A DNA stretch of 64,000 nt from Phormidium tenue FACHB-1052. Its GTDB lineage: Bacteria > Cyanobacteriota > Cyanobacteriia > Phormidesmidales > Phormidesmidaceae. The stretch is from assembly GCF_014696675.1 (NCBI RefSeq), contig NZ_JACJQN010000001.1, forward strand, positions 1 through 64,000, read 5' to 3'. Positions within the stretch are counted from its first letter, which is position 1. The number at the start of each line of letters is the position of its first letter. A program made the translations under genes and the position numbers. Under the pieces are notes generated by a model, which saw nothing but the letters and a program-made list of their open reading frames with translations, had not been told where the DNA came from and searched no databases. Shown here one piece after another: positions 1 to 64,000 of this stretch.

Positions 1-512
1 CCGTCGGAGAAGGAGCCTTGACCCAGAGGGTAGATCAAGAACACGGCGGTTGCAGCAGCTACAGGAGCGCTGTAAGCGACGCAGATCCAGGGGCGCATAC
101 CCAGGCGGTAGGAGAGTTCCCACTCACGACCCATGTAGCAGAAGACGCCAATGAGGAAGTGGAAAATTACCAACTGGTAAGGGCCACCGTTGTACAGCCA
201 CTCATCGAGGGAAGCGGCTTCCCAGATGGGGTAGAAGTGCAGACCAATGGCGTTAGATGAGGGCACAACCGCACCGGAGATGATGTTGTTGCCGTACATC
301 AGGGAGCCCGCAACAGGCTCACGGATGCCGTCGATGTCAACGGGAGGGGCGGCGATGAACGCGATGACGAAGCAAGCAGTGGCAGCGAGCAGCGTGGGGA
401 TCATCAGTACGCCGAACCAGCCCACATACAGGCGGTTCTCGGTGCTGGTCACCCACTGGCAAAACTGCTCCCACAGAGAGGCAGACTGTTGTCTTTGTAA
501 AGTCGTGGTCAT
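1..512 (-). CDS. psbA: photosystem II D1 protein, 5' part (high-light Glu130 form)
   Basis: The first 170 codons of the D1 reaction-centre protein; the rest lies outside the window. D1 binds P680, the secondary quinone and the oxygen-evolving Mn cluster in the thylakoid membrane. The translation starts [12 protein letters not shown] and carries the D1 blocks [12 protein letters not shown] (22-33) and [15 protein letters not shown] (56-70), with Asp61. Asp170, a Mn ligand, is the second-last codon before the edge. Residue 130 is Glu (motif GREWELS), as in the high-light D1:2 isoforms; D1:1 forms have Gln. The ATG is fixed by alignment to the family N-terminus. No strong Shine-Dalgarno is visible, and the leader from the predicted promoter would be about 60 nt, normal for psbA. 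Confidence 0.97.
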
Positions 513-581
513 GATGAAATAAGTGCAGTTAGGTTTACTTTGTGCCCGTCCGCGAAGGACAAGCGGGGTATGTATGTCATT

Positions 582-610
582 ACATTAACCGAAATATTGC
601 GGATTGTAAA
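582..610 (-). promoter_or_regulatory. candidate psbA promoter
   Basis: On the minus strand TTTACA (605-610) and TAATGT (582-587) are separated by exactly 17 nt, a sigma70-type arrangement like that of other cyanobacterial psbA genes. Transcription would start near 575, giving a leader of about 60 nt before the psbA ATG. Predicted from sequence only. Confidence 0.5.
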
Positions 611-668
611 CAACCCAGGGTAGATTCCCCCCTAAAAGGAGCCGGAAATTACCCATCGGATGGCGTAT

Positions 669-3119
669 TTAATCTGGCCCAAGGCTTTCGGCATGGCCCA
701 AACCCTCTATCCACAGGTGTTTAGCCCTGTTGACCTGGTGGGGAGCAGGGATGCCTTCAAACAGTTTCAGAGCGTTACAAAAGTGGGCATGGGCTTCATT
801 AACGTACGCGGGCTGGCAGACCAGGGTAAGGGCGTACTGGAGGTGAGCCGTAGCCAGATCACCGTGGGCACCGACTTCGTCAAGCAGGGCGATCGCCCCC
901 CGACAATCCTCCACAGCCCCGGCCACATCACCCCGTCGATGCTGCAACCGACCCAAGCCAATCAGCGCATTGGCCTTAATTTGCAGATAGTGGCCTGCCT
1001 CTGCCGCCTGAATGGCAGCGTTAAACAGCAATTCTGCTCGATCGAGATCGCCTAGGTTGAGATAGGTATGGCCTAAAAGCTGCACAAAGAAGGCGTGGCG
1101 ACCGCTTTGGCCTCGGCCCCGCACATGCTCAATGATGGAATCAGCTAAGGTTTGAGCAGTTTCCTGATCACCCTGGTATGACCGCACCAATGCGAGACAG
1201 GTGGTGGCTTTGTCGGCCCAGGGCTGGTGGCGAGTGCCGGTCGCGGTGGCGATCACCTGGCTAAACCAGGTGGCGGCAGCCTCAAGATTCCACAGATCTA
1301 AGTGATAGAGGCCAAGGCTGAGTTGAGAATCGACCACCAGCATGGTGAGGTAGTACCAGCGGTGGGTGTTGGCGTCGGGAGTTTCGGTGTGCAGGCAGGT
1401 TTGGGCGATCGCGATCGCATTCTGCTGACAGGCGATCGCCCTCTCCAAACGCCCCTGAATCCAATACAGATCGCCTAGGATGTTCGACAGCTCGCTAGCA
1501 TCGGCATTCTTGGTGGGAATGTGGTCAATGATGGCGGTGATCGCATCGGTGACCGGCTGTACCAGGCCCATGCGGTAGAGGGTGCTACCCAGGGGCAAAA
1601 ACTGCTGCCACTGGTTGTCGCGGCTGTGGAGAATGACCCGCGCCGCCGCGCCGTAGTCGCCAATTGCCACGTAGTGATAGTAGGCTTCAAACGCCTGAGT
1701 GGCATCGTCGAGGGTGCAGATGCGCTGGATGCGATCGCTCCAGCAGGAGGCAGCAGCGCGGTGGGCCGATTCCCACTCGGTAGACTCTTTTGAATTGGCG
1801 GCGAGCTGGGCTAAGGCTCCGGCTCGCACCACGGGATGCAGCCAGTAGCGGCCCTGGCGGCACTCTAGCAGCGATCGATTGCGTAAGGAGGTGACGATCG
1901 CCTGGTGACGCGGCGCGGGAATGTCGGCCATCAGGCACTGCACCGATTCCCAGGGAATAGTCGGCACATCTTGGTAGCGGTAGACGCCCAGGCGGCAAAA
2001 CAGTCGATAGGCATCGGGGTCAAGGTCACGCAGACGGTGAATCTGGCTTTCGACCAGGTTTTTGAGATCTACCGGGCCGAGCAGATCTTGGCTGTGGGCC
2101 TGCCAGTAGAGCGCCAGGCTACCTTCAAAATCGGCCTGGACAGCCCCAGCGAGAATTTCCATCGCCTTGGCGTTGCCGCCGTAGGCGCTGTGCATGGCGG
2201 CCAACACATCCCTATGGTCAGGGATGCCTCGGTGGGCGAAGTAGGTGGCCCAGGCAGCGAGTTCTAAGCCAGGAAGACGGTAGTGGGTGATAGGAATGCC
2301 GGGTTCGCAGAGGCGATCGCGACTCGTCATCAACGTCAGCGTTTGCCCGCGAGGATCTGCCAGCACCCTCAGCAATTCTCCATAGCGGCGGTGAGCAGCG
2401 ATGAACTGCCCCTGGGCATCTAGGGCGGGTTCGAGGTTGTCTATTAATATGGCGACGCGTTGCTGACGCAGGTGGCGACGCAGGCGATCGAGGGTGACGC
2501 CAAACTCACGCCCCGGCTCGACGCCAAAATCCTGGCGCAGCCATTCTTCAACCACCCACTCGACTGGAGTAATGTCAGCGGGGTCTTTGGCCATCAGCAG
2601 TTCTAGCGTGAGATCCGCCGACTGCTGCGCCAAAAAATGCTGGGCCAGGGTGGTTTTGCCGAGGCCGCCTTCGCCCTGGATGAGAATGGTGCGATCGCCT
2701 TGGGCAATCAGGGCAGTGAGGTGGGCGATCGCCTCTTGCCGTCCCACAAAGCTAGGATTGACCTGAGTAAAAACAGGCTCCTCGACAGGTAAAGCCTCGC
2801 GCTGAACCGTGGCATCCGTAAACCCAAGGGCAGCGCTGGCCCCCGACACATCAATGCCCATCTTGAGCAGCGATCGCTTCAGCGCCGATTTGAGAGTAGA
2901 TTTGGTGACTTTCTCGCCGGTCACCCGTGACAACAGCCGCCACATTTGGTAGGCCACATCTTTTATATGGCCCTCGGTGTATCCGGCGGTGTTGGCAATA
3001 TCGAGATACTTTTGGCCGTGCCACACCTGGTGCAAAATGGTGCGCTGCAAATCGTTCAGATGCCGTCCGGTAACGGTGAAGACAAGTCGATCTGCCAGTT
3101 CTACCGCATCTGAAGCCAT
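669..3119 (-). CDS. STAND/NB-ARC-type NTPase with N-terminal HTH-like domain and TPR-like tail
   Basis: 816-residue signal-transduction ATPase. Residues about 14-85 form the helical domain typical of cyanobacterial NB-ARC proteins (vMAP-N-like; HLNDLQRTIL... GQKYLDIA). A VGR motif lies at 125-127, Walker A GEGGLGKTT at 149-157, Walker B VAILIDN at 222-228, and a TSRDR sensor follows. From about residue 480 to the end, helical pairs resembling TPRs are seen (for example LGDLYWIQGRLERAIACQQ), probably the ligand-sensing part. I chose the ATG at 3119 because GGAGGA lies upstream; an in-frame TTG at 3146 would add nine residues. It is on the same strand as psbA and ends 156 bp from its start. STAND proteins of this kind act in regulation or defence; the target here is unknown. 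Confidence 0.8.
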   Translation of the reverse strand: MASDAVELADRLVFTVTGRHLNDLQRTILHQVWHGQKYLDIANTAGYTEGHIKDVAYQMWRLLSRVTGEKVTKSTLKSALKRSLLKMGIDVSGASAALGFTDATVQREALPVEEPVFTQVNPSFVGRQEAIAHLTALIAQGDRTILIQGEGGLGKTTLAQHFLAQQSADLTLELLMAKDPADITPVEWVVEEWLRQDFGVEPGREFGVTLDRLRRHLRQQRVAILIDNLEPALDAQGQFIAAHRRYGELLRVLADPRGQTLTLMTSRDRLCEPGIPITHYRLPGLELAAWATYFAHRGIPDHRDVLAAMHSAYGGNAKAMEILAGAVQADFEGSLALYWQAHSQDLLGPVDLKNLVESQIHRLRDLDPDAYRLFCRLGVYRYQDVPTIPWESVQCLMADIPAPRHQAIVTSLRNRSLLECRQGRYWLHPVVRAGALAQLAANSKESTEWESAHRAAASCWSDRIQRICTLDDATQAFEAYYHYVAIGDYGAAARVILHSRDNQWQQFLPLGSTLYRMGLVQPVTDAITAIIDHIPTKNADASELSNILGDLYWIQGRLERAIACQQNAIAIAQTCLHTETPDANTHRWYYLTMLVVDSQLSLGLYHLDLWNLEAAATWFSQVIATATGTRHQPWADKATTCLALVRSYQGDQETAQTLADSIIEHVRGRGQSGRHAFFVQLLGHTYLNLGDLDRAELLFNAAIQAAEAGHYLQIKANALIGLGRLQHRRGDVAGAVEDCRGAIALLDEVGAHGDLATAHLQYALTLVCQPAYVNEAHAHFCNALKLFEGIPAPHQVNRAKHLWIEGLGHAESLGPD

Positions 3120-3315
3120 AGCTGCCGGTATCCTCCACGGCCACAACTCTAGCCGAGATTTAGAGTTCTTTCATCCTCGGTGGACGGTTTCCGCCTTTTT
3201 CCGCCCCTGGACTATTGAGCGCCAGCAGAATCGCCGACCCTAACCGACCGACGACCGAAATTCCTAGAGCTACGGTGAACTTACTCAACCCTAACTTAAT
3301 CCAGGCGTATCAAAT

Positions 3316-4287
3316 ATGACTACTACCCTTTTCTCCCCTGCAACGGTATTTAAGGACGATTTGGCTGGCCCCTGGTCAACCTCCCTCAGTCCCAGGCTAG
3401 CGCACCAGCGAATTGCGGCATTGACCCGGCGATATGTGACGGTGAAACATCTGCGCGATCGCCTCACCGACCTACCGCACCAGTTTCAAGATCCCCAGCC
3501 GCGCCGATGGCATCCAGTGAATTGGGCCGATGTTTCCTCCGATCAGATTAGCGGCATTAGCCTCGACACCTTCTGCGCCATTCTGCTGGGCACCATTAAC
3601 ACCGAAGCCCCTATACGCGGCTACACCCAGGCCAGCCGCCAATACCTGGAGCATTTCTATCCTCAAATGGCCAAGTTTGTGGGCGGCACTGTGGATGCTA
3701 CCGGACACATGATCAGTCCGGGGCTTTGGGAGCGAGAAGAGAAGCGTCACACCCCTGTCTTGACCATGCTCTACCATCGTCTCTCTGGAAAACACCCCCA
3801 TTCTGTCCCGCACAGCGCCAGGCCCTACACCCCCAGCGGCAACCCCCGCGCCGATCTCTACCGCCACGGACTGCACCGCATCGCCACCGAGTACGGAGCC
3901 GCATGCCTCTACCTGTGGATGATGGCCTACACCACCGGCCCCCTCCAGGCAGCGCTGGGGGAGCTAGTCATCGATGAGATCAACCACATGACCAAGTTCT
4001 GGGGTTTTGGTCGCTGGGCCTATCCCAACAGCGGTCTAGGCATGATGGCAGGCACGCTAACCCACGCGATGGTGAAAAAGTGGCGGCAGCCGCAGCTTCA
4101 GGGCAGCCTCATTCACACCCTGCGGCGCATGACGGCTGAACTCGCCTGGGAGCAGTGGAGCCTCAGCCACCGGCTCACCTTTCTCTATACCTTTGACCAG
4201 GTGATGCGGGTGCTATGGCGGTGGGAGCGATCGCTAACTCAGCCCTACTTAGAAGAGTTATTTGGCAAACGTCCTAGCCATGGTTAG
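3316..4287 (+). CDS. ferritin-like diiron protein, function unknown
   Basis: 323 residues, no signal peptide. The spacing of acidic and histidine residues matches a four-helix diiron carboxylate site: Glu97 (GTINTEAPIRGY), Glu142-x-x-His145 (EREEKRH), Glu192 (ATEYGAACLY) and Glu221-x-x-His224 (IDEINHM). This is the E, ExxH, E, ExxH pattern of ferritin-like oxidases, including acyl-ACP desaturase and rubrerythrin relatives. It is too long for a rubrerythrin, and I do not recognise the substrate. It stands alone, 140 bp before the isoprenyl transferase on the same strand. An oxygen-activating oxidase or desaturase is plausible but not shown. Confidence 0.65.
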   Translation: MTTTLFSPATVFKDDLAGPWSTSLSPRLAHQRIAALTRRYVTVKHLRDRLTDLPHQFQDPQPRRWHPVNWADVSSDQISGISLDTFCAILLGTINTEAPIRGYTQASRQYLEHFYPQMAKFVGGTVDATGHMISPGLWEREEKRHTPVLTMLYHRLSGKHPHSVPHSARPYTPSGNPRADLYRHGLHRIATEYGAACLYLWMMAYTTGPLQAALGELVIDEINHMTKFWGFGRWAYPNSGLGMMAGTLTHAMVKKWRQPQLQGSLIHTLRRMTAELAWEQWSLSHRLTFLYTFDQVMRVLWRWERSLTQPYLEELFGKRPSHG

Positions 4288-4427
4288 AGAGAGCTGACGG
4301 GTGGGAAAAATCGCAATGCCCAACTCAGGCAAAAGCAAATGTCAAGGGCAAATGAAAATTCTCTCTGCCAAGAACTGTTGATTGTTTGAACTTATACCGT
4401 CCAGCTTATTTGTAAGGAGTATTTGAG

Positions 4428-5201
4428 ATGGCCCAGGTAATTGATTTTGCGACTCTACCAGCAGACCTCTATACCGAAGCTCTGCCGAACCATGTGGCGG
4501 TGATCATGGATGGTAATGGTCGCTGGGCTACCCAGCGGGGCATGCCTCGCATTGCGGGCCACCGCCAAGGGGCCAAAACGGTGAAAGATCTGCTGCGCTG
4601 CTGCAAAGACTGGGGTATTGGAGCGCTGACGGTCTACGCCTTTTCGACCGAGAACTGGCGGCGACCGATGGAGGAAGTGAACTTTTTAATGCGGTTGTTT
4701 GATCGGCTGTTGCGCCGCGAACTTGCCGAAATGCAGCGCGAGGGCGTGCGAATTCAGTTTTTGGGTGACCTGTCGCCGCTACCGGAGCGGCTGCGATCGC
4801 TGATAGCAGAAGCGATGGCATTAACCCGCCAGAACCAGCAAGTGCAGTTCAACGTGGCGGTGAACTACGGCGGGCGGCAAGAGCTGGTGATGGCCACGCG
4901 CCACATTGCCCAGCAGGTCGCCTGCGGTGCCCTATCCCTAGAGCAGGTGGATGAGGAGGCTCTATCCCGCGCCCTGCTGACCTATCCTATGGCTGACCCC
5001 GACTTGCTGATTCGCACCAGCGGCGAACAGCGGCTGAGCAACTTTTTGCCCTGGCAGTTGGCCTACACCGAGCTGTACTTTACCGATCTGCTGTGGCCTG
5101 AGTTCGATCGCGCAGCCTTTCATCAAGCCTTGCAGTGGTACCAAAGCCGCCAGCGCCGCTTCGGGGGATTGGCGACAACCCCCATCGCCCAGGGATCCTA
5201 A
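4428..5201 (+). CDS. uppS: isoprenyl transferase (undecaprenyl diphosphate synthase family)
   Basis: 257-residue cis-prenyltransferase that condenses isopentenyl diphosphate onto farnesyl diphosphate to make the C55 carrier lipid for peptidoglycan and other envelope glycans. Family motifs are complete: [13 protein letters not shown] (22-34) with catalytic Asp28, [10 protein letters not shown] (71-80), [11 protein letters not shown] (142-152), and [11 protein letters not shown] (196-206) with ELYFTD downstream. The ATG is preceded by TAAGGAG at good spacing. The stop lies 12 bp from the end of the convergent secreted-protein gene. Confidence 0.95.
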
Positions 5202-5213
5202 AACAGGCATCCT

Positions 5214-5780
5214 TTAGAACCGGGCGCACTGGTCTTCTTTGTTGCCCCGCACCATGTTGCCGTTGCCGCTGGGGGTGGGGCGATTTTCTTTGCACTGCAA
5301 GTTGCCGTTGATGCGATTGCTAGAAACGCGCAGGCCGCCCTCGTTCTGAAAGGCCTGCAAATTGCCGCCGATGGTGTTGCTTTGGCTGAGCAGCGATCGC
5401 ATATTCTCCTCAAGTTGCAGATCGCCACCAATGCGGGTGTCAGCTACCATCACGCCACCCGACTGTTTAATCTGAATGTCGCCATCAACCACAGAACGGG
5501 TGGTCACCGTCACCTGCTCGGCATTTTCGGCCTGAATGTTGCCCTCAACGCGAACGCTGCGAGCAATCAGCACAGCCCCCGATTCCACCGTGATGTTGCC
5601 CTCGACGCGGGTGCCGTTGAGAGTGCAGGTGGCATCGGCGGGCACCCGCAGGTTATCGACGGTGGTGTTGCCCAGATTGCCCCGACAGGTAAACTCATCC
5701 GCCTGGCTGGGGAGGGGGAGGGCGATCGCGCTAGACAGCCCAATTACACCCGCCAAAAGAATCTTTGCGGCTTTCATCAT
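5214..5780 (-). CDS. secreted repeat protein, probable beta-solenoid
   Basis: 188 residues. A signal peptide covers about 1-27 (hydrophobic core LLAGVIGLSSAIAL, likely cleavage after SQA). The mature part is built of short repeats ending in [VI]-x-G-[ND]-[IL]-Q or similar (VEGNIT, VEGNIQ, VDGDIQ, IGGDLQ, IGGNLQ, INGNLQ), as expected of a right-handed beta-solenoid or bactofilin-like stack. Three Cys, at the mature N-terminus, in the centre and near the C-terminus, could form disulfides. Two adjacent ATGs (5780 and 5777) follow AGGAAG, so the exact start is uncertain. Function unknown; periplasmic or surface location inferred. Confidence 0.7.
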   Translation of the reverse strand: MMKAAKILLAGVIGLSSAIALPLPSQADEFTCRGNLGNTTVDNLRVPADATCTLNGTRVEGNITVESGAVLIARSVRVEGNIQAENAEQVTVTTRSVVDGDIQIKQSGGVMVADTRIGGDLQLEENMRSLLSQSNTIGGNLQAFQNEGGLRVSSNRINGNLQCKENRPTPSGNGNMVRGNKEDQCARF

Positions 5781-5851
5781 TGCGCTTCCTGGTTGTAGTG
5801 ACTTGCAAACTACACGGAAAGACGCAGACGTGGAGCCGTTTGTTGCTGAAC

Positions 5852-5889
5852 AAAAAAGTGAGCCAGATCTGGCTAAAAATCTGGCTCAC
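5852..5889 (-). terminator. rho-independent terminator of the OYE gene
   Basis: The arms GTGAGCCAGAT (5858-5868) and ATCTGGCTCAC (5879-5889) form an 11-bp stem with a 10-nt loop. Read on the minus strand, the stem is followed by TTTTTT (5852-5857). It lies 55 bp downstream of the reductase stop. Confidence 0.85.
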
Positions 5890-5944
5890 CTGAGGGGGAA
5901 TCGCTTAGAGAAAACTGTCGGTCAGCGCGGGTTGCGCTGACGCC

Positions 5945-7039
5945 CTAGGCCACCTCTGCAAGGGCGGGATAATCAATGTACCCTTCTTCCCCACCGCCGT
6001 AGAAGGTGTCGGGGTTGGGCTCGTTCAGCGGCGCATTCTTTGCAAAGCGCTCGGGCAAGTCGGGGTTAGCGATAAACAGCTTGCCGTAGGAAACCAGGTC
6101 GGCATCGCCGCTGGCGATCGCCGCATTACCTGCCGCCTGGTCATAGTCCCAGTTCACCATCAGCAGGCCATTGTATAGAGGCCGAAACTCTTTGGTAGGA
6201 ATGGGAGTGCCGCCGTAGCGCAGGTCGGCCTCACTGGGTTCGAGCAGGTGCAGATAGGCCAGGTTGAACTGATTGAGCGCCTGGATGGCGTAGCCAAAGG
6301 TGGCTCTGGGGTCAGAGTCGGTCATGTCGTTGAAGGTGCTGCTGGGGGATAGGCGCACACCGACGCGATCGCCTCCAAACACTTCCACCACAGCCTCGGT
6401 CACTTCTAGCAGCAGGCGGGCGCGGTTTTCGACCGGGCCGCCGTAGGCATCGGTGCGGTGATTGGTGCCATCGCGCAAAAACTGGTCGAGCAGATAGCCG
6501 TTGGCCCCGTGCACCTCTACGCCATCAAAACCCGCTTCTAGCGCGTACTTGGCAGCCTGGCGATACTGATCAACAATGCTAGGAATTTCCTCTAGCTCTA
6601 GGGCTCTTGGTGTGACAAAGCGCTGCATACCCTCGTAAGTCATAGCGTCGCCCTTGGGCTGAACGGCGCTAGGAGCTACGGGCGTTGCTCCATCGGGCTG
6701 TAGCGACGGGTGCGAAATGCGACCGACGTGCCACAACTGCAAAAAGATCCGCCCGCCCTTGGCATGGACGGCCTCAGTAATCTTTTGCCACCCGGCCACC
6801 TGTTCAGCGCTGTGGATGCCGGGAGTGGCAGGATACCCCTGCCCCTGGGGCGAGACCTGACTGGCCTCGGTGATGATCAGACCAGCGGAGGCTCGCTGTT
6901 CGTAATAGGTCACATTCACCGCCTGGGGCACGTTGCCCTCCCCAGCGCGATTGCGGGTGAGGGGAGCCATCACAATGCGGTTGGGCAGGTCGTAAGCGCC
7001 AAGCTTAATCGGTGTAAACAGATTCTTCTCAGTAGACAT
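5945..7039 (-). CDS. Old Yellow Enzyme family alkene reductase (NemA-like)
   Basis: 364-residue FMN-dependent NAD(P)H:flavin oxidoreductase that reduces activated C=C bonds in enones, nitro compounds and similar electrophiles. Seen: MAPLTRNRA (24-32), GLIITEASQVS (53-63), FLQLWHVGR (99-107), HGANGYL (177-183) with the substrate-binding His177/Asn180, FLRDGTNHRTDAYGG (187-201) and YGKLFIANPDLPER near the C-terminus. The ATG at 7039 follows AAGGAGATCTCC; a longer reading to 7105 needs a non-ATG start and adds no family sequence. It lies beside the thioredoxin/RexT pair, so a role in reactive electrophile or oxidative stress is reasonable inference. Confidence 0.93.
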   Translation of the reverse strand: MSTEKNLFTPIKLGAYDLPNRIVMAPLTRNRAGEGNVPQAVNVTYYEQRASAGLIITEASQVSPQGQGYPATPGIHSAEQVAGWQKITEAVHAKGGRIFLQLWHVGRISHPSLQPDGATPVAPSAVQPKGDAMTYEGMQRFVTPRALELEEIPSIVDQYRQAAKYALEAGFDGVEVHGANGYLLDQFLRDGTNHRTDAYGGPVENRARLLLEVTEAVVEVFGGDRVGVRLSPSSTFNDMTDSDPRATFGYAIQALNQFNLAYLHLLEPSEADLRYGGTPIPTKEFRPLYNGLLMVNWDYDQAAGNAAIASGDADLVSYGKLFIANPDLPERFAKNAPLNEPNPDTFYGGGEEGYIDYPALAEVA

Positions 7040-7156
7040 GGAGATCTCCTTTTGTACTGCTGGAGCAGGGTATTTTGAATACTGGCAAAGACTGGATAAG
7101 GGCAAAGGGTATTTGCCCCTAAGGGAATCGGGCGTTGCTGATCAGCAGTATGATTT

Positions 7157-7230
7157 GCCCCCCTAGCCCCCCAATTCTGGGGGGAACCAGACGACTTCAA
7201 AGTCCCCCAAAATTGGGGGGTTGGGGGGCC
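7157..7230. repeat. C-rich/G-rich inverted repeat (intergenic palindrome)
   Basis: CCCCCCTAGCCCCCCAATT (from 7158) and AATTGGGGGGTTGGGGGGCC (to 7230) are near-perfect inverted copies, with a further TGGGGG/CCCCCA pair inside. This is the widespread cyanobacterial AATTGGGGG-type intergenic palindrome. The rest of the 363-bp gap between the reductase start (7039) and the thioredoxin stop (7403) shows no gene; TTGCTGATCAGCAG (7135-7148) and GCAGCAACTGTTGC (7234-7247) are minor dyads at the flanks. Confidence 0.75.
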
Positions 7231-7402
7231 GATGCAGCAACTGTTGCTTTTGCAAATTCATTCCTCAATTCAGCAACGCCGGGAATCGAAGCTGGGGAAG
7301 ATTTGAATAGCGATAGGAATGGGGCAAGGGCAAACAACCATAAAGCCTTGGGATTGATTGCACCTACGCCCCTACACAGGATCGAACTGAGGCCAATCAG
7401 TC

Positions 7403-7729
7403 CTAGCTCAGAAATGGCTCGACGGCCTTGGAGAGGGCCGTCTTAGACACGGCCCCAACCACCTGCTCCATTTTTTCGCCGCCCATAAACACCATGAGCG
7501 TGGGAATGCTGCGAATGCCGTAGTGGGAGGCAATGCCCGGCTGCTCATCGGTGTTGACTTTGACCACCTTGAGCTGCCCTTCGTACTGCTGGGCAACCTC
7601 ATCGACCACGCCCGCCACCAGGCGACAGGGGCCACACCACGGTGCCCAAAAATCGACGAGCACTGGCACGTCACTCTTTAGCACTTCGGTTTGAAACGTA
7701 TCTTGGGTAATGCTGACAACTGCGGACAT
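7403..7729 (-). CDS. trxA: thioredoxin (TrxA2-like)
   Basis: 108-residue thioredoxin, a disulfide reductase for cytosolic targets. The active site WCGPC is at residues 31-35, followed by family motifs [25 protein letters not shown] (split here as DEQPG and SIPTLMVF, with the cis-Pro) and [15 protein letters not shown] lies 4 nt upstream of the ATG. It is divergent from an ArsR-family regulator, 86 bp start to start. In Nostoc PCC 7120 the same arrangement is trxA2/rexT, where RexT represses the thioredoxin gene until H2O2 is sensed, so this is probably the TrxA2 orthologue. Confidence 0.93.
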
Positions 7730-7762
7730 TGGACACCTCCGCCGACTGGCGAATTTCAGTTA

Positions 7763-7777
7763 TTCGAAAAATTCGAA
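7763..7777. promoter_or_regulatory. candidate RexT operator between trxA and rexT
   Basis: TTCGAA-AAA-TTCGAA is a compact dyad in the 86-bp divergent intergenic region, the natural place for an autoregulating ArsR protein to control both promoters. A TATAGC box (7787-7792) and CATAAT (7804-7809) lie on the rexT side. Binding is inferred from position and symmetry only. Confidence 0.4.
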
Positions 7778-7815
7778 CAATCAAACTATAGCGTCTCCCG
7801 TGGCATAATGCAACT

Positions 7816-8133
7816 ATGCGACCCATTCATCATCCCAACTGCCAAGACATCGCCCTTGAAGGGGTTTTGTATGCCCTCGGCGACCCCGTGCGGCTCGAAA
7901 TTGTGCAACGCCTAGCCAGCAACGATGAGCTGTCTTGCTCCGATTTGGATTTGGGAGTGGCCAAGTCAACCCTCTCTCACCACTTCAAAATTTTGCGTGA
8001 GGCTGGGGTGCTGCACTGCCGGAAACAGGGCACTCAGCACATGAATTCTCTGCGCCGCGACGATCTAGAAGCAGCGTTTCCTGGCCTGCTCGACAGCATT
8101 CTAAAAGCGGCTCAAACCCAGGTTGAGCGCTAG
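7816..8133 (+). CDS. rexT: ArsR/SmtB-family regulator, RexT-like
   Basis: 105-residue winged-helix repressor. Seen: ALGDPVRLEIVQRL (20-33), recognition helix AKSTLSHHFKIL (49-60) and wing REAGVLHCRKQGTQHMNSLR (61-80). The classic alpha3 metal site ELCVCDL is absent: the equivalent stretch is ELSCSDL with a single Cys41. The other cysteines are Cys9 and Cys68. The divergent thioredoxin gene indicates RexT, the H2O2-responsive repressor of trxA2. Nostoc RexT senses H2O2 by a vicinal Cys-Cys disulfide; here the pair reads Ser40-Cys41, so sensing must differ or be lost. Confidence 0.8.
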   Translation: MRPIHHPNCQDIALEGVLYALGDPVRLEIVQRLASNDELSCSDLDLGVAKSTLSHHFKILREAGVLHCRKQGTQHMNSLRRDDLEAAFPGLLDSILKAAQTQVER

Positions 8134-8185
8134 TTCACCCAGCCACTCCTGCATCTAGAAGCGGCTTGGGTTTGGGGATGCGGCC

Positions 8186-9229
8186 CTAAACGGTCTCTAT
8201 TCTGGGTTCTCGAAACGCATCGACAATTTTTTTGATAAAGCTAGCTGTCGGTACGGCTAGCAGCAGCCCCAGAAATCCAGCAAACTTTGACCCGATCAGC
8301 AGCGCCAAAATAATCACCGCTGGGTTGAGGCCGGTAATGCCGCCCATCAGGCGCGGAGCCACCAAATTGTCGTTGATTTGCCCCAGCAAAAACGCTACAC
8401 CCAAGACTTTTAAAGCCAGCCATACATTTTGGAAAGCTAGCAGCGTGCTGATGCCCACGACCGCCACCGTGCCGCCAAAGGGAATAACGCTGACCAAGCC
8501 AATCACTAGACCAAACAGCAGACCAAAGGGCACGTTTAGCAAAATGAGGGCTGTTGACTGGGCCACGGCCAAAATTAGCGCTAGGGTGGCCTGCCCTGAA
8601 AAATAGCCCTGAAAGCTGGGCCGTAGAGAGTTACGAATTTGCGCTTGCCAAGAGGCCGGAAACCAGCTGAGCAAACCTTCCCAAAGCGCATCGCCATTGA
8701 TCACCAGCAGAATGGCCAGAACGGCGGTGATCAGCAGATTTAGGGCGCTGTCGAGGGTGCTGAGGGTAACGCTAATAGCTTGCGTGGTGGTTGCTTGCAG
8801 TGTGGTGGTGAGCTGATTGGCCGCCTGCACGGTGAGCTGATCGAGGTTGACGGGCAGGCTTTGAAAGATGGCCCGGTCTTCTAACAGCAGCAGCTGGGTT
8901 TTGGCCTGATCGATCCAGCCGGGCAGCCGTAGGGCAAAGTCGTTGAGCTGCTGCCACACCTGCGGTCCTAAAAAGACAACCAAGACAGTGGTAACTAAAC
9001 CAGCCAACAGCACCACTAGAGCCACCGCCAACCCTCTGGCTAACCCTCGCTGTTCTAGCCAGTCAATGGGGTAGTCGAGCAGAAAGGCGATCAGGCTGGC
9101 GGTGATAACGATGCTGGGAATGGGGTGCAACACCCCTCCTAGTTTGTATAGCAGCCAGCCGTTGAGACAAATTAAGGGGAAGGCTAGGCCTGCGATCGCC
9201 CATCGAGGCAGTTGAGACAAAGAGACCAT
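8186..9229 (-). CDS. AI-2E family (PerM/UPF0118) membrane protein
   Basis: 347-residue polytopic membrane protein of the AI-2E/PerM family. It shows the family layout: two to three N-terminal helices, a soluble amphipathic stretch (about 75-150; LPGWIDQAKTQLLLLEDRA), then paired hydrophobic helices and a terminal block LLGQINDNLVAPRLMGGITGLNPAVIILAL (shortened here to QINDNLVAPRLMGG). Family members are linked to export of small solutes or Na+(Li+)/H+ exchange; the substrate cannot be read from sequence. The start is 3 bp downstream of the phosphohexomutase stop, so the two are co-transcribed. A second paralogue is at 35124-36248. Confidence 0.85.
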   Translation of the reverse strand: MVSLSQLPRWAIAGLAFPLICLNGWLLYKLGGVLHPIPSIVITASLIAFLLDYPIDWLEQRGLARGLAVALVVLLAGLVTTVLVVFLGPQVWQQLNDFALRLPGWIDQAKTQLLLLEDRAIFQSLPVNLDQLTVQAANQLTTTLQATTTQAISVTLSTLDSALNLLITAVLAILLVINGDALWEGLLSWFPASWQAQIRNSLRPSFQGYFSGQATLALILAVAQSTALILLNVPFGLLFGLVIGLVSVIPFGGTVAVVGISTLLAFQNVWLALKVLGVAFLLGQINDNLVAPRLMGGITGLNPAVIILALLIGSKFAGFLGLLLAVPTASFIKKIVDAFREPRIETV

Positions 9230-9232
9230 GGT

Positions 9233-10771
9233 TTACCGTTCTAAAGCCGAAATATCTAGCTCGGCTAGGGAAGTGAAAAACGCCTGCAGGCGCTGCGCTA
9301 TTTTAGCCACTCCATCGGGCACATTCGACTCAATATTCAGCGGCAGCACCGGGTCGTGGAGCGACATCCGCATCATAAACCAGCCGTCTTCGTCGGGCGA
9401 CTGGCAGGCAACACGCACTCCTTCGTAGGTGTTGGGCACCACCGCCCAATCGGTCTGGGTGGCAACAAAGTCTTTGAGCTGATTCATGACTTCAGCACCA
9501 CGGCTCTGGGCATTGGCAGCCAGAATTGTGAGCCGATACTCCTGGCTGTCGTGGGGGTCTTGCAGCGTGGCAATTAGGTCGGTGAGGCGTTTGCCGGTGA
9601 GGCGGGCTTTGGCCAGTTCGACCAGCAGTTTGCTGACCAGGTAAGCGCCATCGTCTAAGAAGTAGTTTTCTTTCATGGCCCCGTGCCCCGAGGCCTCGAT
9701 CGCAAGCCAGCTAGGCTGACCGCTCTCGTTGAGCCGAATCGCCTCGTTGATCACATTCTTATAGCCCCGCTTAAAGCGATGGTGAATGCCCCCCAGGTCG
9801 CCTTCAATAAACCGGGTGAGCCCATCGGAGGTGGTGGAGTCGGTGACGATGGTGGTGCCGGGGTGCTCTTGCAGCACGATCGCAGAGATCAGCGCAATTA
9901 AACGGTTGCGGTTGAGTTCGCGCCCGTCGGCGTCTACCGCTGCGCCGCGATCGACATCAGTATCGAAAATTAGGCCAAAGTCGGCCCCCTGGGCGACTAC
10001 GGCTTGGCAGATCGAGGCGATCGCCGCTGCATCTTCAGGGTTGGGCACGTGGTTAGGGAAGGTGCCATCGGGGTCGAGGAATTGGCTGCCGGTGGTGTCT
10101 GCTCCCAGGGGTTCGAGCACCTGGCTGGCGAAAAAGCCGCCCGCCCCGTTGCCCGCATCGACAATAATTTTGAGCCCGTGCAGCGGTCGGTCAAAGTTGT
10201 CGGGATGGTTCACCGACTGGCGGATTTTCTGCACTAAGCCCGCCGCGTAGGCACCAATCAAGTCGCGGCTCTCTACTAATCCGGGGGCTGTCGCTGTAGA
10301 GAAATTGCCCCGCTCAGCCAATTCTAAAATGCGCGAAATATCCCCTTTGCCGAGACCACCCTGGCGAGTGAAAAACTTGAGGCCGTTGCGGTTGAAGGGC
10401 AGATGGCTGGCGGTCATCATAATCGCGCCGTGGCAGCTAAACTCGGGCAGCACGGTGGCCATAAACATAGCCGGGGTCGAGGCCATGCCCACATCCATCA
10501 CCCGACAGCCCAGGGAGGCCATGCCGTCGATCACGGCCTGCATTAGGGTGGGGCCAGAGAGGCGGCTGTCGCGACCGACAGCGATCGCCAATTCTGCCGC
10601 TGGCAGGCCTAACTCTGAAGCAAGCCAGGTGGCAAAAGCTTTGCCCAGAATGGTGGCCACGTCAGGGGTGAGGTTCACAGCTTGACCCGCCACCCCCTCT
10701 AGGGCAACGCCGCGAATGTCGGAGCCGTTTTGCAACGCGGCCCAGTTGATGGATGTGGTGGATGGGGGCAT
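9233..10771 (-). CDS. phosphoglucomutase/phosphomannomutase family protein
   Basis: 512-residue alpha-D-phosphohexomutase moving phosphate between C1 and C6 of hexose phosphates, feeding glycogen or nucleotide-sugar synthesis. The phosphoserine loop is MMTASHLPFNRNGLKFF with Ser122 (most relatives read TASHNP; this subgroup has SHLP). The Mg site FDTDVDRG has Asp270, Asp272 and Asp274. The sugar loop is EASGHGAMKEN, and a C-terminal phosphate-binding domain contains NTYEGVRV. AGGAG lies 12 nt before the ATG. It heads a two-gene unit with the AI-2E protein. Gluco- versus manno- preference cannot be decided. Confidence 0.9.
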   Translation of the reverse strand: MPPSTTSINWAALQNGSDIRGVALEGVAGQAVNLTPDVATILGKAFATWLASELGLPAAELAIAVGRDSRLSGPTLMQAVIDGMASLGCRVMDVGMASTPAMFMATVLPEFSCHGAIMMTASHLPFNRNGLKFFTRQGGLGKGDISRILELAERGNFSTATAPGLVESRDLIGAYAAGLVQKIRQSVNHPDNFDRPLHGLKIIVDAGNGAGGFFASQVLEPLGADTTGSQFLDPDGTFPNHVPNPEDAAAIASICQAVVAQGADFGLIFDTDVDRGAAVDADGRELNRNRLIALISAIVLQEHPGTTIVTDSTTSDGLTRFIEGDLGGIHHRFKRGYKNVINEAIRLNESGQPSWLAIEASGHGAMKENYFLDDGAYLVSKLLVELAKARLTGKRLTDLIATLQDPHDSQEYRLTILAANAQSRGAEVMNQLKDFVATQTDWAVVPNTYEGVRVACQSPDEDGWFMMRMSLHDPVLPLNIESNVPDGVAKIAQRLQAFFTSLAELDISALER

Positions 10772-10934
10772 GGGGGGCGATCGCTCCTGCTGTCGTCCCC
10801 TTCACCATAGAAGCAGCCCCCGGTTTCCGCCGATTTCTTCAGCTTTTTTGCACCTGATCGCTAAGTTCCAACCCATTCAAGCAGCTTCCCTTAAGGAAGC
10901 CACTAAACTTAAAACAAGCCCATCGGTAACTGCT

Positions 10935-11498
10935 ATGGTCGCCTACTCCCAACCCTGGACTACCCGCGATCTGGCCGCCATGCCCGACGACGGCGGCTGG
11001 AAGCGCTACGAAATTATTGACGGAGAGCTCTACGTGACCCGTGCCCCCCACATTCGCCACCAGGGTACAGCCGGAAAGCTGCATGTACGTTTAGAAAACT
11101 GGTCTGAGCAGACGGGGTTGGGCTCTGCATTTCAGGCTCCGGGGGTCGTTTTTACCCCTACAGATGCTGTGATTCCTGATGTGGTGTGGATTAGCCAAAC
11201 ACGTTTAGCCGATGGGGTAGACGATGCGGGGCATCTCATTGTGGCCCCAGAGCTGATGGTGGAGGTGCTTTCCCCCGGCGACCTCAACGAGCAGCGCGAT
11301 CGCGAAGTTAAGCTCAAACTCTATTCCCGCTACGGGGTGCAGGAATATTGGATCGTCAACTGGCAACTCAAAACCCTGGAAATCTATCGTCGCGCTGAAG
11401 CCCAGCTCCAGTTGGTCGGTACGCTCTTGGTTGACGACACGCTATCGTCTCCGCTACTGCCAGGCTTCAGTACTCCCATGGCTGAGTTCTTTCGCTAA
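10935..11498 (+). CDS. Uma2 family protein (PD-(D/E)XK nuclease fold)
   Basis: 187 residues of the Uma2/DUF820 family, very expanded in cyanobacteria and built on a restriction-endonuclease-like fold. Seen: the N-terminal block DGGWKRYEIIDGELY, HQGTAGKLHVRLENW, then the catalytic-type residues: Asp in VIPDVVWI, Glu-x-Leu-Ser in LMVEVLSPG, and REVKLKLYSRYGVQEYWIVN. The ATG at 10935 suits the family N-terminus. The upstream 10783-10857 and the 3' half recur at 17049-17413 as a decayed second copy. Function of the family in vivo is unknown; an association with transposition or defence has been suggested. Confidence 0.88.
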   Translation: MVAYSQPWTTRDLAAMPDDGGWKRYEIIDGELYVTRAPHIRHQGTAGKLHVRLENWSEQTGLGSAFQAPGVVFTPTDAVIPDVVWISQTRLADGVDDAGHLIVAPELMVEVLSPGDLNEQRDREVKLKLYSRYGVQEYWIVNWQLKTLEIYRRAEAQLQLVGTLLVDDTLSSPLLPGFSTPMAEFFR

Positions 11499-11626
11499 GT
11501 CAGCACAGCCTCAGTAGGTCGAAAGCAAATTCTCGCAAGGGAGCTAGCCCACCCTGCGGGAAGCAAGCTACGCTCTTAATTCCTCTGCCCAGCTGGAAGC
11601 AGGACCTTGAACAGGAATTGTATGGG

Positions 11627-14600
11627 TTAGGAGTCTATTGAATGATTTTGAGCGACAGCATGGTTTAGCTTAGTGCCTGTGACGGTCATCAAAGCTCGAA
11701 CCAAACGTTCTGGCTCCAATGGCTTGGTGACATGGTTCGCAAAACCACTCTTGATCGATCGCTGGCAATCTTCCTCTCTGGCATAGGCAGTGAGGCAGAT
11801 CGCTGGAATCTGTCCCCCTTTTGTAGCCGGTAGGGCTCGTACCTGCTGGATCAGAGCATAGCCATCCACATCAGGCATCGCAATATCGCTGACCAACACA
11901 TCTGGTTGAAACGACTCCAAACTGGCTAGCACTTCTGATGCGGAGGCAACCGCCAGAACTTCTGCTCCATATTCAGTCAGTAATACCGTCAATAGCTCAC
12001 GGGCATCAAGTTCATCATCGACGGCCAGCACTCGAATTCCGGCAAGATTGAGTTCCTGCTGTGGCACCCCATCTGCCGGTTGAATTGCCGGGGTAACATT
12101 CAGGAGGGGCAATCTAACGGTAAAGGTAGCTCCAAACCCGTCACCGGGGCTTTCGGCTGTGATTGTGCCATTGTGAGCTTCAACCAACTGACGAACAATG
12201 GCTAAACCTAGACCTAACCCGCCGTATTGGCGCGTAATCGAGGCGTCCTCTTGCCGGAAGGTCTCAAAAATATGGGGAAGAAACTCTGGGTTGATCCCTT
12301 TGCCGGTGTCTTTTACAGTAATTTCTGCTTGATGGCCAACCCTTTCCATATAGATGTCAACCTGGCCGCCCTGGGGAGTAAATTTGATAGCGTTGGACAA
12401 TAGGTTCCAGACAATTTGCTGTAAGCGCGCAGCATCACCAGACACTTGCCCAATATTGGGCAACATTGAATGTAGCGAAATTGATTTAGCGGCAGCGTTT
12501 GAGCTAACTGTTTCGATCGCCGATTTAATGACAAACGATAAATTGACAGAATCGACATTTAAGCTGAGTTTGCCGCGCAGGATTTTGGCAATATCCAGCA
12601 GGTCGTCAATCAACTCGGTCTGCAATTTGGCATTGCGTTCGATCGTCGCCAGCGCTTCAGCCGTTTTAGCGTCATCAAGCTTCCGCATTTGCAACAGCTT
12701 TGCCCAACCCAGGATGGGATTCAGCGGCGATCGCAACTCGTGGGAAAGCACGGCCAGAAACTCATCTTTGATGCGGTTGGCGCGTTCAGCCGCTTCCCGC
12801 GCGGCTTGCTCTTGCTGAAAGAGCTGTTCGCGTGCGGCCTCGGCTCGCTTGCGATCCGTAATATCGGTCAACATACCCAGGTAGCCCGCAACTTCACCCG
12901 TTTCGCGCTGTAGGGCGGTCGCAGTGCCTTGAATCCAAGTTACTTTGCCTTGCGGCGTTTGAAAGCGGTATTCAGCCGCAAACACCTGGGCATTTTGAGC
13001 CGCTTGATACCATACGTCTGCAACCCGCTCTCGATCGTCGGGGTGGAGCGCAGACACCCATCCTGTGCCTTGAGCGGCCTCGAGTGACATGCCTGCCATC
13101 TCACACCAGCGCTCGTTGACATAGAGGCAGTTGCCGTCTGGATCGGTCATAAAAATGCCAACCGGGGCGTGACTGGTGAGGGTGCGGAATCGAGTTTCAC
13201 TCTCGCGTCGTGCTTCCTCCGCCTGTTTGCGAGCGGTGATATCCATCACCGTGCCAATAAACCGCAGCGGCTTCCCAACCGCATCAAAATAGGTTTGCCC
13301 TTTGGCAGCAATCCAGCGTTCAATCCCATCTTGAATGCCGATGGTTCGATATTCTGCGTCATAGCTGCCGCTGCTGGCCGGGTTAAAGGACCACTGCACG
13401 ACCTGTTCTAAGCGTTCACGATCAGCAGGATGCAGTCCCTCAAAAAAGATCTCTACGCTGCTCTCTGCTTCTGGCGGCAACCCAAACATCGCTTTGCAAC
13501 CCGCATCCCAGGTGAGTTGGTTGGTGATCAGATTCCAGTCCCAGGTGCCCAGCTGGGCAGACTCGATCGCCATGCGGAGGCGGTCTTCACTCTGGCGCAG
13601 AGCGGCTTCGGCCTGCTTGCGCTCGGTCATATCGCTATGCACACCGACCCATTCTCGAATCGCGCCATTTTTCTCAAACACGGGCACGGCTCGCACAGTC
13701 ATGTGACGATACACGCCGTCATGTCGGCGCAAGCGATGCTCAAATTCATAAAGGCTACGGTTCTCTAAGGCAATTGACCAGGCTTGAGTGGTGGCTGCGC
13801 GATCGTCGGGATGCACGGCGTCGAGCCAGCCCCAGCCTTTCAATTCGTCGAAAGTTTGCCCGGTGAAGGCGCTCCAAGCGGGTTGCGGGGTCTTAAACTC
13901 GCCCCGATCGCCTAGCTCATTCCAGATGATTTGAGCGGTGGCTTCGATCAGCGATCGGTAACGCTCTTCACTGGCTTGTAAAGCGGCTTCTGTCTGTTTC
14001 CGCTGACTGACATCCTCAAACAAAATGGCAATTTTTCGGCTTTCGGGTTGCCCGATGCGGAAGGTTGACACATCAAACCACCGACCCAACGCTTCCGAAT
14101 AGTTTGCGTAACGGGCAGGTTCCCCCGTCAGGGCAACCCTGCCATAGAGGTCGAGCCAGTACTGTTCCAGTTCTGGGTTCAGCTCGCGGCCTGTTGTGCC
14201 CTGGGCATCTTTCAACCCTGAGTGCTTTTCAAAAGCTGAGTTGATTTCTAACAAGCGGTAATCGATGGGCTGATTGTCTGCGTCAAACAGCACTTCAGCT
14301 ATGCAAAAGCCTTGATTCATATTCTCAAACAGGGCGCGGTAGCGCTCCTCCGAGAGCCGCAATGCTTCCTCGGCTTGTTTGCGCTCTTCTTCGATGCGCA
14401 CGCGATCGCTAATGTCGATCACAGAGCCGATGTAGCCCTTAAACTCCCCGTCCTCACCAAACCAGGGACTGGCTGCGTCGATCGCCCAGCAATATTCCCC
14501 ATCGTTGCGCCGCAAGCGATACTCCAACCGGAAGGCGGCGTGACGTTCGGTTGCCTGTAAGAAGATGTGTTTGGCGGATTCGCCGTCGTCGGGGTGCACG

Positions 14601-16798
14601 GCATCGAGCCAACCCAGCCCCAAACCGGTCTGCTCCGTTTGTCCAGTGAAGTCGTACCAACCCCGGTTGAGATAGGTACAGTAGCCCGTGGAGTCTGTCA
14701 CCCAAATCATCACTGGCGCATTGTCTGCCATATGACGAAAGCGTTCTTCACTCTGACGCAGCACTGCTTCTGCCTCAATTCGTTCCGTAATCTCTTCACA
14801 AACGGTGCTGATGCCAACCACCTCGCCGCTCACCTTTAAGGGCAGAAAATGTTCTAGCCAGGTGCGCTGTACGCCAGGTTGCGCTGGCGTTTCACCCTGA
14901 ATTTTGACATTGAGCAGCGGTTCTCCCGTTTTCAGAATCGGCTGTAGCAGTTGCTCGATCGTATCTCCCAGTTCGGGGAACAGGTCCCGCACCGTATGCC
15001 CAATATGGGCGTCAACTGGTAGTCCGTTGATGTCTGCTAGCTGTTGATTGATCCGCACAAAGCGGAGGTCTGTATCTAGAACATTCAGGCCAATCGGGGC
15101 AGACTGATAAATCGCTTCGATTTCTGCCAGCTGTCGCTGCAACAAGGCCTTGCTGCGCTTGATGTCATCAATGTTTGTAATGGTGCCAATCCAGCTGGTG
15201 ATTTGGTTTTGACCGTCACGGGTCGGAATGGCCCTGCAGATAAACCACTGATACTCCCCGTCCCAACGGCGAAAGCGGCATTCAGTCTCAAATGGTTCTC
15301 CATGGGCGATCGCCTCTTGCCACTGCGCTAAAGTGCGATCGCGATCGCTGGGGTGAACGGCATTGGCTTTCGGAATGCCGATCGACTCGGCTTCACTCAT
15401 TCCGGTGTATTCGTACCAGCGCTGATTTCGATAGGTGACAATTCCAGCAGCATCGGCGGTCCAAACCATCTGCGGCATGGCTTCCGCTAGCTCTCGGTAG
15501 CGCTGCTGGCTGGCTTTGAGTTCAGCGGCATCCTGACTGCGCTCTGTGATGTCTAAAAAGGCTCCAACAACCCCTCTAATTTGGTTCTGCTCATCTCGCA
15601 GGGGTGTGGCATAGGAAAGTAGCTGATGTACCTTGCCATTTGGCAGCAGAATGTCAAACTCTGCGTCTCGCACCTCTACCCCCAGCCGGGCAGCCATCTG
15701 CATCGGCAAATCAGCCACAGGAATTTCCTGACCGTTTTGAAGCACCCGATAGGCAGGTTGCTGATCGGCAGGAGCGCTCTTGGAAACATTGCTGTCAGGG
15801 CTAACGCCGAGCAGCTGCCGCAGGTAGGCATTGTTGTGCATTTGGGCACAGGTAGGGTCGGTGGCGATCGCAATTCCCACCGGCATGATGTCTAACAGGC
15901 TTTGGAGTTCAGCAACCCGGTTGGTCAAATCTTGGTTGAGCTGTTGAACCGCTGTCTCTTGTCGCTGCAAATTGGCCACAGTCTGGTTCAATTGCAACTC
16001 TAGCTGCCTGTGCTCCGTCACATCTCGCCAGGAGGCAACAAAGCCATCCTTCAGTTTGGCGGCGCGAATATCAAACGCTCGAATTAGCTGCTGTTTATCG
16101 TCATCGCCATAACTATCCTCGTAAACGAGGGAGTCTTTAATCAACGGTTCAGCCGTCTCAACGACCTGGCAATATTCCTCAAACAACCCCGACTCGCGAT
16201 GGGCGGGCAGCATCTCGCATAACCCTCGACCAAGCTGCATTTCTTTGGTCATCCGGTTGTTTTCACAGGCGGCTTGGTTGAGATAGTCGATGCGAAAGTC
16301 TACAATCTGCCCCGACTCGTCTCGCTGGGCCGAGAAGATGCCAAAGCAGTCCAGCATATTTTCAACCGATGTTTGAAACTGCTCCTGGCTGCGCTGTAGT
16401 TCCCGGCGTAGCTCAGCGTTTTCGATCGCGTCTCGCATGGCCAGGCGCAAGTCCTCGGGCGTCATGCGGTCTTGCACCAAGTAGTCTGCGGCCCCCTGTT
16501 TGAATGCCCGCACGGCTAGCTCCGCATCATCGCGGTCAACCACGACGATGGGGGGGCAGCGATCGCCCATTTGCTCCTGCAAGAGCCGCAGCACCGTGAC
16601 GCTACTGGATTGTGGACGGTGAAGGCCCAGCAGAATGCCATCCACCGCCTGCGATGCCGACAGCATCCACGCGGAGGGCTGATACGGCTCCGACAAGATG
16701 CTGTACTCAACACTCCTATCCTGCTGTAATTGCTGCCTGTAGCCTTGGTCCCCTTCCTCTGAGTCAGCAATGACAAGAAGTGTTCGGTGAGTGGGCAT
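11627..16798 (-). CDS. hybrid sensor histidine kinase with nine PAS domains and two receiver domains
   Basis: 1,723 residues, cytoplasmic (no TM segment). Order: degenerate receiver (1-128), about nine PAS/PAC units (starting near SVENMLDCFG, LQSLLDIMPVG, YRELAEAMPQM, AIYQSAPIGLN, RFRHMADNAPV, RYRALFENMNQ, RYRSLIEATAQ, RLRMAIESAQL, RFRTLTSHAPV), HisKA with LSHELRSPL (His1353), HATPase with NLLSNAIKF, DTGKGI and GGLGLGLA, and a C-terminal receiver (1587-1704) with phospho-acceptor Asp1638 in VSDIAMPD. The first receiver lacks the acceptor Asp (Gly58 in GILLGLHRP) and the conserved Lys (Gln109), so it is probably a non-phosphorylated protein-protein module. No response regulator is adjacent. 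It lies between two Uma2 copies. The input signal is unknown. Confidence 0.93.
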   Translation of the reverse strand: MPTHRTLLVIADSEEGDQGYRQQLQQDRSVEYSILSEPYQPSAWMLSASQAVDGILLGLHRPQSSSVTVLRLLQEQMGDRCPPIVVVDRDDAELAVRAFKQGAADYLVQDRMTPEDLRLAMRDAIENAELRRELQRSQEQFQTSVENMLDCFGIFSAQRDESGQIVDFRIDYLNQAACENNRMTKEMQLGRGLCEMLPAHRESGLFEEYCQVVETAEPLIKDSLVYEDSYGDDDKQQLIRAFDIRAAKLKDGFVASWRDVTEHRQLELQLNQTVANLQRQETAVQQLNQDLTNRVAELQSLLDIMPVGIAIATDPTCAQMHNNAYLRQLLGVSPDSNVSKSAPADQQPAYRVLQNGQEIPVADLPMQMAARLGVEVRDAEFDILLPNGKVHQLLSYATPLRDEQNQIRGVVGAFLDITERSQDAAELKASQQRYRELAEAMPQMVWTADAAGIVTYRNQRWYEYTGMSEAESIGIPKANAVHPSDRDRTLAQWQEAIAHGEPFETECRFRRWDGEYQWFICRAIPTRDGQNQITSWIGTITNIDDIKRSKALLQRQLAEIEAIYQSAPIGLNVLDTDLRFVRINQQLADINGLPVDAHIGHTVRDLFPELGDTIEQLLQPILKTGEPLLNVKIQGETPAQPGVQRTWLEHFLPLKVSGEVVGISTVCEEITERIEAEAVLRQSEERFRHMADNAPVMIWVTDSTGYCTYLNRGWYDFTGQTEQTGLGLGWLDAVHPDDGESAKHIFLQATERHAAFRLEYRLRRNDGEYCWAIDAASPWFGEDGEFKGYIGSVIDISDRVRIEEERKQAEEALRLSEERYRALFENMNQGFCIAEVLFDADNQPIDYRLLEINSAFEKHSGLKDAQGTTGRELNPELEQYWLDLYGRVALTGEPARYANYSEALGRWFDVSTFRIGQPESRKIAILFEDVSQRKQTEAALQASEERYRSLIEATAQIIWNELGDRGEFKTPQPAWSAFTGQTFDELKGWGWLDAVHPDDRAATTQAWSIALENRSLYEFEHRLRRHDGVYRHMTVRAVPVFEKNGAIREWVGVHSDMTERKQAEAALRQSEDRLRMAIESAQLGTWDWNLITNQLTWDAGCKAMFGLPPEAESSVEIFFEGLHPADRERLEQVVQWSFNPASSGSYDAEYRTIGIQDGIERWIAAKGQTYFDAVGKPLRFIGTVMDITARKQAEEARRESETRFRTLTSHAPVGIFMTDPDGNCLYVNERWCEMAGMSLEAAQGTGWVSALHPDDRERVADVWYQAAQNAQVFAAEYRFQTPQGKVTWIQGTATALQRETGEVAGYLGMLTDITDRKRAEAAREQLFQQEQAAREAAERANRIKDEFLAVLSHELRSPLNPILGWAKLLQMRKLDDAKTAEALATIERNAKLQTELIDDLLDIAKILRGKLSLNVDSVNLSFVIKSAIETVSSNAAAKSISLHSMLPNIGQVSGDAARLQQIVWNLLSNAIKFTPQGGQVDIYMERVGHQAEITVKDTGKGINPEFLPHIFETFRQEDASITRQYGGLGLGLAIVRQLVEAHNGTITAESPGDGFGATFTVRLPLLNVTPAIQPADGVPQQELNLAGIRVLAVDDELDARELLTVLLTEYGAEVLAVASASEVLASLESFQPDVLVSDIAMPDVDGYALIQQVRALPATKGGQIPAICLTAYAREEDCQRSIKSGFANHVTKPLEPERLVRALMTVTGTKLNHAVAQNHSIDS

Positions 16799-17048
16799 GT
16801 AGAAACCTAACCTGCAAAGTAACGTGAAGCGAAGCTACAGAGTTTGAAATATTTTGGGTAGAAAAAATATTCTAAATATGAATCAAATATGAAAAAAGTT
16901 ATCAAATACAGCGATTCCAAGGAAGAACCTGCTCAGACATTATCACTGTGACCGCTTCCCTAGTACCCCTCCCATAGAACCCTGAAGCGCGGGGTCTTAA
17001 AAATTATACTCATTGGGTCTCAGGAATAGGTGAGTAACGCCTATAAAT
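16799..17048. other. AT-rich gap upstream of the PAS kinase
   Basis: About 250 bp between the kinase start and the Uma2 remnant. It is AT-rich near the kinase (TATTTTGGGTAGAAAAAATA) and presumably holds the kinase promoter. No gene or clear structure seen. Confidence 0.4.
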
Positions 17049-17413
17049 GCTCCTACTGTTGTCCCCTTCACCATAGAAGCAGCCCTTGACTTCTGCCAAT
17101 TTCTTCAGCTTTTTAGCACCTGAGGCTGATGGTATGGACGATGGGGACACCTCATTGTGGCTCTAGAGCTATGGTAGAGGTGCTTTCCTCGGTGATCTGA
17201 ACGAGCAGCGAGATAGAGAAGTTAAGCTCAAACTCTATTCCCGCTACGGGGTGCAGGAGTATTGGATTGTTAGCTGGCACCTCAAAACCCTGAAAATTTA
17301 TCGTCGCGCCGAGGCTCAGGTTCAGTTGGTCAGGACGCTATTGGAGGGTGACGCCCTAAACTCTCCGTATATTGCCAGGTTTTAGCACCCCAATGACTGA
17401 GATTTTTCGCTAG
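17049..17413 (+). pseudogene. decayed duplicate of the Uma2 gene and its upstream region
   Basis: 17049-17123 matches the upstream region at 10783-10857 (GTCCCCTTCACCATAGAAGC is identical). The copy then jumps to the 3' half of Uma2: 17124-17413 matches 11209-11498, for example the shared GTTAAGCTCAAACTCTATTC. About 350 bp between the blocks are missing, and small indels break the frame (GAGCTATGGTAGAGG against GAGCTGATGGTGGAGG). It cannot encode a functional protein. With the intact gene it forms direct repeats around the PAS kinase. Confidence 0.88.
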
Positions 17414-17516
17414 TGCTGGGTGGCACTATTAACACCACCATTCAGATTGAAGTACTGCAATATGAATAGGCTATCCGTGAGCTAACCGCTGGAATACTTA
17501 CGCCCTTGAGGATTAG

Positions 17517-18059
17517 TTAAGTGAAGTCTTTCTGAACTTGGGTAATAGCCTGGTGAAAAACATCTGAATGAATCCAGCCGACAAAACCCCCAAAAACCAT
17601 ATTTCCTTTTTCATCTGCAATAAATACATGATCTACACCTACAGGATTTTTCCAAGTTTTTACCACTGAGCCATCACAAAGCTGAAACTGTGATACTGCA
17701 CGGTTAAAATCCCGCCTATGGGCTTGAGTCATTCCTGGCACTTGATTCAGAATACTTATAACTTTCTTTGTGATATTAGACGTGGATCTTTGACTTTCAG
17801 CTTCCTGCTTGCAATCCTGTGAATCATCTACAGGGGTTTGATATCCGTTGCCTTCACAATATTCCTTGAGAATTTCGTATGACTCATTAATCTTCTGCAA
17901 CCTTTGATGAGCGCGTTTCTGTAAATTAGAATTGCCATGAAATCGATCTGGATGCCAAATCTGAACTAGTTCCTTGTAAGAGGTTCTAATTTCGTCCAAG
18001 GAAGCACCTGGCTTAAGTTCAAGAACTGCTAAGTGTTTATGAATATTTTGATTGTCCAT
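17517..18059 (-). CDS. J-domain protein with a C-terminal module shared with the adjacent LRAT-like protein
   Basis: 180 residues. A J domain occupies about 7-70 with the Hsp70-stimulating HPD at 36-38 (QIWHPDRFHG) and the closing INESYEILKE helix. A hydrophilic linker (72-95) follows. The second half (about 110-178: RRDFNRAVSQFQLCDG, GVDHVFIAD, FGGFVGW) is not a known DnaJ zinc or substrate domain. The same residues with the same spacing occur at the end of the LRAT-like protein encoded 35 bp upstream. The region is visibly AT-richer than its neighbours, suggesting transfer. Probably a dedicated co-chaperone or adaptor for a nearby partner; that is inference. Confidence 0.75.
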   Translation of the reverse strand: MDNQNIHKHLAVLELKPGASLDEIRTSYKELVQIWHPDRFHGNSNLQKRAHQRLQKINESYEILKEYCEGNGYQTPVDDSQDCKQEAESQRSTSNITKKVISILNQVPGMTQAHRRDFNRAVSQFQLCDGSVVKTWKNPVGVDHVFIADEKGNMVFGGFVGWIHSDVFHQAITQVQKDFT

Positions 18060-18094
18060 ATTTCAATTACTTTTTTAAACACGAAAATGTTGCA

Positions 18095-18805
18095 TCAACA
18101 TCCACGCAATTGGCGAACAATGCCTAAAATCTCACCTCTTCCAACGAGAGCACCAAAATGCGCCAAAACAACCGAGTTGTAGCTTGACTCAAAATCCTCT
18201 AATTTGGAAATAGATGTTACATACAAGTGTTGTCCTCCCAAAGAGTGACTTAGATGATAGGTGTAGTAACCGTCTCTTAATTGGCTAACAAAAATAGCAT
18301 TTTCAAAGTCCTTCCTTGACAATCTTGCAGGGCCGCAAAACTGGCATCTTAGCAAAGCATCACGCAGTTGATTAAGATCGTGAATCATAGGCTGACTAGT
18401 AAATGGATCTTTGTCTGTAAACAAGTGCCAAACACTTTGCTCAGAGTTTGGTGTTTGTCTAGTCACATAATTTGCAAAATGCTCACAGTTGCGGTGGCCT
18501 AAATGGTAATCGATTCCTGTGGTCATCTGATTAATTCGCTCTAGTATAGATTGCTCACTTGCTCCAGTACGTTTTTCTAGAGTAATATCTTGAATTTCTC
18601 CATTACTCCCTAACCACTTGTACTCTGTTTCAACTTTAGAAAGAATTTTTCTTTCAACGTGTCCCTTGCCGCCCATCCACGACATTCCATCCCAAGGCCC
18701 CCAACCGACCGTTTCTCCATTGCCAACATAGACAAAGAAATGACGGGTATGAGCAAAAAGTGGAACTGATAAAATGTCCCCGACTTTAAGGTGCATAAGA
18801 TCCAA
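18095..18805 (-). CDS. LRAT-like (NlpC/P60-related) acyltransferase/peptidase-fold protein with a novel C-terminal module
   Basis: 236 residues. Residues about 6-115 resemble lecithin:retinol acyltransferase domains: KVGDILSVPLFAHTRHFFVYVGNGETVGW with the first catalytic-type His22, and the diagnostic NCEHFANYV (106-114) with nucleophile Cys107. Known LRAT-fold enzymes use a Cys-His pair for acyl transfer or hydrolysis. Residues about 160-235 form a second module (SRKDFENAIFVSQLRDG, GGQHLYVTS, HFGALVGRG) also present in the downstream J-domain protein. It starts 34 bp after the HicB stop and precedes the J gene by 35 bp, all on one strand. Substrate unknown. Confidence 0.72.
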   Translation of the reverse strand: MDLMHLKVGDILSVPLFAHTRHFFVYVGNGETVGWGPWDGMSWMGGKGHVERKILSKVETEYKWLGSNGEIQDITLEKRTGASEQSILERINQMTTGIDYHLGHRNCEHFANYVTRQTPNSEQSVWHLFTDKDPFTSQPMIHDLNQLRDALLRCQFCGPARLSRKDFENAIFVSQLRDGYYTYHLSHSLGGQHLYVTSISKLEDFESSYNSVVLAHFGALVGRGEILGIVRQLRGC

Positions 18806-18839
18806 TTGCCACGCTAGTAGTTTTCTGATCTACGTTGAT

Positions 18840-19064
18840 TTAGGCGGCGATGTAGATAATATTAGGTTCTGGTAGCGGTTCGTCTGTAGCTTCATAGGCA
18901 ATTACAAGCGATTCTAACGCTTCATATCCATTGGTGGCCGCTTCGGCATAGGTGTCTCCGTGGGTTCGCCATTTCTGGCCTGGAAAATCGGGAAAACCTA
19001 CCAGGAAGCTTTGATCTTCTTCAGACCATTGAATAACCATTTGATATTTGAGAGGGTTAGTCAT
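18840..19064 (-). CDS. hicB: HicB-family antitoxin
   Basis: 74-residue HicB-type antitoxin with the partial RNase H fold: YQMVIQWSEEDQSFLVGFPDFPG, then THGDTYAEAATNGYEALESLVIAY. It has no C-terminal helix-turn-helix or ribbon DNA-binding extension, so it is the short class that neutralises HicA by binding. Its start overlaps the hicA stop by 8 bp, which indicates translational coupling. Confidence 0.88.
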   Translation of the reverse strand: MTNPLKYQMVIQWSEEDQSFLVGFPDFPGQKWRTHGDTYAEAATNGYEALESLVIAYEATDEPLPEPNIIYIAA

Positions 19065-19266
19065 GCTCTTGACTCCTTATTGTTTGAATTGCGTTATTAA
19101 CTTCCTTTTCTTGATAGGGCTTAGCATCTGCACTATCTTTACCAGAAACAGTGATTTTGCCAGGATAGAGAGGATGTGTCCAGTTGGTATGGCTACCCTT
19201 GCCAGGAACTTCTTGAAACCCGGCCTGACGTAACTTCCGCTTTAACTCCCGGATTTTTTGAGGCAT
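19057..19266 (-). CDS. hicA: HicA-family mRNA interferase toxin
   Basis: 69 residues with a dsRNA-binding-like fold. The HicA signature is present: RELKRKLRQAGFQEVPGKG, catalytic His26 in GKGSHTNWTHP, and the basic C-terminal helix. HicA toxins cleave mRNA and are blocked by HicB. The start lies 9 bp downstream of the aminopeptidase stop on the same strand, so read-through from that gene may contribute to expression. Confidence 0.88.
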   Translation of the reverse strand: MPQKIRELKRKLRQAGFQEVPGKGSHTNWTHPLYPGKITVSGKDSADAKPYQEKEVNNAIQTIRSQEHD

Positions 19267-19275
19267 GATGTCTTG

Positions 19276-21897
19276 CTACTTCGCCTTTGCCTCCAACGTC
19301 TCCAGCCGACTCTTCAAATCCTGATTCGATTTCTTTAAGTCATCCAGCTCTTGGCGCAGTTTTTCTACCGCTTTGTCTTTGCCGATCGCTTTCTGAACAT
19401 CCTGCACCGCTTCCTGAGCGCGGCGGCGCACCCGACCATCGGGGGTATGATCGGCCAGGCTTTGCAAAATGCCCATCGCCCGCCCAGTTTCGATGCCGCT
19501 CAGGCCCGACACCGCCGATACCTGGGTGAGGAAGAACGGTTCGCTGGCAATGGTCTCCAGTCGATCCAAGATGCGCTCTACGTTGGATTTGCTCTGGCCT
19601 TTAGAGATCACCCCCAGGGAGCGAATGGCCGCCAGTCGCAGGGCTTGGGGAGTGCCGGGTTCGGTGTACTTGAGCAGCAGATCCAGCGCCTCTTCGGAGG
19701 ATTTGAACTGGCTGAGGGCCGCGATCGCCCCCGACCTGACCGTCTCATTCCACCCCTGTCGCTCTTTGAGAATGCTCTCTAGCAGCTTGAGAGTTTTCTT
19801 GTCTTTGGCTTTGCCCTCCAGGTCAGCCGCGCCCACCTTGCCGAGGGAGCGAATGGCAGCAGCTTCGACGTAGTAGCTGGGGTCGCCTTTTTCGGCGATC
19901 GCCTTCAACGCTTTATAGCTCTCAGCAGTCTTGATGTCGCCCAGGGCTTCCACCACGGCGCGGCGCACGCGGGCTTCGGGGTCGTCGAGTCCTTTGAGCA
20001 ATCCCTCGACGGCTTGATCAAGCTTCACCGAGGCCAGTTGCTCGGCCACTTCGGCCCGCACGCCCCAGAAGGGTTCGTCGGTGAGGGCTTCCGTGAGGGC
20101 GGTGACGGCTTCGAGACTGCCTTTTTTGGCCAGGGCGATCGCCGCCTCAATCCGTGAGAGGGAGTCGGGGTCGTGCTTGAGCTGCGCCTTGAGTTCCGCC
20201 ACTGGATACTCTAGCTCGACGGTTTTGAGGTAGTGGTTGTCGATATCAAAGCTAATAAAGTCGGGCTTTTTGTCGAGGGGAAAGAACAGCGCCTGCTCCC
20301 GCTCGTGGATGCGCACGGTGAAGGGTTTGACCTCGACCTTGCCAGATTTCCCCTTGCCCACAAACCCGAAGCCGATCGGGATTTTTAGATCGAACAAGCC
20401 ACTAGTGCTACTGGTGTCGCCGTCTTTGGCCTGGGTTTGGGTGACGGTGACCTTGGCCAGGTTGCTGTCGCCATCCCAGCTGTAGGCGACTTTGTAATCG
20501 GGGTGGCCGCCGCGCAGCACGTACTGGTCAAACAGGGGCCGCAGGTTGCGCCCGGTGGCTTTGTCGATCGCTCGCAGCAGGTCAATGGTTTCCACGGTGC
20601 TGTGGGCGTTGTCTTGCACAAAGGTGTGAATCGCCTTCCAGAACAGGGTGTCGCCCAGCTCGGCGCGAATCATGTGGTAGACGCAGGCCCCTTTTTCGTA
20701 GATGTGGCGGTCATACAGCTCGATCGCCTCCCGATACACATGGGTGACCATGGGGCGACGGTAGCGGCTTTTATCTTCGTTGAGGTAGCTGCGGGCTTCG
20801 CCCAGGCGGTAGTAGGCGGCCTCATCTGCGCCGTACTCCTGCTCGGTCCACATCACTTCAGAGTAGGTGGCCATGCCCTCTTTTACCCAGGCGTGGCTCC
20901 AGTGGTTGATCACCAGCAAATCCCCAAACCACTGGTGAGCTAGCTCGTGGACGACCAGGGATTCAGAACCGCGATTGTCGATCGCAGCGCGTTCATCCAG
21001 CAGGCAGCGATCGGTGAGAATGGTCACCGATGTATTTTCCATGCCGCCAAAGATGAAGTCGGCGGCGCACACCTGGGCATACTTGGGGAAGGCGTAGCGG
21101 TAGCCGTACTTTTCGCTGAGGAATTCCACCATGCGGGGCGTTTTGCCCATGGTGAGCTGGCCCTGGTCTTTGCGGCCTTTCTCGACGTAGTAGGTGACGG
21201 GGATGTCTTGCCACTGGTCTTGAATGACGTCGAACTCGCCCACCGCTAGGGCCATCAGGTAGGTGGGGTGTACCTGCTGCTGGTGCCAGTGATAGATCTT
21301 GTGGTCGTCATCTTCGGTCGTGTTTACCAGTTCGCCGTTAGAGACGACCTGGTAGGCAGCGGGCACCCGCACTTTAATCTCTGAGGTCGAGAGCATACCG
21401 GGATAGTCGAAGCAGGGAAACCAGAAGCGCGAGTCTTCGTCTTCGCCCTGGGTCCACACCTGCACGGGTTTGTCGGGGTAGTGCTTGTCGGGGCCAATGA
21501 AGTAGATGCCGCGCTCGGGTTGCACCAGGCGATAGGCGATCGCCACTGTAAAGCTCTGGCCTGCGATCGTGGGCTTCTTCAGCCGCACCACCAGTTGCTC
21601 GCCGTCGTAGTCAAAGTCTTGCTTGGCGGTGCCCACCTTCACCGACTCAATCTGCTGGTTCACCGCATCCAGCGTCAGACTTTCAACGCCGTCGCGCACG
21701 GGGTTAATGCGAATTTTGCAGATGCCTTCGCAGATCTTCCGCTCCAGATCGAGGCTGAGGTCTAGGGCAATGTGCTCGACCTGGCCAGGGCGATCGGGGT
21801 TGTAGTGGGGTTTAGCCCCCGGCATTTCAAACGACTTGTGGCCGTTGTTGTCGGTCTGCAAGCTTTCGATCTGAAACGTGCGGCGGGCGGTAGACAT
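19276..21897 (-). CDS. M1 family aminopeptidase with C-terminal HEAT repeats
   Basis: 873-residue zinc aminopeptidase. Seen: the exopeptidase motif GGMEN (284-288) and zinc site HELAHQW (His317, Glu318, His321) with the third ligand in the following EGMATYSEVMW helix. The C-terminal third is HEAT-type repeats (SRIEAAIALAKKGS, VRRAVVEALGDIKT, YVEAAAIRSLGKVG), and the protein ends in a coiled coil (KLRQELDDLKKSNQDLKSR). I prefer the ATG at 21897; a TTG at 21927 would add ten residues. Related cyanobacterial proteins have the same M1-HEAT layout. It probably trims peptides in the cytosol. Confidence 0.92.
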   Translation of the reverse strand: MSTARRTFQIESLQTDNNGHKSFEMPGAKPHYNPDRPGQVEHIALDLSLDLERKICEGICKIRINPVRDGVESLTLDAVNQQIESVKVGTAKQDFDYDGEQLVVRLKKPTIAGQSFTVAIAYRLVQPERGIYFIGPDKHYPDKPVQVWTQGEDEDSRFWFPCFDYPGMLSTSEIKVRVPAAYQVVSNGELVNTTEDDDHKIYHWHQQQVHPTYLMALAVGEFDVIQDQWQDIPVTYYVEKGRKDQGQLTMGKTPRMVEFLSEKYGYRYAFPKYAQVCAADFIFGGMENTSVTILTDRCLLDERAAIDNRGSESLVVHELAHQWFGDLLVINHWSHAWVKEGMATYSEVMWTEQEYGADEAAYYRLGEARSYLNEDKSRYRRPMVTHVYREAIELYDRHIYEKGACVYHMIRAELGDTLFWKAIHTFVQDNAHSTVETIDLLRAIDKATGRNLRPLFDQYVLRGGHPDYKVAYSWDGDSNLAKVTVTQTQAKDGDTSSTSGLFDLKIPIGFGFVGKGKSGKVEVKPFTVRIHEREQALFFPLDKKPDFISFDIDNHYLKTVELEYPVAELKAQLKHDPDSLSRIEAAIALAKKGSLEAVTALTEALTDEPFWGVRAEVAEQLASVKLDQAVEGLLKGLDDPEARVRRAVVEALGDIKTAESYKALKAIAEKGDPSYYVEAAAIRSLGKVGAADLEGKAKDKKTLKLLESILKERQGWNETVRSGAIAALSQFKSSEEALDLLLKYTEPGTPQALRLAAIRSLGVISKGQSKSNVERILDRLETIASEPFFLTQVSAVSGLSGIETGRAMGILQSLADHTPDGRVRRRAQEAVQDVQKAIGKDKAVEKLRQELDDLKKSNQDLKSRLETLEAKAK

Positions 21898-22035
21898 GGG
21901 CGCAATAAACCTTTTGGTGACGTTCAAGCTTCAGGGCCAAGGCACCGTGCTACCGAGCTGCACACACCTTGGGCCAAACAGTCTAACCCTGACTGGCATA
22001 AAGCCATCCTACTCTGAAACGTCTAAAACGTAGTC

Positions 22036-22065
22036 AGATTGACATTGCTTAAGCAACGTCAATCT
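22036..22065. repeat. 30-bp imperfect palindrome
   Basis: AGATTGAC (22036-22043) pairs with GTCAATCT (22058-22065), and TTGCTT pairs with AAGCAA inside; only the A44/C57 pair mismatches. It lies 140 bp upstream of the aminopeptidase start and next to the repeat array. It could be an operator or a transcript hairpin; there is no T-run to make it a terminator. Confidence 0.5.
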
Positions 22066-22105
22066 ATGGACAGCAGTTGGGTAAGGGATGGGACATTTAA
22101 CCCGA

Positions 22106-22483
22106 AACGCCAAGCGTTTGCTCCAAGCATTGAGTAATCTGCTCGGAACGCTGAGGCTTTTATTCTCAACGCCAAGTAAATTTCTCTGGATGCCGAGCAA
22201 ATTTCTCTGAATGCTGAGTCTTTTTGTCTGAACGCCGAGCAAATTTCTCTGGATGCCGAGTCTTTTTGTCTGAACGCCGAGTAAATTTCTCTGGATGCTG
22301 AGTCTTTTTGTCTGGGAGCCGAGTAATTTTCTCTGGATGCCGAGTAAATTTTTCTGGACGCCGAGTTGTTTTATCGAAGCGCCGAGTGATTCACTCTAGC
22401 TCCCGAATCATTATCTCTGGACGTCGAGTGCTTCACTCCAAGCTCCAAATAATTTGCTCGAAACGCTGTGTTTTTGGAGCCAA
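22106..22483. repeat. tandem array of 21-nt units (about 17-18 copies)
   Basis: From 22127 the units begin exactly every 21 nt (22148, 22169, 22190 and so on to 22463) with no indel. Typical units are ACGCCGAGTAAATTTCTCTGG-like and ATGCCGAGTCTTTTTGTCTG-like. In the centre (22211-22315) these two subtypes alternate, a 42-nt higher-order period. Outer units are more diverged. Read on the minus strand the array encodes heptads of the form Q-[RT]-[NK]-x-L-[GS]-[IV] without a stop from about 22395 to 22009, but there is no ATG start or clear ribosome-binding site, so I do not call a gene. Confidence 0.85.
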
Positions 22484-22484
22484 C

Positions 22485-22857
22485 ATTCGGGCTGCTGACC
22501 GCGATCGCCGATCGCACAACCACCTAACTCACAGAACACCGCCTCAAACCAGATTGGCCAGTATTGGATGGAGACCATAGCCGTGCAACGTCCTTACCGC
22601 TGGGTCAGTCAGCCATTTGGTTTAGAAGGCTGCTCTACCTAAAGTGGGATTTATGTCATGAACCGCCATCACTATTGATAAAGTTTCCTACTATCAAAGA
22701 GCAAGACTCTAAAATGAAAACCTCGATCTAAGCAGTGCTGTAGATTGTGTTTTAGCCATAGCCCAACGCGCCATCGGGGTTTGTTTCAATGCGTCAGAGT
22801 GCTCCATCACAGTGCCCTGCGATCGCCCCATTACAGTACTGTTTAGACCCTAAAATC
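22485..22857. other. gene-free stretch between the repeat array and a small hypothetical
   Basis: No convincing gene. CTATCAAAGAGCAAGACTC lies about 160 bp before the next ATG. The promoter of the small hypothetical presumably lies here. No RNA gene recognised. Confidence 0.3.
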
Positions 22858-23247
22858 ATGCCTACCTTAAACCCCCAACAAGAAAAATCGCTGACGGCCT
22901 TCATCACCGCCCTGGGTCAGCAAGACAACGCATTACCCGAAGGACTGCAAAAACAGCTTCACGCCATCGGTCAAAATCTAGAGGCTCGCGTGTTGGAGTT
23001 GCCTGCGATCGCCGCCAGCTTGCCAAACTTAAACCAGGCCTACCAAACGGCTCTGTCGGAAACCCAGGCCGACGCACCGGCTGCCACCTTTGCGTCTAGC
23101 ACCAGTCAATCCGACAGCGACAAACAGTTCGATCGCGCCGTGGATATTCTCACCGCTGATGACCCGGTTCAAGCGGCCAAGCGCCATCGCACCCCGCTGG
23201 GACAAGTTGCCTCAAACCCGCTAAAGCGGATCTTAGGCAGAGGTTAA
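22858..23247 (+). CDS. small hypothetical protein
   Basis: 129 residues, cytoplasmic, no recognised domain. The N-terminal half is helical (QQEKSLTAFITALGQQ, LQKQLHAIGQNLEARVLELPAIAASLP), followed by a Ser/Thr-rich linker (ATFASSTSQSDS) and a basic C-terminus (AKRHRTPLGQVASNPLKRILGRG). The ATG at 22858 is chosen because the in-frame extension to 22789 is Cys/Pro/Gln-rich and unlike the rest. It precedes the ferredoxin-MBL gene by 70 bp on the same strand. Confidence 0.6.
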   Translation: MPTLNPQQEKSLTAFITALGQQDNALPEGLQKQLHAIGQNLEARVLELPAIAASLPNLNQAYQTALSETQADAPAATFASSTSQSDSDKQFDRAVDILTADDPVQAAKRHRTPLGQVASNPLKRILGRG

Positions 23248-23317
23248 CTCTGTTTACATGCTGCCCCACGACCGCCCACCCCCAACGATAGACTCAAGCT
23301 ATTAATGGGTAATAACC

Positions 23318-24190
23318 ATGGCTCACCTCACCGCCCGCCGCCCCCAAAACGTAGAGGGCGATCTCTACGTCGATAGCTCTTGCATTGACTGCGACACCTG
23401 CCGCTGGATGGCCCCCAACATCTTTGGCCGCGACGATGAGCAGTCGGCAGTCTTCCACCAGCCTGAGACAGAGGCCGAACGACTAGCCGCACTACAGGCG
23501 GTGCTGGCCTGCCCCACCGCTTCCATTGGCACCGTAGCACCGCCCAAAGACATGAAAGAGGCCCAGGCCAGTTTTCCGATTCCAATTACCGACAACATCT
23601 ACCACTGCGGCTACCATTCTGAAAAATCCTATGGTGCAGCCAGCTATCTTATTCAGCGGCCCGATGGCAATGTGCTGGTCGATTCGCCCCGCTTTGCCGC
23701 ACCCCTGGTCAAGCAGCTAGAGGCTCTAGGCGGCGTGCGCTACCTCTACCTCACCCACCAGGATGATGTGGCTGATCACCAGCAGTTTCATGAGCGGTTT
23801 GGCTGCGATCGCATTCTCCACGCCGACGACATCGGCTCTGGCACCACCTCGGTCGAAATTCAACTCAAAGGCTCCGACCCGGTTGAACTAGCGCCCGACC
23901 TCACCATCGTTCCAGTGCCGGGGCACACCAAGGGGCATACGGTGCTGCTGTACGACAACCGCATCCTATTTACCGGCGATCACCTGGCTTGGTCGGTGCG
24001 GCTGCATCAGCTTCACGCTTTTCGCTCCGTCTGCTGGTACTCCTGGCCTGAGCAAATCAAGTCAATGGAAAAACTCGCCGCTTACGACTTTGAGTGGGTG
24101 CTGCCCGGCCACGGTCGCCGCCACCATGCCGACAAAGCTACGATGCGCCAGCACATGCAGAAGTGCCTCGACTGGATGAAGGCGCAGTAG
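23318..24190 (+). CDS. ferredoxin / metallo-beta-lactamase fold fusion protein
   Basis: 290 residues. The N-terminal 70 residues are a single-cluster ferredoxin with Cys22-x2-Cys25-x2-Cys28 (CIDCDTC) and Cys65-Pro, as expected for one [4Fe-4S]. The rest is a metallo-hydrolase fold: YLYLTHQDDVADHQQFHERF replaces the standard HxHxDH with HQDDVADH; GHTKGHT, FTGDHLAW and VLPGHGRRHH supply further metal-ligand-type residues. The altered metal motif is typical of this cyanobacterial/plant subgroup. Probably a redox or thiol-linked hydrolase; the reaction is unknown. Confidence 0.85.
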   Translation: MAHLTARRPQNVEGDLYVDSSCIDCDTCRWMAPNIFGRDDEQSAVFHQPETEAERLAALQAVLACPTASIGTVAPPKDMKEAQASFPIPITDNIYHCGYHSEKSYGAASYLIQRPDGNVLVDSPRFAAPLVKQLEALGGVRYLYLTHQDDVADHQQFHERFGCDRILHADDIGSGTTSVEIQLKGSDPVELAPDLTIVPVPGHTKGHTVLLYDNRILFTGDHLAWSVRLHQLHAFRSVCWYSWPEQIKSMEKLAAYDFEWVLPGHGRRHHADKATMRQHMQKCLDWMKAQ

Positions 24191-24238
24191 GGTTAGGGAT
24201 GGTCGTAGGGAGAAAAGAGCTGAATGCGATCGCAGTCT

Positions 24239-24730
24239 CTACACATCGAACACGTAGCGCACCGCTCCCGATTCTGGATCATTGATGACATCGGCATAGC
24301 CGCTGTGCAGAGCGGTCTGAATTAGGGCCTCTACCCGCTCTGTACTCAGTCCGGTGTGCAGTGCCACCTGCGCCTTAGAGAGCTTGCCCCCGTTAGCGTG
24401 GGCGGCCTTTAGCAGCAGCAGCATTGGGTCTTCTTTGGGTTGCGCGATCGCCTGGGCCGTGACCAAAGTTCGACCTATCGGCACCGGCATCGCCAGGCCA
24501 TCTTCGCCCCACTCAGCTAGATACTTCCGCCGCAGTTGATCGTTGCGGGTTTTGACCATACCGGGCACCAGCACCAGATCGATGAGTTGACCAAAGCCAA
24601 ACAAGCCAAAGGTAAACAAGTAGATGACACCCCACACAATCTGACCAGCATAAAACCGATGTAGTCCGCAGATACCAAACAAACACAGTGCCCACAGCAG
24701 GTAGGCTGTTTCAGTTTTTGCTCGTGCCAT
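24239..24730 (-). CDS. TM2 domain-containing protein
   Basis: 163 residues. The TM2 domain covers about 8-56: two membrane helices (TAYLLWALCLFGICG and GVIYLFTFGLFGFGQLIDL) joined by GLHRFYAGQ, with the conserved DLVLVPG exit. The cytosolic tail ends in a small winged-helix-like segment (GGKLSKAQVALHTGLSTERVEALIQTA, split as GGKLSKAQVALHTG and STERVEALIQ). Convergent with the ferredoxin-MBL gene, 48 bp apart. Role unknown. Confidence 0.85.
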   Translation of the reverse strand: MARAKTETAYLLWALCLFGICGLHRFYAGQIVWGVIYLFTFGLFGFGQLIDLVLVPGMVKTRNDQLRRKYLAEWGEDGLAMPVPIGRTLVTAQAIAQPKEDPMLLLLKAAHANGGKLSKAQVALHTGLSTERVEALIQTALHSGYADVINDPESGAVRYVFDV

Positions 24731-24973
24731 GGTGTGTCTCTGAAAAGACCAATTGTGGGGGGCAGCAAACCTGAGATTGGCTCGCAGCAGTTACCTAGAG
24801 CCCATTATAGACAGCCAATTTTTTGGAGTGCTGCCCCTGTAACCGACCCGTAATACCCTTGCTCTCGGTCAACAGCGCTTATGGGGGCATGGGGGCGAGG
24901 GGGAAACGACAGAACTGTAGGGGCAAACACCATTGGCCCTGACACTTTAAGGAAAGGCTGACAGTTTGACCGC

Positions 24974-25951
24974 CTAGGCCTGCGATCGCCAAGGTCCCGT
25001 GTCATTCAAAAAGGGCGAAACCTCTGGAGCTGACCAGGCGAGAGGCAAACTACCTTCAACGCGGTAGCCTTGCTTTACATAGAACCGCAGCAGACGTTCA
25101 GCCCCTTCATAGGCCATGATTTCGGGGCTATCCCAAATCACTTCGGCAGTGCCGGTGAGGTAGAGCAGATCGCCCTTGGCAAAATCGATGAAGACCAGCC
25201 CAGCGCGAGGGTTGAGTTCTAGATTGCCAAAGGTGTTGAAGTGCAAGTTGCCTGAAAAATCTGGAATCGTGAGCGTCTGCGCGTCGTCAATTCTCACAAA
25301 GCCCGGCTTACCGCCCCGGTGCGACACATCCACACCGCTGGCTGGCCCTGCCGCCGCATTTTGGTAGGCGGTGGCGATAAAGAAGGTATCGGCAGCGGCG
25401 ATCAGTACCCTTTCGGCATCTCCCAGCATCGCGAGGGTATGTACAGATTTAACCACCGCTGCATCAAAGGAGCGCAGATCAAACTGCCGCGCCTGAATGT
25501 ATTGGGGGCAGTTGCCAAAGCTCTGGCCCACCGCCACCGTAAATCCTTCCGGCTGGATGGCCGTTATGGTGCCATTGAGGCGGTTGCGGCGACGGGTGTT
25601 CAGCTCAATGCCGAGCAAACCAATGTCAGCTCCCACCGTCAGGGTAGTGTGCAGCGGGTCGCCAAACAGAGGTTGAGCGGCGATGTGCAAAGTGTCGCGA
25701 TCGGGGGAGGTGATGAATCTCGGTTCCCCGACCAAAACCGAGGCCCAGGGCTGGCTATCACTCGCCACCGTACCCACCAAAACGTAGGACAACTGGGCGA
25801 AAAAATCGCGATGCTGGTCAGGCAAATAGTCACGAATGATCCGACGCCCTTGCCTGTCCAGGCGCTCTTGCACTCCCAGCCGGGTCTGAATCGCCAGCTC
25901 CCCGGCATGGAAGGGAGATTGTTCGTAGGACCAACTTAGATTTGCAGCCAT
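24974..25951 (-). CDS. pyridoxamine 5'-phosphate oxidase-family flavin split-barrel protein
   Basis: 325 residues with two flavin-reductase-like split-barrel halves. Seen: FFAQLSYVLVGTVASDSQPWASVLVG at the first barrel (key part YVLVGTVASDSQPWASV), GIELNTRRRNRLNG, then DVSHRGGKPGFVRI and FGNLELNPRAGLVFIDF in the second. It belongs to the PNPOx-like group that binds FMN or related cofactors; the substrate is not clear. It is last in a three-gene run glgP-osmC-this gene, 13 bp after osmC. Confidence 0.82.
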   Translation of the reverse strand: MAANLSWSYEQSPFHAGELAIQTRLGVQERLDRQGRRIIRDYLPDQHRDFFAQLSYVLVGTVASDSQPWASVLVGEPRFITSPDRDTLHIAAQPLFGDPLHTTLTVGADIGLLGIELNTRRRNRLNGTITAIQPEGFTVAVGQSFGNCPQYIQARQFDLRSFDAAVVKSVHTLAMLGDAERVLIAAADTFFIATAYQNAAAGPASGVDVSHRGGKPGFVRIDDAQTLTIPDFSGNLHFNTFGNLELNPRAGLVFIDFAKGDLLYLTGTAEVIWDSPEIMAYEGAERLLRFYVKQGYRVEGSLPLAWSAPEVSPFLNDTGPWRSQA

Positions 25952-25964
25952 CGGGTTACCTCCA

Positions 25965-26372
25965 TTACGGCGACGGGGTAGCGGCAGGGGTCAAGATGGT
26001 TTGAATGGGGGTACTGGCGCTGAGCAGACGATGAACGGGGCAGCGATCGCCGATTTCCCGCAGGCGATCGCGCTGCTCGGCGGTCAGGTCGCCCACCAGA
26101 GTCAGGTAGACAGCAACCACCGTCTGTTTCTCCACGGTTTGTAGCTCCGCCGCCACGTAGACATTCTCCACCGGCCAGCCCTTGCGCTCGGCATACATTT
26201 TGATCGTGATCGCCTTGCAGCTGCCCAGCCCCGCCAGAAGCAGCTCCGTTGGGGTCGGCCCCTGATCGCTGCCGCCGAGGTGGGCAGGCTCGTCGGCAAC
26301 TAGCTGAAACTGGCGGATGGCCACGTCTTGGCCATAGCGCGATCCATTCGACGAAACCTGCACTGAAGTCAT
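25965..26372 (-). CDS. OsmC family peroxidase/thiol protein
   Basis: 135 residues. The two catalytic-type cysteines of the OsmC/Ohr fold are visible: ELLLAGLGSCKAITI and GDRCPVHRLLS. OsmC proteins reduce organic hydroperoxides using thiols. It sits 8 bp downstream of the glucan phosphorylase stop and 13 bp upstream of the split-barrel flavoprotein, so the three are very likely one transcript. That ties peroxide defence to glycogen breakdown, though the link is inferred from co-transcription only. Confidence 0.88.
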   Translation of the reverse strand: MTSVQVSSNGSRYGQDVAIRQFQLVADEPAHLGGSDQGPTPTELLLAGLGSCKAITIKMYAERKGWPVENVYVAAELQTVEKQTVVAVYLTLVGDLTAEQRDRLREIGDRCPVHRLLSASTPIQTILTPAATPSP

Positions 26373-26380
26373 GGCAATTC

Positions 26381-29002
26381 CTAGACCAGGGCTGCTGTGG
26401 GTGTCACCACTCCCGAGACAATTCGCACCGAGTCTGGGTCGGCCCAGAGCACCAGTTTGGGGTCGTAGGGGCTGTTGAGGTAGCGGTGGCGGGGCAAAAT
26501 GCGCAGCGACAGGCCCTGTAATCCGCTGGCGGTGTACTCCATCTCTAAGGCGTAAATGCTTCTGCCGTTGGCATCCGGCCCCTGATGGGCCATGGGCACC
26601 GCCAGCCCTGTGTGAATTTCGCCATCCACCGAGACGGTGCCCTGGTAGAGTTCGACCTGCACATCGTCGGGGGTGAGGGCACCGAGTTGAATGGCGGCGG
26701 TCACCTTAAAGGGCTGGTTCACCTGGAGGTTGGTAGTGTCGGAGATGGCCACTTCTTCAAAGCGCACCTCATACCAGTGGTCGGCCATGCGGGCCTGCCA
26801 GGTGGCCAGCTCTTTGCCGGGGCTGTAGCTCGCTGAGGCCAGGGTGGCGGCGCGATCGCTGGCCGCAAAGTAGCCCAAATTGGCGTAGTCCTTCACCATG
26901 CGGGCGGTGTTGAACTGGGGCGTGTTGAAGTAGATCGCCTCCTTCATTTTAGCGACCCAGCCCCGAGGGATTTCGTCTTTGTCGCGATCGTAAAACAGCG
27001 GTACCACCTCTTTCTCCAAAATGTCGTAGAGGGCGTTAGCCTCCACATCGTCTTGGTAGTCGGGGTCGTCGTAGTCCTCGCCGTGGCCGATGGGCCAGCC
27101 GGTGCGAATGTAGTCGGCCTCATCCCACCAGCCGTCGAGCACGCTGAGGTTGGGCAGGCCGTTCATCGCCGCTTTCATGCCGCTGGTGCCGCTGGCCTCG
27201 CGGGGACGGCGGGGGTTGTTGAGCCACACATCGCAGCCCGCCACCATATCCCGCGACAGGTGAATGTCGTAGTTGGGCACAAACACGATGGATTTACTCA
27301 ACCCCTGATCGCGGGTGAAGTGAATGATGCTGCGGATCAGTTCTTTGCCGGGAATGTCTTTGGGGTGGGCCTTGCCCGCAATTACAAACTGCACCCGGCG
27401 ATCGCCGCCATGGCCGTTGATAATATTGCGAATGCGCTCGAGGTCGTGGAGAAACAGGGTGGCGCGCTTGTAGGTGGCAAAGCGGCGGGCAAAGCCAATG
27501 GTGAGCACAAAGGGGTCGAGGCATTCCTGGGCTTCGGCTAGCTCGCGGGTCGAGCCGCCGCGATCGCGCGTGCTCTTGGCCAGGCGATCGCGCACGGCCA
27601 CCACCAGATGCGATCGGCATTGCTCATGGTTACGCCACAGCTCGTCGTCGGGAATAGCGTACACCCGTTTCCACAGCGATGCGCCGGGGCTGGCTTCGGC
27701 CCAGTTAGGGCCGAGGTAGCGATCGTAGAGCGCCTGGGTCGACCGAGCGACGCAGCTGCGGGCGTGTACCCCATTGGTGATGGCGTAGATCGGCACCTCA
27801 CCCAGGGGCAGCCCCGTCCACAGCTCGCCAAACATGTCGCGCGACACCTCGGCGTGAAGCTTGCTCACTCCGTTGATAAAGGTCGCCGTCTTAATCGCCA
27901 GCACCGCCATGCTAAACGGAGCCGAAAAATCTCCTGTATCGGTGCGGCCTAGGGCCAAAAACTCGGCATCGCCCAGGCCAAAGCGCTCGCGGTAGTGGCC
28001 CAGGTAGTGCAGCACTTTCTCCGGCGGAAACAGGTCAATACCGGCGGGCACTGGAGTGTGGGTGGTAAACATCTGGCTGGCCTGGGCCACCTGGAGGGCT
28101 TCAGCAAAGGTCAGGCCCTGTTCTTCGACCAGCACCCGCATGCGCTCTAGGGCCATAAAGGCCGAGTGGCCCTCGTTCATGTGGTAGGCCGTTGGCGTCA
28201 GCCCTAACGCCCTCAACATGCGAATGCCGCCGATGCCCAGCATCACCTCCTGGTGAATGCGCATGTCGATGTCGCCGCCGTAGAGGCGATCGCAGATGTC
28301 CTGGTCGTACTGATTGTTGGGCTCGATATTGGTGTCGAGCAGATACAGCGGCACCGTGCCCACCTGCACCCGCCACACCCGCGCATACACCACCCGACCG
28401 GGATACTCCACCTCGATTCTGAGTTCCTGACCTTGGGCATCGCGCTCCAGGTGCAGGGGCATGTTGTAAAAGTCGTTGATCGGGTAGCGCTCCTGCTGCC
28501 AGCCGTCGGCATTCAGATACTGGGCAAAGTAGCCCTCCTGGTAGAGCAGGCCCACCGCCACCAGGGGCAGGCCCAGATCGCTAGCCGACTTAAGGTGATC
28601 GCCAGCCAGCACCCCCAACCCCCCGGAATACACCGGCATGCAGGTGGTAAGGCCAAACTCCATGGAAAAGTAGGCGTAGCATTCTCCCGAGACCGGGGTC
28701 TTGCGGTGTTTTTTGTACCAGGTGCGATCGCGCAGATAGTCATCCAGCCGCTGGGCCGCTCGATCCATCTGAGCCAAAAACCCCTCATCTTCCGCAATTT
28801 CATTCAGCCGCGCCTGTCTAATGGTGCCCAGCATCAGCACCGGGTTGTAGCGGCTCGACTCCCACAGATCGCCGTCCAGTCGCCGAAACAGGTCTACCAT
28901 CTCCACATCCCAATCCCAGTGAAGGTTGTAGGCCAGGGTGCGCAGCGCCTCTAGCCGCTGGGGCAGAGCCGGGGTAACGTTAAACGTACGAATGGGGCGC
29001 AT
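26381..29002 (-). CDS. glgP: alpha-glucan (glycogen/maltodextrin) phosphorylase
   Basis: 873-residue PLP enzyme releasing glucose 1-phosphate from alpha-1,4-glucans. Seen: an N-terminal domain starting with RTFNVTPALPQRLEALRTLAYNLHW (LAYNLHWDWD), MEFGLTTCMPVYSGGLGVLAGDHLKSASDLG, MNEGHSAFMALER, ITNGVHARSC and FAYRFATYKRA-like (GFARRFATYKRATL); the PLP/phosphate region has RPREASGTSGMKAAMNG and LSVLDGWWDE. This is the alpha-glucan phosphorylase subgroup distinct from classic animal-type GlgP. It heads the operon with osmC and the flavoprotein. Confidence 0.94.
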   Translation of the reverse strand: MRPIRTFNVTPALPQRLEALRTLAYNLHWDWDVEMVDLFRRLDGDLWESSRYNPVLMLGTIRQARLNEIAEDEGFLAQMDRAAQRLDDYLRDRTWYKKHRKTPVSGECYAYFSMEFGLTTCMPVYSGGLGVLAGDHLKSASDLGLPLVAVGLLYQEGYFAQYLNADGWQQERYPINDFYNMPLHLERDAQGQELRIEVEYPGRVVYARVWRVQVGTVPLYLLDTNIEPNNQYDQDICDRLYGGDIDMRIHQEVMLGIGGIRMLRALGLTPTAYHMNEGHSAFMALERMRVLVEEQGLTFAEALQVAQASQMFTTHTPVPAGIDLFPPEKVLHYLGHYRERFGLGDAEFLALGRTDTGDFSAPFSMAVLAIKTATFINGVSKLHAEVSRDMFGELWTGLPLGEVPIYAITNGVHARSCVARSTQALYDRYLGPNWAEASPGASLWKRVYAIPDDELWRNHEQCRSHLVVAVRDRLAKSTRDRGGSTRELAEAQECLDPFVLTIGFARRFATYKRATLFLHDLERIRNIINGHGGDRRVQFVIAGKAHPKDIPGKELIRSIIHFTRDQGLSKSIVFVPNYDIHLSRDMVAGCDVWLNNPRRPREASGTSGMKAAMNGLPNLSVLDGWWDEADYIRTGWPIGHGEDYDDPDYQDDVEANALYDILEKEVVPLFYDRDKDEIPRGWVAKMKEAIYFNTPQFNTARMVKDYANLGYFAASDRAATLASASYSPGKELATWQARMADHWYEVRFEEVAISDTTNLQVNQPFKVTAAIQLGALTPDDVQVELYQGTVSVDGEIHTGLAVPMAHQGPDANGRSIYALEMEYTASGLQGLSLRILPRHRYLNSPYDPKLVLWADPDSVRIVSGVVTPTAALV

Positions 29003-29266
29003 AGGAAAGAATTTGCAAAGATTTCATATAGAGCCATTCTGCCCTATCAGCCTTAAGGCAGTCGTAGGGCCACGGCTTTTGACACTCTCTTCGGCCCCCA
29101 GCTAAGCTTACAGCCGCCATCCTGCCGCCGCAATTAGCGCTTCTCCCCCAACTCCAGGTTATGAAATCCCTACCCGGGGGCATAGCCGAGGTCGCTGACC
29201 TCAGGGAATAATAATCTAGGTCAGAAAAATAACCCAACTATCTATAAAGACAACAAGGACAAGGCT

Positions 29267-29404
29267 ATGACGCAGGACAGGAATAACCAGGGATTTGGAG
29301 CCACCCTCGACAAAGACGCTCACCCCGTAGTTGAGTTTGATCAGTGGGCCAGGGCCGTACGCCAGCAGATGGTGGCCGCCCTCAAGCGTCGCGGCAACAG
29401 CTAG
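29267..29404 (+). CDS. small 45-residue protein, unknown
   Basis: The frame opens with ATG at 29267 (MTQDRNNQGFGATLDK) and runs 45 codons to TAG, ending QMVAALKRRGNS. AAGGACAAGG lies just upstream as a ribosome-binding site, and an AT-rich segment (GGGAATAATAATC, 29204-29216) may hold a promoter. The composition is protein-like: acidic/polar N-terminus, then an amphipathic helix (FDQWARAVRQQMVAALKR). It stands alone between glgP (divergent) and the next + strand gene. I do not recognise the family. Confidence 0.5.
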   Translation: MTQDRNNQGFGATLDKDAHPVVEFDQWARAVRQQMVAALKRRGNS

Positions 29405-29632
29405 AACTACCTTAGGCAACGACAGGCCTTGGGGCTGTCGTCATGACCTAGAGCTAGGGGGTGCAAAGTCTAAGTTGCCAGAGCATGGGGCCAAACCTTG
29501 CACCCTCAACCCTCAATCTTGCGCTCAAACTTGCCCTTAAACATCCCCATCTCCATCAACTCTCCTCCATAGTCTTGGTAGACTACTGGTGCAATCCCCT
29601 TCAAAGCACCCGTACCCTTCATCGCCAATCCT

Positions 29633-29935
29633 GTGGCCACCAAAAAAACCACCGGCAAAAGTAGCGGCCAGCCCGGCGAACGCCCCATCTCGGCTTCCGC
29701 CAGCTCAGGTCGAGGGTTTAAGGTTCAAGTATTTTATCTAGCGGCTAGCAGCAACAGCCCCAACGCCCCCATCAAAGACGCCCTGTGGTTTGCCACTTAC
29801 CCGATCATTCCACGCATTGGCGACTGCGTATTTAGAGACGGCGTGTACTACCGGGTAGAGCGCGTCTTTTTATACGAGAATCTGGCCGCTGGCTGGTGTG
29901 CCGACGTAGAGGTCACCTTCTACGGCAGGCGCTAA
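29633..29935 (+). CDS. small hypothetical protein
   Basis: 100 residues from a GTG start. The N-terminal 28 residues are basic and Ser/Gly-rich (ATKKTTGKSSGQPGERPIS), followed by a compact beta-rich part (FKVQVFYLAASSN, YPIIPRIGDCVFRDGVYYRVERVFLYE, CADVEVTFYGRR). The pattern FRDGVYYRVERV looks like a small SH3- or PilZ-like barrel. The family is not recognised. It is followed by the RRM gene on the same strand after 254 bp. Confidence 0.6.
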   Translation: MATKKTTGKSSGQPGERPISASASSGRGFKVQVFYLAASSNSPNAPIKDALWFATYPIIPRIGDCVFRDGVYYRVERVFLYENLAAGWCADVEVTFYGRR

Positions 29936-30000
29936 TCGAGCCTGGCTACGTGCTCCGCACAGCGTGTTACAAAACTTATGGAAAGCCCCGTCCTCAATGG

Positions 30001-30029
30001 CTGTAACGGTTGCTGTCACGGTGTTACAG
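30001..30029. promoter_or_regulatory. dyad in the long leader region of the RRM gene
   Basis: CTGTAAC (30001-30007) and GTTACAG (30023-30029) are perfect 7-nt inverted arms 160 bp upstream of the RRM start; GTGTTACA also occurs at 29965-29972. The 254-bp gap holds no gene. Such leaders control cold-inducible rbp genes in other cyanobacteria; function here is inferred. Confidence 0.35.
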
Positions 30030-30189
30030 AAGGATTAATCTCCAGAAACCTTATGCTAAAGTGGGAGAGTAACATGTTTTGCTTTCGGTAGGCTGGTAAA
30101 TCACAGTTTGATCTCAGCTTTCGGGTAATCGACGTGTACCACTCCGAATCGAACTTGTCTACATTACATGTCAATTTTGGAGTTGTGCC

Positions 30190-30519
30190 ATGTCGATTTA
30201 TGTAGGAAACCTCGCCTACAATGCTGCGGAAGCAGACATCACCGAAGTCTTTTCCGAGTACGGGGCCGTTAGCCGAGTAACGGTGCCCACCGATCGCGAA
30301 ACCGGTCGCCCCCGGGGCTTCGCGTTTGTCGAGATGGAGAAAGAAGCCGACGAAGACGCTGCCATTGAAGCCCTCGATGGGGCCGAATGGATGGGCCGCG
30401 AGCTGCGCGTTAACAAAGCTCGTCCCAAAGAAAAGCGTGCCGGTGGTGGTGGTTCCCGCGGCAATTTCGGCGGTGGCGGCGATCGAGAGGGTGGCAACCG
30501 CGAGTTTTCCCGCTGGTAA
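30190..30519 (+). CDS. RRM-type glycine-rich RNA-binding protein
   Basis: 109 residues. One RNA-recognition motif: RNP2 IYVGNLAY (3-10) and RNP1 RGFAFVEM (42-49), followed by a short Gly/Arg-rich tail (AGGGGSRGNFGGGGDRE). This is the cyanobacterial Rbp class, which is induced by cold and binds mRNAs, including those for photosystem proteins near thylakoids. The ATG is set by the MSIYVGNL family start. A strong hairpin terminator follows. Confidence 0.95.
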   Translation: MSIYVGNLAYNAAEADITEVFSEYGAVSRVTVPTDRETGRPRGFAFVEMEKEADEDAAIEALDGAEWMGRELRVNKARPKEKRAGGGGSRGNFGGGGDREGGNREFSRW

Positions 30520-30546
30520 GTCGCCTAGACACAACTAAACCGTTGC

Positions 30547-30579
30547 AATGGCAGAAGATAGTTATCTTCTGCCATTTTG
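30547..30579 (+). terminator. terminator of the RRM gene
   Basis: AATGGCAGAAGATA (30547-30560) and TATCTTCTGCCATT (30563-30576) form a perfect 14-bp stem with a 2-nt gap (the real loop will be 4 nt or more), closed by a short T-run (TTTT). Confidence 0.8.
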
Positions 30580-30613
30580 CTATGAACCGATTGGGCTGTT
30601 CCGCAGACAACCC

Positions 30614-31477
30614 CTAGGCAGGGGGCCACTCCAGCACCCACGGCCCTAGCAGCCCAGTGCGAAAATCGTTCAGAATGCGCTTAGCCGTGCGTTCTACGTT
30701 GTCCTGAAATTTTTGGGTCGCCACTTGAAGCAAAAAATCTTCTCCGGTGCAGTCGTCTAGGGTCAGGCCGTAGCGAGATCGCAACCCATCGCGATAATCG
30801 TCTGGAGAGCCTACCTGCTGCAAGCCTTTGAGCACGTCTAGAAACGCGGCGGCGGTGCGCTGCGTGTCGTAGGAAGCTTCGCCAATGTCGTCACAAATGG
30901 CCAGCTTTAGAGCGGCAGCCTGATCATCCATGCGGGAGGGAATAACGCCCGGCGCATCAAGCAGGTCAAGGTCGCCTGATAGACGCACCCACCGCAGCTG
31001 GCGGGTAACCCCGGCCTTGCGAGCACTGGCCACTACCTTGCGATTTAGCAGCCGGTTGATCAGCGCTGACTTGCCCACGTTGGGAAAGCCAATTACCACA
31101 GCGCGGATGGGGCGGGGTTTCATGCCGCGAGTCTGGCGGCGCTGGTTGACGGCCTCGCCAGCGGTTTGGGCAGCTTTTGCGATCGCCTTCACCCCCTTAC
31201 CCTGCTGCCCATCGGTGAAGTAAGGCACCTCCCCCTGCTGACGGAACCAGGTTTCCCAAGCGGTGCGGGCCTCGGTTGAAATCATATCGACCCGGTTGAT
31301 CACCAACACGCGAGGTTTCTCTCCTACCCAGATATCGACCTTAGGGTGCCGCGTCGATACTGGAATGCGGGCATCCCGTACCTCTAACACCACATCCACA
31401 CGGTTGAGCTGATCGACCAGGGCTTTTTCTGCCTTGGCGATATGGCCGGGATACCACTGGATTTCGGGGGTGGACAT
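30614..31477 (-). CDS. rbgA: ribosome biogenesis GTPase YlqF/RbgA
   Basis: 287-residue circularly permuted GTPase acting in late 50S subunit assembly. Motifs occur in permuted order: G4 VINRVDMI (Asn-Arg-x-Asp instead of Asn-Lys-x-Asp), then G1 GFPNVGKSALINRL, G2 around VTRQLRWV, and G3 LDAPGVI. The opening block STPEIQWYPGHIAKAEKAL is the family N-terminus. The ATG at 31477 starts directly there; a longer in-frame reading to 31585 adds non-family sequence. Confidence 0.94.
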   Translation of the reverse strand: MSTPEIQWYPGHIAKAEKALVDQLNRVDVVLEVRDARIPVSTRHPKVDIWVGEKPRVLVINRVDMISTEARTAWETWFRQQGEVPYFTDGQQGKGVKAIAKAAQTAGEAVNQRRQTRGMKPRPIRAVVIGFPNVGKSALINRLLNRKVVASARKAGVTRQLRWVRLSGDLDLLDAPGVIPSRMDDQAAALKLAICDDIGEASYDTQRTAAAFLDVLKGLQQVGSPDDYRDGLRSRYGLTLDDCTGEDFLLQVATQKFQDNVERTAKRILNDFRTGLLGPWVLEWPPA

Positions 31478-31941
31478 GGGGGGTAGGGGTGAATAGGTGA
31501 GGAAGACGGAGAGAAAGTGACGGGGGTGATGGAAACGATGGGGAAAGCTCTCTAGCCATCGTAGGATGCAGAACGCCAAAAACACCTCACCGATCGGGGA
31601 GTTTGGCGTGGCAGTCTATACCCCGGTGCAGTACCGCAACCCGCTAAACGGGTTTGTGCTCTCCTTTATGCCACTCAGTTTGACTAATTCGCTGTGGACG
31701 GTGCCGCTGTGGAGGGCGCTGGGGCACGGGTTGCCCACGGAAATAAGGGAAAGGGAGGCGATCGCCTCCCCACCCAAACTCAACTAGGACAAATCGCTAG
31801 CGATCGTCCGCTCAGAACTGGGGCTGAGAGATTTTTTTGGAGGTCTATGGATATAGGCGAGCTGCCCTTCCCTATGAATTGTGGCACTTGGCCTACGCTA
31901 CAGGCTATCCACCCGTCCACCCGACCCATCTACCTCTTCTC
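31478..31941. other. gene-free stretch between rbgA and the Usp gene
   Basis: 464 bp. A 73-codon frame from 31566 on the plus strand lacks a ribosome-binding site and any recognisable motif, so I do not call it. A small hairpin AACCCG/CGGGTT (31638-31654) lies inside it. No RNA gene recognised. Confidence 0.35.
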
Positions 31942-32346
31942 CTAGGGAATAATCAGCACCGGGCAGGGCGACAGATTAATTACCCGCGTGGTGACGCTTT
32001 CGTCTTGCACGTCTTCGATCAGGCCTACACCGCGACAGCCCATCACGATTAGGTCAGCATTGAGTTCGTCGGCGACATCGCAGATCACAAAGGCCGGTTG
32101 ACCTTCTCGCTCAATCACTTCGGTCTCAATAGTCTGGGCGGCAAATAGGGCCTTGGCCTGCCCCAGCAGCTTAGCCACCGCCTCGGGGGATGACTGGGCC
32201 GAAGGCTGACTTGCCTCCTCCCTCGGTTCGACGACTGACAGCAAAACCAGCCGACTCTGGTGAGCTTTAACCAGTTCTGCCACTTTGGGAGCCGCCTGCT
32301 GCGCCTCAGAACTCATGTCGATGGGAAATAAAACCGTCTTGAACAT
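31942..32346 (-). CDS. universal stress protein (UspA family)
   Basis: 134 residues. Opening strand and helix MFKTVLFPIDMSSEAQQAAPKV (FKTVLFPIDMSSEAQ), central LLSVVEPREE, and C-terminal ADLIVMGCRGVGLIED with SPCPVLIIP. The ATP-binding signature is normally G-x2-G-x9-G-[ST]; here the second glycine is replaced (GCRGVGLIEDVQDES), so ATP binding may be weak or absent. The ATG at 32346 gives the family-typical start. Divergent from pgk. Confidence 0.88.
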   Translation of the reverse strand: MFKTVLFPIDMSSEAQQAAPKVAELVKAHQSRLVLLSVVEPREEASQPSAQSSPEAVAKLLGQAKALFAAQTIETEVIEREGQPAFVICDVADELNADLIVMGCRGVGLIEDVQDESVTTRVINLSPCPVLIIP

Positions 32347-32529
32347 GGCGTATCGAAGGGAACTCACACTCCGGTAAAATAAGGGCGGCAATAAGTAAAT
32401 ATTACGACAGACACAGTCGTTGAGCCGTTTCCTCAAATCTACCTTAGTCAAGGTTGGGGCCGCTGCCATCGACGCGCTGCATAACGTAATAAATACAGAG
32501 ACTTAAACCAGTTTTAGGAGGTAGATACA

Positions 32530-33735
32530 GTGGTTAAAAAATCCGTAGCGAGCCTGACGGCAGCCGACCTTTCGGGCAAGCGAGTGCTGGTGCGAGCCGA
32601 TTTCAACGTGCCCCTCGACGACCAGGGTGCGATCACCGACGACACCCGCATTCGGGCTGCCCTGCCCACGATTCAAGACCTCACCGGCAAGGGAGCCAAG
32701 GTGATTCTCACCAGCCACTTCGGTCGCCCCAAGGCCCAGGTGGTCGAGAGCATGCGCCTCACCCCCGTCGCCAAGCGTCTCAGTGAGCTGCTAGGCCAAG
32801 AGGTCATCAAGTGCGACGACTGCATCGGTGACGAAGTCGCTGCCGCCATTGGCGGTATGTCTGACGGCCAGGTGGCGCTGCTAGAGAACGTGCGTTTCTA
32901 CGCAGGCGAAGAGGCCAACGACCCTGAGTTTGCTGAAGCACTGGCCGCCAACGCCGACCTCTATGTGAACGATGCGTTTGGCACCGCCCACCGCGCCCAC
33001 GCCTCTACCGAGGGCGTGACCAAGTACCTCAGCCCCTCCGTGGCGGGCTACCTGATTGAGAAAGAGCTTCAATATCTACAGGCGGCGATCGAAAACCCCC
33101 AGCGGCCCCTGGCGGCGATCATCGGCGGCTCCAAGGTTTCTAGCAAGATCGGCGTGATCGAAACCTTGCTTGACAAGGTCGATAAGCTGCTGATCGGCGG
33201 CGGCATGATCTTCACCTTCTACAAAGCACGGGGTCTGAACGTGGGTAAATCCCTCGTTGAAGAAGACAAGCTGGAGCTGGCCAAGTCGCTAGAAGCCAAG
33301 GCGAAGGAAAAGGGCGTTGACCTGCTGCTGCCCACCGACGTGGTGCTGGCCGACAACTTTGCCCCCGACGCCAACAGCCAAACCGTCAGCATCGAAGCAA
33401 TTCCCGATGGCTGGATGGGTCTCGATATTGGCCCCGACTCGATCAAAGTGTTCCAAGACGCGCTGAAGCAGTGCAAGTCGGTGATCTGGAACGGTCCCAT
33501 GGGGGTGTTTGAGTTCGACAAGTTTGCGGCGGGTACCGAGGCGATCGCCCACACCCTGGCCAACCTCACCGGCACTGGCGTCACCACCATCATCGGCGGC
33601 GGCGACTCGGTGGCAGCGGTCGAGAAGGTGGGCGTGGCCGAAAAAATGAGCCACATCTCTACCGGCGGCGGCGCTAGCCTGGAGCTGCTCGAAGGCAAAG
33701 AGCTGCCCGGCATTGCTGCCCTAGATGACGCCTAG
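32530..33735 (+). CDS. pgk: phosphoglycerate kinase
   Basis: 401 residues; catalyses 3-phosphoglycerate + ATP to 1,3-bisphosphoglycerate in the Calvin cycle and the reverse in glycolysis. Seen: [16 protein letters not shown] with the substrate-binding Asp/Asn, [60 protein letters not shown] and [15 protein letters not shown] with [14 protein letters not shown]. The start codon is GTG, supported by AGGAGG 8 nt upstream (TTTTAGGAGG). Confidence 0.97.
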
Positions 33736-33761
33736 ACGCTAGATTCGCTAGCTAAGGTCTA

Positions 33762-33807
33762 AACACAAAGGGATTGGGATGTCATTGCACCCCAATCCCT
33801 TTGTGTT
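33762..33807. terminator. long hairpin between convergent pgk and glycosyltransferase
   Basis: AACACAAAGGGATTGGG (33762-33778) and CCCAATCCCTTTGTGTT (33791-33807) form a perfect 17-bp stem with a 12-nt loop. There is no T-run on either side, so it is probably a shared bidirectional 3'-end structure and not a classic intrinsic terminator. Confidence 0.7.
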
Positions 33808-33825
33808 GAATGGCGTTTCCTAACC

Positions 33826-34731
33826 CTAGCTCACCGACAGTTCGGGATCGGCCTTACCGCGGCTGAGCTGAGCCACCGCAGCCTCCTTTGCCATATCGAA
33901 CCAGCTATGCCAGTAGCCCAGGGCCCAGCCGAGGTTAAGAAACCAGAGGAAGAGACTGGGGCGATCGCGCACTCGCACCACAAACTTCACCGGCACTAGC
34001 GGCAGCGACAGAAAACACTTGAACAGCATCTTTTTAGGAAAGCCATCGGTCCAGTGCTTGCGGTACAACCGAGCAGAATAATAGCCAAACTTTTTCAGCC
34101 GCCGAAAGTTAGATCTGACATCGCCCCGAAAGCGAAAGTTGACCACCGCATCTTTGACTTCATGCAGCGTTACCCCCAGCGCCTGGATGCGCCAGCAGTA
34201 GTCAATGTCTTGCAGGGCCAAAAACTGCCCGTCAAACCCGCCCACCGCCTCGTGGTGCACCCGTTTAACTGCCAGGTTGCTGGCTGAGCCAAAGGGCCGA
34301 AACGGATGGTAGAGCTTCCCGGTGCCCTCAATGCTGGTCAGCGCGGCAGAAAATTCGTTGCGATCGTTGAGCTGCGCCATTTCTCGCCGACCGCAGACCA
34401 GGTCGTACTTTTCTAGAGCGGTGGCCATAGCTGCTAGCCAGCCGGGGGCAACCGCATCATCAGCATCACAGAACAGTAGTGCGTCACCCTGGGCCTGGGC
34501 ACAGGCCATGTTGCGGGCGTGGGCAGCCCCCCGGCGAGCCGAGGCATCCACTACCTTGAGGTGGGGCATCGTCTGCTGGTAGCGCCGCACGACATCTAGG
34601 GTGCCGTCGGTTGAGCCATTGTCGCCGACCACAATCTCCCAAGGCCCCGCAAAGGTTTGCTGGGATAGGGCATCGAGCTGATCTGCGATCGTGGTGGCAG
34701 CGTTGTAGGCCGGAATAATCACGCTTAGCAT
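33826..34731 (-). CDS. family 2 glycosyltransferase
   Basis: 301 residues. GT-A fold: SVIIPAYNAATTIADQLDAL (1-20 region), VVGDNGSTDGTLDVV, and the metal-binding D-x-D block LLFCDADDAVAPGWL. The C-terminal part has RVRDRPSLFLWFLNLGWALGYW, a possible membrane-associated helix. Transfers a sugar from a nucleotide donor to an unknown acceptor, likely in envelope polysaccharide synthesis. Stands alone, convergent with pgk. Confidence 0.88.
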   Translation of the reverse strand: MLSVIIPAYNAATTIADQLDALSQQTFAGPWEIVVGDNGSTDGTLDVVRRYQQTMPHLKVVDASARRGAAHARNMACAQAQGDALLFCDADDAVAPGWLAAMATALEKYDLVCGRREMAQLNDRNEFSAALTSIEGTGKLYHPFRPFGSASNLAVKRVHHEAVGGFDGQFLALQDIDYCWRIQALGVTLHEVKDAVVNFRFRGDVRSNFRRLKKFGYYSARLYRKHWTDGFPKKMLFKCFLSLPLVPVKFVVRVRDRPSLFLWFLNLGWALGYWHSWFDMAKEAAVAQLSRGKADPELSVS

Positions 34732-35123
34732 AGAGCTATTAATATAAATTCAAAGGAAGAAAATTTTAGCCATAGACCTGGCCCTACGACCTACGTGTGC
34801 CATCGACGAAAGGACGTAGGTTTCTCTAGAGCAGTTCCTAGTCAGTCTATGAAGATCCCCTTAGAATGACAAGTCTCCACCGTTCTCGGCAGCAGGCGAT
34901 CGGTAGCCACTGTCTTAAATTATACTTCGTCTTCCAGCCGTAGCCTCTCTAGGCGAATTAGTCTAGGGTGACAAGTCTAAAACCGTCAGTTCGCTCTGGG
35001 AAAGCCTCAAAACCCCAGGATGCTGCGGCAAAAATTGACCTTACTGTTCAGACTGATTGAAATAACCTCTGCCCCAAGGATTTTTCACTTTGAATTTTGC
35101 ATTTTGAACTCCGCGCAGCGGTA
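34732..35123. other. gene-free stretch upstream of the glycosyltransferase
   Basis: 392 bp without a convincing gene. TGACAAGTCT occurs twice (34868-34877 and 34969-34978), about 100 bp apart. No clear terminator for the AI-2E gene and no RNA gene seen. Confidence 0.3.
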
Positions 35124-36248
35124 CTAAACATCCTCTGGGGTCAAGGCAGTCTCTAAGGGTTCCGCAGTCGGTTCTACGCCCTCAAACGTTTGAGGCCGCG
35201 ACCCGATCGTATGACCTCTAGGGCGATCGAGCACGTCGATGATCCAGGCTTCTTCAATCCAGGTTTTGCAAACCACCGCCAGCGGCAGAGCCAACACCAG
35301 CCCCACAGGGCCAAGAAAGGTAGCAAAAAAGATTTGAGACACCAGGGTGGCGGCGGGCAGCAGCGACACCTGCTTCTGCATCACCATGGGCGAAAACCAG
35401 TAGCTCTCAACGTTTTGAATCAGCACGTAGAGCACAATCACCGCCAGGGCCTTACCGGGCGACTGGAGGAGCGCCACGAAAACTGGAAACACTGCGCTCA
35501 GGGTCGGCCCCAGGTTGGGGATAAAGTTAAACAGCCCCGCCAGCACCGCGTGGGCAAAGGCGTAGGGCACCCCCAGCAGCACCAGTCCGGTGAAGCTGAT
35601 CGTGGCCACAAAGATTGAACTCAGCGCTACCCCGCCCAGCCAGAACATCAGCGATCGCTCGCACTTGGTCAAAATTTCGTCGGCCCGGCGACGGTAGCTC
35701 GACGGAAACAGGCGCAGCAGCAGTCGGCGGTAGGCTTGGGGATTGGCCAGCATCATCAGCGTCAGCACGACCAGCAGCAACAGCTGGAGCAAAATCGCCA
35801 TTGAGCTTGAGAAAAACGTTAGAAAGTTGCCAAACACCGTGGAGCCAATGGAGGCCACCTGACGCAGCAGGTCGGGCAAGGGCGGCAGCACCCGCAGATC
35901 TTGCTCAGGAAACCATTCCGGTGGGTTCTCCTGAAAGGCATCAAACCACACCCCCAGTTGCTCAAACCCTTTGGGCGTCAGCAGCAGCAGTTCTTGAAAC
36001 TGGCTGACAAACAGAGGCAGCACTAACCCCAAAAACACCACGCCGCCCAAAAGCACCAGCGCCCCCGTGACCAGCACGGCGCGATCGCGACGCCAGCCAT
36101 ATACCCGCGAGAAAAATCGCACCAGGCTGTTGAGCGCAATGGTAATCACCACTGCCGCAAACATCAGTAAAACGATCTGGCGAAACTGCCAAATAATGAC
36201 GAGGGCAATGCCCAGAGCAGCTAGGTTGATCCAGTCGATGAGCTTCAC
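35124..36248 (-). CDS. AI-2E family (PerM/UPF0118) membrane protein, second copy
   Basis: 374 residues, same family as the protein at 8186-9229 but divergent in sequence. N-terminal helices (WINLAALGIALVIIWQF, IVLLMFAAVVITIAL), amphipathic domain around FQENPPEWFPEQDL, helices LLQLLLLVVLTLMML and GLVLLGVPYAFAHAVLAGLFNFIPNLGPTL, and the closing LPLAVVCKTWIEEAWIIDVLD. The cytosolic tail is acidic and Pro/Glu-rich. Transported substrate unknown. Confidence 0.87.
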   Translation of the reverse strand: MKLIDWINLAALGIALVIIWQFRQIVLLMFAAVVITIALNSLVRFFSRVYGWRRDRAVLVTGALVLLGGVVFLGLVLPLFVSQFQELLLLTPKGFEQLGVWFDAFQENPPEWFPEQDLRVLPPLPDLLRQVASIGSTVFGNFLTFFSSSMAILLQLLLLVVLTLMMLANPQAYRRLLLRLFPSSYRRRADEILTKCERSLMFWLGGVALSSIFVATISFTGLVLLGVPYAFAHAVLAGLFNFIPNLGPTLSAVFPVFVALLQSPGKALAVIVLYVLIQNVESYWFSPMVMQKQVSLLPAATLVSQIFFATFLGPVGLVLALPLAVVCKTWIEEAWIIDVLDRPRGHTIGSRPQTFEGVEPTAEPLETALTPEDV

Positions 36249-36375
36249 GGCAATAGAACCTTATGCAGTTAACGACGCCTGTGGCCAAATTGTAGCTGGC
36301 TACCGTAACCGAGAGGTCTAGTATCCCGACTGCGACTGGTATGCTGAATATTTATTGCTGTTTCTTCGGGTGTCA

Positions 36376-37107
36376 ATGGTAGCCCCAACTCCAATCTCCC
36401 TGCGCGACCAGCAGCACCCGATGATTCGGGATCTAGCCGATCGCATTGAAGCCACCTGGCGACAGTATCTCGACCTATCGCCCTACCACCTGCCGGAGGA
36501 TCTCGGCTACATTGAGGGCCGCCTGGAGGGCGAGCGGCTCACCATTGAAAACCAGTGCTACCAAACCCCCCAGTTTCGCAAGCTGCACCTAGAGCTGGCC
36601 CGCGTGGGCAACAACCTGGACATTTTGCACTGCGTCATGTTTCCCCAACCCGAGTACGCCCTGCCCATGTTTGGTTGCGACCTGGTGGGCGGGCGTGGGC
36701 AAATTAGCGCCGCCATTGTCGATCTTTCACCCGTGGGCAATGTTTTACCGGCGGGCTACACCGCTGTTTTAGAGGCTCTACCAGCCCAAAGCTTTAGCGA
36801 GGAGCGCGATCTGCCGGGTTGGGGCACCATTTTTTCGCCCTATTGCCGGTTTATTCGCCCGGCCAGCCCCGAGGAGGAAACAGCTTTTATCGATCTGATT
36901 GCCACTTACCTGGCTCTGCACTGTCAACAGGCGATCGCCACCCCAGCGACCCCGGCCCAGCGAGAGAGCATTGTGGCCGGTCAGCGCCACTACTGCGAGC
37001 AGCAGCAAAAGAACGACAAAACCCGACGAGTGCTCGAAAAAGCCTTTGGCGACGCCTGGGCCGAGCGCTACATGACCACCGTGCTGTTTGATCTGCCGCC
37101 GGTCTAA
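36376..37107 (+). CDS. pcyA: phycocyanobilin:ferredoxin oxidoreductase
   Basis: 243 residues; reduces biliverdin IX-alpha to phycocyanobilin in two ferredoxin-dependent two-electron steps, supplying the chromophore of phycobilisomes and phytochromes. Conserved blocks: [49 protein letters not shown] and [17 protein letters not shown]. The catalytic residues are present as Glu73, His85 and Asp102, equal to Glu76/His88/Asp105 of the Synechocystis enzyme with a shift of three. The ATG at 36376 is chosen; the in-frame codons up to 36355 have no family match. Confidence 0.96.
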
Positions 37108-37143
37108 AGTCATCTGGAAGTTAGCCTGTCCCCAGGCTCGGGG

Positions 37144-37173
37144 TTGACTAGAATAGAAAATCTTAGCTATACA
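37144..37173 (+). promoter_or_regulatory. candidate gmk promoter, near-leaderless
   Basis: TTGACT (37144-37149) and TATACA (37168-37173) with an 18-nt spacer. Transcription would begin around 37180, at or 1-2 nt before the gmk ATG (37182), giving an almost leaderless mRNA. Confidence 0.5.
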
Positions 37174-37181
37174 CCGCCGCC

Positions 37182-37814
37182 ATGACCGTCAGCACCCCAG
37201 CACCGCTAGAAACCCTCAGCCCGGAGACCCTCAGCCTAACCACCGAAACCGAATTCACCCCGCGTCGGGGGCGGCTGATTGTGTTTACTGGCCCTAGCGG
37301 GGTGGGTAAGGGGACGCTGCTGCGGGCGCTGCGCCACCGCTATCCGGCACTGAAGCTGTCGGTGTCGGCCACCACGCGATCGCCCCGCCCCGGCGAGGTC
37401 AACGGCCAAGACTATTTCTTCGTCAGCCGCGACGAGTTTCGCGCCATGGTTGAGCAGGGGGAACTGCTGGAGTGGGCCGAGTTTGCGGGCAACCTCTACG
37501 GCACCCCAAAAACTCCGGTAATTAAAGAGATCGAAGCTGGCCAGTGGGTGATTTTAGAAATTGAGCTAGAGGGCGCTCGTCAGGTGCGTGAAACCTTTCC
37601 CCATGCGCTCCAGCTATTTGTGCTGCCCCCCTCGCTGGAAGAGCTAGAAAGCCGCATTCGCCTACGGGGCAAAGATGCCGATGATGCCATTGCCCGGCGG
37701 CTTCAGCGGGCTCTGGTTGAGATCGATGCCGCCTCAGAGTTTGACGAGCAAATCGTCAACGACGATCTCGAGGTAGCCCTTCAACAGCTAGAGAATGCGA
37801 TCTTCAAGGATTAA
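37182..37814 (+). CDS. gmk: guanylate kinase
   Basis: 210 residues; phosphorylates GMP to GDP. P-loop GPSGVGKGT at 37-45, the GMP-binding region [22 protein letters not shown] ([14 protein letters not shown]), [18 protein letters not shown] and the lid [15 protein letters not shown]. It carries a 30-residue N-terminal extension (Thr/Pro/Glu-rich) before the family start RGRLIVFTG; no better start codon exists near residue 28. Follows pcyA by 74 bp with its own promoter. Confidence 0.95.
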
Positions 37815-37854
37815 ACTCAGCTTTCCCTAGCTCTCCAGCCTGCAAGATATACCG

Positions 37855-37895
37855 AAGAGATTCCCCTAGCCTTAGTAAGGTCAGGGGAATCTCTT
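37855..37895. terminator. gmk 3' hairpin
   Basis: AAGAGATTCCCCT (37855-37867) pairs with AGGGGAATCTCTT (37883-37895), with an inner CCTTAGTAAGG. The stem serves gmk and lies 27 bp from the convergent DUF1499 gene end, so it may act in both directions. Only TTT follows on the plus strand. Confidence 0.7.
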
Positions 37896-37921
37896 TAGCA
37901 AGCGGTTAGAACGGAGCTGGT

Positions 37922-38458
37922 CTATCCAGCCACTGCTGCTGAGGCTAGAGCCTGGCGAATGGCTTCGATGCGTTTGCGGTTGGCCCCCAGGTCGGACTGG
38001 CCGAGGCGCGACGCCGATCGCACCTGAATGACGGGCGTGGAGGGGTCGAGGTAGAACTCCACATCGTCCACAAAGCCCATCAGCTTGCTGGTGAACTCGG
38101 CGTAGAGGTAGCGATCGGTCTTCTCAATAATTTTGGTGCGCGACATGGCATTGACCACAGCCTCTAGCAGAGCCATGGCCTGAGCGGGGTCGCCACTGTA
38201 GGCCAAAGGTGCGATCGCGTGTTCGGCATCGGCATCGCTCTCGCTGATCACGCAGTTGGGCGTATTGGGGCAAGGCGACAGCTTACCGTCTTTGACCCCC
38301 AGGTTTGTGGGGCGCTTACCTGCCAAACCACCCATAAACGGTAGTACTGCCATGGGGCCATCATCCAAAGAAACAGCAGCGCTGGGATACGCATGGCCCA
38401 GCAGAGTCATCATAACCAGAGCAACCCCAAATACCAGGCGAAAAACTGATCTCAGCAT
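37922..38458 (-). CDS. DUF1499 family exported protein
   Basis: 178 residues. A signal peptide or N-terminal anchor covers about 1-28 (VFRLVFGVALVMMTLLGHA, possible cleavage after PSAA). The DUF1499 domain follows: LGVKDGKLSPCPNTPNCVIS with the paired Cys, TDRYLYAEFTSKLMGFVDDVEFYLD and IQVRSASRLGQSDLGANRKRIE. Function of the family is not established. Ends convergent to gmk. Confidence 0.88.
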   Translation of the reverse strand: MLRSVFRLVFGVALVMMTLLGHAYPSAAVSLDDGPMAVLPFMGGLAGKRPTNLGVKDGKLSPCPNTPNCVISESDADAEHAIAPLAYSGDPAQAMALLEAVVNAMSRTKIIEKTDRYLYAEFTSKLMGFVDDVEFYLDPSTPVIQVRSASRLGQSDLGANRKRIEAIRQALASAAVAG

Positions 38459-38547
38459 GGTGAAACGTTCAAATCCTTAGGTGGCTCTCTAGTAGGATAA
38501 AGCAGATGAGTTAGCTCCGAAACCAGCCCCCCTGCCAGAGATTAACC

Positions 38548-39936
38548 ATGACGACCTTTGCCGCCACCACACCCGTCGCCGACCTGCTGCAACGCCAGCG
38601 GGCCTACTGGGCCACCGGGGCCACTCGTAGCCTCGACTTTCGCCTCGGTCAGCTCAAGGCGTTGCGGGCGGCGATCGTTACCTATCAGGCAGAGATTATT
38701 GATGCGGTCAGGCAAGACCTGGGACGCCCTGAGTTTGAGGGCTACTTTGAGGTGGGCACCATCAGCGAGCTAGATCACGTGATCAAGCATCTGCATCGTT
38801 GGGTCAAACCTCGCAAGACATCGCTGCCCCTGAGCCAACTACCCGGTTCGGCCTGGGTGCAGCCCGAACCCCTGGGGGTAGCTCTGATTATCGCCCCCTG
38901 GAACTATCCTTTTCAGCTCACCATATCGCCGCTGATCGGGGCGATCGCCGCTGGCAACTGCGCCCTGCTCAAACCCTCGGAGCTGGCTCCGGCCACCTCT
39001 AAAGTGCTGGCTCAGCTCATAGCAGACACCTTTGACCCTGCCCACGTGGCCCTGGTAGAAGGCGGCATCGACACCGCCCAAGCGCTGCTGGCCGAGAAAT
39101 TTGACCACATCTTTTTTACCGGCGGCGAGCGCATCGGCAAGATTGTGATGCAGGCGGCGGCCCAGCACCTGACGCCCGTCACCCTAGAGCTGGGCGGCAA
39201 AAGCCCCTGTATCATCGATGCCGATGTCAACCTGGAGGTCGCGGCTCGGCGCATTGTCTGGGGCAAATTTCTCAATGCGGGGCAGACCTGCGTAGCCCCA
39301 GACTACCTGCTAGTCGATGAGCGCGTTAAGGACGGTCTAGTGGCTGCGCTCCAGCAGCGCATTCAGGTCTGCTATGGGGATGACCCCGCCATCAGCCCCG
39401 ACCTCTCGCGGGTGGTTAACGATCGCCAGTTCGATCGCCTGGTGAATTTGCTGAATCAGGGCAACATTCTTGCCGGGGGGCAGCACAACCGGAGCGATCG
39501 CTACATCGCCCCCACCCTAATCGACGGCATCGGCTGGGATGATTCGATTATGCAGGAGGAGATCTTTGGCCCGATTCTGCCAATTCTCACCTACAAAGAT
39601 CTGGGGGATGCGATCGCGGCCATCAACCAGCGGCCCAAACCCCTGGCGCTATACCTATTTACGCGCGATCGCCAGGTGCAGACCCAGGTGCTCGATCGCA
39701 CTACAGCGGGCTCAGTATGCATCAACGATGTGATTTTGCAGATCGCCATCTGGGATTTACCCTTTGGCGGCGTCGGCAGCAGCGGCGTCGGCAGCTACCA
39801 CGGTCAGCACAGCTTCAATACGTTCTCTCACCTCAAAAGCGTGCTCAAAAAGCCCTTCTGGATCGATATGGACTGGCGCTACCCCCCCTACGGCGACAAG
39901 GTAAAGCTATTTCAGAAATTTATCGGGCTGTCCTAG
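38548..39936 (+). CDS. aldehyde dehydrogenase family protein
   Basis: 462-residue NAD(P)+-dependent aldehyde dehydrogenase of the short, class-3/fatty-aldehyde type. Seen: IIAPWNYPFQ, KPSELAPATS, general-base Glu214 in TLELGGKSP and nucleophile Cys248 in NAGQTCVAPDYLL, plus EEIFGPILP and the closing KKPFWIDMDWRYPPYG. Cyanobacterial relatives (AldE-like, for example slr0091) oxidise fatty or apocarotenoid aldehydes. Which substrate applies here is not visible. ATG at 38548 follows an AGAGATTAACC stretch without a strong Shine-Dalgarno. Confidence 0.92.
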   Translation: MTTFAATTPVADLLQRQRAYWATGATRSLDFRLGQLKALRAAIVTYQAEIIDAVRQDLGRPEFEGYFEVGTISELDHVIKHLHRWVKPRKTSLPLSQLPGSAWVQPEPLGVALIIAPWNYPFQLTISPLIGAIAAGNCALLKPSELAPATSKVLAQLIADTFDPAHVALVEGGIDTAQALLAEKFDHIFFTGGERIGKIVMQAAAQHLTPVTLELGGKSPCIIDADVNLEVAARRIVWGKFLNAGQTCVAPDYLLVDERVKDGLVAALQQRIQVCYGDDPAISPDLSRVVNDRQFDRLVNLLNQGNILAGGQHNRSDRYIAPTLIDGIGWDDSIMQEEIFGPILPILTYKDLGDAIAAINQRPKPLALYLFTRDRQVQTQVLDRTTAGSVCINDVILQIAIWDLPFGGVGSSGVGSYHGQHSFNTFSHLKSVLKKPFWIDMDWRYPPYGDKVKLFQKFIGLS

Positions 39937-40058
39937 ACTAGGGCCATCGATCCTGAGGCAACCGTTCAAAATCTGACTTTGCATAGGGGAAAACATTGGC
40001 CTCAGCGAACGGTCTGCTATAGTCCGCTGCTAATGCTGCGCTGCGGGGCTTATTTACC

Positions 40059-41417
40059 ATGCCAACCCTTCTGGTCAAAAACATTCACACCTTGGTCACC
40101 ATGGATGACCAGCGGCAGGAGATTCGATCGGGGGCACTGTTCATTCGCGACCACGCGATTGAGCAGGTGGGCACCACTGAAGAACTCCCTCAGACGGCAG
40201 ATCGGGTGCTGGATCTGGGCGATCGCCACCTCGTTCTCCCCGGCCTGGTCAATACCCACCACCACTTTTTTCAAACCCTTACCCGCGTAGTGCCCAGAGC
40301 GCAAAATTCATCGCTGTTTGACTGGCTCAGCGCTCTCTACCCGCTATGGCAAAAACTCACCCCTGATGCGATCGCCCTCAGTGCCCAGGTGGCCGCCGCC
40401 GAGCTGATCTACTCAGGCTGCACCACTGCCAGCGACCACCTCTACCTCTTCCCCAACGACTGCACCCTGGATGACGAAATCGAGGCGGTGCGCCAAACCG
40501 GGCTGCGCTTCCACGCCAGCCGAGGCAGCATGAGCGTGGGCGAAAGCAAGGGCGGCCTGCCCCCCGACGCGATCGTGGAAGCCGAGGCCAACATTCTCAA
40601 AGACTCCCAGCGGCTGATCGAGCAGTACCACGACAACGACCCCTACTCCCTGCTGCGCATTACCCTGGCCCCCTGCTCCCCCTTCAGCGTCTCGACTGAT
40701 CTAATGCGCGAATCGGCGGCGCTGGCCCGCAGCTACCCCGGCGTGCGGCTGCACACCCACCTGGCCGAAAACAACTCTGATGTCACATACAGCCTCGACA
40801 CCTTTGGCCTCACCCCCGGCGACTACGCCGCCTCGGTGGGCTGGCTGGGGAAAGATGTGTGGCACGCCCACTGTGTCAAGTTGGATGACAAGGCCATCCA
40901 CAGCTTTGGCCAAACGGGCACCGGGGTAGCCCACTGCCCCTGTAGCAACATGCGCCTGGCCAGCGGCATGGCCCCAATTCGGAAAATGCTGGATCAGAGT
41001 GTGCCCGTTGGCCTAGGGGTGGATGGGTCGGCCTCCAACGACGGCAGCCACCTGCTAGCCGAAGCGCGTCAAGCCCTTCTCATGGCCCGCGTGCGCGAAG
41101 AAGATCCTTCAGCGCTGACCGCTCGCGAAGCGTTAGAAATCGCCACTCGCGGCGGCGCTCAAGTGCTGGGCCGCACCGACATTGGCCACCTCGCCCCCGG
41201 AATGGCGGCAGATTTTATCACTGTAAATCTCGATCGCCTCGCCCTATCCGGCATCACCCACGACCCTGTCGCCGCACTAATTTTCTGCATCATCGATCGC
41301 GTCGATTACAGCTTCATCCACGGTCGAGAGGTGCTCAACCCGGAGGGCTTGCTGACGCTGGATTTGCCGGTGGTGCTGGAGAAGCACGGGGCGGTGGCGC
41401 GATCGCTTGCTGCCTAG
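40059..41417 (+). CDS. 8-oxoguanine deaminase-type amidohydrolase
   Basis: 452-residue metal-dependent deaminase. Metal ligands: His67/His69 in NTHHHFFQTLTR, HTHLAENNSD, HCVKLDD and Asp in VDGSASNDGSHLL. The blocks PRAQNSSLFDWLSALYPLW and SGCTTASDHLYLFPND match 8-oxoguanine deaminases, which convert the damaged base to urate, better than atrazine or guanine deaminases. Likely guanine-damage salvage under oxidative load. Its stop codon overlaps the stop of the convergent phytochelatin synthase-like gene (shared CTAG). Confidence 0.85.
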   Translation: MPTLLVKNIHTLVTMDDQRQEIRSGALFIRDHAIEQVGTTEELPQTADRVLDLGDRHLVLPGLVNTHHHFFQTLTRVVPRAQNSSLFDWLSALYPLWQKLTPDAIALSAQVAAAELIYSGCTTASDHLYLFPNDCTLDDEIEAVRQTGLRFHASRGSMSVGESKGGLPPDAIVEAEANILKDSQRLIEQYHDNDPYSLLRITLAPCSPFSVSTDLMRESAALARSYPGVRLHTHLAENNSDVTYSLDTFGLTPGDYAASVGWLGKDVWHAHCVKLDDKAIHSFGQTGTGVAHCPCSNMRLASGMAPIRKMLDQSVPVGLGVDGSASNDGSHLLAEARQALLMARVREEDPSALTAREALEIATRGGAQVLGRTDIGHLAPGMAADFITVNLDRLALSGITHDPVAALIFCIIDRVDYSFIHGREVLNPEGLLTLDLPVVLEKHGAVARSLAA

Positions 41418-42193
41418 CGTGCCTCAATCAACAAAAACCCCCGCGTCTTGCCCGACACCGAATCTACCGTGTTAGTAGACTCCCACAGGGTTTCAGCCTG
41501 CACCCACACCGGAGGATATTTGTAGCGCGACACATCCAAAACCAAAAATTGGTCGGTATCAGCATCGTAGGCGGCGATGGGCGAAATGTGTCCACCGCTT
41601 TCTTGACCGATCGCTCGGCGCAGGTAATTGATCAGCACGTAGCTATCGGGGGTCTCCAAGTTGGTGCGAATCAAATTGCGAAACTCATCCAAACTCACAT
41701 CGCTGCCGTGGTGAATTTCAGCGCTGACGGGATAGGTTTCGAGAATGCCAGCGAGTTCAGCTAGGGTGAGGCCCTGACGGGCGATCTCGTCCCTGGCAAT
41801 AATCGCCTCGGTCTGCTCGTTGAATACATTCTCCTGGGTGAAATAATTCCGCTCCCACTCCGGGGCCAGCGGGGCCGGAACCCCCAGGGCGTTGAGCACC
41901 ATCACCGTGCTAGCTACCCCGCAAAAGGCCTGGTTCACCTGAGTGACAAACTGGCTTGTCAGCGGCACATAATCCGCTAGGGCTTCACTATCTCGCAGCA
42001 GCCTCTGCCCCTCCGCCGAGGTCAACGGAATTAGGTGATCGGGCAGAGGTAACGTTTGAGCAGCCAGTGGCCTGGCGATCAGCGTTAACCCCAGCGCCGC
42101 CAACAGCGCCATGATTTTGGGTTGTCGGGGGGCGATCGTCAGCATCTGACGCAGCGCAGGAGTAGCAGTCTTTGCAGGGGATGCGATCGTCAT
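41414..42193 (-). CDS. phytochelatin synthase-like peptidase, exported
   Basis: 259 residues. A hydrophobic signal segment covers about 27-46 (IMALLAALGLTLIARPLAA). The papain-like triad is Cys91 (NQAFCGVASTVMVLNALG), His202 (SGGHISPIAAYD) and Asp220 (LVLDVSRYKYPPVW). Bacterial single-domain relatives such as Nostoc Alr0975 cleave Gly from glutathione and make little phytochelatin. A signal peptide implies work in the periplasm or lumen. I use the ATG at 42193; a GTG at 42220 is possible. Confidence 0.87.
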   Translation of the reverse strand: MTIASPAKTATPALRQMLTIAPRQPKIMALLAALGLTLIARPLAAQTLPLPDHLIPLTSAEGQRLLRDSEALADYVPLTSQFVTQVNQAFCGVASTVMVLNALGVPAPLAPEWERNYFTQENVFNEQTEAIIARDEIARQGLTLAELAGILETYPVSAEIHHGSDVSLDEFRNLIRTNLETPDSYVLINYLRRAIGQESGGHISPIAAYDADTDQFLVLDVSRYKYPPVWVQAETLWESTNTVDSVSGKTRGFLLIEAR

Positions 42194-42310
42194 AGAATTA
42201 TTCCAATCCGTAGCTAACACTGTAGGTCACGACTTTATCCTCGGCGGCACCCAAAACAATGGGTAGCTACAGTAGAAGAGTGACCACAAGTTTTCTTCGC
42301 AGCCATTGTT

Positions 42311-43207
42311 ATGTCAATCTTGAACCAGGCCAGTACTGCTAAAACCCTGCACAGCATTCAGCGATCCCAAGGTCGTCACTGGGTGGGCGATGGCTTTCCG
42401 GTGCGCACGCTGATGGCCTACAACAGTTTGGGCCAAACCATCAGCCCCTTTTTGCTGCTCGACTATGCCGGGCCAGCTGAGTTTTCGCCAACCACTGCCC
42501 GGCGCGGCGTGGGCGAGCACCCCCACCGGGGCTTTGAGACCGTCACCATTGTCTACGACGGCGAAGTCGAGCACCGCGATTCTGCCGGGGGGGGCGGCAT
42601 CATTGGTCCTGGCGATGTGCAGTGGATGACGGCGGCGGCGGGTTTAGTCCACGAAGAGTTCCACGGGCCAAATTTTGCCCAAACTGGTGGCCCCTTTGAG
42701 ATGGTGCAGCTATGGGTGAATCTGCCCGCTAAAGACAAAATGTCTACACCTCGCTATCAAGGCATTACGAGCGATCGCATTCCCACCGTCGAGCTACCCG
42801 AGGGCCAGGGCCACCTGCGAGTCATTGCCGGAGAGTTCCAAAACGTCCAGGGGCCAGCCCAAACCTTTACCCCCATCAATATGTGGGATCTGCGGCTGAG
42901 CGGTGGTAAGCAAGTGAATCTAGAACTGCCCGAGGGCCACACCACCCTGCTGGTGGTGCTGAAAGGCTCGGTGCGCGTCGGCAGGTCGGAACCGATTAGC
43001 GAAGCAGAGATCGGCATCTGCGACCCGGCTGGCACCACCCTCACCCTCGACTGCCTGCAAGATACCAAGGCTCTGCTGCTCTCGGGTGCTCCCATCGACG
43101 AGCCCATCGTCGGCCACGGCCCATTTGTGATGAACACCTCGGCGGAAATCTACCAGGCTGTAACCGACTACCAGAGCGGCAAAATGGGTGCCCTCGCCCC
43201 CCAATAG
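42311..43207 (+). CDS. pirin family protein
   Basis: 298-residue bicupin. The N-terminal cupin has the metal-binding set: GEHPHRGFETVTIVYDGEVEHRDS and AGLVHEEFHG (His, His, His, Glu). The C-terminal cupin lacks it. Some bacterial pirins have quercetinase activity; others modulate pyruvate dehydrogenase. Divergent from the phytochelatin synthase-like gene (117 bp). Confidence 0.92.
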   Translation: MSILNQASTAKTLHSIQRSQGRHWVGDGFPVRTLMAYNSLGQTISPFLLLDYAGPAEFSPTTARRGVGEHPHRGFETVTIVYDGEVEHRDSAGGGGIIGPGDVQWMTAAAGLVHEEFHGPNFAQTGGPFEMVQLWVNLPAKDKMSTPRYQGITSDRIPTVELPEGQGHLRVIAGEFQNVQGPAQTFTPINMWDLRLSGGKQVNLELPEGHTTLLVVLKGSVRVGRSEPISEAEIGICDPAGTTLTLDCLQDTKALLLSGAPIDEPIVGHGPFVMNTSAEIYQAVTDYQSGKMGALAPQ

Positions 43208-43279
43208 CCCGGCACAAACGGGTCAACTTTTGTAAGATCCCCACAGCACCCTTTGCGCAGCGGGAGATTTTGCACCGGC

Positions 43280-45046
43280 ATGGAACGATTTAACCTAAAG
43301 GGCTTCAGGCGGTTTTGGGCGATCGCCAAGAGCTACTGGTTTGGCGACGAAAAGTGGAAAGCCGGGGGCCTGCTGCTGCTGATTGCGGTGTTTCTGCTGG
43401 GCTACACCGGCCTCAGCGTGGTGCTCAACAACAAGCGCGGTGTGCTGATCTCGGCCCTTTCGGCCAAAGACGAAGCTCGCTTTTGGGAGACGGTGCTGGT
43501 ATTTATCGCTGTGCTGGTGGCCTACGCGCCGCTGATGGCGGGCTACGACTACCTGCAAAAGCGCCTGGGCCTAGAGTGGCGACGCTGGCTGACCGGGCGG
43601 TTTGTGGCCGACTACTTCGGCGATCGCGCCTTCTACGACATTCAGCAGTTTCACCCCGATATCGACAACCCCGACCAGCGGATTGCCGAGGATGTGAAGA
43701 ACTTTACCCAGCAATCCCTGGCGCTGCTGTTAGTCGTGGTCAGCTCTGTCTTGCAAGTGATCGCCTTTAGCGGTGTGCTGTGGGGCATCTCCAAAAACCT
43801 GGTGGGCTTTCTGGTGCTCTACGCCGTTTTAGGAACGCTAGTGACGGTCGGGATCTTTGGTCAGCCCCTGGTGCGGCTCAACTTTGAGCAGCTCAAGCGG
43901 GAGGCCAACTTTCGCTTTAGCCTAGTGCGGATTCGCGAAAATGCTGAGGCGATCGCCTTTTACCGGGGCGAAGCGCAAGAGGCCAGCCAGGTAAACAACC
44001 GCTTCATGGCCGCCTTCGAGAACTTCAAAAAGCTGATCGTTTGGGAACTCAACCTCAACGCCCTCACCAACGCCTACGAGTTCATTCCCTTTGTGCTGCC
44101 CGCGATCGTGGTAGCTCCGGCGGTGTTTTCTGGCGATCTCGAAGTGGGCAAAGTCTCCGAGGCCCAGGGAGCCTTCGTGCGGGTGTTCTTTTCCCTCAAC
44201 GTCGTGGTGGCCCGGTTCTCAGAGCTAACCTCCTTTGGCGCGGGCATCGACCGTCTCTACAGCTTTGCCGAAGCCCTCAACCACCTCGAAACTGAGGCTC
44301 CAGCGGCAGCAGAGCCTTCAGCATCAGTAGACGATCCCACAGCGACAGACGCTTCAGAATCCTTAGAGCACCCCACGATCGCCATCGAAACCGCAGACTC
44401 TCTGGCGCTGAAAGAGTTCACTCTGCAAACCCCCAACTACCAGCGCACCCTGGTCGAAAATCTCTCTATCAATATCCCTGACAAAACCGGGCTGCTGATT
44501 GTGGGGCCAAGCGGCTGCGGCAAGAGTTCGCTGTTGAGGGCGATCGCTGGTCTCTGGCATTCCGGCAGCGGCACCATTTACCGCCCCGAGCTAGACAACA
44601 TTCTCTTTTTGCCCCAAAAGCCCTACATGATTCTCGGTACCCTGCGAGAGCAGTTGCTCTACCCCAACACCAGTCAAGCGGTAGACGATGCTGGTCTCCA
44701 GGCTGCTCTAGAGAAAGTCAATTTGGCGAACTTAGCTGAGCGCTTCGGCGGCTTTGATGCCGTAGAAGAATGGGGTGATGTGCTCTCCTTGGGCGAACAG
44801 CAGCGGCTCACCTTTGCCCGCATCTTGGTCAGCCAGCCCAAATTTGCCATTCTTGACGAGGCCACCAGCGCCCTCGATCTGGCCAACGAAGCCAAGCTTT
44901 ACGACCACCTGCACCACAGCGGCACCACATTCATCAGTGTTGGCCACCGCGAATCGCTGGTTGACTATCACCAAACCACCCTGAAACTGGCAGAAGACCA
45001 CACCTGGGCCATCAAACCCTCAAGCTTAGCCACAGCAGATTTATAA
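43280..45046 (+). CDS. ABC transporter, SbmA/BacA/ABCD-type fused permease-ATPase
   Basis: 588 residues. About six TM helices in the first 330 residues (GGLLLLIAVFLLGYTGLSVVL, FWETVLVFIAVLVAYAPLMAG and others), with the family EEA-like segment FYRGEAQEASQV. A linker rich in Ala/Glu/Thr lies near 340-380. The ATPase has Walker A GPSGCGKSSL, Q-loop LPQKPYM, signature LSLGEQQRL, Walker B FAILDEATSAL and H-loop VGHRESL. Relatives transport peptides, vitamin B12 or very-long-chain acyl-CoA. Substrate unknown. ATG at 43280 preferred over TTG at 43253. 72 bp after pirin. Confidence 0.9.
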   Translation: MERFNLKGFRRFWAIAKSYWFGDEKWKAGGLLLLIAVFLLGYTGLSVVLNNKRGVLISALSAKDEARFWETVLVFIAVLVAYAPLMAGYDYLQKRLGLEWRRWLTGRFVADYFGDRAFYDIQQFHPDIDNPDQRIAEDVKNFTQQSLALLLVVVSSVLQVIAFSGVLWGISKNLVGFLVLYAVLGTLVTVGIFGQPLVRLNFEQLKREANFRFSLVRIRENAEAIAFYRGEAQEASQVNNRFMAAFENFKKLIVWELNLNALTNAYEFIPFVLPAIVVAPAVFSGDLEVGKVSEAQGAFVRVFFSLNVVVARFSELTSFGAGIDRLYSFAEALNHLETEAPAAAEPSASVDDPTATDASESLEHPTIAIETADSLALKEFTLQTPNYQRTLVENLSINIPDKTGLLIVGPSGCGKSSLLRAIAGLWHSGSGTIYRPELDNILFLPQKPYMILGTLREQLLYPNTSQAVDDAGLQAALEKVNLANLAERFGGFDAVEEWGDVLSLGEQQRLTFARILVSQPKFAILDEATSALDLANEAKLYDHLHHSGTTFISVGHRESLVDYHQTTLKLAEDHTWAIKPSSLATADL

Positions 45047-45399
45047 CGTTGCATGACATTGTCGCTAGAAACCGCCATTTAGTTGTGACGGCTACCGTGG
45101 GGGCTCAATTTACTGTCTACCCTATGCAAAGTGCATTTTCAGCCCCCCGCTACAGCCCGCCTTCACGTTAGAACGCACAAGTTCTCAAGTTTTCACAATC
45201 TACAGGATGCTTTCGCAGCCTATGTCTGCGGGGATATGACAGTCAGTGAAAGATAGATTTAGCGTCGAGGAGGGCAGATCTACGTCAGGGTCGCTAAGAT
45301 GGATGGATTGCTTAACCAGAAGTTGAGCAACATATTTAGTATCTTAAGAATTAATTAATTTTTGGGCTACAATTTTTATGGGTAACGAGGAGTGTCGTT
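45047..45399. other. gap between ABC transporter and DUF1815 gene
   Basis: 353 bp with no gene. The 3' part is AT-rich (AGAATTAATTAATTTTTGGG) and contains TACAAT (45369-45374), a possible -10 box 25 bp before the DUF1815 ATG. No terminator hairpin for the ABC gene stands out. Confidence 0.35.
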
Positions 45400-45744
45400 A
45401 TGTTTGTCAGACTAGCCGAGCAGCACCGTCAATTTGTTAGAGACCTGGTTATGAACCTGCAAGCACTGGCCACCGTGCTTGAGGAAATGGGCTATCTAGC
45501 CTCCTGCTACACCTGTGGCGGCCAAATGAACAGCGCCTCCTTTATGGTGAGCCTGGGCGATGACCACCTGATTCGCTTTTTGGTGTCCGACTACGGCATC
45601 ACCTGGACCGAAATGCGCGACGATCGCGAGCTGATGAAGCTGGAAGGGGCTGAGGCCATTCACCAACTGCAAGAGTTGGCCAACCTGGTCAAGTTCCGCG
45701 TTCAGCCTGTTGGGGCGAAGAAAGTGGTTCCTAGCAAGGTTTAG
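45400..45744 (+). CDS. DUF1815 family protein
   Basis: 114 residues of a family known almost only from cyanobacteria. Typical sequence: MFVRLAEQHRQFVRDLVMN, GYLASCYTCGGQMNSASFMV, RFLVSDYGITWTEMRDDREL and QELANLVKFRVQPV. The Cys-Tyr-Thr-Cys pair could bind metal or form a disulfide. GAGGAGTG lies 6 nt upstream of the ATG. No function has been assigned to the family that I know of. Confidence 0.93.
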   Translation: MFVRLAEQHRQFVRDLVMNLQALATVLEEMGYLASCYTCGGQMNSASFMVSLGDDHLIRFLVSDYGITWTEMRDDRELMKLEGAEAIHQLQELANLVKFRVQPVGAKKVVPSKV

Positions 45745-45802
45745 CACCCCCGGTCGTACAACCTTTTGTGAAAGCTATACTTTCGCCCCCTTTGGGGGAC
45801 TA

Positions 45803-45829
45803 GCACCGCTGTGAGCATCGGTGTTTTTT
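45803..45829 (+). terminator. terminator of the DUF1815 gene
   Basis: GCACCG (45803-45808) and CGGTGT (45819-45824) form the stem, followed by a T-run to 45829. A second hairpin CCCCC-TTT-GGGGG (about 45786-45798) sits just before it. The remaining 200 bp to the lysC stop show nothing. Confidence 0.75.
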
Positions 45830-46041
45830 AGTATTTAACCGAACTGCGGCCAAGGCAAGCTTTGAGAGCGCTACTAGATTTGTCATGGGTTCTCCAGGAG
45901 CGAAGGTTTTGGGGAAGCGTTGCCTGCAAAACGCTGCTGCACAAGCATCAACAAACTCCAGGGAAACTACTCACTCAGCTTGGCATCTGCGACCTAAAGG
46001 GTGCTGCCAAAACGGCCCGATTTGAGAACAGGCCAACATTC

Positions 46042-47850
46042 TCAGGCGGGCACCACCGTGCGCTCTAGCCCCGCTAGACCAAAGGCGTTGTGCACAGCCC
46101 GCAAGGCCGTAACGCCTTCATCTTCCGCCACTACGCAGCTAATTTTGATCTCTGAGGTAGCAATCATTTGCAGGTTAATGCCCTGTTCTGAGAGCGCTTT
46201 AAACATGCGTGCGGCTACGCCAGGGGCATAGATCATGCCGGTGCCGACGACGCTGACCTTGGCGATCGCCTCATCCACCGCCACATCCCCTAGGCCCAGT
46301 TCAGCGGCAGCCGACTCCACTACGGCCTTGGCAGTTTGGGCATCGCCCTGGGCCACGGTAAAGGCAATGTCGCGGGTGGCCTGGCCCTGCACCAGACGGC
46401 AGCGCTGGGACTGAATGATCATGTCTACGCTAACCCCGTGGGTGGCCAGTAGCTGAAAGATATGGGCCGCCATACCAGGGCGATCGGGCACGTGGCGAAT
46501 GGCAACTCGAGCCTGCTTGGTATCTAGGGCCGCGCCACGTACCACTGGAGCCTCAGCAGCCGTGGGCGATGCGCCCTGGGGCATGGGAGACGAGGTGACC
46601 TCAAAGGCCTCGCAGAGGATCGCAATGGCGCGATCGCAGTCTGCCACATCAATCGTGCAGCTCACCTTTACCTCTGACGTTGAAATCAGCTGAATGTTGA
46701 TCCCCGCTGCGGCTAGGGAGGAGAACATCTTGGCGGCCACCCCAGGGCGACCAATCATGCCCGCCCCGGCGATGCTAATTTTGGCCATGCGCTGGTCAAT
46801 CATCACCTCGGCCTGGGTGCTGTCGGTGGGGTTGCTGCGCAGCGCTGGAGCAATAGCCTCGGCCACCGCCTCCGCCCGGTTCAAGTTCGCCCTGACCATG
46901 GTGAAAGCAATGTCGTTGGTATTGCCCTCGTGAATCGACTGAATGATCAAATCTACATTCAGCGCCTGGGTGGCCAGTTCGCCAAACAGTCGAGCGGCAA
47001 TGCCGGGGCGATCGGGAATGCGCAGCAGCGCCACCTTGGCCTGGTCAGTGTCAAACTCCACAGCATCCACCGGCTGGGCTAGCTCTAGCCCTTCGAGGGG
47101 TCGGGGTTGAGGTCGCGGAGAAATGACGCGGGTGCCTGGCTCATCGGTCCAGCTCGATCGCACCACCAGGGTGACGCCATAGTTGCGGGCGATCTCCACG
47201 GCGCGCGGGTGCAGCACCTTGGCTCCCAAGCTAGCCAGCTCCAGCATTTCATCGCTGGTGATCTCATCCATTAGCTGGGCCTCGGGCACCAAGCGCGGGT
47301 CGGTGGTGAGAATGCCCGGCACATCGGTATAGATTTCGCACTTTTCGGCCCCTAGGGCCGCCGCCAGGGCCACCGCTGACGTGTCAGACCCGCCCCGCCC
47401 TAAGGTGGTGATCTCTAGATCGGAGGTTTGGCTAATGCCCTGAAACCCAGCCACCACAATCACCTTGCCTTCGTCAATGTGGCGCTTGAGGCGATCGGTT
47501 TTGATTTTCAGAATGCGGGCGCGGGTATGCTCGGCTTCGGTGACAATGCCCACCTGAGCACCCGTAAGGGAAATGGCGTCTTGCTCCAAGGCGTGCAGGG
47601 CCATGGTCAGCAAAGCGATAGTCACTTGCTCGCCCGTGGAGAGCAGCATGTCCATCTCGCGGCGACTGGGCTGCTTGGTAATCTCGTTGGCGAGCTTCAC
47701 CAGGCCGTCGGTGGTTTTGCCCATGGCCGACACCACCACCACCACTGAGTGCCCGGCCTCCACTGTGGCTTTGACCCGCTGGGCCACCGCCTGAATGCGC
47801 TCCACGGTGCCCACGGAGGTGCCGCCATATTTCTGTACGATCAGCGTCAT
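46042..47850 (-). CDS. lysC: aspartate kinase with four ACT domains
   Basis: 602 residues; the first step in lysine, threonine and methionine synthesis. The kinase domain (1-250) opens with MTLIVQKYGGTSVGTVERIQ (first 20 residues) and has TTLGRGGSDTSAVALAAAL and EIYTDVPGILTTDPR. Two pairs of ACT domains follow: VALLRIPDRPGIAARLF / KISIAGAGMIGRPGVAAKMF and VAIRHVPDRPGMAAHIF / KVSVVGTGMIYAPGVAARMF. The usual length is about 400 with two ACTs; the duplicated four-ACT form is typical of cyanobacteria. Feedback control by Lys and Thr is expected. Confidence 0.96.
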   Translation of the reverse strand: MTLIVQKYGGTSVGTVERIQAVAQRVKATVEAGHSVVVVVSAMGKTTDGLVKLANEITKQPSRREMDMLLSTGEQVTIALLTMALHALEQDAISLTGAQVGIVTEAEHTRARILKIKTDRLKRHIDEGKVIVVAGFQGISQTSDLEITTLGRGGSDTSAVALAAALGAEKCEIYTDVPGILTTDPRLVPEAQLMDEITSDEMLELASLGAKVLHPRAVEIARNYGVTLVVRSSWTDEPGTRVISPRPQPRPLEGLELAQPVDAVEFDTDQAKVALLRIPDRPGIAARLFGELATQALNVDLIIQSIHEGNTNDIAFTMVRANLNRAEAVAEAIAPALRSNPTDSTQAEVMIDQRMAKISIAGAGMIGRPGVAAKMFSSLAAAGINIQLISTSEVKVSCTIDVADCDRAIAILCEAFEVTSSPMPQGASPTAAEAPVVRGAALDTKQARVAIRHVPDRPGMAAHIFQLLATHGVSVDMIIQSQRCRLVQGQATRDIAFTVAQGDAQTAKAVVESAAAELGLGDVAVDEAIAKVSVVGTGMIYAPGVAARMFKALSEQGINLQMIATSEIKISCVVAEDEGVTALRAVHNAFGLAGLERTVVPA

Positions 47851-48164
47851 AGCCGTATTTTTGTCTCCCTGCGATCGCGCGGTCGGCCCTCCTCACCCCG
47901 TCGCCAAGGCACAGGAAAGCTCCCCAAATTTTAGCCCCCTTACCGCAACCCAAACATGACGTTGTCTAGATTGGTCGAGTAAGGCCCATAAAAACCAGAT
48001 CTTTTAATTTATCAGCCTGGCTCCCGCGATCGAAACCCCTGCCCTTCAACTTGTCACAATCTTAGGCGGGCTGCATGGAGCTGCGCGGATATAGCACAGC
48101 GCACAGTATTTAGCGGTATCCTGCTTTATAACGAAAAGTAACAACCTGCTTCCCTGGTATTGTC
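47851..48164. other. divergent region lysC / NDH-2
   Basis: 314 bp, starts of two divergent genes. It presumably carries both promoters; CTTTATAACG (48123-48132) resembles a -10 region for NDH-2 about 35 bp before its ATG. No gene seen. Confidence 0.35.
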
Positions 48165-49565
48165 ATGCAGACTGTCTCCCGTCCCGACCAAGCCGCTACG
48201 GCCCCAGATACAGCCCGCGCCGATGCTTCCCCCACCGTTGAGGTGCCGCCCGTTACCCCCGGCAAGCATCAGGTGGTGATTATTGGCGGCGGCTTTGGTG
48301 GTCTCTACGCCGCTCAGCAGCTCGGTCGCGCCGACGTGGAAGTCACCCTGATTGACAAGCGCAACTTTCACCTGTTTCAGCCGCTGCTGTACCAAGTAGC
48401 CACTGGCGGCCTTTCCCCCGGCGACATTGCCTCCCCCCTGCGCGGCATTCTCAGCGCCCAAAAGAACACTCGGGTGCTGATGGGGGAAGTCACCAATGTT
48501 GACCCTGGCCCGCAGGTGGTCAGCCTCAACGATGGACGCGTTGTGTCCTATGACAGCCTGATTGTAGCCACGGGCATGAGCCACTTCTACTTTGGCCGCG
48601 ACGACTGGGCCGAGGTCGCCCCCGGCCTCAAAACCGTAGAGGATGCCCTAGAGATGCGGCGGCGCATCTTTGCCGCCTTTGAAAAAGCTGAGAACACCAC
48701 TGACCCTGAGCTCAGACAAACCCTACTCACCTTTGTGATTGTGGGCGGCGGCCCTACCGGCGTCGAGCTGGCTGGAGCGCTGGCTGAGCTGGCTTTCCAC
48801 ACTCTGCCCAACGACTTTCGCCACATTGACACCACCGACAGCCGCATTCTCTTGATCGAGGGTATGGATCGCGTGCTGCCACCATTCCCGCCCGAGCTAT
48901 CGACCCGCGCCAATACAGATCTAGAGAAAATGGGTGTCGAGGTGCTGACCCAGTCTTTAGTAACCGATATTTCAGGTCACCAGATCACCCTCAAGCAAGG
49001 GGATGAAGTCACCACCCTTCAGGCAGGCACCGTGCTCTGGGCGGCTGGGGTGCGCGACCCCGGCATGGGCGGTATTTTGGCTGAGAGCACAGGGGCAGAG
49101 CGCGATCGCTCGGGCCGAGTCATCGTCAACAACGACCTCAGCCTACCCACCCACCCAAATATTTTTGTAGTCGGTGACCTAGCCCACTTTGCCCACCAAG
49201 GCGACCGCCCCTTGCCAGGAGTGGCCCCCGTCGCCATGCAGGAGGGCAAATACGTGGCCAAACTCATTCAAAAACAGCTCAAAAACGAAACCCTGCCCCC
49301 ATTTGAGTACAAAGACACCGGCAGCCTGGCGGTGATTGGTCGTCACGCCGCCGTCGTCAACCTGCCCTGGGCCAAGCTCACTGGCTTTTTTGCCTGGTTT
49401 GTGTGGCTGTTTGTGCACATTTTTTATCTGATTGAGTTTGACAACAAGCTCATGGTGATGACCCAGTGGGTAGCCAACTACCTCACCCGCAAGCAGGGAT
49501 CACGCCTGATTACCGAGAAAGTGTTTGAAAAAGGCGAGGCCCGCGCTCCAGCCACCCCTGGCTAA
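48165..49565 (+). CDS. ndb: type II NADH dehydrogenase (NDH-2)
   Basis: 466-residue monotopic flavoprotein passing electrons from NAD(P)H to quinone without proton pumping. Seen: FAD-binding VVIIGGGFGGLYAAQQLG, LIDKRNFHLFQPLLYQVATG, NAD-binding FVIVGGGPTGVELAGALAEL, FVVGDLAHFAHQGD, and a C-terminal membrane-associated helix (FFAWFVWLFVHIFYLIEFDN; 20 residues). The 35-residue N-terminal extension is Ala/Pro/Thr-rich. Cyanobacterial NDH-2 enzymes are thought to sense or set the redox state of the plastoquinone pool. Which ndb paralogue this is cannot be decided. Confidence 0.93.
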   Translation: MQTVSRPDQAATAPDTARADASPTVEVPPVTPGKHQVVIIGGGFGGLYAAQQLGRADVEVTLIDKRNFHLFQPLLYQVATGGLSPGDIASPLRGILSAQKNTRVLMGEVTNVDPGPQVVSLNDGRVVSYDSLIVATGMSHFYFGRDDWAEVAPGLKTVEDALEMRRRIFAAFEKAENTTDPELRQTLLTFVIVGGGPTGVELAGALAELAFHTLPNDFRHIDTTDSRILLIEGMDRVLPPFPPELSTRANTDLEKMGVEVLTQSLVTDISGHQITLKQGDEVTTLQAGTVLWAAGVRDPGMGGILAESTGAERDRSGRVIVNNDLSLPTHPNIFVVGDLAHFAHQGDRPLPGVAPVAMQEGKYVAKLIQKQLKNETLPPFEYKDTGSLAVIGRHAAVVNLPWAKLTGFFAWFVWLFVHIFYLIEFDNKLMVMTQWVANYLTRKQGSRLITEKVFEKGEARAPATPG

Positions 49566-49589
49566 GGACTCGGAGTTAGCGAGTTATGC

Positions 49590-49624
49590 AGAAAAGCACC
49601 GGACAGCTTGTCTGGTGCTTTTCT
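49590..49624 (+). terminator. terminator of the NDH-2 gene
   Basis: AGAAAAGCACC (49590-49600) pairs with GGTGCTTTTCT (49614-49624), with GACA/TGTC extending the stem inside. The U-rich 3' arm serves as the run. Confidence 0.75.
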
Positions 49625-49761
49625 GTATTGCCCTACTCTGAAGAATCAGGTGGCGGCAAGGCGATCGCTTTCTAGACTGCTTTACGGTCAAATGGGTAGT
49701 ATCAAAGGCCAACACTGACTCTCAGCGGTTTCTGCCTTAGGCCATTCCTATTTGCATCCCT

Positions 49762-50067
49762 ATGCCCATCGATCCCCAAACTTTGCCCGACTACGAGCGC
49801 GATCTGCTGGCGGCCCTAGCCTACTTTTTAGGGCGCGATCCCGAAGCTCAGGCGCGGGCCTGCCTGTGTATGTATCTGCGCCAGGCCGAACCGCGCATTA
49901 TGGCTCAGCTGCGCTACTATGCCCATCGCCTGTCGGCGCAAACTGGCGAGCCGATGGAGGCCTATGACTTACTGACGATGATTGCCGAGTCACCCGACGA
50001 TGTCAGCGCTCTGCTGCCCGACCTGGGCCAAGTGCACGACCCCGATCGGCTCGATGTATTCAGCTAG
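49762..50067 (+). CDS. small cyanobacterial hypothetical protein
   Basis: 101 residues, soluble, largely helical: LPDYERDLLAALAYFLGRDP, ACLCMYLRQAEPRIMAQLRY and GEPMEAYDLLTMIAESPDDV, ending in a loop (LGQVHDPDRLDVFS). No domain recognised. Stands between NDH-2 and the FecR gene on the same strand, 86 bp before the FecR start. Confidence 0.65.
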   Translation: MPIDPQTLPDYERDLLAALAYFLGRDPEAQARACLCMYLRQAEPRIMAQLRYYAHRLSAQTGEPMEAYDLLTMIAESPDDVSALLPDLGQVHDPDRLDVFS

Positions 50068-50153
50068 GTTTTGGCGAGTTAAGTTTCGCAATCTGTGCTG
50101 AATTTAACGGGTTGCCTGTGTATAGATCCTATCAAGGCAACTCAGTGGAACTT

Positions 50154-51275
50154 ATGATGGCGTCTTTTTGGTTATCGGGGCTTAGACTACAGTCCAACAC
50201 CAGTTGGGGACGGTTTGCGCGACTCATGGGGGCAGCGCTGGTAGGCAGTAGCCTGCTAGCCATACCGGGGCAGCGGGCACTGGGCCAATCGAGTGCTACC
50301 GCTACCGTGACCGAAATCTTAGACAGCAACCAGGTCTACATTCAAAACCGCGCAGCCCAGGTCAACAGCGTAGCTCAGCAGCGCCAGCAGGTCAGAACTA
50401 GGGATGCTCGGGCATCGCTGCGGTTCAACACTGGGGCCGTGGCGCGCCTGGCCCACAACTCTAGTTTGGTTGTGGGGCAATGTGCCCAGCTCAACCGGGG
50501 CACGCTGCTGGTCAATGGCAACCTCAACGGCTGCTCGACCACCGTCGTCGCGGGCGTGCGAGGCACAATTTATACCATCGAAGTTACTGACACTGGGGAA
50601 ACCATTGTTCAGGTCTTTGAGGGAGAGGTCGTGGTGGGGCGCAACGCCAACCCCGAGCCGATTGAGGCAATGTCTAACGACTTTGACCCGCTCGATCCAT
50701 CCCTAGACCCGGCAATACCCACCACCGATCCGGTGGTTCCCTTCGTTAACCCGATGGAACCCCAGACGCCACCGACTGAGCCATCCCCGGTAGCCCCCCC
50801 CGACCCCATCACCCCTGCCCCTGATCCTGTCACGCCTAACCCTGACCCCGTCATTCCACCTAGTACTGAGCCCCCAGCCTCGACGTTTGATCCCATGGGC
50901 TTTGGTTCTCCGCTCAAACGTAGCCGTCTGGTAGCCGCCAATTCCCTAGGAGCGGCTAATAAGCAGACTGATGCGTCAACAAGAGATGCCGATGCAGAAA
51001 CCGTGGAGTTTACGCCAGAAGACTCTATTACCGTAGCGGAAGGGCAACAGGTTGTCGTGGATGCTGAGGAGGATGAGGCGGTGATTTCACCCCTGAGCCC
51101 GGAGGATTTTATCGACCTGCTAGAAGGTCCGCTGATTGACGGGTTTGCGGTCGAAATACCGGGTATGGCTAACCTGCGCCGCTCCTTCGAGCAACTGTTT
51201 CCAGGCATACCGTTGCCCTACTATTGGGTGCCCGCCATTCCTAGCCCACCGATCCGCTTTCCCTTTCCGTTCTAA
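50154..51275 (+). CDS. FecR domain protein, secreted
   Basis: 373 residues. The N-terminal signal segment (RFARLMGAALVGSSLLAIPG, possible cleavage after ALG) is followed by a FecR-like beta domain (about 50-170: RDARASLRFNTGAVARLAHN, TTVVAGVRGTIYTIEV, VFEGEVVVGR). A Pro-rich spacer with PxxPxDP repeats (about 185-240) and an acidic region follow, and the protein ends in aromatic/Pro-rich YYWVPAIPSPPIRFPFPF. Paired FecR genes upstream of CHASE2-cyclases recur in cyanobacteria; it may pass a periplasmic signal to the next protein (inference). ATG at 50154 or 50157. Confidence 0.82.
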   Translation: MMASFWLSGLRLQSNTSWGRFARLMGAALVGSSLLAIPGQRALGQSSATATVTEILDSNQVYIQNRAAQVNSVAQQRQQVRTRDARASLRFNTGAVARLAHNSSLVVGQCAQLNRGTLLVNGNLNGCSTTVVAGVRGTIYTIEVTDTGETIVQVFEGEVVVGRNANPEPIEAMSNDFDPLDPSLDPAIPTTDPVVPFVNPMEPQTPPTEPSPVAPPDPITPAPDPVTPNPDPVIPPSTEPPASTFDPMGFGSPLKRSRLVAANSLGAANKQTDASTRDADAETVEFTPEDSITVAEGQQVVVDAEEDEAVISPLSPEDFIDLLEGPLIDGFAVEIPGMANLRRSFEQLFPGIPLPYYWVPAIPSPPIRFPFPF

Positions 51276-51394
51276 CGGTAAGCTTCCAGCATAGGGAGCA
51301 GGCGGATGGTGGAAGAACGGTAGAGGCATTGTCAAACTTTTGGGGCTGTGCCAGAACTACTCGTTCAGCGTTGGCGTCTTAGGGAGCGGTTGCT

Positions 51395-53347
51395 GTGGTT
51401 AGATCCTATCGACGTATCTTTCAGCTGGGACACGGGCTGATGGTGAGCTGGGCGGTGTTTGGGGCGATCGCCCTCACCTCCCAGCACCCGTGGATCGTGC
51501 TGATTGAGGGGCAGGCTCAGTCGTTTTTGCTTCGGCTGCGGGGGCCAGTGTCCCCACCCGAAGAAATTGTGATTGTGGGCATTGACGAATATTCGCTGAC
51601 CCAGGGCGATCTGTACCAGGCCGATCCAGAACGCTATCCGTTTTTGGAACCCCTGGCAATCTGGCCCTGGCAGCGCCAAGCCTATGCCCAGGCCATTGAG
51701 CAGCTGATGGCGGCTGGGGCTAAGGCTGTAGCCCTTGATGTGCTGCTGGTTGACCCCAGCGGCTACGGCCCCGATGATGATGCAGCTTTAGATGCGACCC
51801 TGGCTCGGTGGGGCGATCGCGTGGCCCTAGCCGCCGCCTACGACGTGTCGAGCAGCGACTTTGGTCTGTTTACTAACCTGCTAGAGCCTGTCTATAGCAG
51901 CCAGACCCAGGTGGGCCTGATCAACCTGGAGGTTGATGCCGACGGCAAGCATCGCGCCTTTCCCGATCGCGGCATTGAAACCCTGCGGCAGGCCCACCAA
52001 TTCTCTGATAATTTACCCTCTCTGGCAGGGGCCACCCTGGCGGCGGCCAACTATCCCAGCCCAGCGCGCCAGAGCGAACAGCTCTTCTTTTACGGCCCAG
52101 CGGGCAGCTTCCCGGTGGTGTCGTTTGTGCAGTTGCTTGACCCCACCAACTGGCCCCTAATCGCCGATCAGTTTGAAGGCAAAATTGTGCTGATCGGCCC
52201 CATGGCCACGTCGTTTCAAGACCGCAAGCGCACCCCCAGCGATGACGCCATGCCAGGGGTTGAAATCCACGCCCACGCCCTAGCCGCGCTGATGGAGGAT
52301 CGGGTAGTTAACCCTGCGATCGCCAACCCCCTGGCCCAGGGCTTGCTGACGGCGATCGCCATTGGCGCGATCGGCCTGGGGCTCGGCTACCGCTTTACGC
52401 AGCCCGTGCCTAGGCTGGTGGGCTTTGTGGGCGCGATCGCCACCTGGGGCGCGATCGCCTACCTGCTGATGGTGCATGGCGATCGCCTCATGCCCGTCGC
52501 CATCCCCGTCGCCTGTCTGGGCATGGGCGGTGTCACCTACATCGCCACCGGGGCCGTCAGCAACCGCCTCGAAGAACAGCGCCTGCGCCGCACCCTAGAG
52601 CGCTACGTAGCCCCGTCGGTGGCCCAAGAAATTCTCAACCAGCCCGAAGACTTTACCAGTCTCACCGTAGGGCAAAAGTTTCAGGCAGCGGTGCTGTTTT
52701 CAGACATTCGCGGGTTTAGCCGCATTTCGTACCAGTTGGGGGCAGTTGAAACCGTCAGCTTGCTCAACTCCTACCTCGATGTGATGGTGGACGCCATTCT
52801 GGAGCACCGGGGCACCATCGACAAGTTTATTGGCGATGCGGTGATGGCCGAGTTCGGCGCGCCCAAATCCCTCGGGCCAGAGCAGGACGCTCTGGGGGCC
52901 ATCTCCGCTGCCTTGGCCATGCGAAAGGCGCTCGCTACCCTGCGCGTCTCCCTCAAAGAAAAAGGACTGCCGCCACTTTTCAACGGCATCGGTATCAGCT
53001 ATGGCGAGCTGGTGGTGGGCAATGTGGGGTCGGTGCAGCGGCTAGAATACACCGCCATTGGCGACACCGTGAACGTCGCTAGCCGCATTGAGGGACTCAC
53101 CAAAATGGTTGGCACCGATCTGCTGATCACCCAGCCCTGCTACGACTTGGTGAAAGACCACATCATCACCATCGACCACGGCACGCACTTTTTGGCCGGG
53201 CGCGAGCAAGAATCGGTTCAAGTGTACGGCGTCGTGGCCTTTAAAAACGAAAGCGACGACCTCTATCAGCAAGTGCAAAAAGACCTGATTCAACACTTGA
53301 GCCAGCCGAAGGCCATAACCCTGACCAGCAGAGAAAAACCGACCTGA
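51395..53347 (+). CDS. CHASE2 domain adenylate/guanylate cyclase
   Basis: 650 residues from a GTG start (AGGGAG 8 nt upstream). TM1 near residues 12-30, an extracytoplasmic CHASE2 sensor about 35-315 ([45 protein letters not shown]), then three TM helices (about 308-390), and a class III cyclase domain (about 425-600): [12 protein letters not shown] and [13 protein letters not shown] with the two metal Asp, adenine-type Lys in DKFIG, and [17 protein letters not shown]. The Thr at the second base-recognition site favours adenylate cyclase. It makes cAMP in response to a signal sensed outside, likely linked to FecR. Confidence 0.92.
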
Positions 53348-53458
53348 CATCGAGAAGAAACGACACAAAAAAGGGGGAGTCAGCTTAGATGCTGATCTCA
53401 CCCCTTAGCGTCTAACTTTTAGGGAAGTAGACGGTGTTAAATCTCACTGTTGAGCGAA

Positions 53459-54169
53459 CTAGACAGCGGCCAGCTCAGGGGCGGGGCGCTTGCTGTGGCG
53501 AATGCCTTCGATCGCCGCTGCATAGTCGGGCGCGTTAAACACTGCCGAACCAGCCACGATCGCATTGGCCCCAGCCTCTAGCACCTGCCAGGTGTTGTTG
53601 GCCTTGAGGCCACCATCCACTTCAATCCAGGGATTTAAACCGCGCTCGTCGCACATGGTGCGCAGGGCACGAATTTTGTCGACCATGGTGGGAATGAAGC
53701 TTTGGCCGCCAAAGCCGGGGTTAACGCTCATGATCAGCACCAGATCGCAAAGATCGAGCACATTCTCGATCAGCGATAGCGGGGTGCCGGGGTTAAGCAC
53801 CACGCCCGCCTCTTTGCCCAGTTCTTTGATTTGGCCGAGGGTGCGGTGCAGGTGAGGTGAGGCGTTATGCTCGCAATGAACCGTGATGATGTCAGCGCCA
53901 GCCTTGGCAAAGTCGGCCACATACTTCTCCGGCTCAACGATCATCAAGTGCACGTCGAGGGGCTTTTGGGTGACGGGGCGAATCGCCTCGACAATCAGGG
54001 GGCCAATGGTGATATTGGGCACAAAGCGACCATCCATCACGTCCACATGAATCCAGTCGGCACCGGCTTTGTCAGCAGCCTTGATCTCTTCGCCCAAACG
54101 GCTAAAGTCGGCTGACAAAATTGACGGAGAGATGACGACGGAATTTTTGTTAGAAGAGGTGTGAGGCAT
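53459..54169 (-). CDS. rpe: ribulose-phosphate 3-epimerase
   Basis: 236-residue TIM barrel interconverting ribulose 5-phosphate and xylulose 5-phosphate (Calvin cycle, pentose phosphate pathway). Seen: [35 protein letters not shown] with metal His/Asp, [28 protein letters not shown] and [11 protein letters not shown]. The N-terminus has a short Ser/Asn-rich stretch before the family start. The gap to the CHASE2-cyclase (111 bp) carries no obvious terminator. Confidence 0.96.
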
Positions 54170-54331
54170 GGGGAATGGTTCTCCTGTGCGTTTGTGTTTA
54201 TCGTAACAAAGTCTTAAAATCTCTTCTCACAAAAGTTCTAGATTTGAGAGAATTCACCATCAATATATGATGAAGCCCTGGGATCGCCCAAGGGGCAAAG
54301 GTTTCGTCAAGCTAAAAAAATTGATCTCCCC

Positions 54332-54398
54332 GTAGGTTGGGTGAAACCCAACACCAGACTGGGTTTTGTTGGGTTCCGCTCCGCTCAACCCGACCTAC
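54332..54398. repeat. GTAGGTTGGGT-type intergenic palindrome
   Basis: GTAGGTTGGGT (54332-54342) is inverted as AACCCGACCTAC (54387-54398), and nested GGGTGAAACCCAACA faces TGTTGGGTT inside. This matches the well-known cyanobacterial GTAGGTTGGGTTGAGC palindromic repeat family, a short non-autonomous element. Confidence 0.8.
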
Positions 54399-54419
54399 AT
54401 AGTTGATTTTGACCAGCCA

Positions 54420-55601
54420 TTAGGCATTCGACAGTCGAGCCATCGCTTGACCCGCCAGTGCAGCGTGGGTCTCGGCCAGCAGGTGCGGAATTTTCTCGGC
54501 GTGGGGGCTGCGGCGCAAGCATTCAGACAGATCGACCTGGCTCAGGTGCTCGGCCTTTTCGCCGGGGAACCAGTGGCCTGCGTTGCCCAGCATGTTGTAG
54601 CGGGCCTTGGCGTAGTCTTCCATATCAAAGGCAAGCAGCAGATTGCGCAGCCGCAAAATGGCGGGGATATTGATGTGGCCAGGGGTGTCGTCGGGGCTGG
54701 GCAGGCCGATCGCCCAGGTGCGGAGCCAGTCTTCGCCCAGAACGGCTTGGGCGTGGCGGTGCAGGCGATCGCACACCGGTTTGAGGTGCCGATCAGCGTT
54801 CTCTAGCAGAGGCAGGGTCTTGAGGTGCTCGTCAAAGTCGGTGGGCTGCGCCGCGCCAATGCTGAGGGTGTGCACCTGGGGGTGGCTGAGGCAAAACAGA
54901 TCGTTAAACACCATCGGGCTGAGCGGGTCGCACAGTTCTACTAGCTTGGCGGGAGGATTATAGAGGTGCCCACCTTTGTCAGACGGGCTGATGATGAAGA
55001 CGCCGACATCGTGGCGCTGGGCAGTGTCGATCGCAGCCCAATTGTCTTGATTGACGTAGTACCAGTGCAGGTTGACGTAGTCGAATTGGTCAGAGGCGAT
55101 CGCCCGCTGAATTACCGCCGTCGGTGCATGGGTCGAAAAGCCAATAAACCGCACCCGCCCCTGCCGCTGAAACTCGCGGGCTACCTCCATGCAGCCGCCG
55201 GGGCGCAGAGTCCAGTCTAAAATTTCGGCGGTGTTGATGCCGTGGAGGCCGAGCAGGTCAACGGTGTCTAACCGGAGGTTGGCCAGCGATTGAGTCAGGT
55301 TTTGGCGAAACTCAGCCGGGTCGGCGGTGGGGGAAACTTTGGTTTGCACAATCAGGCGATCGCGCTCTAGCCTCGGCAAAATTTGCCCCAGCTGAATTTC
55401 AGACGTACCGTAGCCCCGCGCCGTTTCGATGTGGTTAATGCCCACATCTAGGGCGCGGTGAATGGTGGCTGCCAGATTCTCCTGATTTTTCTGGGGAACG
55501 TCCTCTAGGAGCACATCTTTCCAGGAGTGCTGATACCGCATGCCGCCGCAGGAGAACACGGGCATCTGAAGCTCGGTACGACCAAAGCGTCGGTACTGCA
55601 T
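54420..55601 (-). CDS. aldo/keto reductase
   Basis: 393-residue NADPH-dependent oxidoreductase. Tetrad residues: Asp in ALDVGINHIETARGYGTSE with Tyr in RGYGTSE, Lys in LIVQTKVSP and His in LLGLHGIN. TIM-barrel closing NPPAKLVELCDPLSP and SIGAAQPTDFDEHLK. The family (cyanobacterial, AKR11-like) often has a C-terminal Fe-S extension; here the tail (residues about 330-393) has few Cys and probably no cluster. Substrate unknown. Confidence 0.9.
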   Translation of the reverse strand: MQYRRFGRTELQMPVFSCGGMRYQHSWKDVLLEDVPQKNQENLAATIHRALDVGINHIETARGYGTSEIQLGQILPRLERDRLIVQTKVSPTADPAEFRQNLTQSLANLRLDTVDLLGLHGINTAEILDWTLRPGGCMEVAREFQRQGRVRFIGFSTHAPTAVIQRAIASDQFDYVNLHWYYVNQDNWAAIDTAQRHDVGVFIISPSDKGGHLYNPPAKLVELCDPLSPMVFNDLFCLSHPQVHTLSIGAAQPTDFDEHLKTLPLLENADRHLKPVCDRLHRHAQAVLGEDWLRTWAIGLPSPDDTPGHINIPAILRLRNLLLAFDMEDYAKARYNMLGNAGHWFPGEKAEHLSQVDLSECLRRSPHAEKIPHLLAETHAALAGQAMARLSNA

Positions 55602-55739
55602 AGGGGGTGAGTTCTCAAAAGGACTTATCCATCACGGTAAGCAAGGGATTGCTGGTTGTAAAGGTTAGGCCACCCATGGGTTGGTGCCTGCTCTACAATC
55701 ATCGCTGCTTTGCGCTGCGACGAGAGTAGAACTAGCTGT

Positions 55740-57383
55740 TCAATCGATGGGGGCTTCGAGGGTTTTGACCGTCTTGGGCAGCAAAAACGACAGCCCCAAG
55801 CACAGGAGGCACAGCGCCAAAATAACCAGCAGCGTGCTCTGCATCGCCTCGATCGCAGCCGTTTGCAAAATACCGTTGAGCGCGGGCTGAATCGAATCAG
55901 GCAGCTGGTTGAACAGGTCTCGGCGATCGCTGCGCCGCAGGGTTTGAATGGCCACCTGTAATGAGCGAATTGCATTCCGCCGCACCTCAGGCTCCACCGA
56001 CTGCCCCAGCTCGGCCACAATGCCATCGACAATTTTGTAAGAGGCCACACTGATCAGCAGCGTACCCAAAATACCTCGCCCCAGCGAAGCCCCCAGGTTT
56101 TGAAACGGGCGGTATACGCCGCGCGCTTCGGCTTTTTGGTCTTTGAGGGTGTCAGCAAAGGTGAGAGAGGTGATGTAGGTGGTGAACAGCCCTGTGCCTG
56201 CGCCCATCACCACCAGGGCAGGCACTAAACCCAGGGATGTTACCGGCGGGCCAACGGCAGCCACCAGCATGGCAATGCCCACACTCTTAACCAACAGCCC
56301 CGCCTGAAGCAGGTAACGGGGCGGAAACTGGGGCCGTCGCTTGACCAGCGCCAGCAGCACGGCCAGTTGAGCAATGGTAGAGGGCATGACCGCAATGGAG
56401 GTTTGTACCGGGTTGAGCCCCACCACCGCCGGAATGAACTGAAACAGGTTGAACTGCACTCCCACCGTCGTCATGGTGTGCAGGGTGCCAATGATTAACC
56501 CCAGGGTGTAAATGCGGCGGCTAAACACCCCCAGGCGCAGCAGAGATGGCTGGCCCTGGCGCGTCCTGGCCCGCTCCCAAAACACTAAGATTCCCAGGCA
56601 GATCAACCCCGTCGCGATCAACACCGGGGCGATGGAAATGCCGAAGGGGGCTAGGGCAAAATCTAGAACCTGGGGTTTGCCCTTGGGCTGCCACCAGCCC
56701 AGTTCTGAGGCCAGGCTCAGCCCCACCAGCGTAAACCCAAACCCCGCCACCGAGAGCAGCCCCCCCAGCCAGTCAATGGGCAACGTTTGGGCGGGGACAG
56801 GCACCGCTATGGGTTTTATCAGCAGCCAAATAATAGGAATTAGCCCCAGCTCAAAGGCAAAGGCCCAGCGCCAGCTAAAGTCAAAGGCCATCACCCCGCC
56901 CGTAATCGAGCCGACCAGGGCACCGAGCACGCCTGCGATCGCCAATGCCACCAGCCCATACCGCTGGGCCAGCTCGTCGGGGTAGAGGGTATCCATCAGC
57001 GCCACGGGGGTGCTGACCAGCACCGCTCCCGCCACCCCAATCAGCCCCGCCAACCCCAGGGTAAACAGGCCAATGCTGGGGCTCAGAATAATTGCCACCA
57101 GCCCTAGGGCAAAGACCCCCAGGGCGATCGCCAGCATCGGGCGGCGGCCTAGCCGCTGGCTCAGATTCTCAGCAGTGGGGGTAAACGAGGCCGTCACCAG
57201 CGACATCAGCACCAGGGCCGACTGCACATAGCCCACGCTAGAGTCAAACTCCTGCACCAGGGGCGGCATAATCGGCTGCACCACCCCCAGGGTGTAGGAC
57301 AGCATAAAGAGCATCAGGCACAGCCCCAGGGGCTGGCCCCACGGCACTTTCAGGGCTGCCGAGTTAACCATGGCCGTGGGCAT
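55740..57383 (-). CDS. MFS transporter (DHA2-like, probable 14-TM exporter)
   Basis: 547 residues with about 14 hydrophobic segments. Motif A-like loop NLSQRLGRRPMLAIALGVFALG, motif C region LALAIAGVLGALVGSITGGVMA (IAGVLGALVGSITGG), and a soluble insert near 465-510 (VAELGQSVEPEVRRNAIRSLQVAI; key part SVEPEVRRNAIRS). Such exporters usually extrude drugs or metabolites with H+. Start codon ATG at 57383; a second ATG 12 nt in (57371) is equally possible. Separate from neighbours. Confidence 0.88.
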   Translation of the reverse strand: MPTAMVNSAALKVPWGQPLGLCLMLFMLSYTLGVVQPIMPPLVQEFDSSVGYVQSALVLMSLVTASFTPTAENLSQRLGRRPMLAIALGVFALGLVAIILSPSIGLFTLGLAGLIGVAGAVLVSTPVALMDTLYPDELAQRYGLVALAIAGVLGALVGSITGGVMAFDFSWRWAFAFELGLIPIIWLLIKPIAVPVPAQTLPIDWLGGLLSVAGFGFTLVGLSLASELGWWQPKGKPQVLDFALAPFGISIAPVLIATGLICLGILVFWERARTRQGQPSLLRLGVFSRRIYTLGLIIGTLHTMTTVGVQFNLFQFIPAVVGLNPVQTSIAVMPSTIAQLAVLLALVKRRPQFPPRYLLQAGLLVKSVGIAMLVAAVGPPVTSLGLVPALVVMGAGTGLFTTYITSLTFADTLKDQKAEARGVYRPFQNLGASLGRGILGTLLISVASYKIVDGIVAELGQSVEPEVRRNAIRSLQVAIQTLRRSDRRDLFNQLPDSIQPALNGILQTAAIEAMQSTLLVILALCLLCLGLSFLLPKTVKTLEAPID

Positions 57384-57466
57384 GGGGGATATTTTGCTCC
57401 CCTACTCTTTCCGCTCCACCTAATCTCCCCATTAACAGAGGTAGTAGAGGGATGCATCTACTGGGC

Positions 57467-59236
57467 TTAGGCACCGTTGCTCTCCTGATTCGTCTCACTG
57501 AAGGTAGGATTGCCGAGTGGGCCAGCGCCGTTGGTGCCCTGCACCACAAACGAGGGCGCTTTGTAGTCGGCGGGCAGATAGTCGGCGGGAATGGTGGAGT
57601 GGTTGCCGTCGCGCAGGGCCGAGAAAGCGGGCGACAAAATCTCGATGTCGGCGGCGTTGCAGTAGTCCTGAATGTTTTGGTGCAGTCGAGAGTAAATGTC
57701 GGGCATTTTTGACGGCGAGGCCGTGAAGGCATTGAGTTCGTAGCTGACGTTAAAGTCGTTGAGGGCGGTTTGCAGCACAAAGGGAGCAGGCACAGGCACA
57801 ACATCAGCCGTTGCCCTCGCCGCCTCAATCAGCACCTCATGCACCTTGCGCCAGGGCAGGTCGTAGCCCATGGTAACGGTGGTGTAGAGCAGCAGATGGC
57901 CGCTAGATTCGCGGCAGATAGCGCTGTAGTTGATCACATTGCTGTTGAGCACCGACGCGTTGGGAATGGTGACCGTCTCCTGCTTGGGGGTGAGCACCCG
58001 CGTCACAAACAGCGATTTGTCTTGCACCTCGCCCACCACATCATTGATGCGAATAAAATCCTTGAGCTGAAAGGCGCGGGTGTAGATCAAAATAATTCCC
58101 GACAGGGCGTTGGCCACCGCCGACGATGACCCCAACGTCAGCAGCGCCCCCAAAAATAGCGAAATGCCCTGAAACGCGGGGGAACCAAACCCTGGCAGGT
58201 AGGGGCCGACGATCACCATGGCGATCGCCACAATCAGCAGCATCGCCAAGCGGTTCGTCGGCTGCACCCACTCGGGGTAAAACCAGGGGTAAACATCGTG
58301 GCGACCCAGCTCGATAATCACCTGCCGAGCAAACTCAATTACGTAGTAGGTGAGCAGGGCAATCACTCCAATCATCGCCAGCTTAGGCAGGTAGGCCACA
58401 AACCCCTGGGCCAGCAGACTGAGGCGAAAGGCAATGTCTTGCAGCAGGCTGTCGCCAAAGGCCGCCGTCGCCGGAAACTGGCTGAGCACAAAGGGCACGT
58501 ATAGGTACAGCGCCAGCAAAATCAGCACCGGGCGCAGCAGCCGCACCAGCCCGCCTAGCAGGTAGCTGGTGGCCCCCGACCCCAACACCCGCACCGCTTG
58601 AATTTGCAGGGTCAGGCTATCGGCCTCCCGCCGCTGGCGAATGTAGGTCAACAGCTTAGAGCTACCAAACAAAATGCCCCGCAGCACCAAAAACACCGCT
58701 ATGGTGCTGAGAACGGTCATGCCTACACTGGTGGCAATGCGCCGCAGGCTGCGGCGATCGCGGTAGTCACTCACCCCCTGCTGAATCCGCTCCACCGCAT
58801 CGGCGGCCAGTTCTGGATGGGACAGACCGTAGGCCGCCACATCATTCTGGCGCACGGTGAACAGCACGGTGTCACCCGCCAGCACCACCGTCTGGGTGCC
58901 TGTAGACTGGGCGCGAATGGCGTCGGGGCTCAGGTCGGGGTCGGCAGCGATCGCCCCGAGCCGCTGGGTAATGATGCCAGCCCGCTCCTCCGCTGTGGTG
59001 ACGCCATCCACCCCCTGCTTAACGTAAAACAGCGGCTCCCCATCCAGCGTCACCGGAAACCCATCGACCTTATTGCCTACTGCCTCGGGGCGAACGGGGC
59101 TAGCGTCGGCTGGGCTGGGGGAATCGGCGATCGCCAGGGCCGGAGGCAACCCCACCAGCAGCACCACAGACAGCCCCAGCAGCAGCCAGCGCCTCAACCG
59201 CCGCCTCTGAATGCGCCAATCTGCTAAAAAACCCAT
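57467..59236 (-). CDS. small-conductance mechanosensitive channel (MscS family)
   Basis: 589 residues. N-terminal signal/anchor (RRWLLLGLSVVLLVGLPPALA), a periplasmic domain about 35-160, then about five TM helices (VLRGILFGSSKLLT, LGSGATSYLLGGLVRLL, VLILLALYLYVPFVL and others). The pore helix and beta domain include LGSSSAVANALSGIILIYTRAFQLKDFI (short form SAVANALSGIILIY), RVLTPKQETVTIPNASVLNSNVINYS (key VTIPNASVLNSNV) and a C-terminal ferredoxin-like domain (VTMGYDLPWRKV). Opens on membrane tension and protects against osmotic downshock. ATG at 59236 preferred over a longer reading to 59389. Confidence 0.9.
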   Translation of the reverse strand: MGFLADWRIQRRRLRRWLLLGLSVVLLVGLPPALAIADSPSPADASPVRPEAVGNKVDGFPVTLDGEPLFYVKQGVDGVTTAEERAGIITQRLGAIAADPDLSPDAIRAQSTGTQTVVLAGDTVLFTVRQNDVAAYGLSHPELAADAVERIQQGVSDYRDRRSLRRIATSVGMTVLSTIAVFLVLRGILFGSSKLLTYIRQRREADSLTLQIQAVRVLGSGATSYLLGGLVRLLRPVLILLALYLYVPFVLSQFPATAAFGDSLLQDIAFRLSLLAQGFVAYLPKLAMIGVIALLTYYVIEFARQVIIELGRHDVYPWFYPEWVQPTNRLAMLLIVAIAMVIVGPYLPGFGSPAFQGISLFLGALLTLGSSSAVANALSGIILIYTRAFQLKDFIRINDVVGEVQDKSLFVTRVLTPKQETVTIPNASVLNSNVINYSAICRESSGHLLLYTTVTMGYDLPWRKVHEVLIEAARATADVVPVPAPFVLQTALNDFNVSYELNAFTASPSKMPDIYSRLHQNIQDYCNAADIEILSPAFSALRDGNHSTIPADYLPADYKAPSFVVQGTNGAGPLGNPTFSETNQESNGA

Positions 59237-59421
59237 AGCGTTGATTACTAGCTGGCTGTAGAACACCAAACCCTTACCCAGGCTGATTGGGTATAAGCAG
59301 TTTAGGACGGCTAACTGCTGGGCATACAGAATCATGTATTTCCTTAAAAAACGGGCTCCTAAAAAACGAGCGATCGTGGCCAAAGGCAATTACATTCGCT
59401 AGCTCTGCTACCCGCAAATAC

Positions 59422-59462
59422 AAAAATAGCCGAGGGCTACGATTCCGCTTAGCCCTCGGCTA
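59422..59462 (-). terminator. rho-independent terminator of rpiA
   Basis: On the minus strand TAGCCGAGGGCT and AGCCCTCGGCTA (59427-59438 and 59451-59462) form a 12-bp stem followed by TTTTT (59422-59426), 25 bp after the rpiA stop. Confidence 0.85.
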
Positions 59463-59486
59463 TTTTCAAACTAAAATTTGCAATCT

Positions 59487-60194
59487 CTACAGCTTGCGAA
59501 CGCTGGCCTGACCGTCTTTGACTTCGCCCACCAGCACTTCGGTGGCTACGCCCACAAATAGGCCGTTGTCGAGCACGCCGGGAATGTTGTTGATAGTTTT
59601 CTCTAGCCCGGCAGGGTCATCGATCGCGTCAAATTTCACATCCAAAATCATGTTGCCCTGGTCGGTGATCACCGGGCCGTCTTTTTTAATGCCCATCCGC
59701 AGGTCGGGCTTGCCGCCCAGAGCTTCTAGAGCTTTAGTGACAGGGGTAACGGCCAACGGCATGACTTCCACGGGCAGCGCAAAGGTGGTGCCGAGCTTGT
59801 CAACCAGCTTGGAGCTGTCCACAACAACGATAAATTCTTTGGCGAGAGAATCCACAATTTTCTCCCGGGTGTGGGCAGCACCACCACCCTTCACCAGGTT
59901 CATTTGAGGGTCAACCTCGTCGGCCCCGTCAATCGCCAAAGCGATCTCATCGCCTTCGTCCAGCGTGGTGAGGGGAATGCCGTACTGCTTAGCCAGCACC
60001 GACGCCTGAAAGGAAGTGGGCACACCTTTAATATTGCTGATTTCACCGCTAGCCAGCCGTTCGCCAATGAACTGGATGGCGTAGGCGGTGGTCGATCCGG
60101 TGCCCAGACCCACTACGGTATTTGACTGCACCCGCGCCGCTGCCTGACGACCCACTTCCTGCTTCATCAATTTAACAGGATCCATCTCGGTCAT
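59487..60194 (-). CDS. rpiA: ribose-5-phosphate isomerase A
   Basis: 235 residues interconverting ribose 5-phosphate and ribulose 5-phosphate. Seen: [44 protein letters not shown] (key IDGADEVDP), [27 protein letters not shown] and LPVEVMPLA. Start [19 protein letters not shown] is set by the family; the ATG follows a GAGGAACTAG stretch. One of three pentose-phosphate/Calvin genes in the window (with rpe and pgk), not in one operon. Confidence 0.96.
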
Positions 60195-60432
60195 AACTCT
60201 AGTTCCTCGTAAATCACTGCGTTTTCGGGATCTAGCATGACCTAAAGCGGGGCGGCTGCATAGGGAGGGGTGAGGGGGTGGATGGGTAGATGGGTGGATG
60301 GGTGGGGGATGTTCAGATTTGTTGGGGTTCTTGATGCTGGGAAGGGGGGTGATCCGCTTTGAGGCGGTAACCTCTGACTCGCTAACATCGTAGTGTGGGT
60401 AGTGTCCACCATCCTCAATTGGGCTTTGTGCT

Positions 60433-61374
60433 GTGCCTTTACCTCCGACGTTCCTTAGCAGCCTGTCGTCTGGTCTCAGCGAGGCGGGCTATCAGCGGTT
60501 TTGGCACTGGCGGGGCTGGCGCATTCGCTACTGGTTTCACCCTGGGCCGGGGGATGCGGCGGTGCCGCCCGTGCTGCTGATTCACGGGTTTGGGGCCAAC
60601 CTTAACCAGTGGCGGCACAACCTGCCGGCCCTGAGCCGAGTGGCTCCGGTCTATGCCATTGACCTGCTGGGTTTTGGCGATTCTGAGAAGGCGGCAACGC
60701 TCTACGGCGCAGAGCTGTGGGCGGCCCAGGTGAGCGATTTCATTCAGCAGGTGATTGGTCAGCCAGTGGCGCTGGTGGGTCATTCCCTTGGGGCGCTGGT
60801 GGCGCTGACGGCTACTCACAACCACCCCGACTGGGTGCGGCAGCTGGCGCTGATCACTCTGCCGCTGGAGGCCAACCGCGAAGATCTGGTGGCGGGCTGG
60901 GTGGCGGCCCTGGCGCTGCGGGTCGAGAGTCTGGTGGCCAACCCGCTGCTGATGCGATCGCTCTTTGCTCTGGTACGTCGCCCCAGCATTTTGCGGCGAG
61001 CGCTGGCGGGCATCTACACGGTGGCTGAACGGGTAGACGATGACCTGGTTAATTTGTTTGCGCTGCCTCCCTGCGATCGCGGCGCGGCCCGAACGCTGTG
61101 TTATCTGGTGCGATCGCGCACCGATCCCAGTTTTAGTCCCTCGGTTAAAGATATGCTCGCCACGCTAGCAATCCCCACACTGCTGCTTTGGGGCGATCAA
61201 GATCGCGTGGTTCCCGTGGGGCTGGCCGCAGGGTTGACGGCCTTGAGCCCGCACCTTTCCCTAGAGGTGGTGCCCGATGTGGGCCACTGCCTCTATGACG
61301 AAACCGACGCCGATTTTAACGCCCGCGTAGAGGCCTGGCTGCGGGGCACAAGCCCGACCTTGCAGCCCTGCTAG
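60433..61374 (+). CDS. alpha/beta hydrolase
   Basis: 313 residues from a GTG start. Oxyanion motif [13 protein letters not shown], nucleophile Ser118 in VGHSLGAL, the acid in [12 protein letters not shown] and base His in [10 protein letters not shown]. Close to the chloroplast/cyanobacterial pheophytinase-like and epoxide-hydrolase-like group by the [11 protein letters not shown]-terminus, but substrate is undecided. Convergent with the Ser/Thr kinase, 1 bp apart. Confidence 0.9.
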
Positions 61375-61375
61375 C

Positions 61376-62458
61376 CTAGTAGGGCCGCGACACTGGCCCT
61401 GCCGAACGCCCCTGCCCCTGTGGGAGCGAGCGCTTTGTGCGCCACTTGCGAATTGCCTGGGCCTCTCGCTGAATGGGGGTTAAGTAGGCATCGCTGGGTA
61501 GATCAGCAGACCCGTCGCCAAACTCGTTGGGTGGGTGCTGACGCGTATTCATGCAGCCCGCCAGCACGTCGAGGTGAGGCTCTAGCTCCAGAGCGCGCTC
61601 CAATTCATCGACGGTGGTGTAGCGGTCTTGGGAATCGGGCAGCAGCATGCGATCGAGCACCATGGTCAGGTGGGGGCTGACGGTGACGGTGTGGTGCCAG
61701 CGAATCACCCCGCTGTGGGGGTCTTGATCAAACTCGATGGGGGTGCGGGCGGTGAGCAGATAGAGGCAGGTCATGCCCAGGGCGTAGACATCGCTGGCGT
61801 AGCAGGGGCGCAGGGCCAGCTGCTCGGGCGGGGCAAAGCCAGGGGTGCCGACAAACTGAGTGGCCGGGGCCTGCATCGCGCCTTCATCCACGTCGGAGAG
61901 AAACTCCCGCACGGCCCCAAAGTCAATCAGCACTAGGCGGCGATCGCGCTCGCTGCGAATGATATTGGGAGGCTTAATGTCGCGGTGAATGATGCGATTG
62001 CGGTGAATGAACCGTACCACCGGAATAATTTCGCGCAGAAAATATTTGACCTGGGCCTCAGTCAGCCGCCCCGCCCGCCGCACCTCCTGGGCCAGGGTTT
62101 CGCCATGCACGTACTCCTGCACCAGGTAAAACTCGCCCCCAGTAGTGAAGTAGTCGAGCAGCTGCGGAATCTGGGAGTGACTACCCAAACTGGCCAGCGC
62201 CCGAGCCTCACGGCGAAACCGTACCTTGGCCCGCTCTAGCGACAGCTCGCTGCCCGCCTTGGGGCAGAGCTGCTTAATCACGCAGTAGGGCTCCCCCGGC
62301 AGAGTGGCGTTTTGAGCCAGGTAGGTGACGCCAAAGCCGCCCTGACCCAGCTTTTTAAGCACGCGGTAGCGATCGCGAAACAACCGATGCGACTGGTAGT
62401 AGTGGCGAATTTCAGAATTGGCTGCCCGGTCGAGGGGTTGGCCCGGTGAATTGACCAT
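61376..62458 (-). CDS. serine/threonine protein kinase (Hanks type)
   Basis: 360 residues, cytosolic (no TM). Gly-rich loop KLGQGGFGVTYLA (36-48), catalytic Lys62 in VIKQL, HRDIKPPNII (158-167), DFG 179-181 (LIDFGAVREFL), APE-equivalent FAPPEQL. After the kinase domain (to about 300) there is only a short tail ending in basic RKWRTKRSLPQ. This is the cyanobacterial kinase group with DFGAVRE. Targets unknown. ATG at 62458 preferred; codons up to 62479 lie in frame but lack support. Confidence 0.93.
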   Translation of the reverse strand: MVNSPGQPLDRAANSEIRHYYQSHRLFRDRYRVLKKLGQGGFGVTYLAQNATLPGEPYCVIKQLCPKAGSELSLERAKVRFRREARALASLGSHSQIPQLLDYFTTGGEFYLVQEYVHGETLAQEVRRAGRLTEAQVKYFLREIIPVVRFIHRNRIIHRDIKPPNIIRSERDRRLVLIDFGAVREFLSDVDEGAMQAPATQFVGTPGFAPPEQLALRPCYASDVYALGMTCLYLLTARTPIEFDQDPHSGVIRWHHTVTVSPHLTMVLDRMLLPDSQDRYTTVDELERALELEPHLDVLAGCMNTRQHPPNEFGDGSADLPSDAYLTPIQREAQAIRKWRTKRSLPQGQGRSAGPVSRPY

Positions 62459-62926
62459 ATTTGTTTGTCCTGGCCTCAAAAGAGGGGAAGATGCCTGTTT
62501 CCCAGTTTAATAATGAGCCAACCGGGCTATGGCTCTAGAGCAGTTAAAAATGCGCAGGAACACAAAACGCGAGTACATTCAAAGCTAACCGCAGTGCAGC
62601 ATTATCCACCACCTTAGCAATTCTCCCAACAATACTTAGAAACTTAAGATTGAAGTGGCAGCAATACTACATTCGTAGCGACGATTAGCCATTAGGGTAT
62701 CACGACGGGCCTGCTCTACTCAGCTATAGATCTTATCTCTATCCAGAGGCGGATTTTTTCTCCGGAAGAAATTTGGTTCTCGCTCTAACGTGGCGATTGT
62801 TAGAACGTTTTTGGTGCATCATCCCCTAGATAGCATCCTCCAAAGTGGTCTTGCCACAACCCTTAGAGCGATCGCAGAGGCCTGACAACGCCGATGCCAA
62901 TCTCGTGCCGGGTTTGTTAACTCTTC
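62459..62926. other. gene-free stretch upstream of the Ser/Thr kinase
   Basis: 468 bp without a gene. An inverted repeat TCTAAC (62784-62789) / GTTAGA (62799-62804) followed by ACGTTTTTGG looks like a weak plus-strand terminator but has no upstream plus-strand gene; it could end a small RNA. No tRNA seen. Confidence 0.35.
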
Positions 62927-64000
62927 CTAAAACCCTAGATCGGCGCGGGCCATCTCTGAGGCTTTAAACACCACCTCATCGGGCAGCTCTTCCCAGGCGG
63001 TGGCCCCCACCTGAGTATAAAAAGTGCTGTCGTAGGGGCGGGTGCGCACGACCACAGGCATGGGCACCGCATGGCCTAGCACCAGTGCCTGCTGCTTGGA
63101 GTCGAGCTTGGCGAGAACCGATCGCAAGCTCTGCCCCCCCGATACGCCGGTAAAGATGGCGTCGATATCTTTCTCATCGTTGAGCAGGGCGGTAATGCGG
63201 GTGCCAATCTGCGACATCACCTCGTTATCGATGCCTGAGGGCCGCTGATCGACCACCAGCAGGGTGACGAAGTACTTGCGCATTTCGCGAGCAATGGTGC
63301 CAAAAATCGTCTGCCGCGCCGTGGCCGGGTCGAGAAAGCGGTGGGCCTCTTCGATGGTGATCATGAGCTGGCGGGGCCGGTCTACGACATTCTTGGTCTG
63401 CAAGAAGCGATCGGCCTTTTTGACGTAGCTGGCGTGGATGCGGCGGGCAATCACGTTGGTGGCCAGCATATAGGCCAACATGTTCGACTGGGAGCCAAAC
63501 TCCACCACCACGTGCTTGCCCTCATCGATCGCCGCGAGAATCTGGGTGATGTAGTTGGTGCCGCTGACCGCCTTCATATATTTAATGTCGGCCAGCCGCG
63601 TCAGCTTGCGCTGGAGGGCCATGATCGACGACTTGCTGCCCATCTTGGTCTCGCAGAATTCTTGGATCTCCTCGTTGGTCATGGTCAGCAGGCGGTTGAT
63701 CCAGGCCTTGCCAAACTCATTGCGCAGAATGATCGCGTTCTCCAGGCTGGCCTCCGATAGATTCAGCTCGCCCCGCACCAGGTTCAGGTCTTCCACATCG
63801 ATCTGGTCAAAGCTGATGTAAAGCTCTTGGGCATCGCGCACGCCCCGCCGCTGGGTGGCCTCGGGGTCGAGGGTAAACATCTGCACCTGGCCGGGAAATA
63901 GCTGACGCAGCCCCTTGACGGTGCTGAACTGCTTGCCCTCACTGACCGCCTCCCAGCCGTACTCGGAGTGCATATCGAAAATCAAATTCACCGCCGCCTG
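62927..64000 (-). CDS. HerA-like ATPase/DNA translocase, 3' part
   Basis: Incomplete: 358 codons read from the window edge to the stop; the N-terminus with the Walker A motif lies outside. Seen: LIFDMHSEYGW after the missing P-loop, Walker B-type LMITIEEAHRFLD, arginine-rich IFGTIAREMRKYFVTLLVVDQRPSGI (key REMRKY, VDQRPSGID) and the C-terminal ATPase QALVLGHAVPMPVVVRTRP. These are features of HerA/FtsK-like helicases of the DUF87 group. It could be part of a DNA repair or defence module whose partner lies beyond the window. Confidence 0.85.
   Translation of the reverse strand, partial: QAAVNLIFDMHSEYGWEAVSEGKQFSTVKGLRQLFPGQVQMFTLDPEATQRRGVRDAQELYISFDQIDVEDLNLVRGELNLSEASLENAIILRNEFGKAWINRLLTMTNEEIQEFCETKMGSKSSIMALQRKLTRLADIKYMKAVSGTNYITQILAAIDEGKHVVVEFGSQSNMLAYMLATNVIARRIHASYVKKADRFLQTKNVVDRPRQLMITIEEAHRFLDPATARQTIFGTIAREMRKYFVTLLVVDQRPSGIDNEVMSQIGTRITALLNDEKDIDAIFTGVSGGQSLRSVLAKLDSKQQALVLGHAVPMPVVVRTRPYDSTFYTQVGATAWEELPDEVVFKASEMARADLGF

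What the first reader, a model, noticed from the sequence alone, without database searches (positions are those of the whole stretch)
17517..18805. J-domain protein and LRAT-like protein share a previously unnoticed C-terminal module
Seen: residues 115-149 of the J-domain protein and 164-198 of the LRAT-like protein align without gaps. Identical positions include Arg, Asp-Phe, Ala, Gln-Leu, Asp-Gly, Gly and His (RRDFNRAVSQFQLCDG against RKDFENAIFVSQLRDG, then GVDH against GGQH exactly 14 residues later). A second match, F-G-x-[FL]-V-G, follows with a 12-residue insertion in the LRAT protein. About ten of 35 residues are identical. Known: LRAT folds are Cys-His acyl-transfer or protease-like enzymes; J domains recruit Hsp70. 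Inference: the module lets the two adjacent gene products bind the same partner or each other, forming an enzyme-chaperone system carried as a transferred AT-rich cassette.
Basis: partly seen in the sequence, partly recalled or inferred. Interest (0 to 1): 0.75.

Follow-up and report, generated by a model that had tools for sequence, protein, structure and literature searches.

The report
Shared adaptor module in cyanobacterial effectors
Two neighbouring genes, a chaperone helper and a lipid-enzyme relative, really do end in related versions of an unnamed protein module that cyanobacteria attach to many enzymes, one of them inside a predicted defence operon, and the module probably links such proteins to each other.

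Summary
The J-protein's C-terminus (residues 101-180, "A") is a mobile ~80-residue module without a Pfam match, at 46 places in 34 of 292 genomes of the phylum, on hydrolase-like, DUF726, GUN4, TIR and membrane proteins or alone. The LRAT protein's C-terminus (141-236, "B") is a rare, divergent form. A and B are related by profile comparison, also with every window sequence removed (E 1.1e-5).

Two finds go further. In a same-genus genome a like J domain is fused directly to B. In Anabaena cylindrica B sits in a CHAT protein beside iSTAND, MoxR and vWA genes, a known kind of conflict operon. In Pseudanabaena a stand-alone A gene lies next-but-one to LRAT-B in 5 of 7 loci.

Best reading: A and B act like effector-associated adaptor domains; J(A) may bring Hsp70 to the LRAT enzyme. 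Homology and mobility are well supported; A-B binding, Hsp70 control and lipid substrate are inferred.

The parts
17517..18059 (-). J-domain protein, 180 aa: J domain + linker + module A
17862..18029 (-). J domain (residues 11-66)
   Evidence: Pfam PF00226 42 bits, cut-off 27.8
17946..17954 (-). HPD motif of the J domain (residues 36-38), intact
   Evidence: read in the translation; that HPD contacts Hsp70 is recalled
17520..17759 (-). Module A (residues 101-180), predicted helix - short helix - four strands - helix
18095..18796 (-). LRAT-like protein, 233 aa from the likely ATG start (TTG ORF to 18805)
18461..18790 (-). LRAT domain (residues 6-115, TTG numbering)
   Evidence: Pfam PF04970 42.1 bits, cut-off 24.3; HRASLS/PLAAT structures by sequence
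18740..18742 (-). Predicted catalytic His22 of the LRAT domain
   Evidence: alignment to 4dpz; role recalled
18485..18487 (-). Predicted catalytic Cys107 (NCEHF)
   Evidence: alignment to 4dpz; role recalled
18098..18385 (-). Module B (residues 141-236, TTG numbering), divergent relative of module A with an inserted helix before strand 4
18840..19064 (-). HicB-like protein, 74 aa, just upstream; probably a separate passenger
   Evidence: Pfam HicB_lk_antitox 24.4 bits, under the 27 cut-off
19057..19266 (-). HicA toxin homologue, 69 aa; probably a separate passenger
   Evidence: Pfam HicA_toxin 42.9 bits, cut-off 27; DNA like the HicAB genes, without LRAT or J, near the same gene in G406

Best explanation
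The two C-termini are forms (A and B) of one unnamed alpha+beta module of about 80-95 residues that cyanobacteria attach to enzymes and signalling domains. It works like an effector-associated adaptor domain: it couples the domain it is fused to with another carrier, sometimes encoded next door. In the window the LRAT-like protein is the likely effector (a Cys-His lipid hydrolase or acyltransferase). The J protein carries an intact HPD motif and probably recruits DnaK (Hsp70); through A it would dock on B, or on a shared partner, and so deliver Hsp70 to hold, fold or release the LRAT enzyme. The cassette was acquired horizontally. Supported by results here: homology of A and B, mobility, pairing in gene clusters, like J domains fused to either form, and B inside a conflict operon. 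Inferred: A-B contact, Hsp70 control, lipid substrate.
For: A-B homology. Reciprocal search: the 20 best non-B hits of the B model among 8926 ORFs (138 of them A carriers, repeats of the same genes included) are all A carriers, though each is weak alone (E 0.01 to 0.11) and many are kin. Matching predicted elements. J domain fused to B in G405. Stand-alone A gene in one cluster with LRAT-B in 5 of 7 Pseudanabaena loci, and next to a hydrolase-like gene carrying A in G462. Of the 80 loci kept from genome contigs the best match to the window's A, 64% identical, is the Pseudanabaena mucicola A that is paired with LRAT-B; in the tree the window's A joins that group (SH-aLRT 86). Adjacent A-A pairs, one partner with GUN4. 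CHAT-B next to iSTAND, MoxR, vWA and FGE-sulfatase genes. TIR-A on a plasmid. Permuted NlpC/P60 relatives act on lipids (PMC12994826 and PMC7387801, passages seen).
Against: No interaction was tested. A and B in the window are very divergent, whereas EAD copies in adjacent genes tend to be close kin (PMC7159879 section 30). B lacks the W-x-H motif that is invariant in the 58 aligned A rows. Apart from groups of close relatives, neighbours of A carriers are not conserved in the 80 loci. An hhalign run with the -glob 0 option gave only 13% probability, E 4.9e-4. In the sequence-profile search the window's LRAT ranks below four chance ORFs. Only one of five AlphaFold models of B was good and one middling. 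None of the 29 other fetched J proteins carries A or B. The third HRASLS active-site residue is Gly in the window LRAT (its role recalled).
Confidence: 0.55

Rival explanations
1. The module is a sensory or targeting domain that binds a small ligand, lipid or membrane surface and regulates the enzyme fused to it; adjacent carriers simply answer the same signal and do not touch.
For: Many carriers are hydrolase-like, LRAT or membrane-like proteins; A has invariant Phe, Gly, Val, Trp and His columns that could form a site; 78 of the 80 genome-contig loci hold a single A gene and neighbours vary; one carrier has a GUN4 domain, called tetrapyrrole-binding in PMC7159879.
Against: J, TIR and CHAT carriers share no lipid theme; pairs of carriers in one cluster recur; B lacks the W-x-H motif.
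Confidence: 0.25
2. Toxin and immunity: LRAT-B is a membrane-attacking toxin and the A protein (alone or J-fused) is its inhibitor or chaperone antitoxin.
For: A permuted NlpC/P60 toxin is a phospholipase (PMC12994826, passages); a small A gene precedes LRAT-B in 5 Pseudanabaena loci; HicAB lies next door.
Against: G282 has LRAT-B without an A gene in the 12 kb read, though an A-bearing frame lies elsewhere in its genome; the G405 genome has J-B but no match to the LRAT domain part; A is found in 34 and the LRAT C-terminus in 2 of 292 genomes.
Confidence: 0.14
3. The likeness is coincidence or short-motif convergence.
Against: the matching predicted elements, and like J domains fused to either form.
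Confidence: 0.04

Closest known systems
Effector-associated domains (EADs) of MoxR-vWA and GTPase-centred conflict systems (Kaur et al. 2020, PMC7159879; section 30 read, passages of other sections seen)
   Same: Small module at the ends of effector and signalling proteins, several copies per genome, copies in adjacent genes; B lies in an effector of a MoxR-vWA-iSTAND operon.
   Different: No EAD model matched in Pfam for 58 module-A rows; no copy seen fused to a VMAP, iSTAND or GAP1 core protein among the carriers looked at; the window's neighbouring copies are divergent, not close kin.
LRAT-like permuted NlpC/P60 enzymes (HRASLS/PLAAT; bacterial Tox-Act1 and LnsA as relatives, passages of PMC12994826 and PMC7387801)
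   Same: LRAT domain over the Pfam cut-off; His and NCEHF Cys aligned with HRASLS.
   Different: Extra C-terminal module B; the third active-site position (His in HRASLS, recalled) is Gly, and Glu in Pseudanabaena; activity unknown.
Class C-type J-domain proteins (class name recalled)
   Same: J domain with HPD joined to an unrelated C-terminal domain.
   Different: The C-terminal domain is module A (B in G405); none of 29 other J proteins, fetched among the best-scoring, has either.
DUF1508/YegP fold (family of these entries recalled; that PF07411 is DUF1508 is)
   Same: Structures taken to be of this kind appear in both structure lists (3bid Z 4.1, rmsd 3.0, 48 aligned; 2k8e Z 2.4, rmsd 4.2, 49 aligned).
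   Different: Z too low to mean kinship; PF07411 finds nothing in 18 relatives, own genome included.

Membership tests
Effector-associated domain (EAD) | Several copies per genome fused to different effector or signalling domains | tested here: met
   Own genome: A on the J protein and on two proteins with hydrolase-type GxSxG motifs (by eye), B on LRAT; elsewhere TIR, CHAT, GUN4, DUF726 by Pfam
Effector-associated domain (EAD) | A second copy in an adjacent gene of the same operon | tested here: met
   Window J-A and LRAT-B; 5 of 7 Pseudanabaena loci, with one gene between; L086 and L095, both of one species; G462. Not general: 2 of 80 genome-contig loci hold two A genes. Operons are judged from order and strand only
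Effector-associated domain (EAD) | One copy fused to a core component (VMAP, iSTAND, Ubl, GAP1) | tested here: inconclusive
   None seen; the CHAT-B operon has an iSTAND gene but it carries an EAD9-like coiled part, not A or B. Only some carriers were scanned with Pfam
Effector-associated domain (EAD) | Adjacent copies are closest kin | tested here: inconclusive
   The L086/L095 and L031 pairs group together in the tree; not so the window's A and B
Effector-associated domain (EAD) | Match to a described EAD model | tested here: not met
   58 module-A rows against Pfam, best E 0.01 to an unrelated family, no EAD model listed; the library holds at least EAD9. Only Pfam models were tested, and A rows only
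LRAT (PF04970) | Domain over the curated cut-off | tested here: met
   42.1 against 24.3 bits
LRAT (PF04970) | Catalytic His and Cys | tested here: met
   His22 and Cys107 align with 4dpz
LRAT (PF04970) | Third polar active-site residue (His in HRASLS, recalled) | tested here: not met
   Gly34 in the window; Glu in Pseudanabaena. So it is an LRAT-domain protein, but the HRASLS triad is incomplete
LRAT (PF04970) | Lipid hydrolase or acyltransferase activity | not testable with these tools
   Needs an assay
J-domain protein | J domain with HPD | tested here: met
   PF00226 42 bits; HPD at residues 36-38
HicAB toxin-antitoxin | HicA and HicB over the Pfam cut-offs | tested here: inconclusive
   HicA 42.9 bits, over; HicB_lk 24.4 bits, under its 27 cut-off
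MoxR-vWA-iSTAND ternary system (Anabaena locus, not the window) | MoxR, vWA and iSTAND genes together | tested here: met
   AAA_5 4.7e-9 on the annotated MoxR ATPase, VWA_CoxE 5.9e-10, iSTAND 2.2e-11

The most novel reading that the evidence does not exclude
A and B are a heterotypic docking pair, so the window encodes a chaperone-delivered lipid effector: a J protein uses a plug-in adaptor module to put Hsp70 on an LRAT enzyme. Cyanobacteria reuse the same plug across lipases, TIR, CHAT proteases and J proteins as a general effector-coupling code.
Probability: 0.3. Interest if true: 0.8.

Novelty: new variant of a known kind. Interest (0 to 1): 0.62.

Why it matters
It defines a domain family with no Pfam match that ties chaperone recruitment, LRAT-type lipid enzymes, alpha/beta-hydrolase-like proteins, TIR and a CHAT protein together, and places one form of it in a known class of conflict operon. 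It gives a testable way in which Hsp70 could be directed to a bacterial effector, and a handle for annotating many unnamed cyanobacterial genes.

Tried and rejected
Pairwise statistics alone were judged too weak. NCBIfam, PHROGs and PADLOC: no family explains A or B; PADLOC gave only weak PDC-M09A matches to the Gly-rich membrane part of other carriers. PDB by sequence: nothing for the module-A profile at E 10. Foldseek and VIA-align: no solved fold stands out (best Foldseek E 0.13 for A and 0.33 for B; best VIA Z 4.8, rmsd 4.2, 77 aligned, 2ovi, for A, and 3.4, rmsd 4.8, 78 aligned, 3lgo, for B), so the fold's kin are unknown, not absent. Viral contigs: pattern scans found no relative of A or B; phage records: no match. 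The 'serine/threonine kinase' label on the Nostoc HK-01 carrier is not borne out by Pfam. Weak B-like hits in G148 and G293 and G643: the ORFs around those in G293 and G643 show no convincing B; G148 was not examined. HicAB as part of the module system was set aside. An earlier 53-row A model was reached by 2 shuffles of the window's B, against 0 with the final model. Papers: the listings showed no description of this module, and passages of PMC8195603 none either; that is not proof of absence in print.

Full report
The observation. The J protein is 17517-18059 (-), 180 aa, and the LRAT protein 18095-18805 (-), 236 aa from TTG; relatives align from the ATG at 18796. The stretch is AT-rich: J 38.9% and LRAT 41.5% G+C against 57.2% for the window (profile). 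J 115-149 and LRAT 164-198 share 10 of 35 residues without gaps. The pair scores E 7e-4 in BLASTP and 1 of 1000 shuffles reaches the gapped score. Given the many pairs a reader can compare, that is only a lead.

Module A is real and mobile. A search of the own genome with the J protein brought in two proteins with hydrolase-type GxSxG motifs (by eye) that carry the same C-terminus. A three-row profile found it at 46 places in 34 of 292 genomes of the window's phylum at E 0.001; the phylum is cyanobacterial judging by the named relatives. In genome contigs 101 stretches fit the pattern, 98 encoded relatives and the best 80 were kept; all 80 titles are cyanobacterial (18 relatives were not seen). 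By a script's rule the 80 are 30 with a hydrolase-sized front, 28 Gly-rich membrane-like proteins, 18 short or cut forms and 4 others. Single carriers include GUN4 (Pfam 1.4e-36) and DUF726 (1.1e-52) proteins and a plasmid TIR protein (6.6e-18). Of 58 module rows (57 of the 80 loci after thinning, plus the window) none matches a Pfam family better than E 0.01. A pattern scan of viral contigs and a tblastn of phage records gave no relative.

With this model no shuffle reached the real score (5000 shuffles of each of two B sequences, of which 3923 and 3770 gave a score); with an earlier 53-row model 2 did for the window's B. Profile against profile: probability 73%, E 3e-5, 0 of 1500 column shuffles; 280 windows of real protein families reach at most 17.4 against 29.4. 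With the Anabaena B added: 81%, E 1.2e-5, 0 of 1000. With every window sequence removed: 82%, E 1.1e-5. In reverse, the 20 best non-B hits of the B model among 8926 ORFs are all A carriers, each weak alone (E 0.01 to 0.11); of the 25 listed one is not. An hhalign run with the -glob 0 option gave only 13%, E 4.9e-4.

Structure. Module A with 58 sequences: pLDDT 95.5. B from two sequences: best model 83.0, others 71.0, 46.3, 45.0 and 40.9. In protein numbering A is H95-105, H115-118, E122-126, E132-137, E143-148, E154-160, H162-179. B is H144-153, E157-159, H164-169, E171-175, E181-186, E192-197, H205-210, E212-218, H225-234. At offset 49 strands 1-3 coincide exactly and helix 2 starts together. 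B has two more elements, a short strand before helix 2 (A has two strand residues near there) and a helix before strand 4; its last helix is shorter. No solved structure matches clearly. The two models could not be superposed here, because no coordinates were at hand.

Fusions and clusters. In the own family 2 of 63 genomes match the LRAT protein: the window's and same-genus G405, the latter over residues 137-236 only. In G405 a J domain (63% identical to the window's) is fused directly to B, near an ORF that looks like a conjugative relaxase (by eye). None of 29 other fetched J proteins carries A or B. In the family of G282 7 of 38 genomes have LRAT-B. These are taken as Pseudanabaena, because G469 matches the named record of P. 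mucicola gene by gene. In 5 of these 7 a stand-alone A gene of about 119 aa lies upstream on the same strand with one variable gene between: about 180 aa with a membrane-like start in four, 247 aa in one. G282 lacks the A gene in the 12 kb read; the G455 contig ends just upstream. Close forms of this A gene (77% or more) occur in 6 of 38 genomes: those five, and G462, where it follows a hydrolase-like gene carrying A at a contig end. Fisher p for this A with LRAT-B is 2.4e-4, but the genomes are kin. The window's A lies nearest this A in the tree (SH-aLRT 86, under the tool's mark of 95; 80 columns) and in the genome contigs list (64%).

Conflict context. On Anabaena cylindrica plasmid pANACY.03, B (51% identical) sits in a CHAT protein: CHAT 65-340, B 381-473, EAD9-like 505-562 (18.8 bits, below its cut-off of 25). 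The next genes are an iSTAND protein with a like coiled start, an annotated MoxR ATPase, a vWA protein and an FGE-sulfatase protein. This fits the iSTAND ternary systems of PMC7159879 (section 30 read, passages of other sections seen). That paper defines effector-associated domains as small non-enzymatic adaptors, often with a copy in an adjacent gene.

Transfer. 26 of 26 same-genus genomes have the neighbouring aminopeptidase. For 10 of the 25 others I fetched the stretch downstream: no DNA there matches the J-LRAT part, and three are collinear with the window up to about 17124 and again from 19278. G406 has DNA like the HicAB genes there but no LRAT match in its genome, so HicAB is probably a separate passenger.

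Mechanism. Shown by computation: A and B are related, mobile, paired in gene clusters, and like J domains occur with either. Inferred: they dock on each other or on one partner; the J protein (HPD intact) brings DnaK; the LRAT protein (His22 and Cys107 aligned with HRASLS, third position Gly) acts on lipids, as related permuted NlpC/P60 proteins do (passages). The main rival is a ligand- or membrane-binding regulatory domain.

Noticed in passing
window 17125-17412: This stretch and window ~11210-11500 match the same place in same-genus genomes, so it looks like a duplicated fragment of the ORF at 10716-11498 beside the cassette.
   Followed up: partly
L149:5134-5877 and L055:3719-4441: Gene before LRAT-B in two genomes: 247/240 aa with an R-x4-H motif as in HEPN proteins (by eye, motif recalled; the 247-aa one has no convincing Pfam match).
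   Followed up: partly
L150:6227-6772, L148, L151, L152: In four other LRAT-B loci the middle gene is a ~180-aa protein with a membrane-like N-terminus (by eye); the middle place looks like a variable effector slot.
   Followed up: partly
L095:1515-2843 and L086: Oscillatoria sp. SIO1A7: stand-alone module A gene directly before a module A + GUN4 gene.
   Followed up: partly
L146:994-2574: A relaxase-like ORF (by eye) upstream of the J-B gene in G405, suggesting a plasmid or conjugative element.
   Followed up: no
L231:5942-13675: Anabaena cylindrica pANACY.03 holds a MoxR-vWA-iSTAND operon whose CHAT protein and iSTAND protein share an EAD9-like coiled segment.
   Followed up: partly
L232:5452-9412: Gloeothece citriformis plasmid pP742404: TIR + module A gene near a TIR-SLOG gene (LD_cluster2).
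   Followed up: partly
L031:1501-2674 and L033: Two related genomes (G255, G262) have a second, short module-A frame (92 and 70 aa) beside a longer module-A gene; perhaps a remnant.
   Followed up: no
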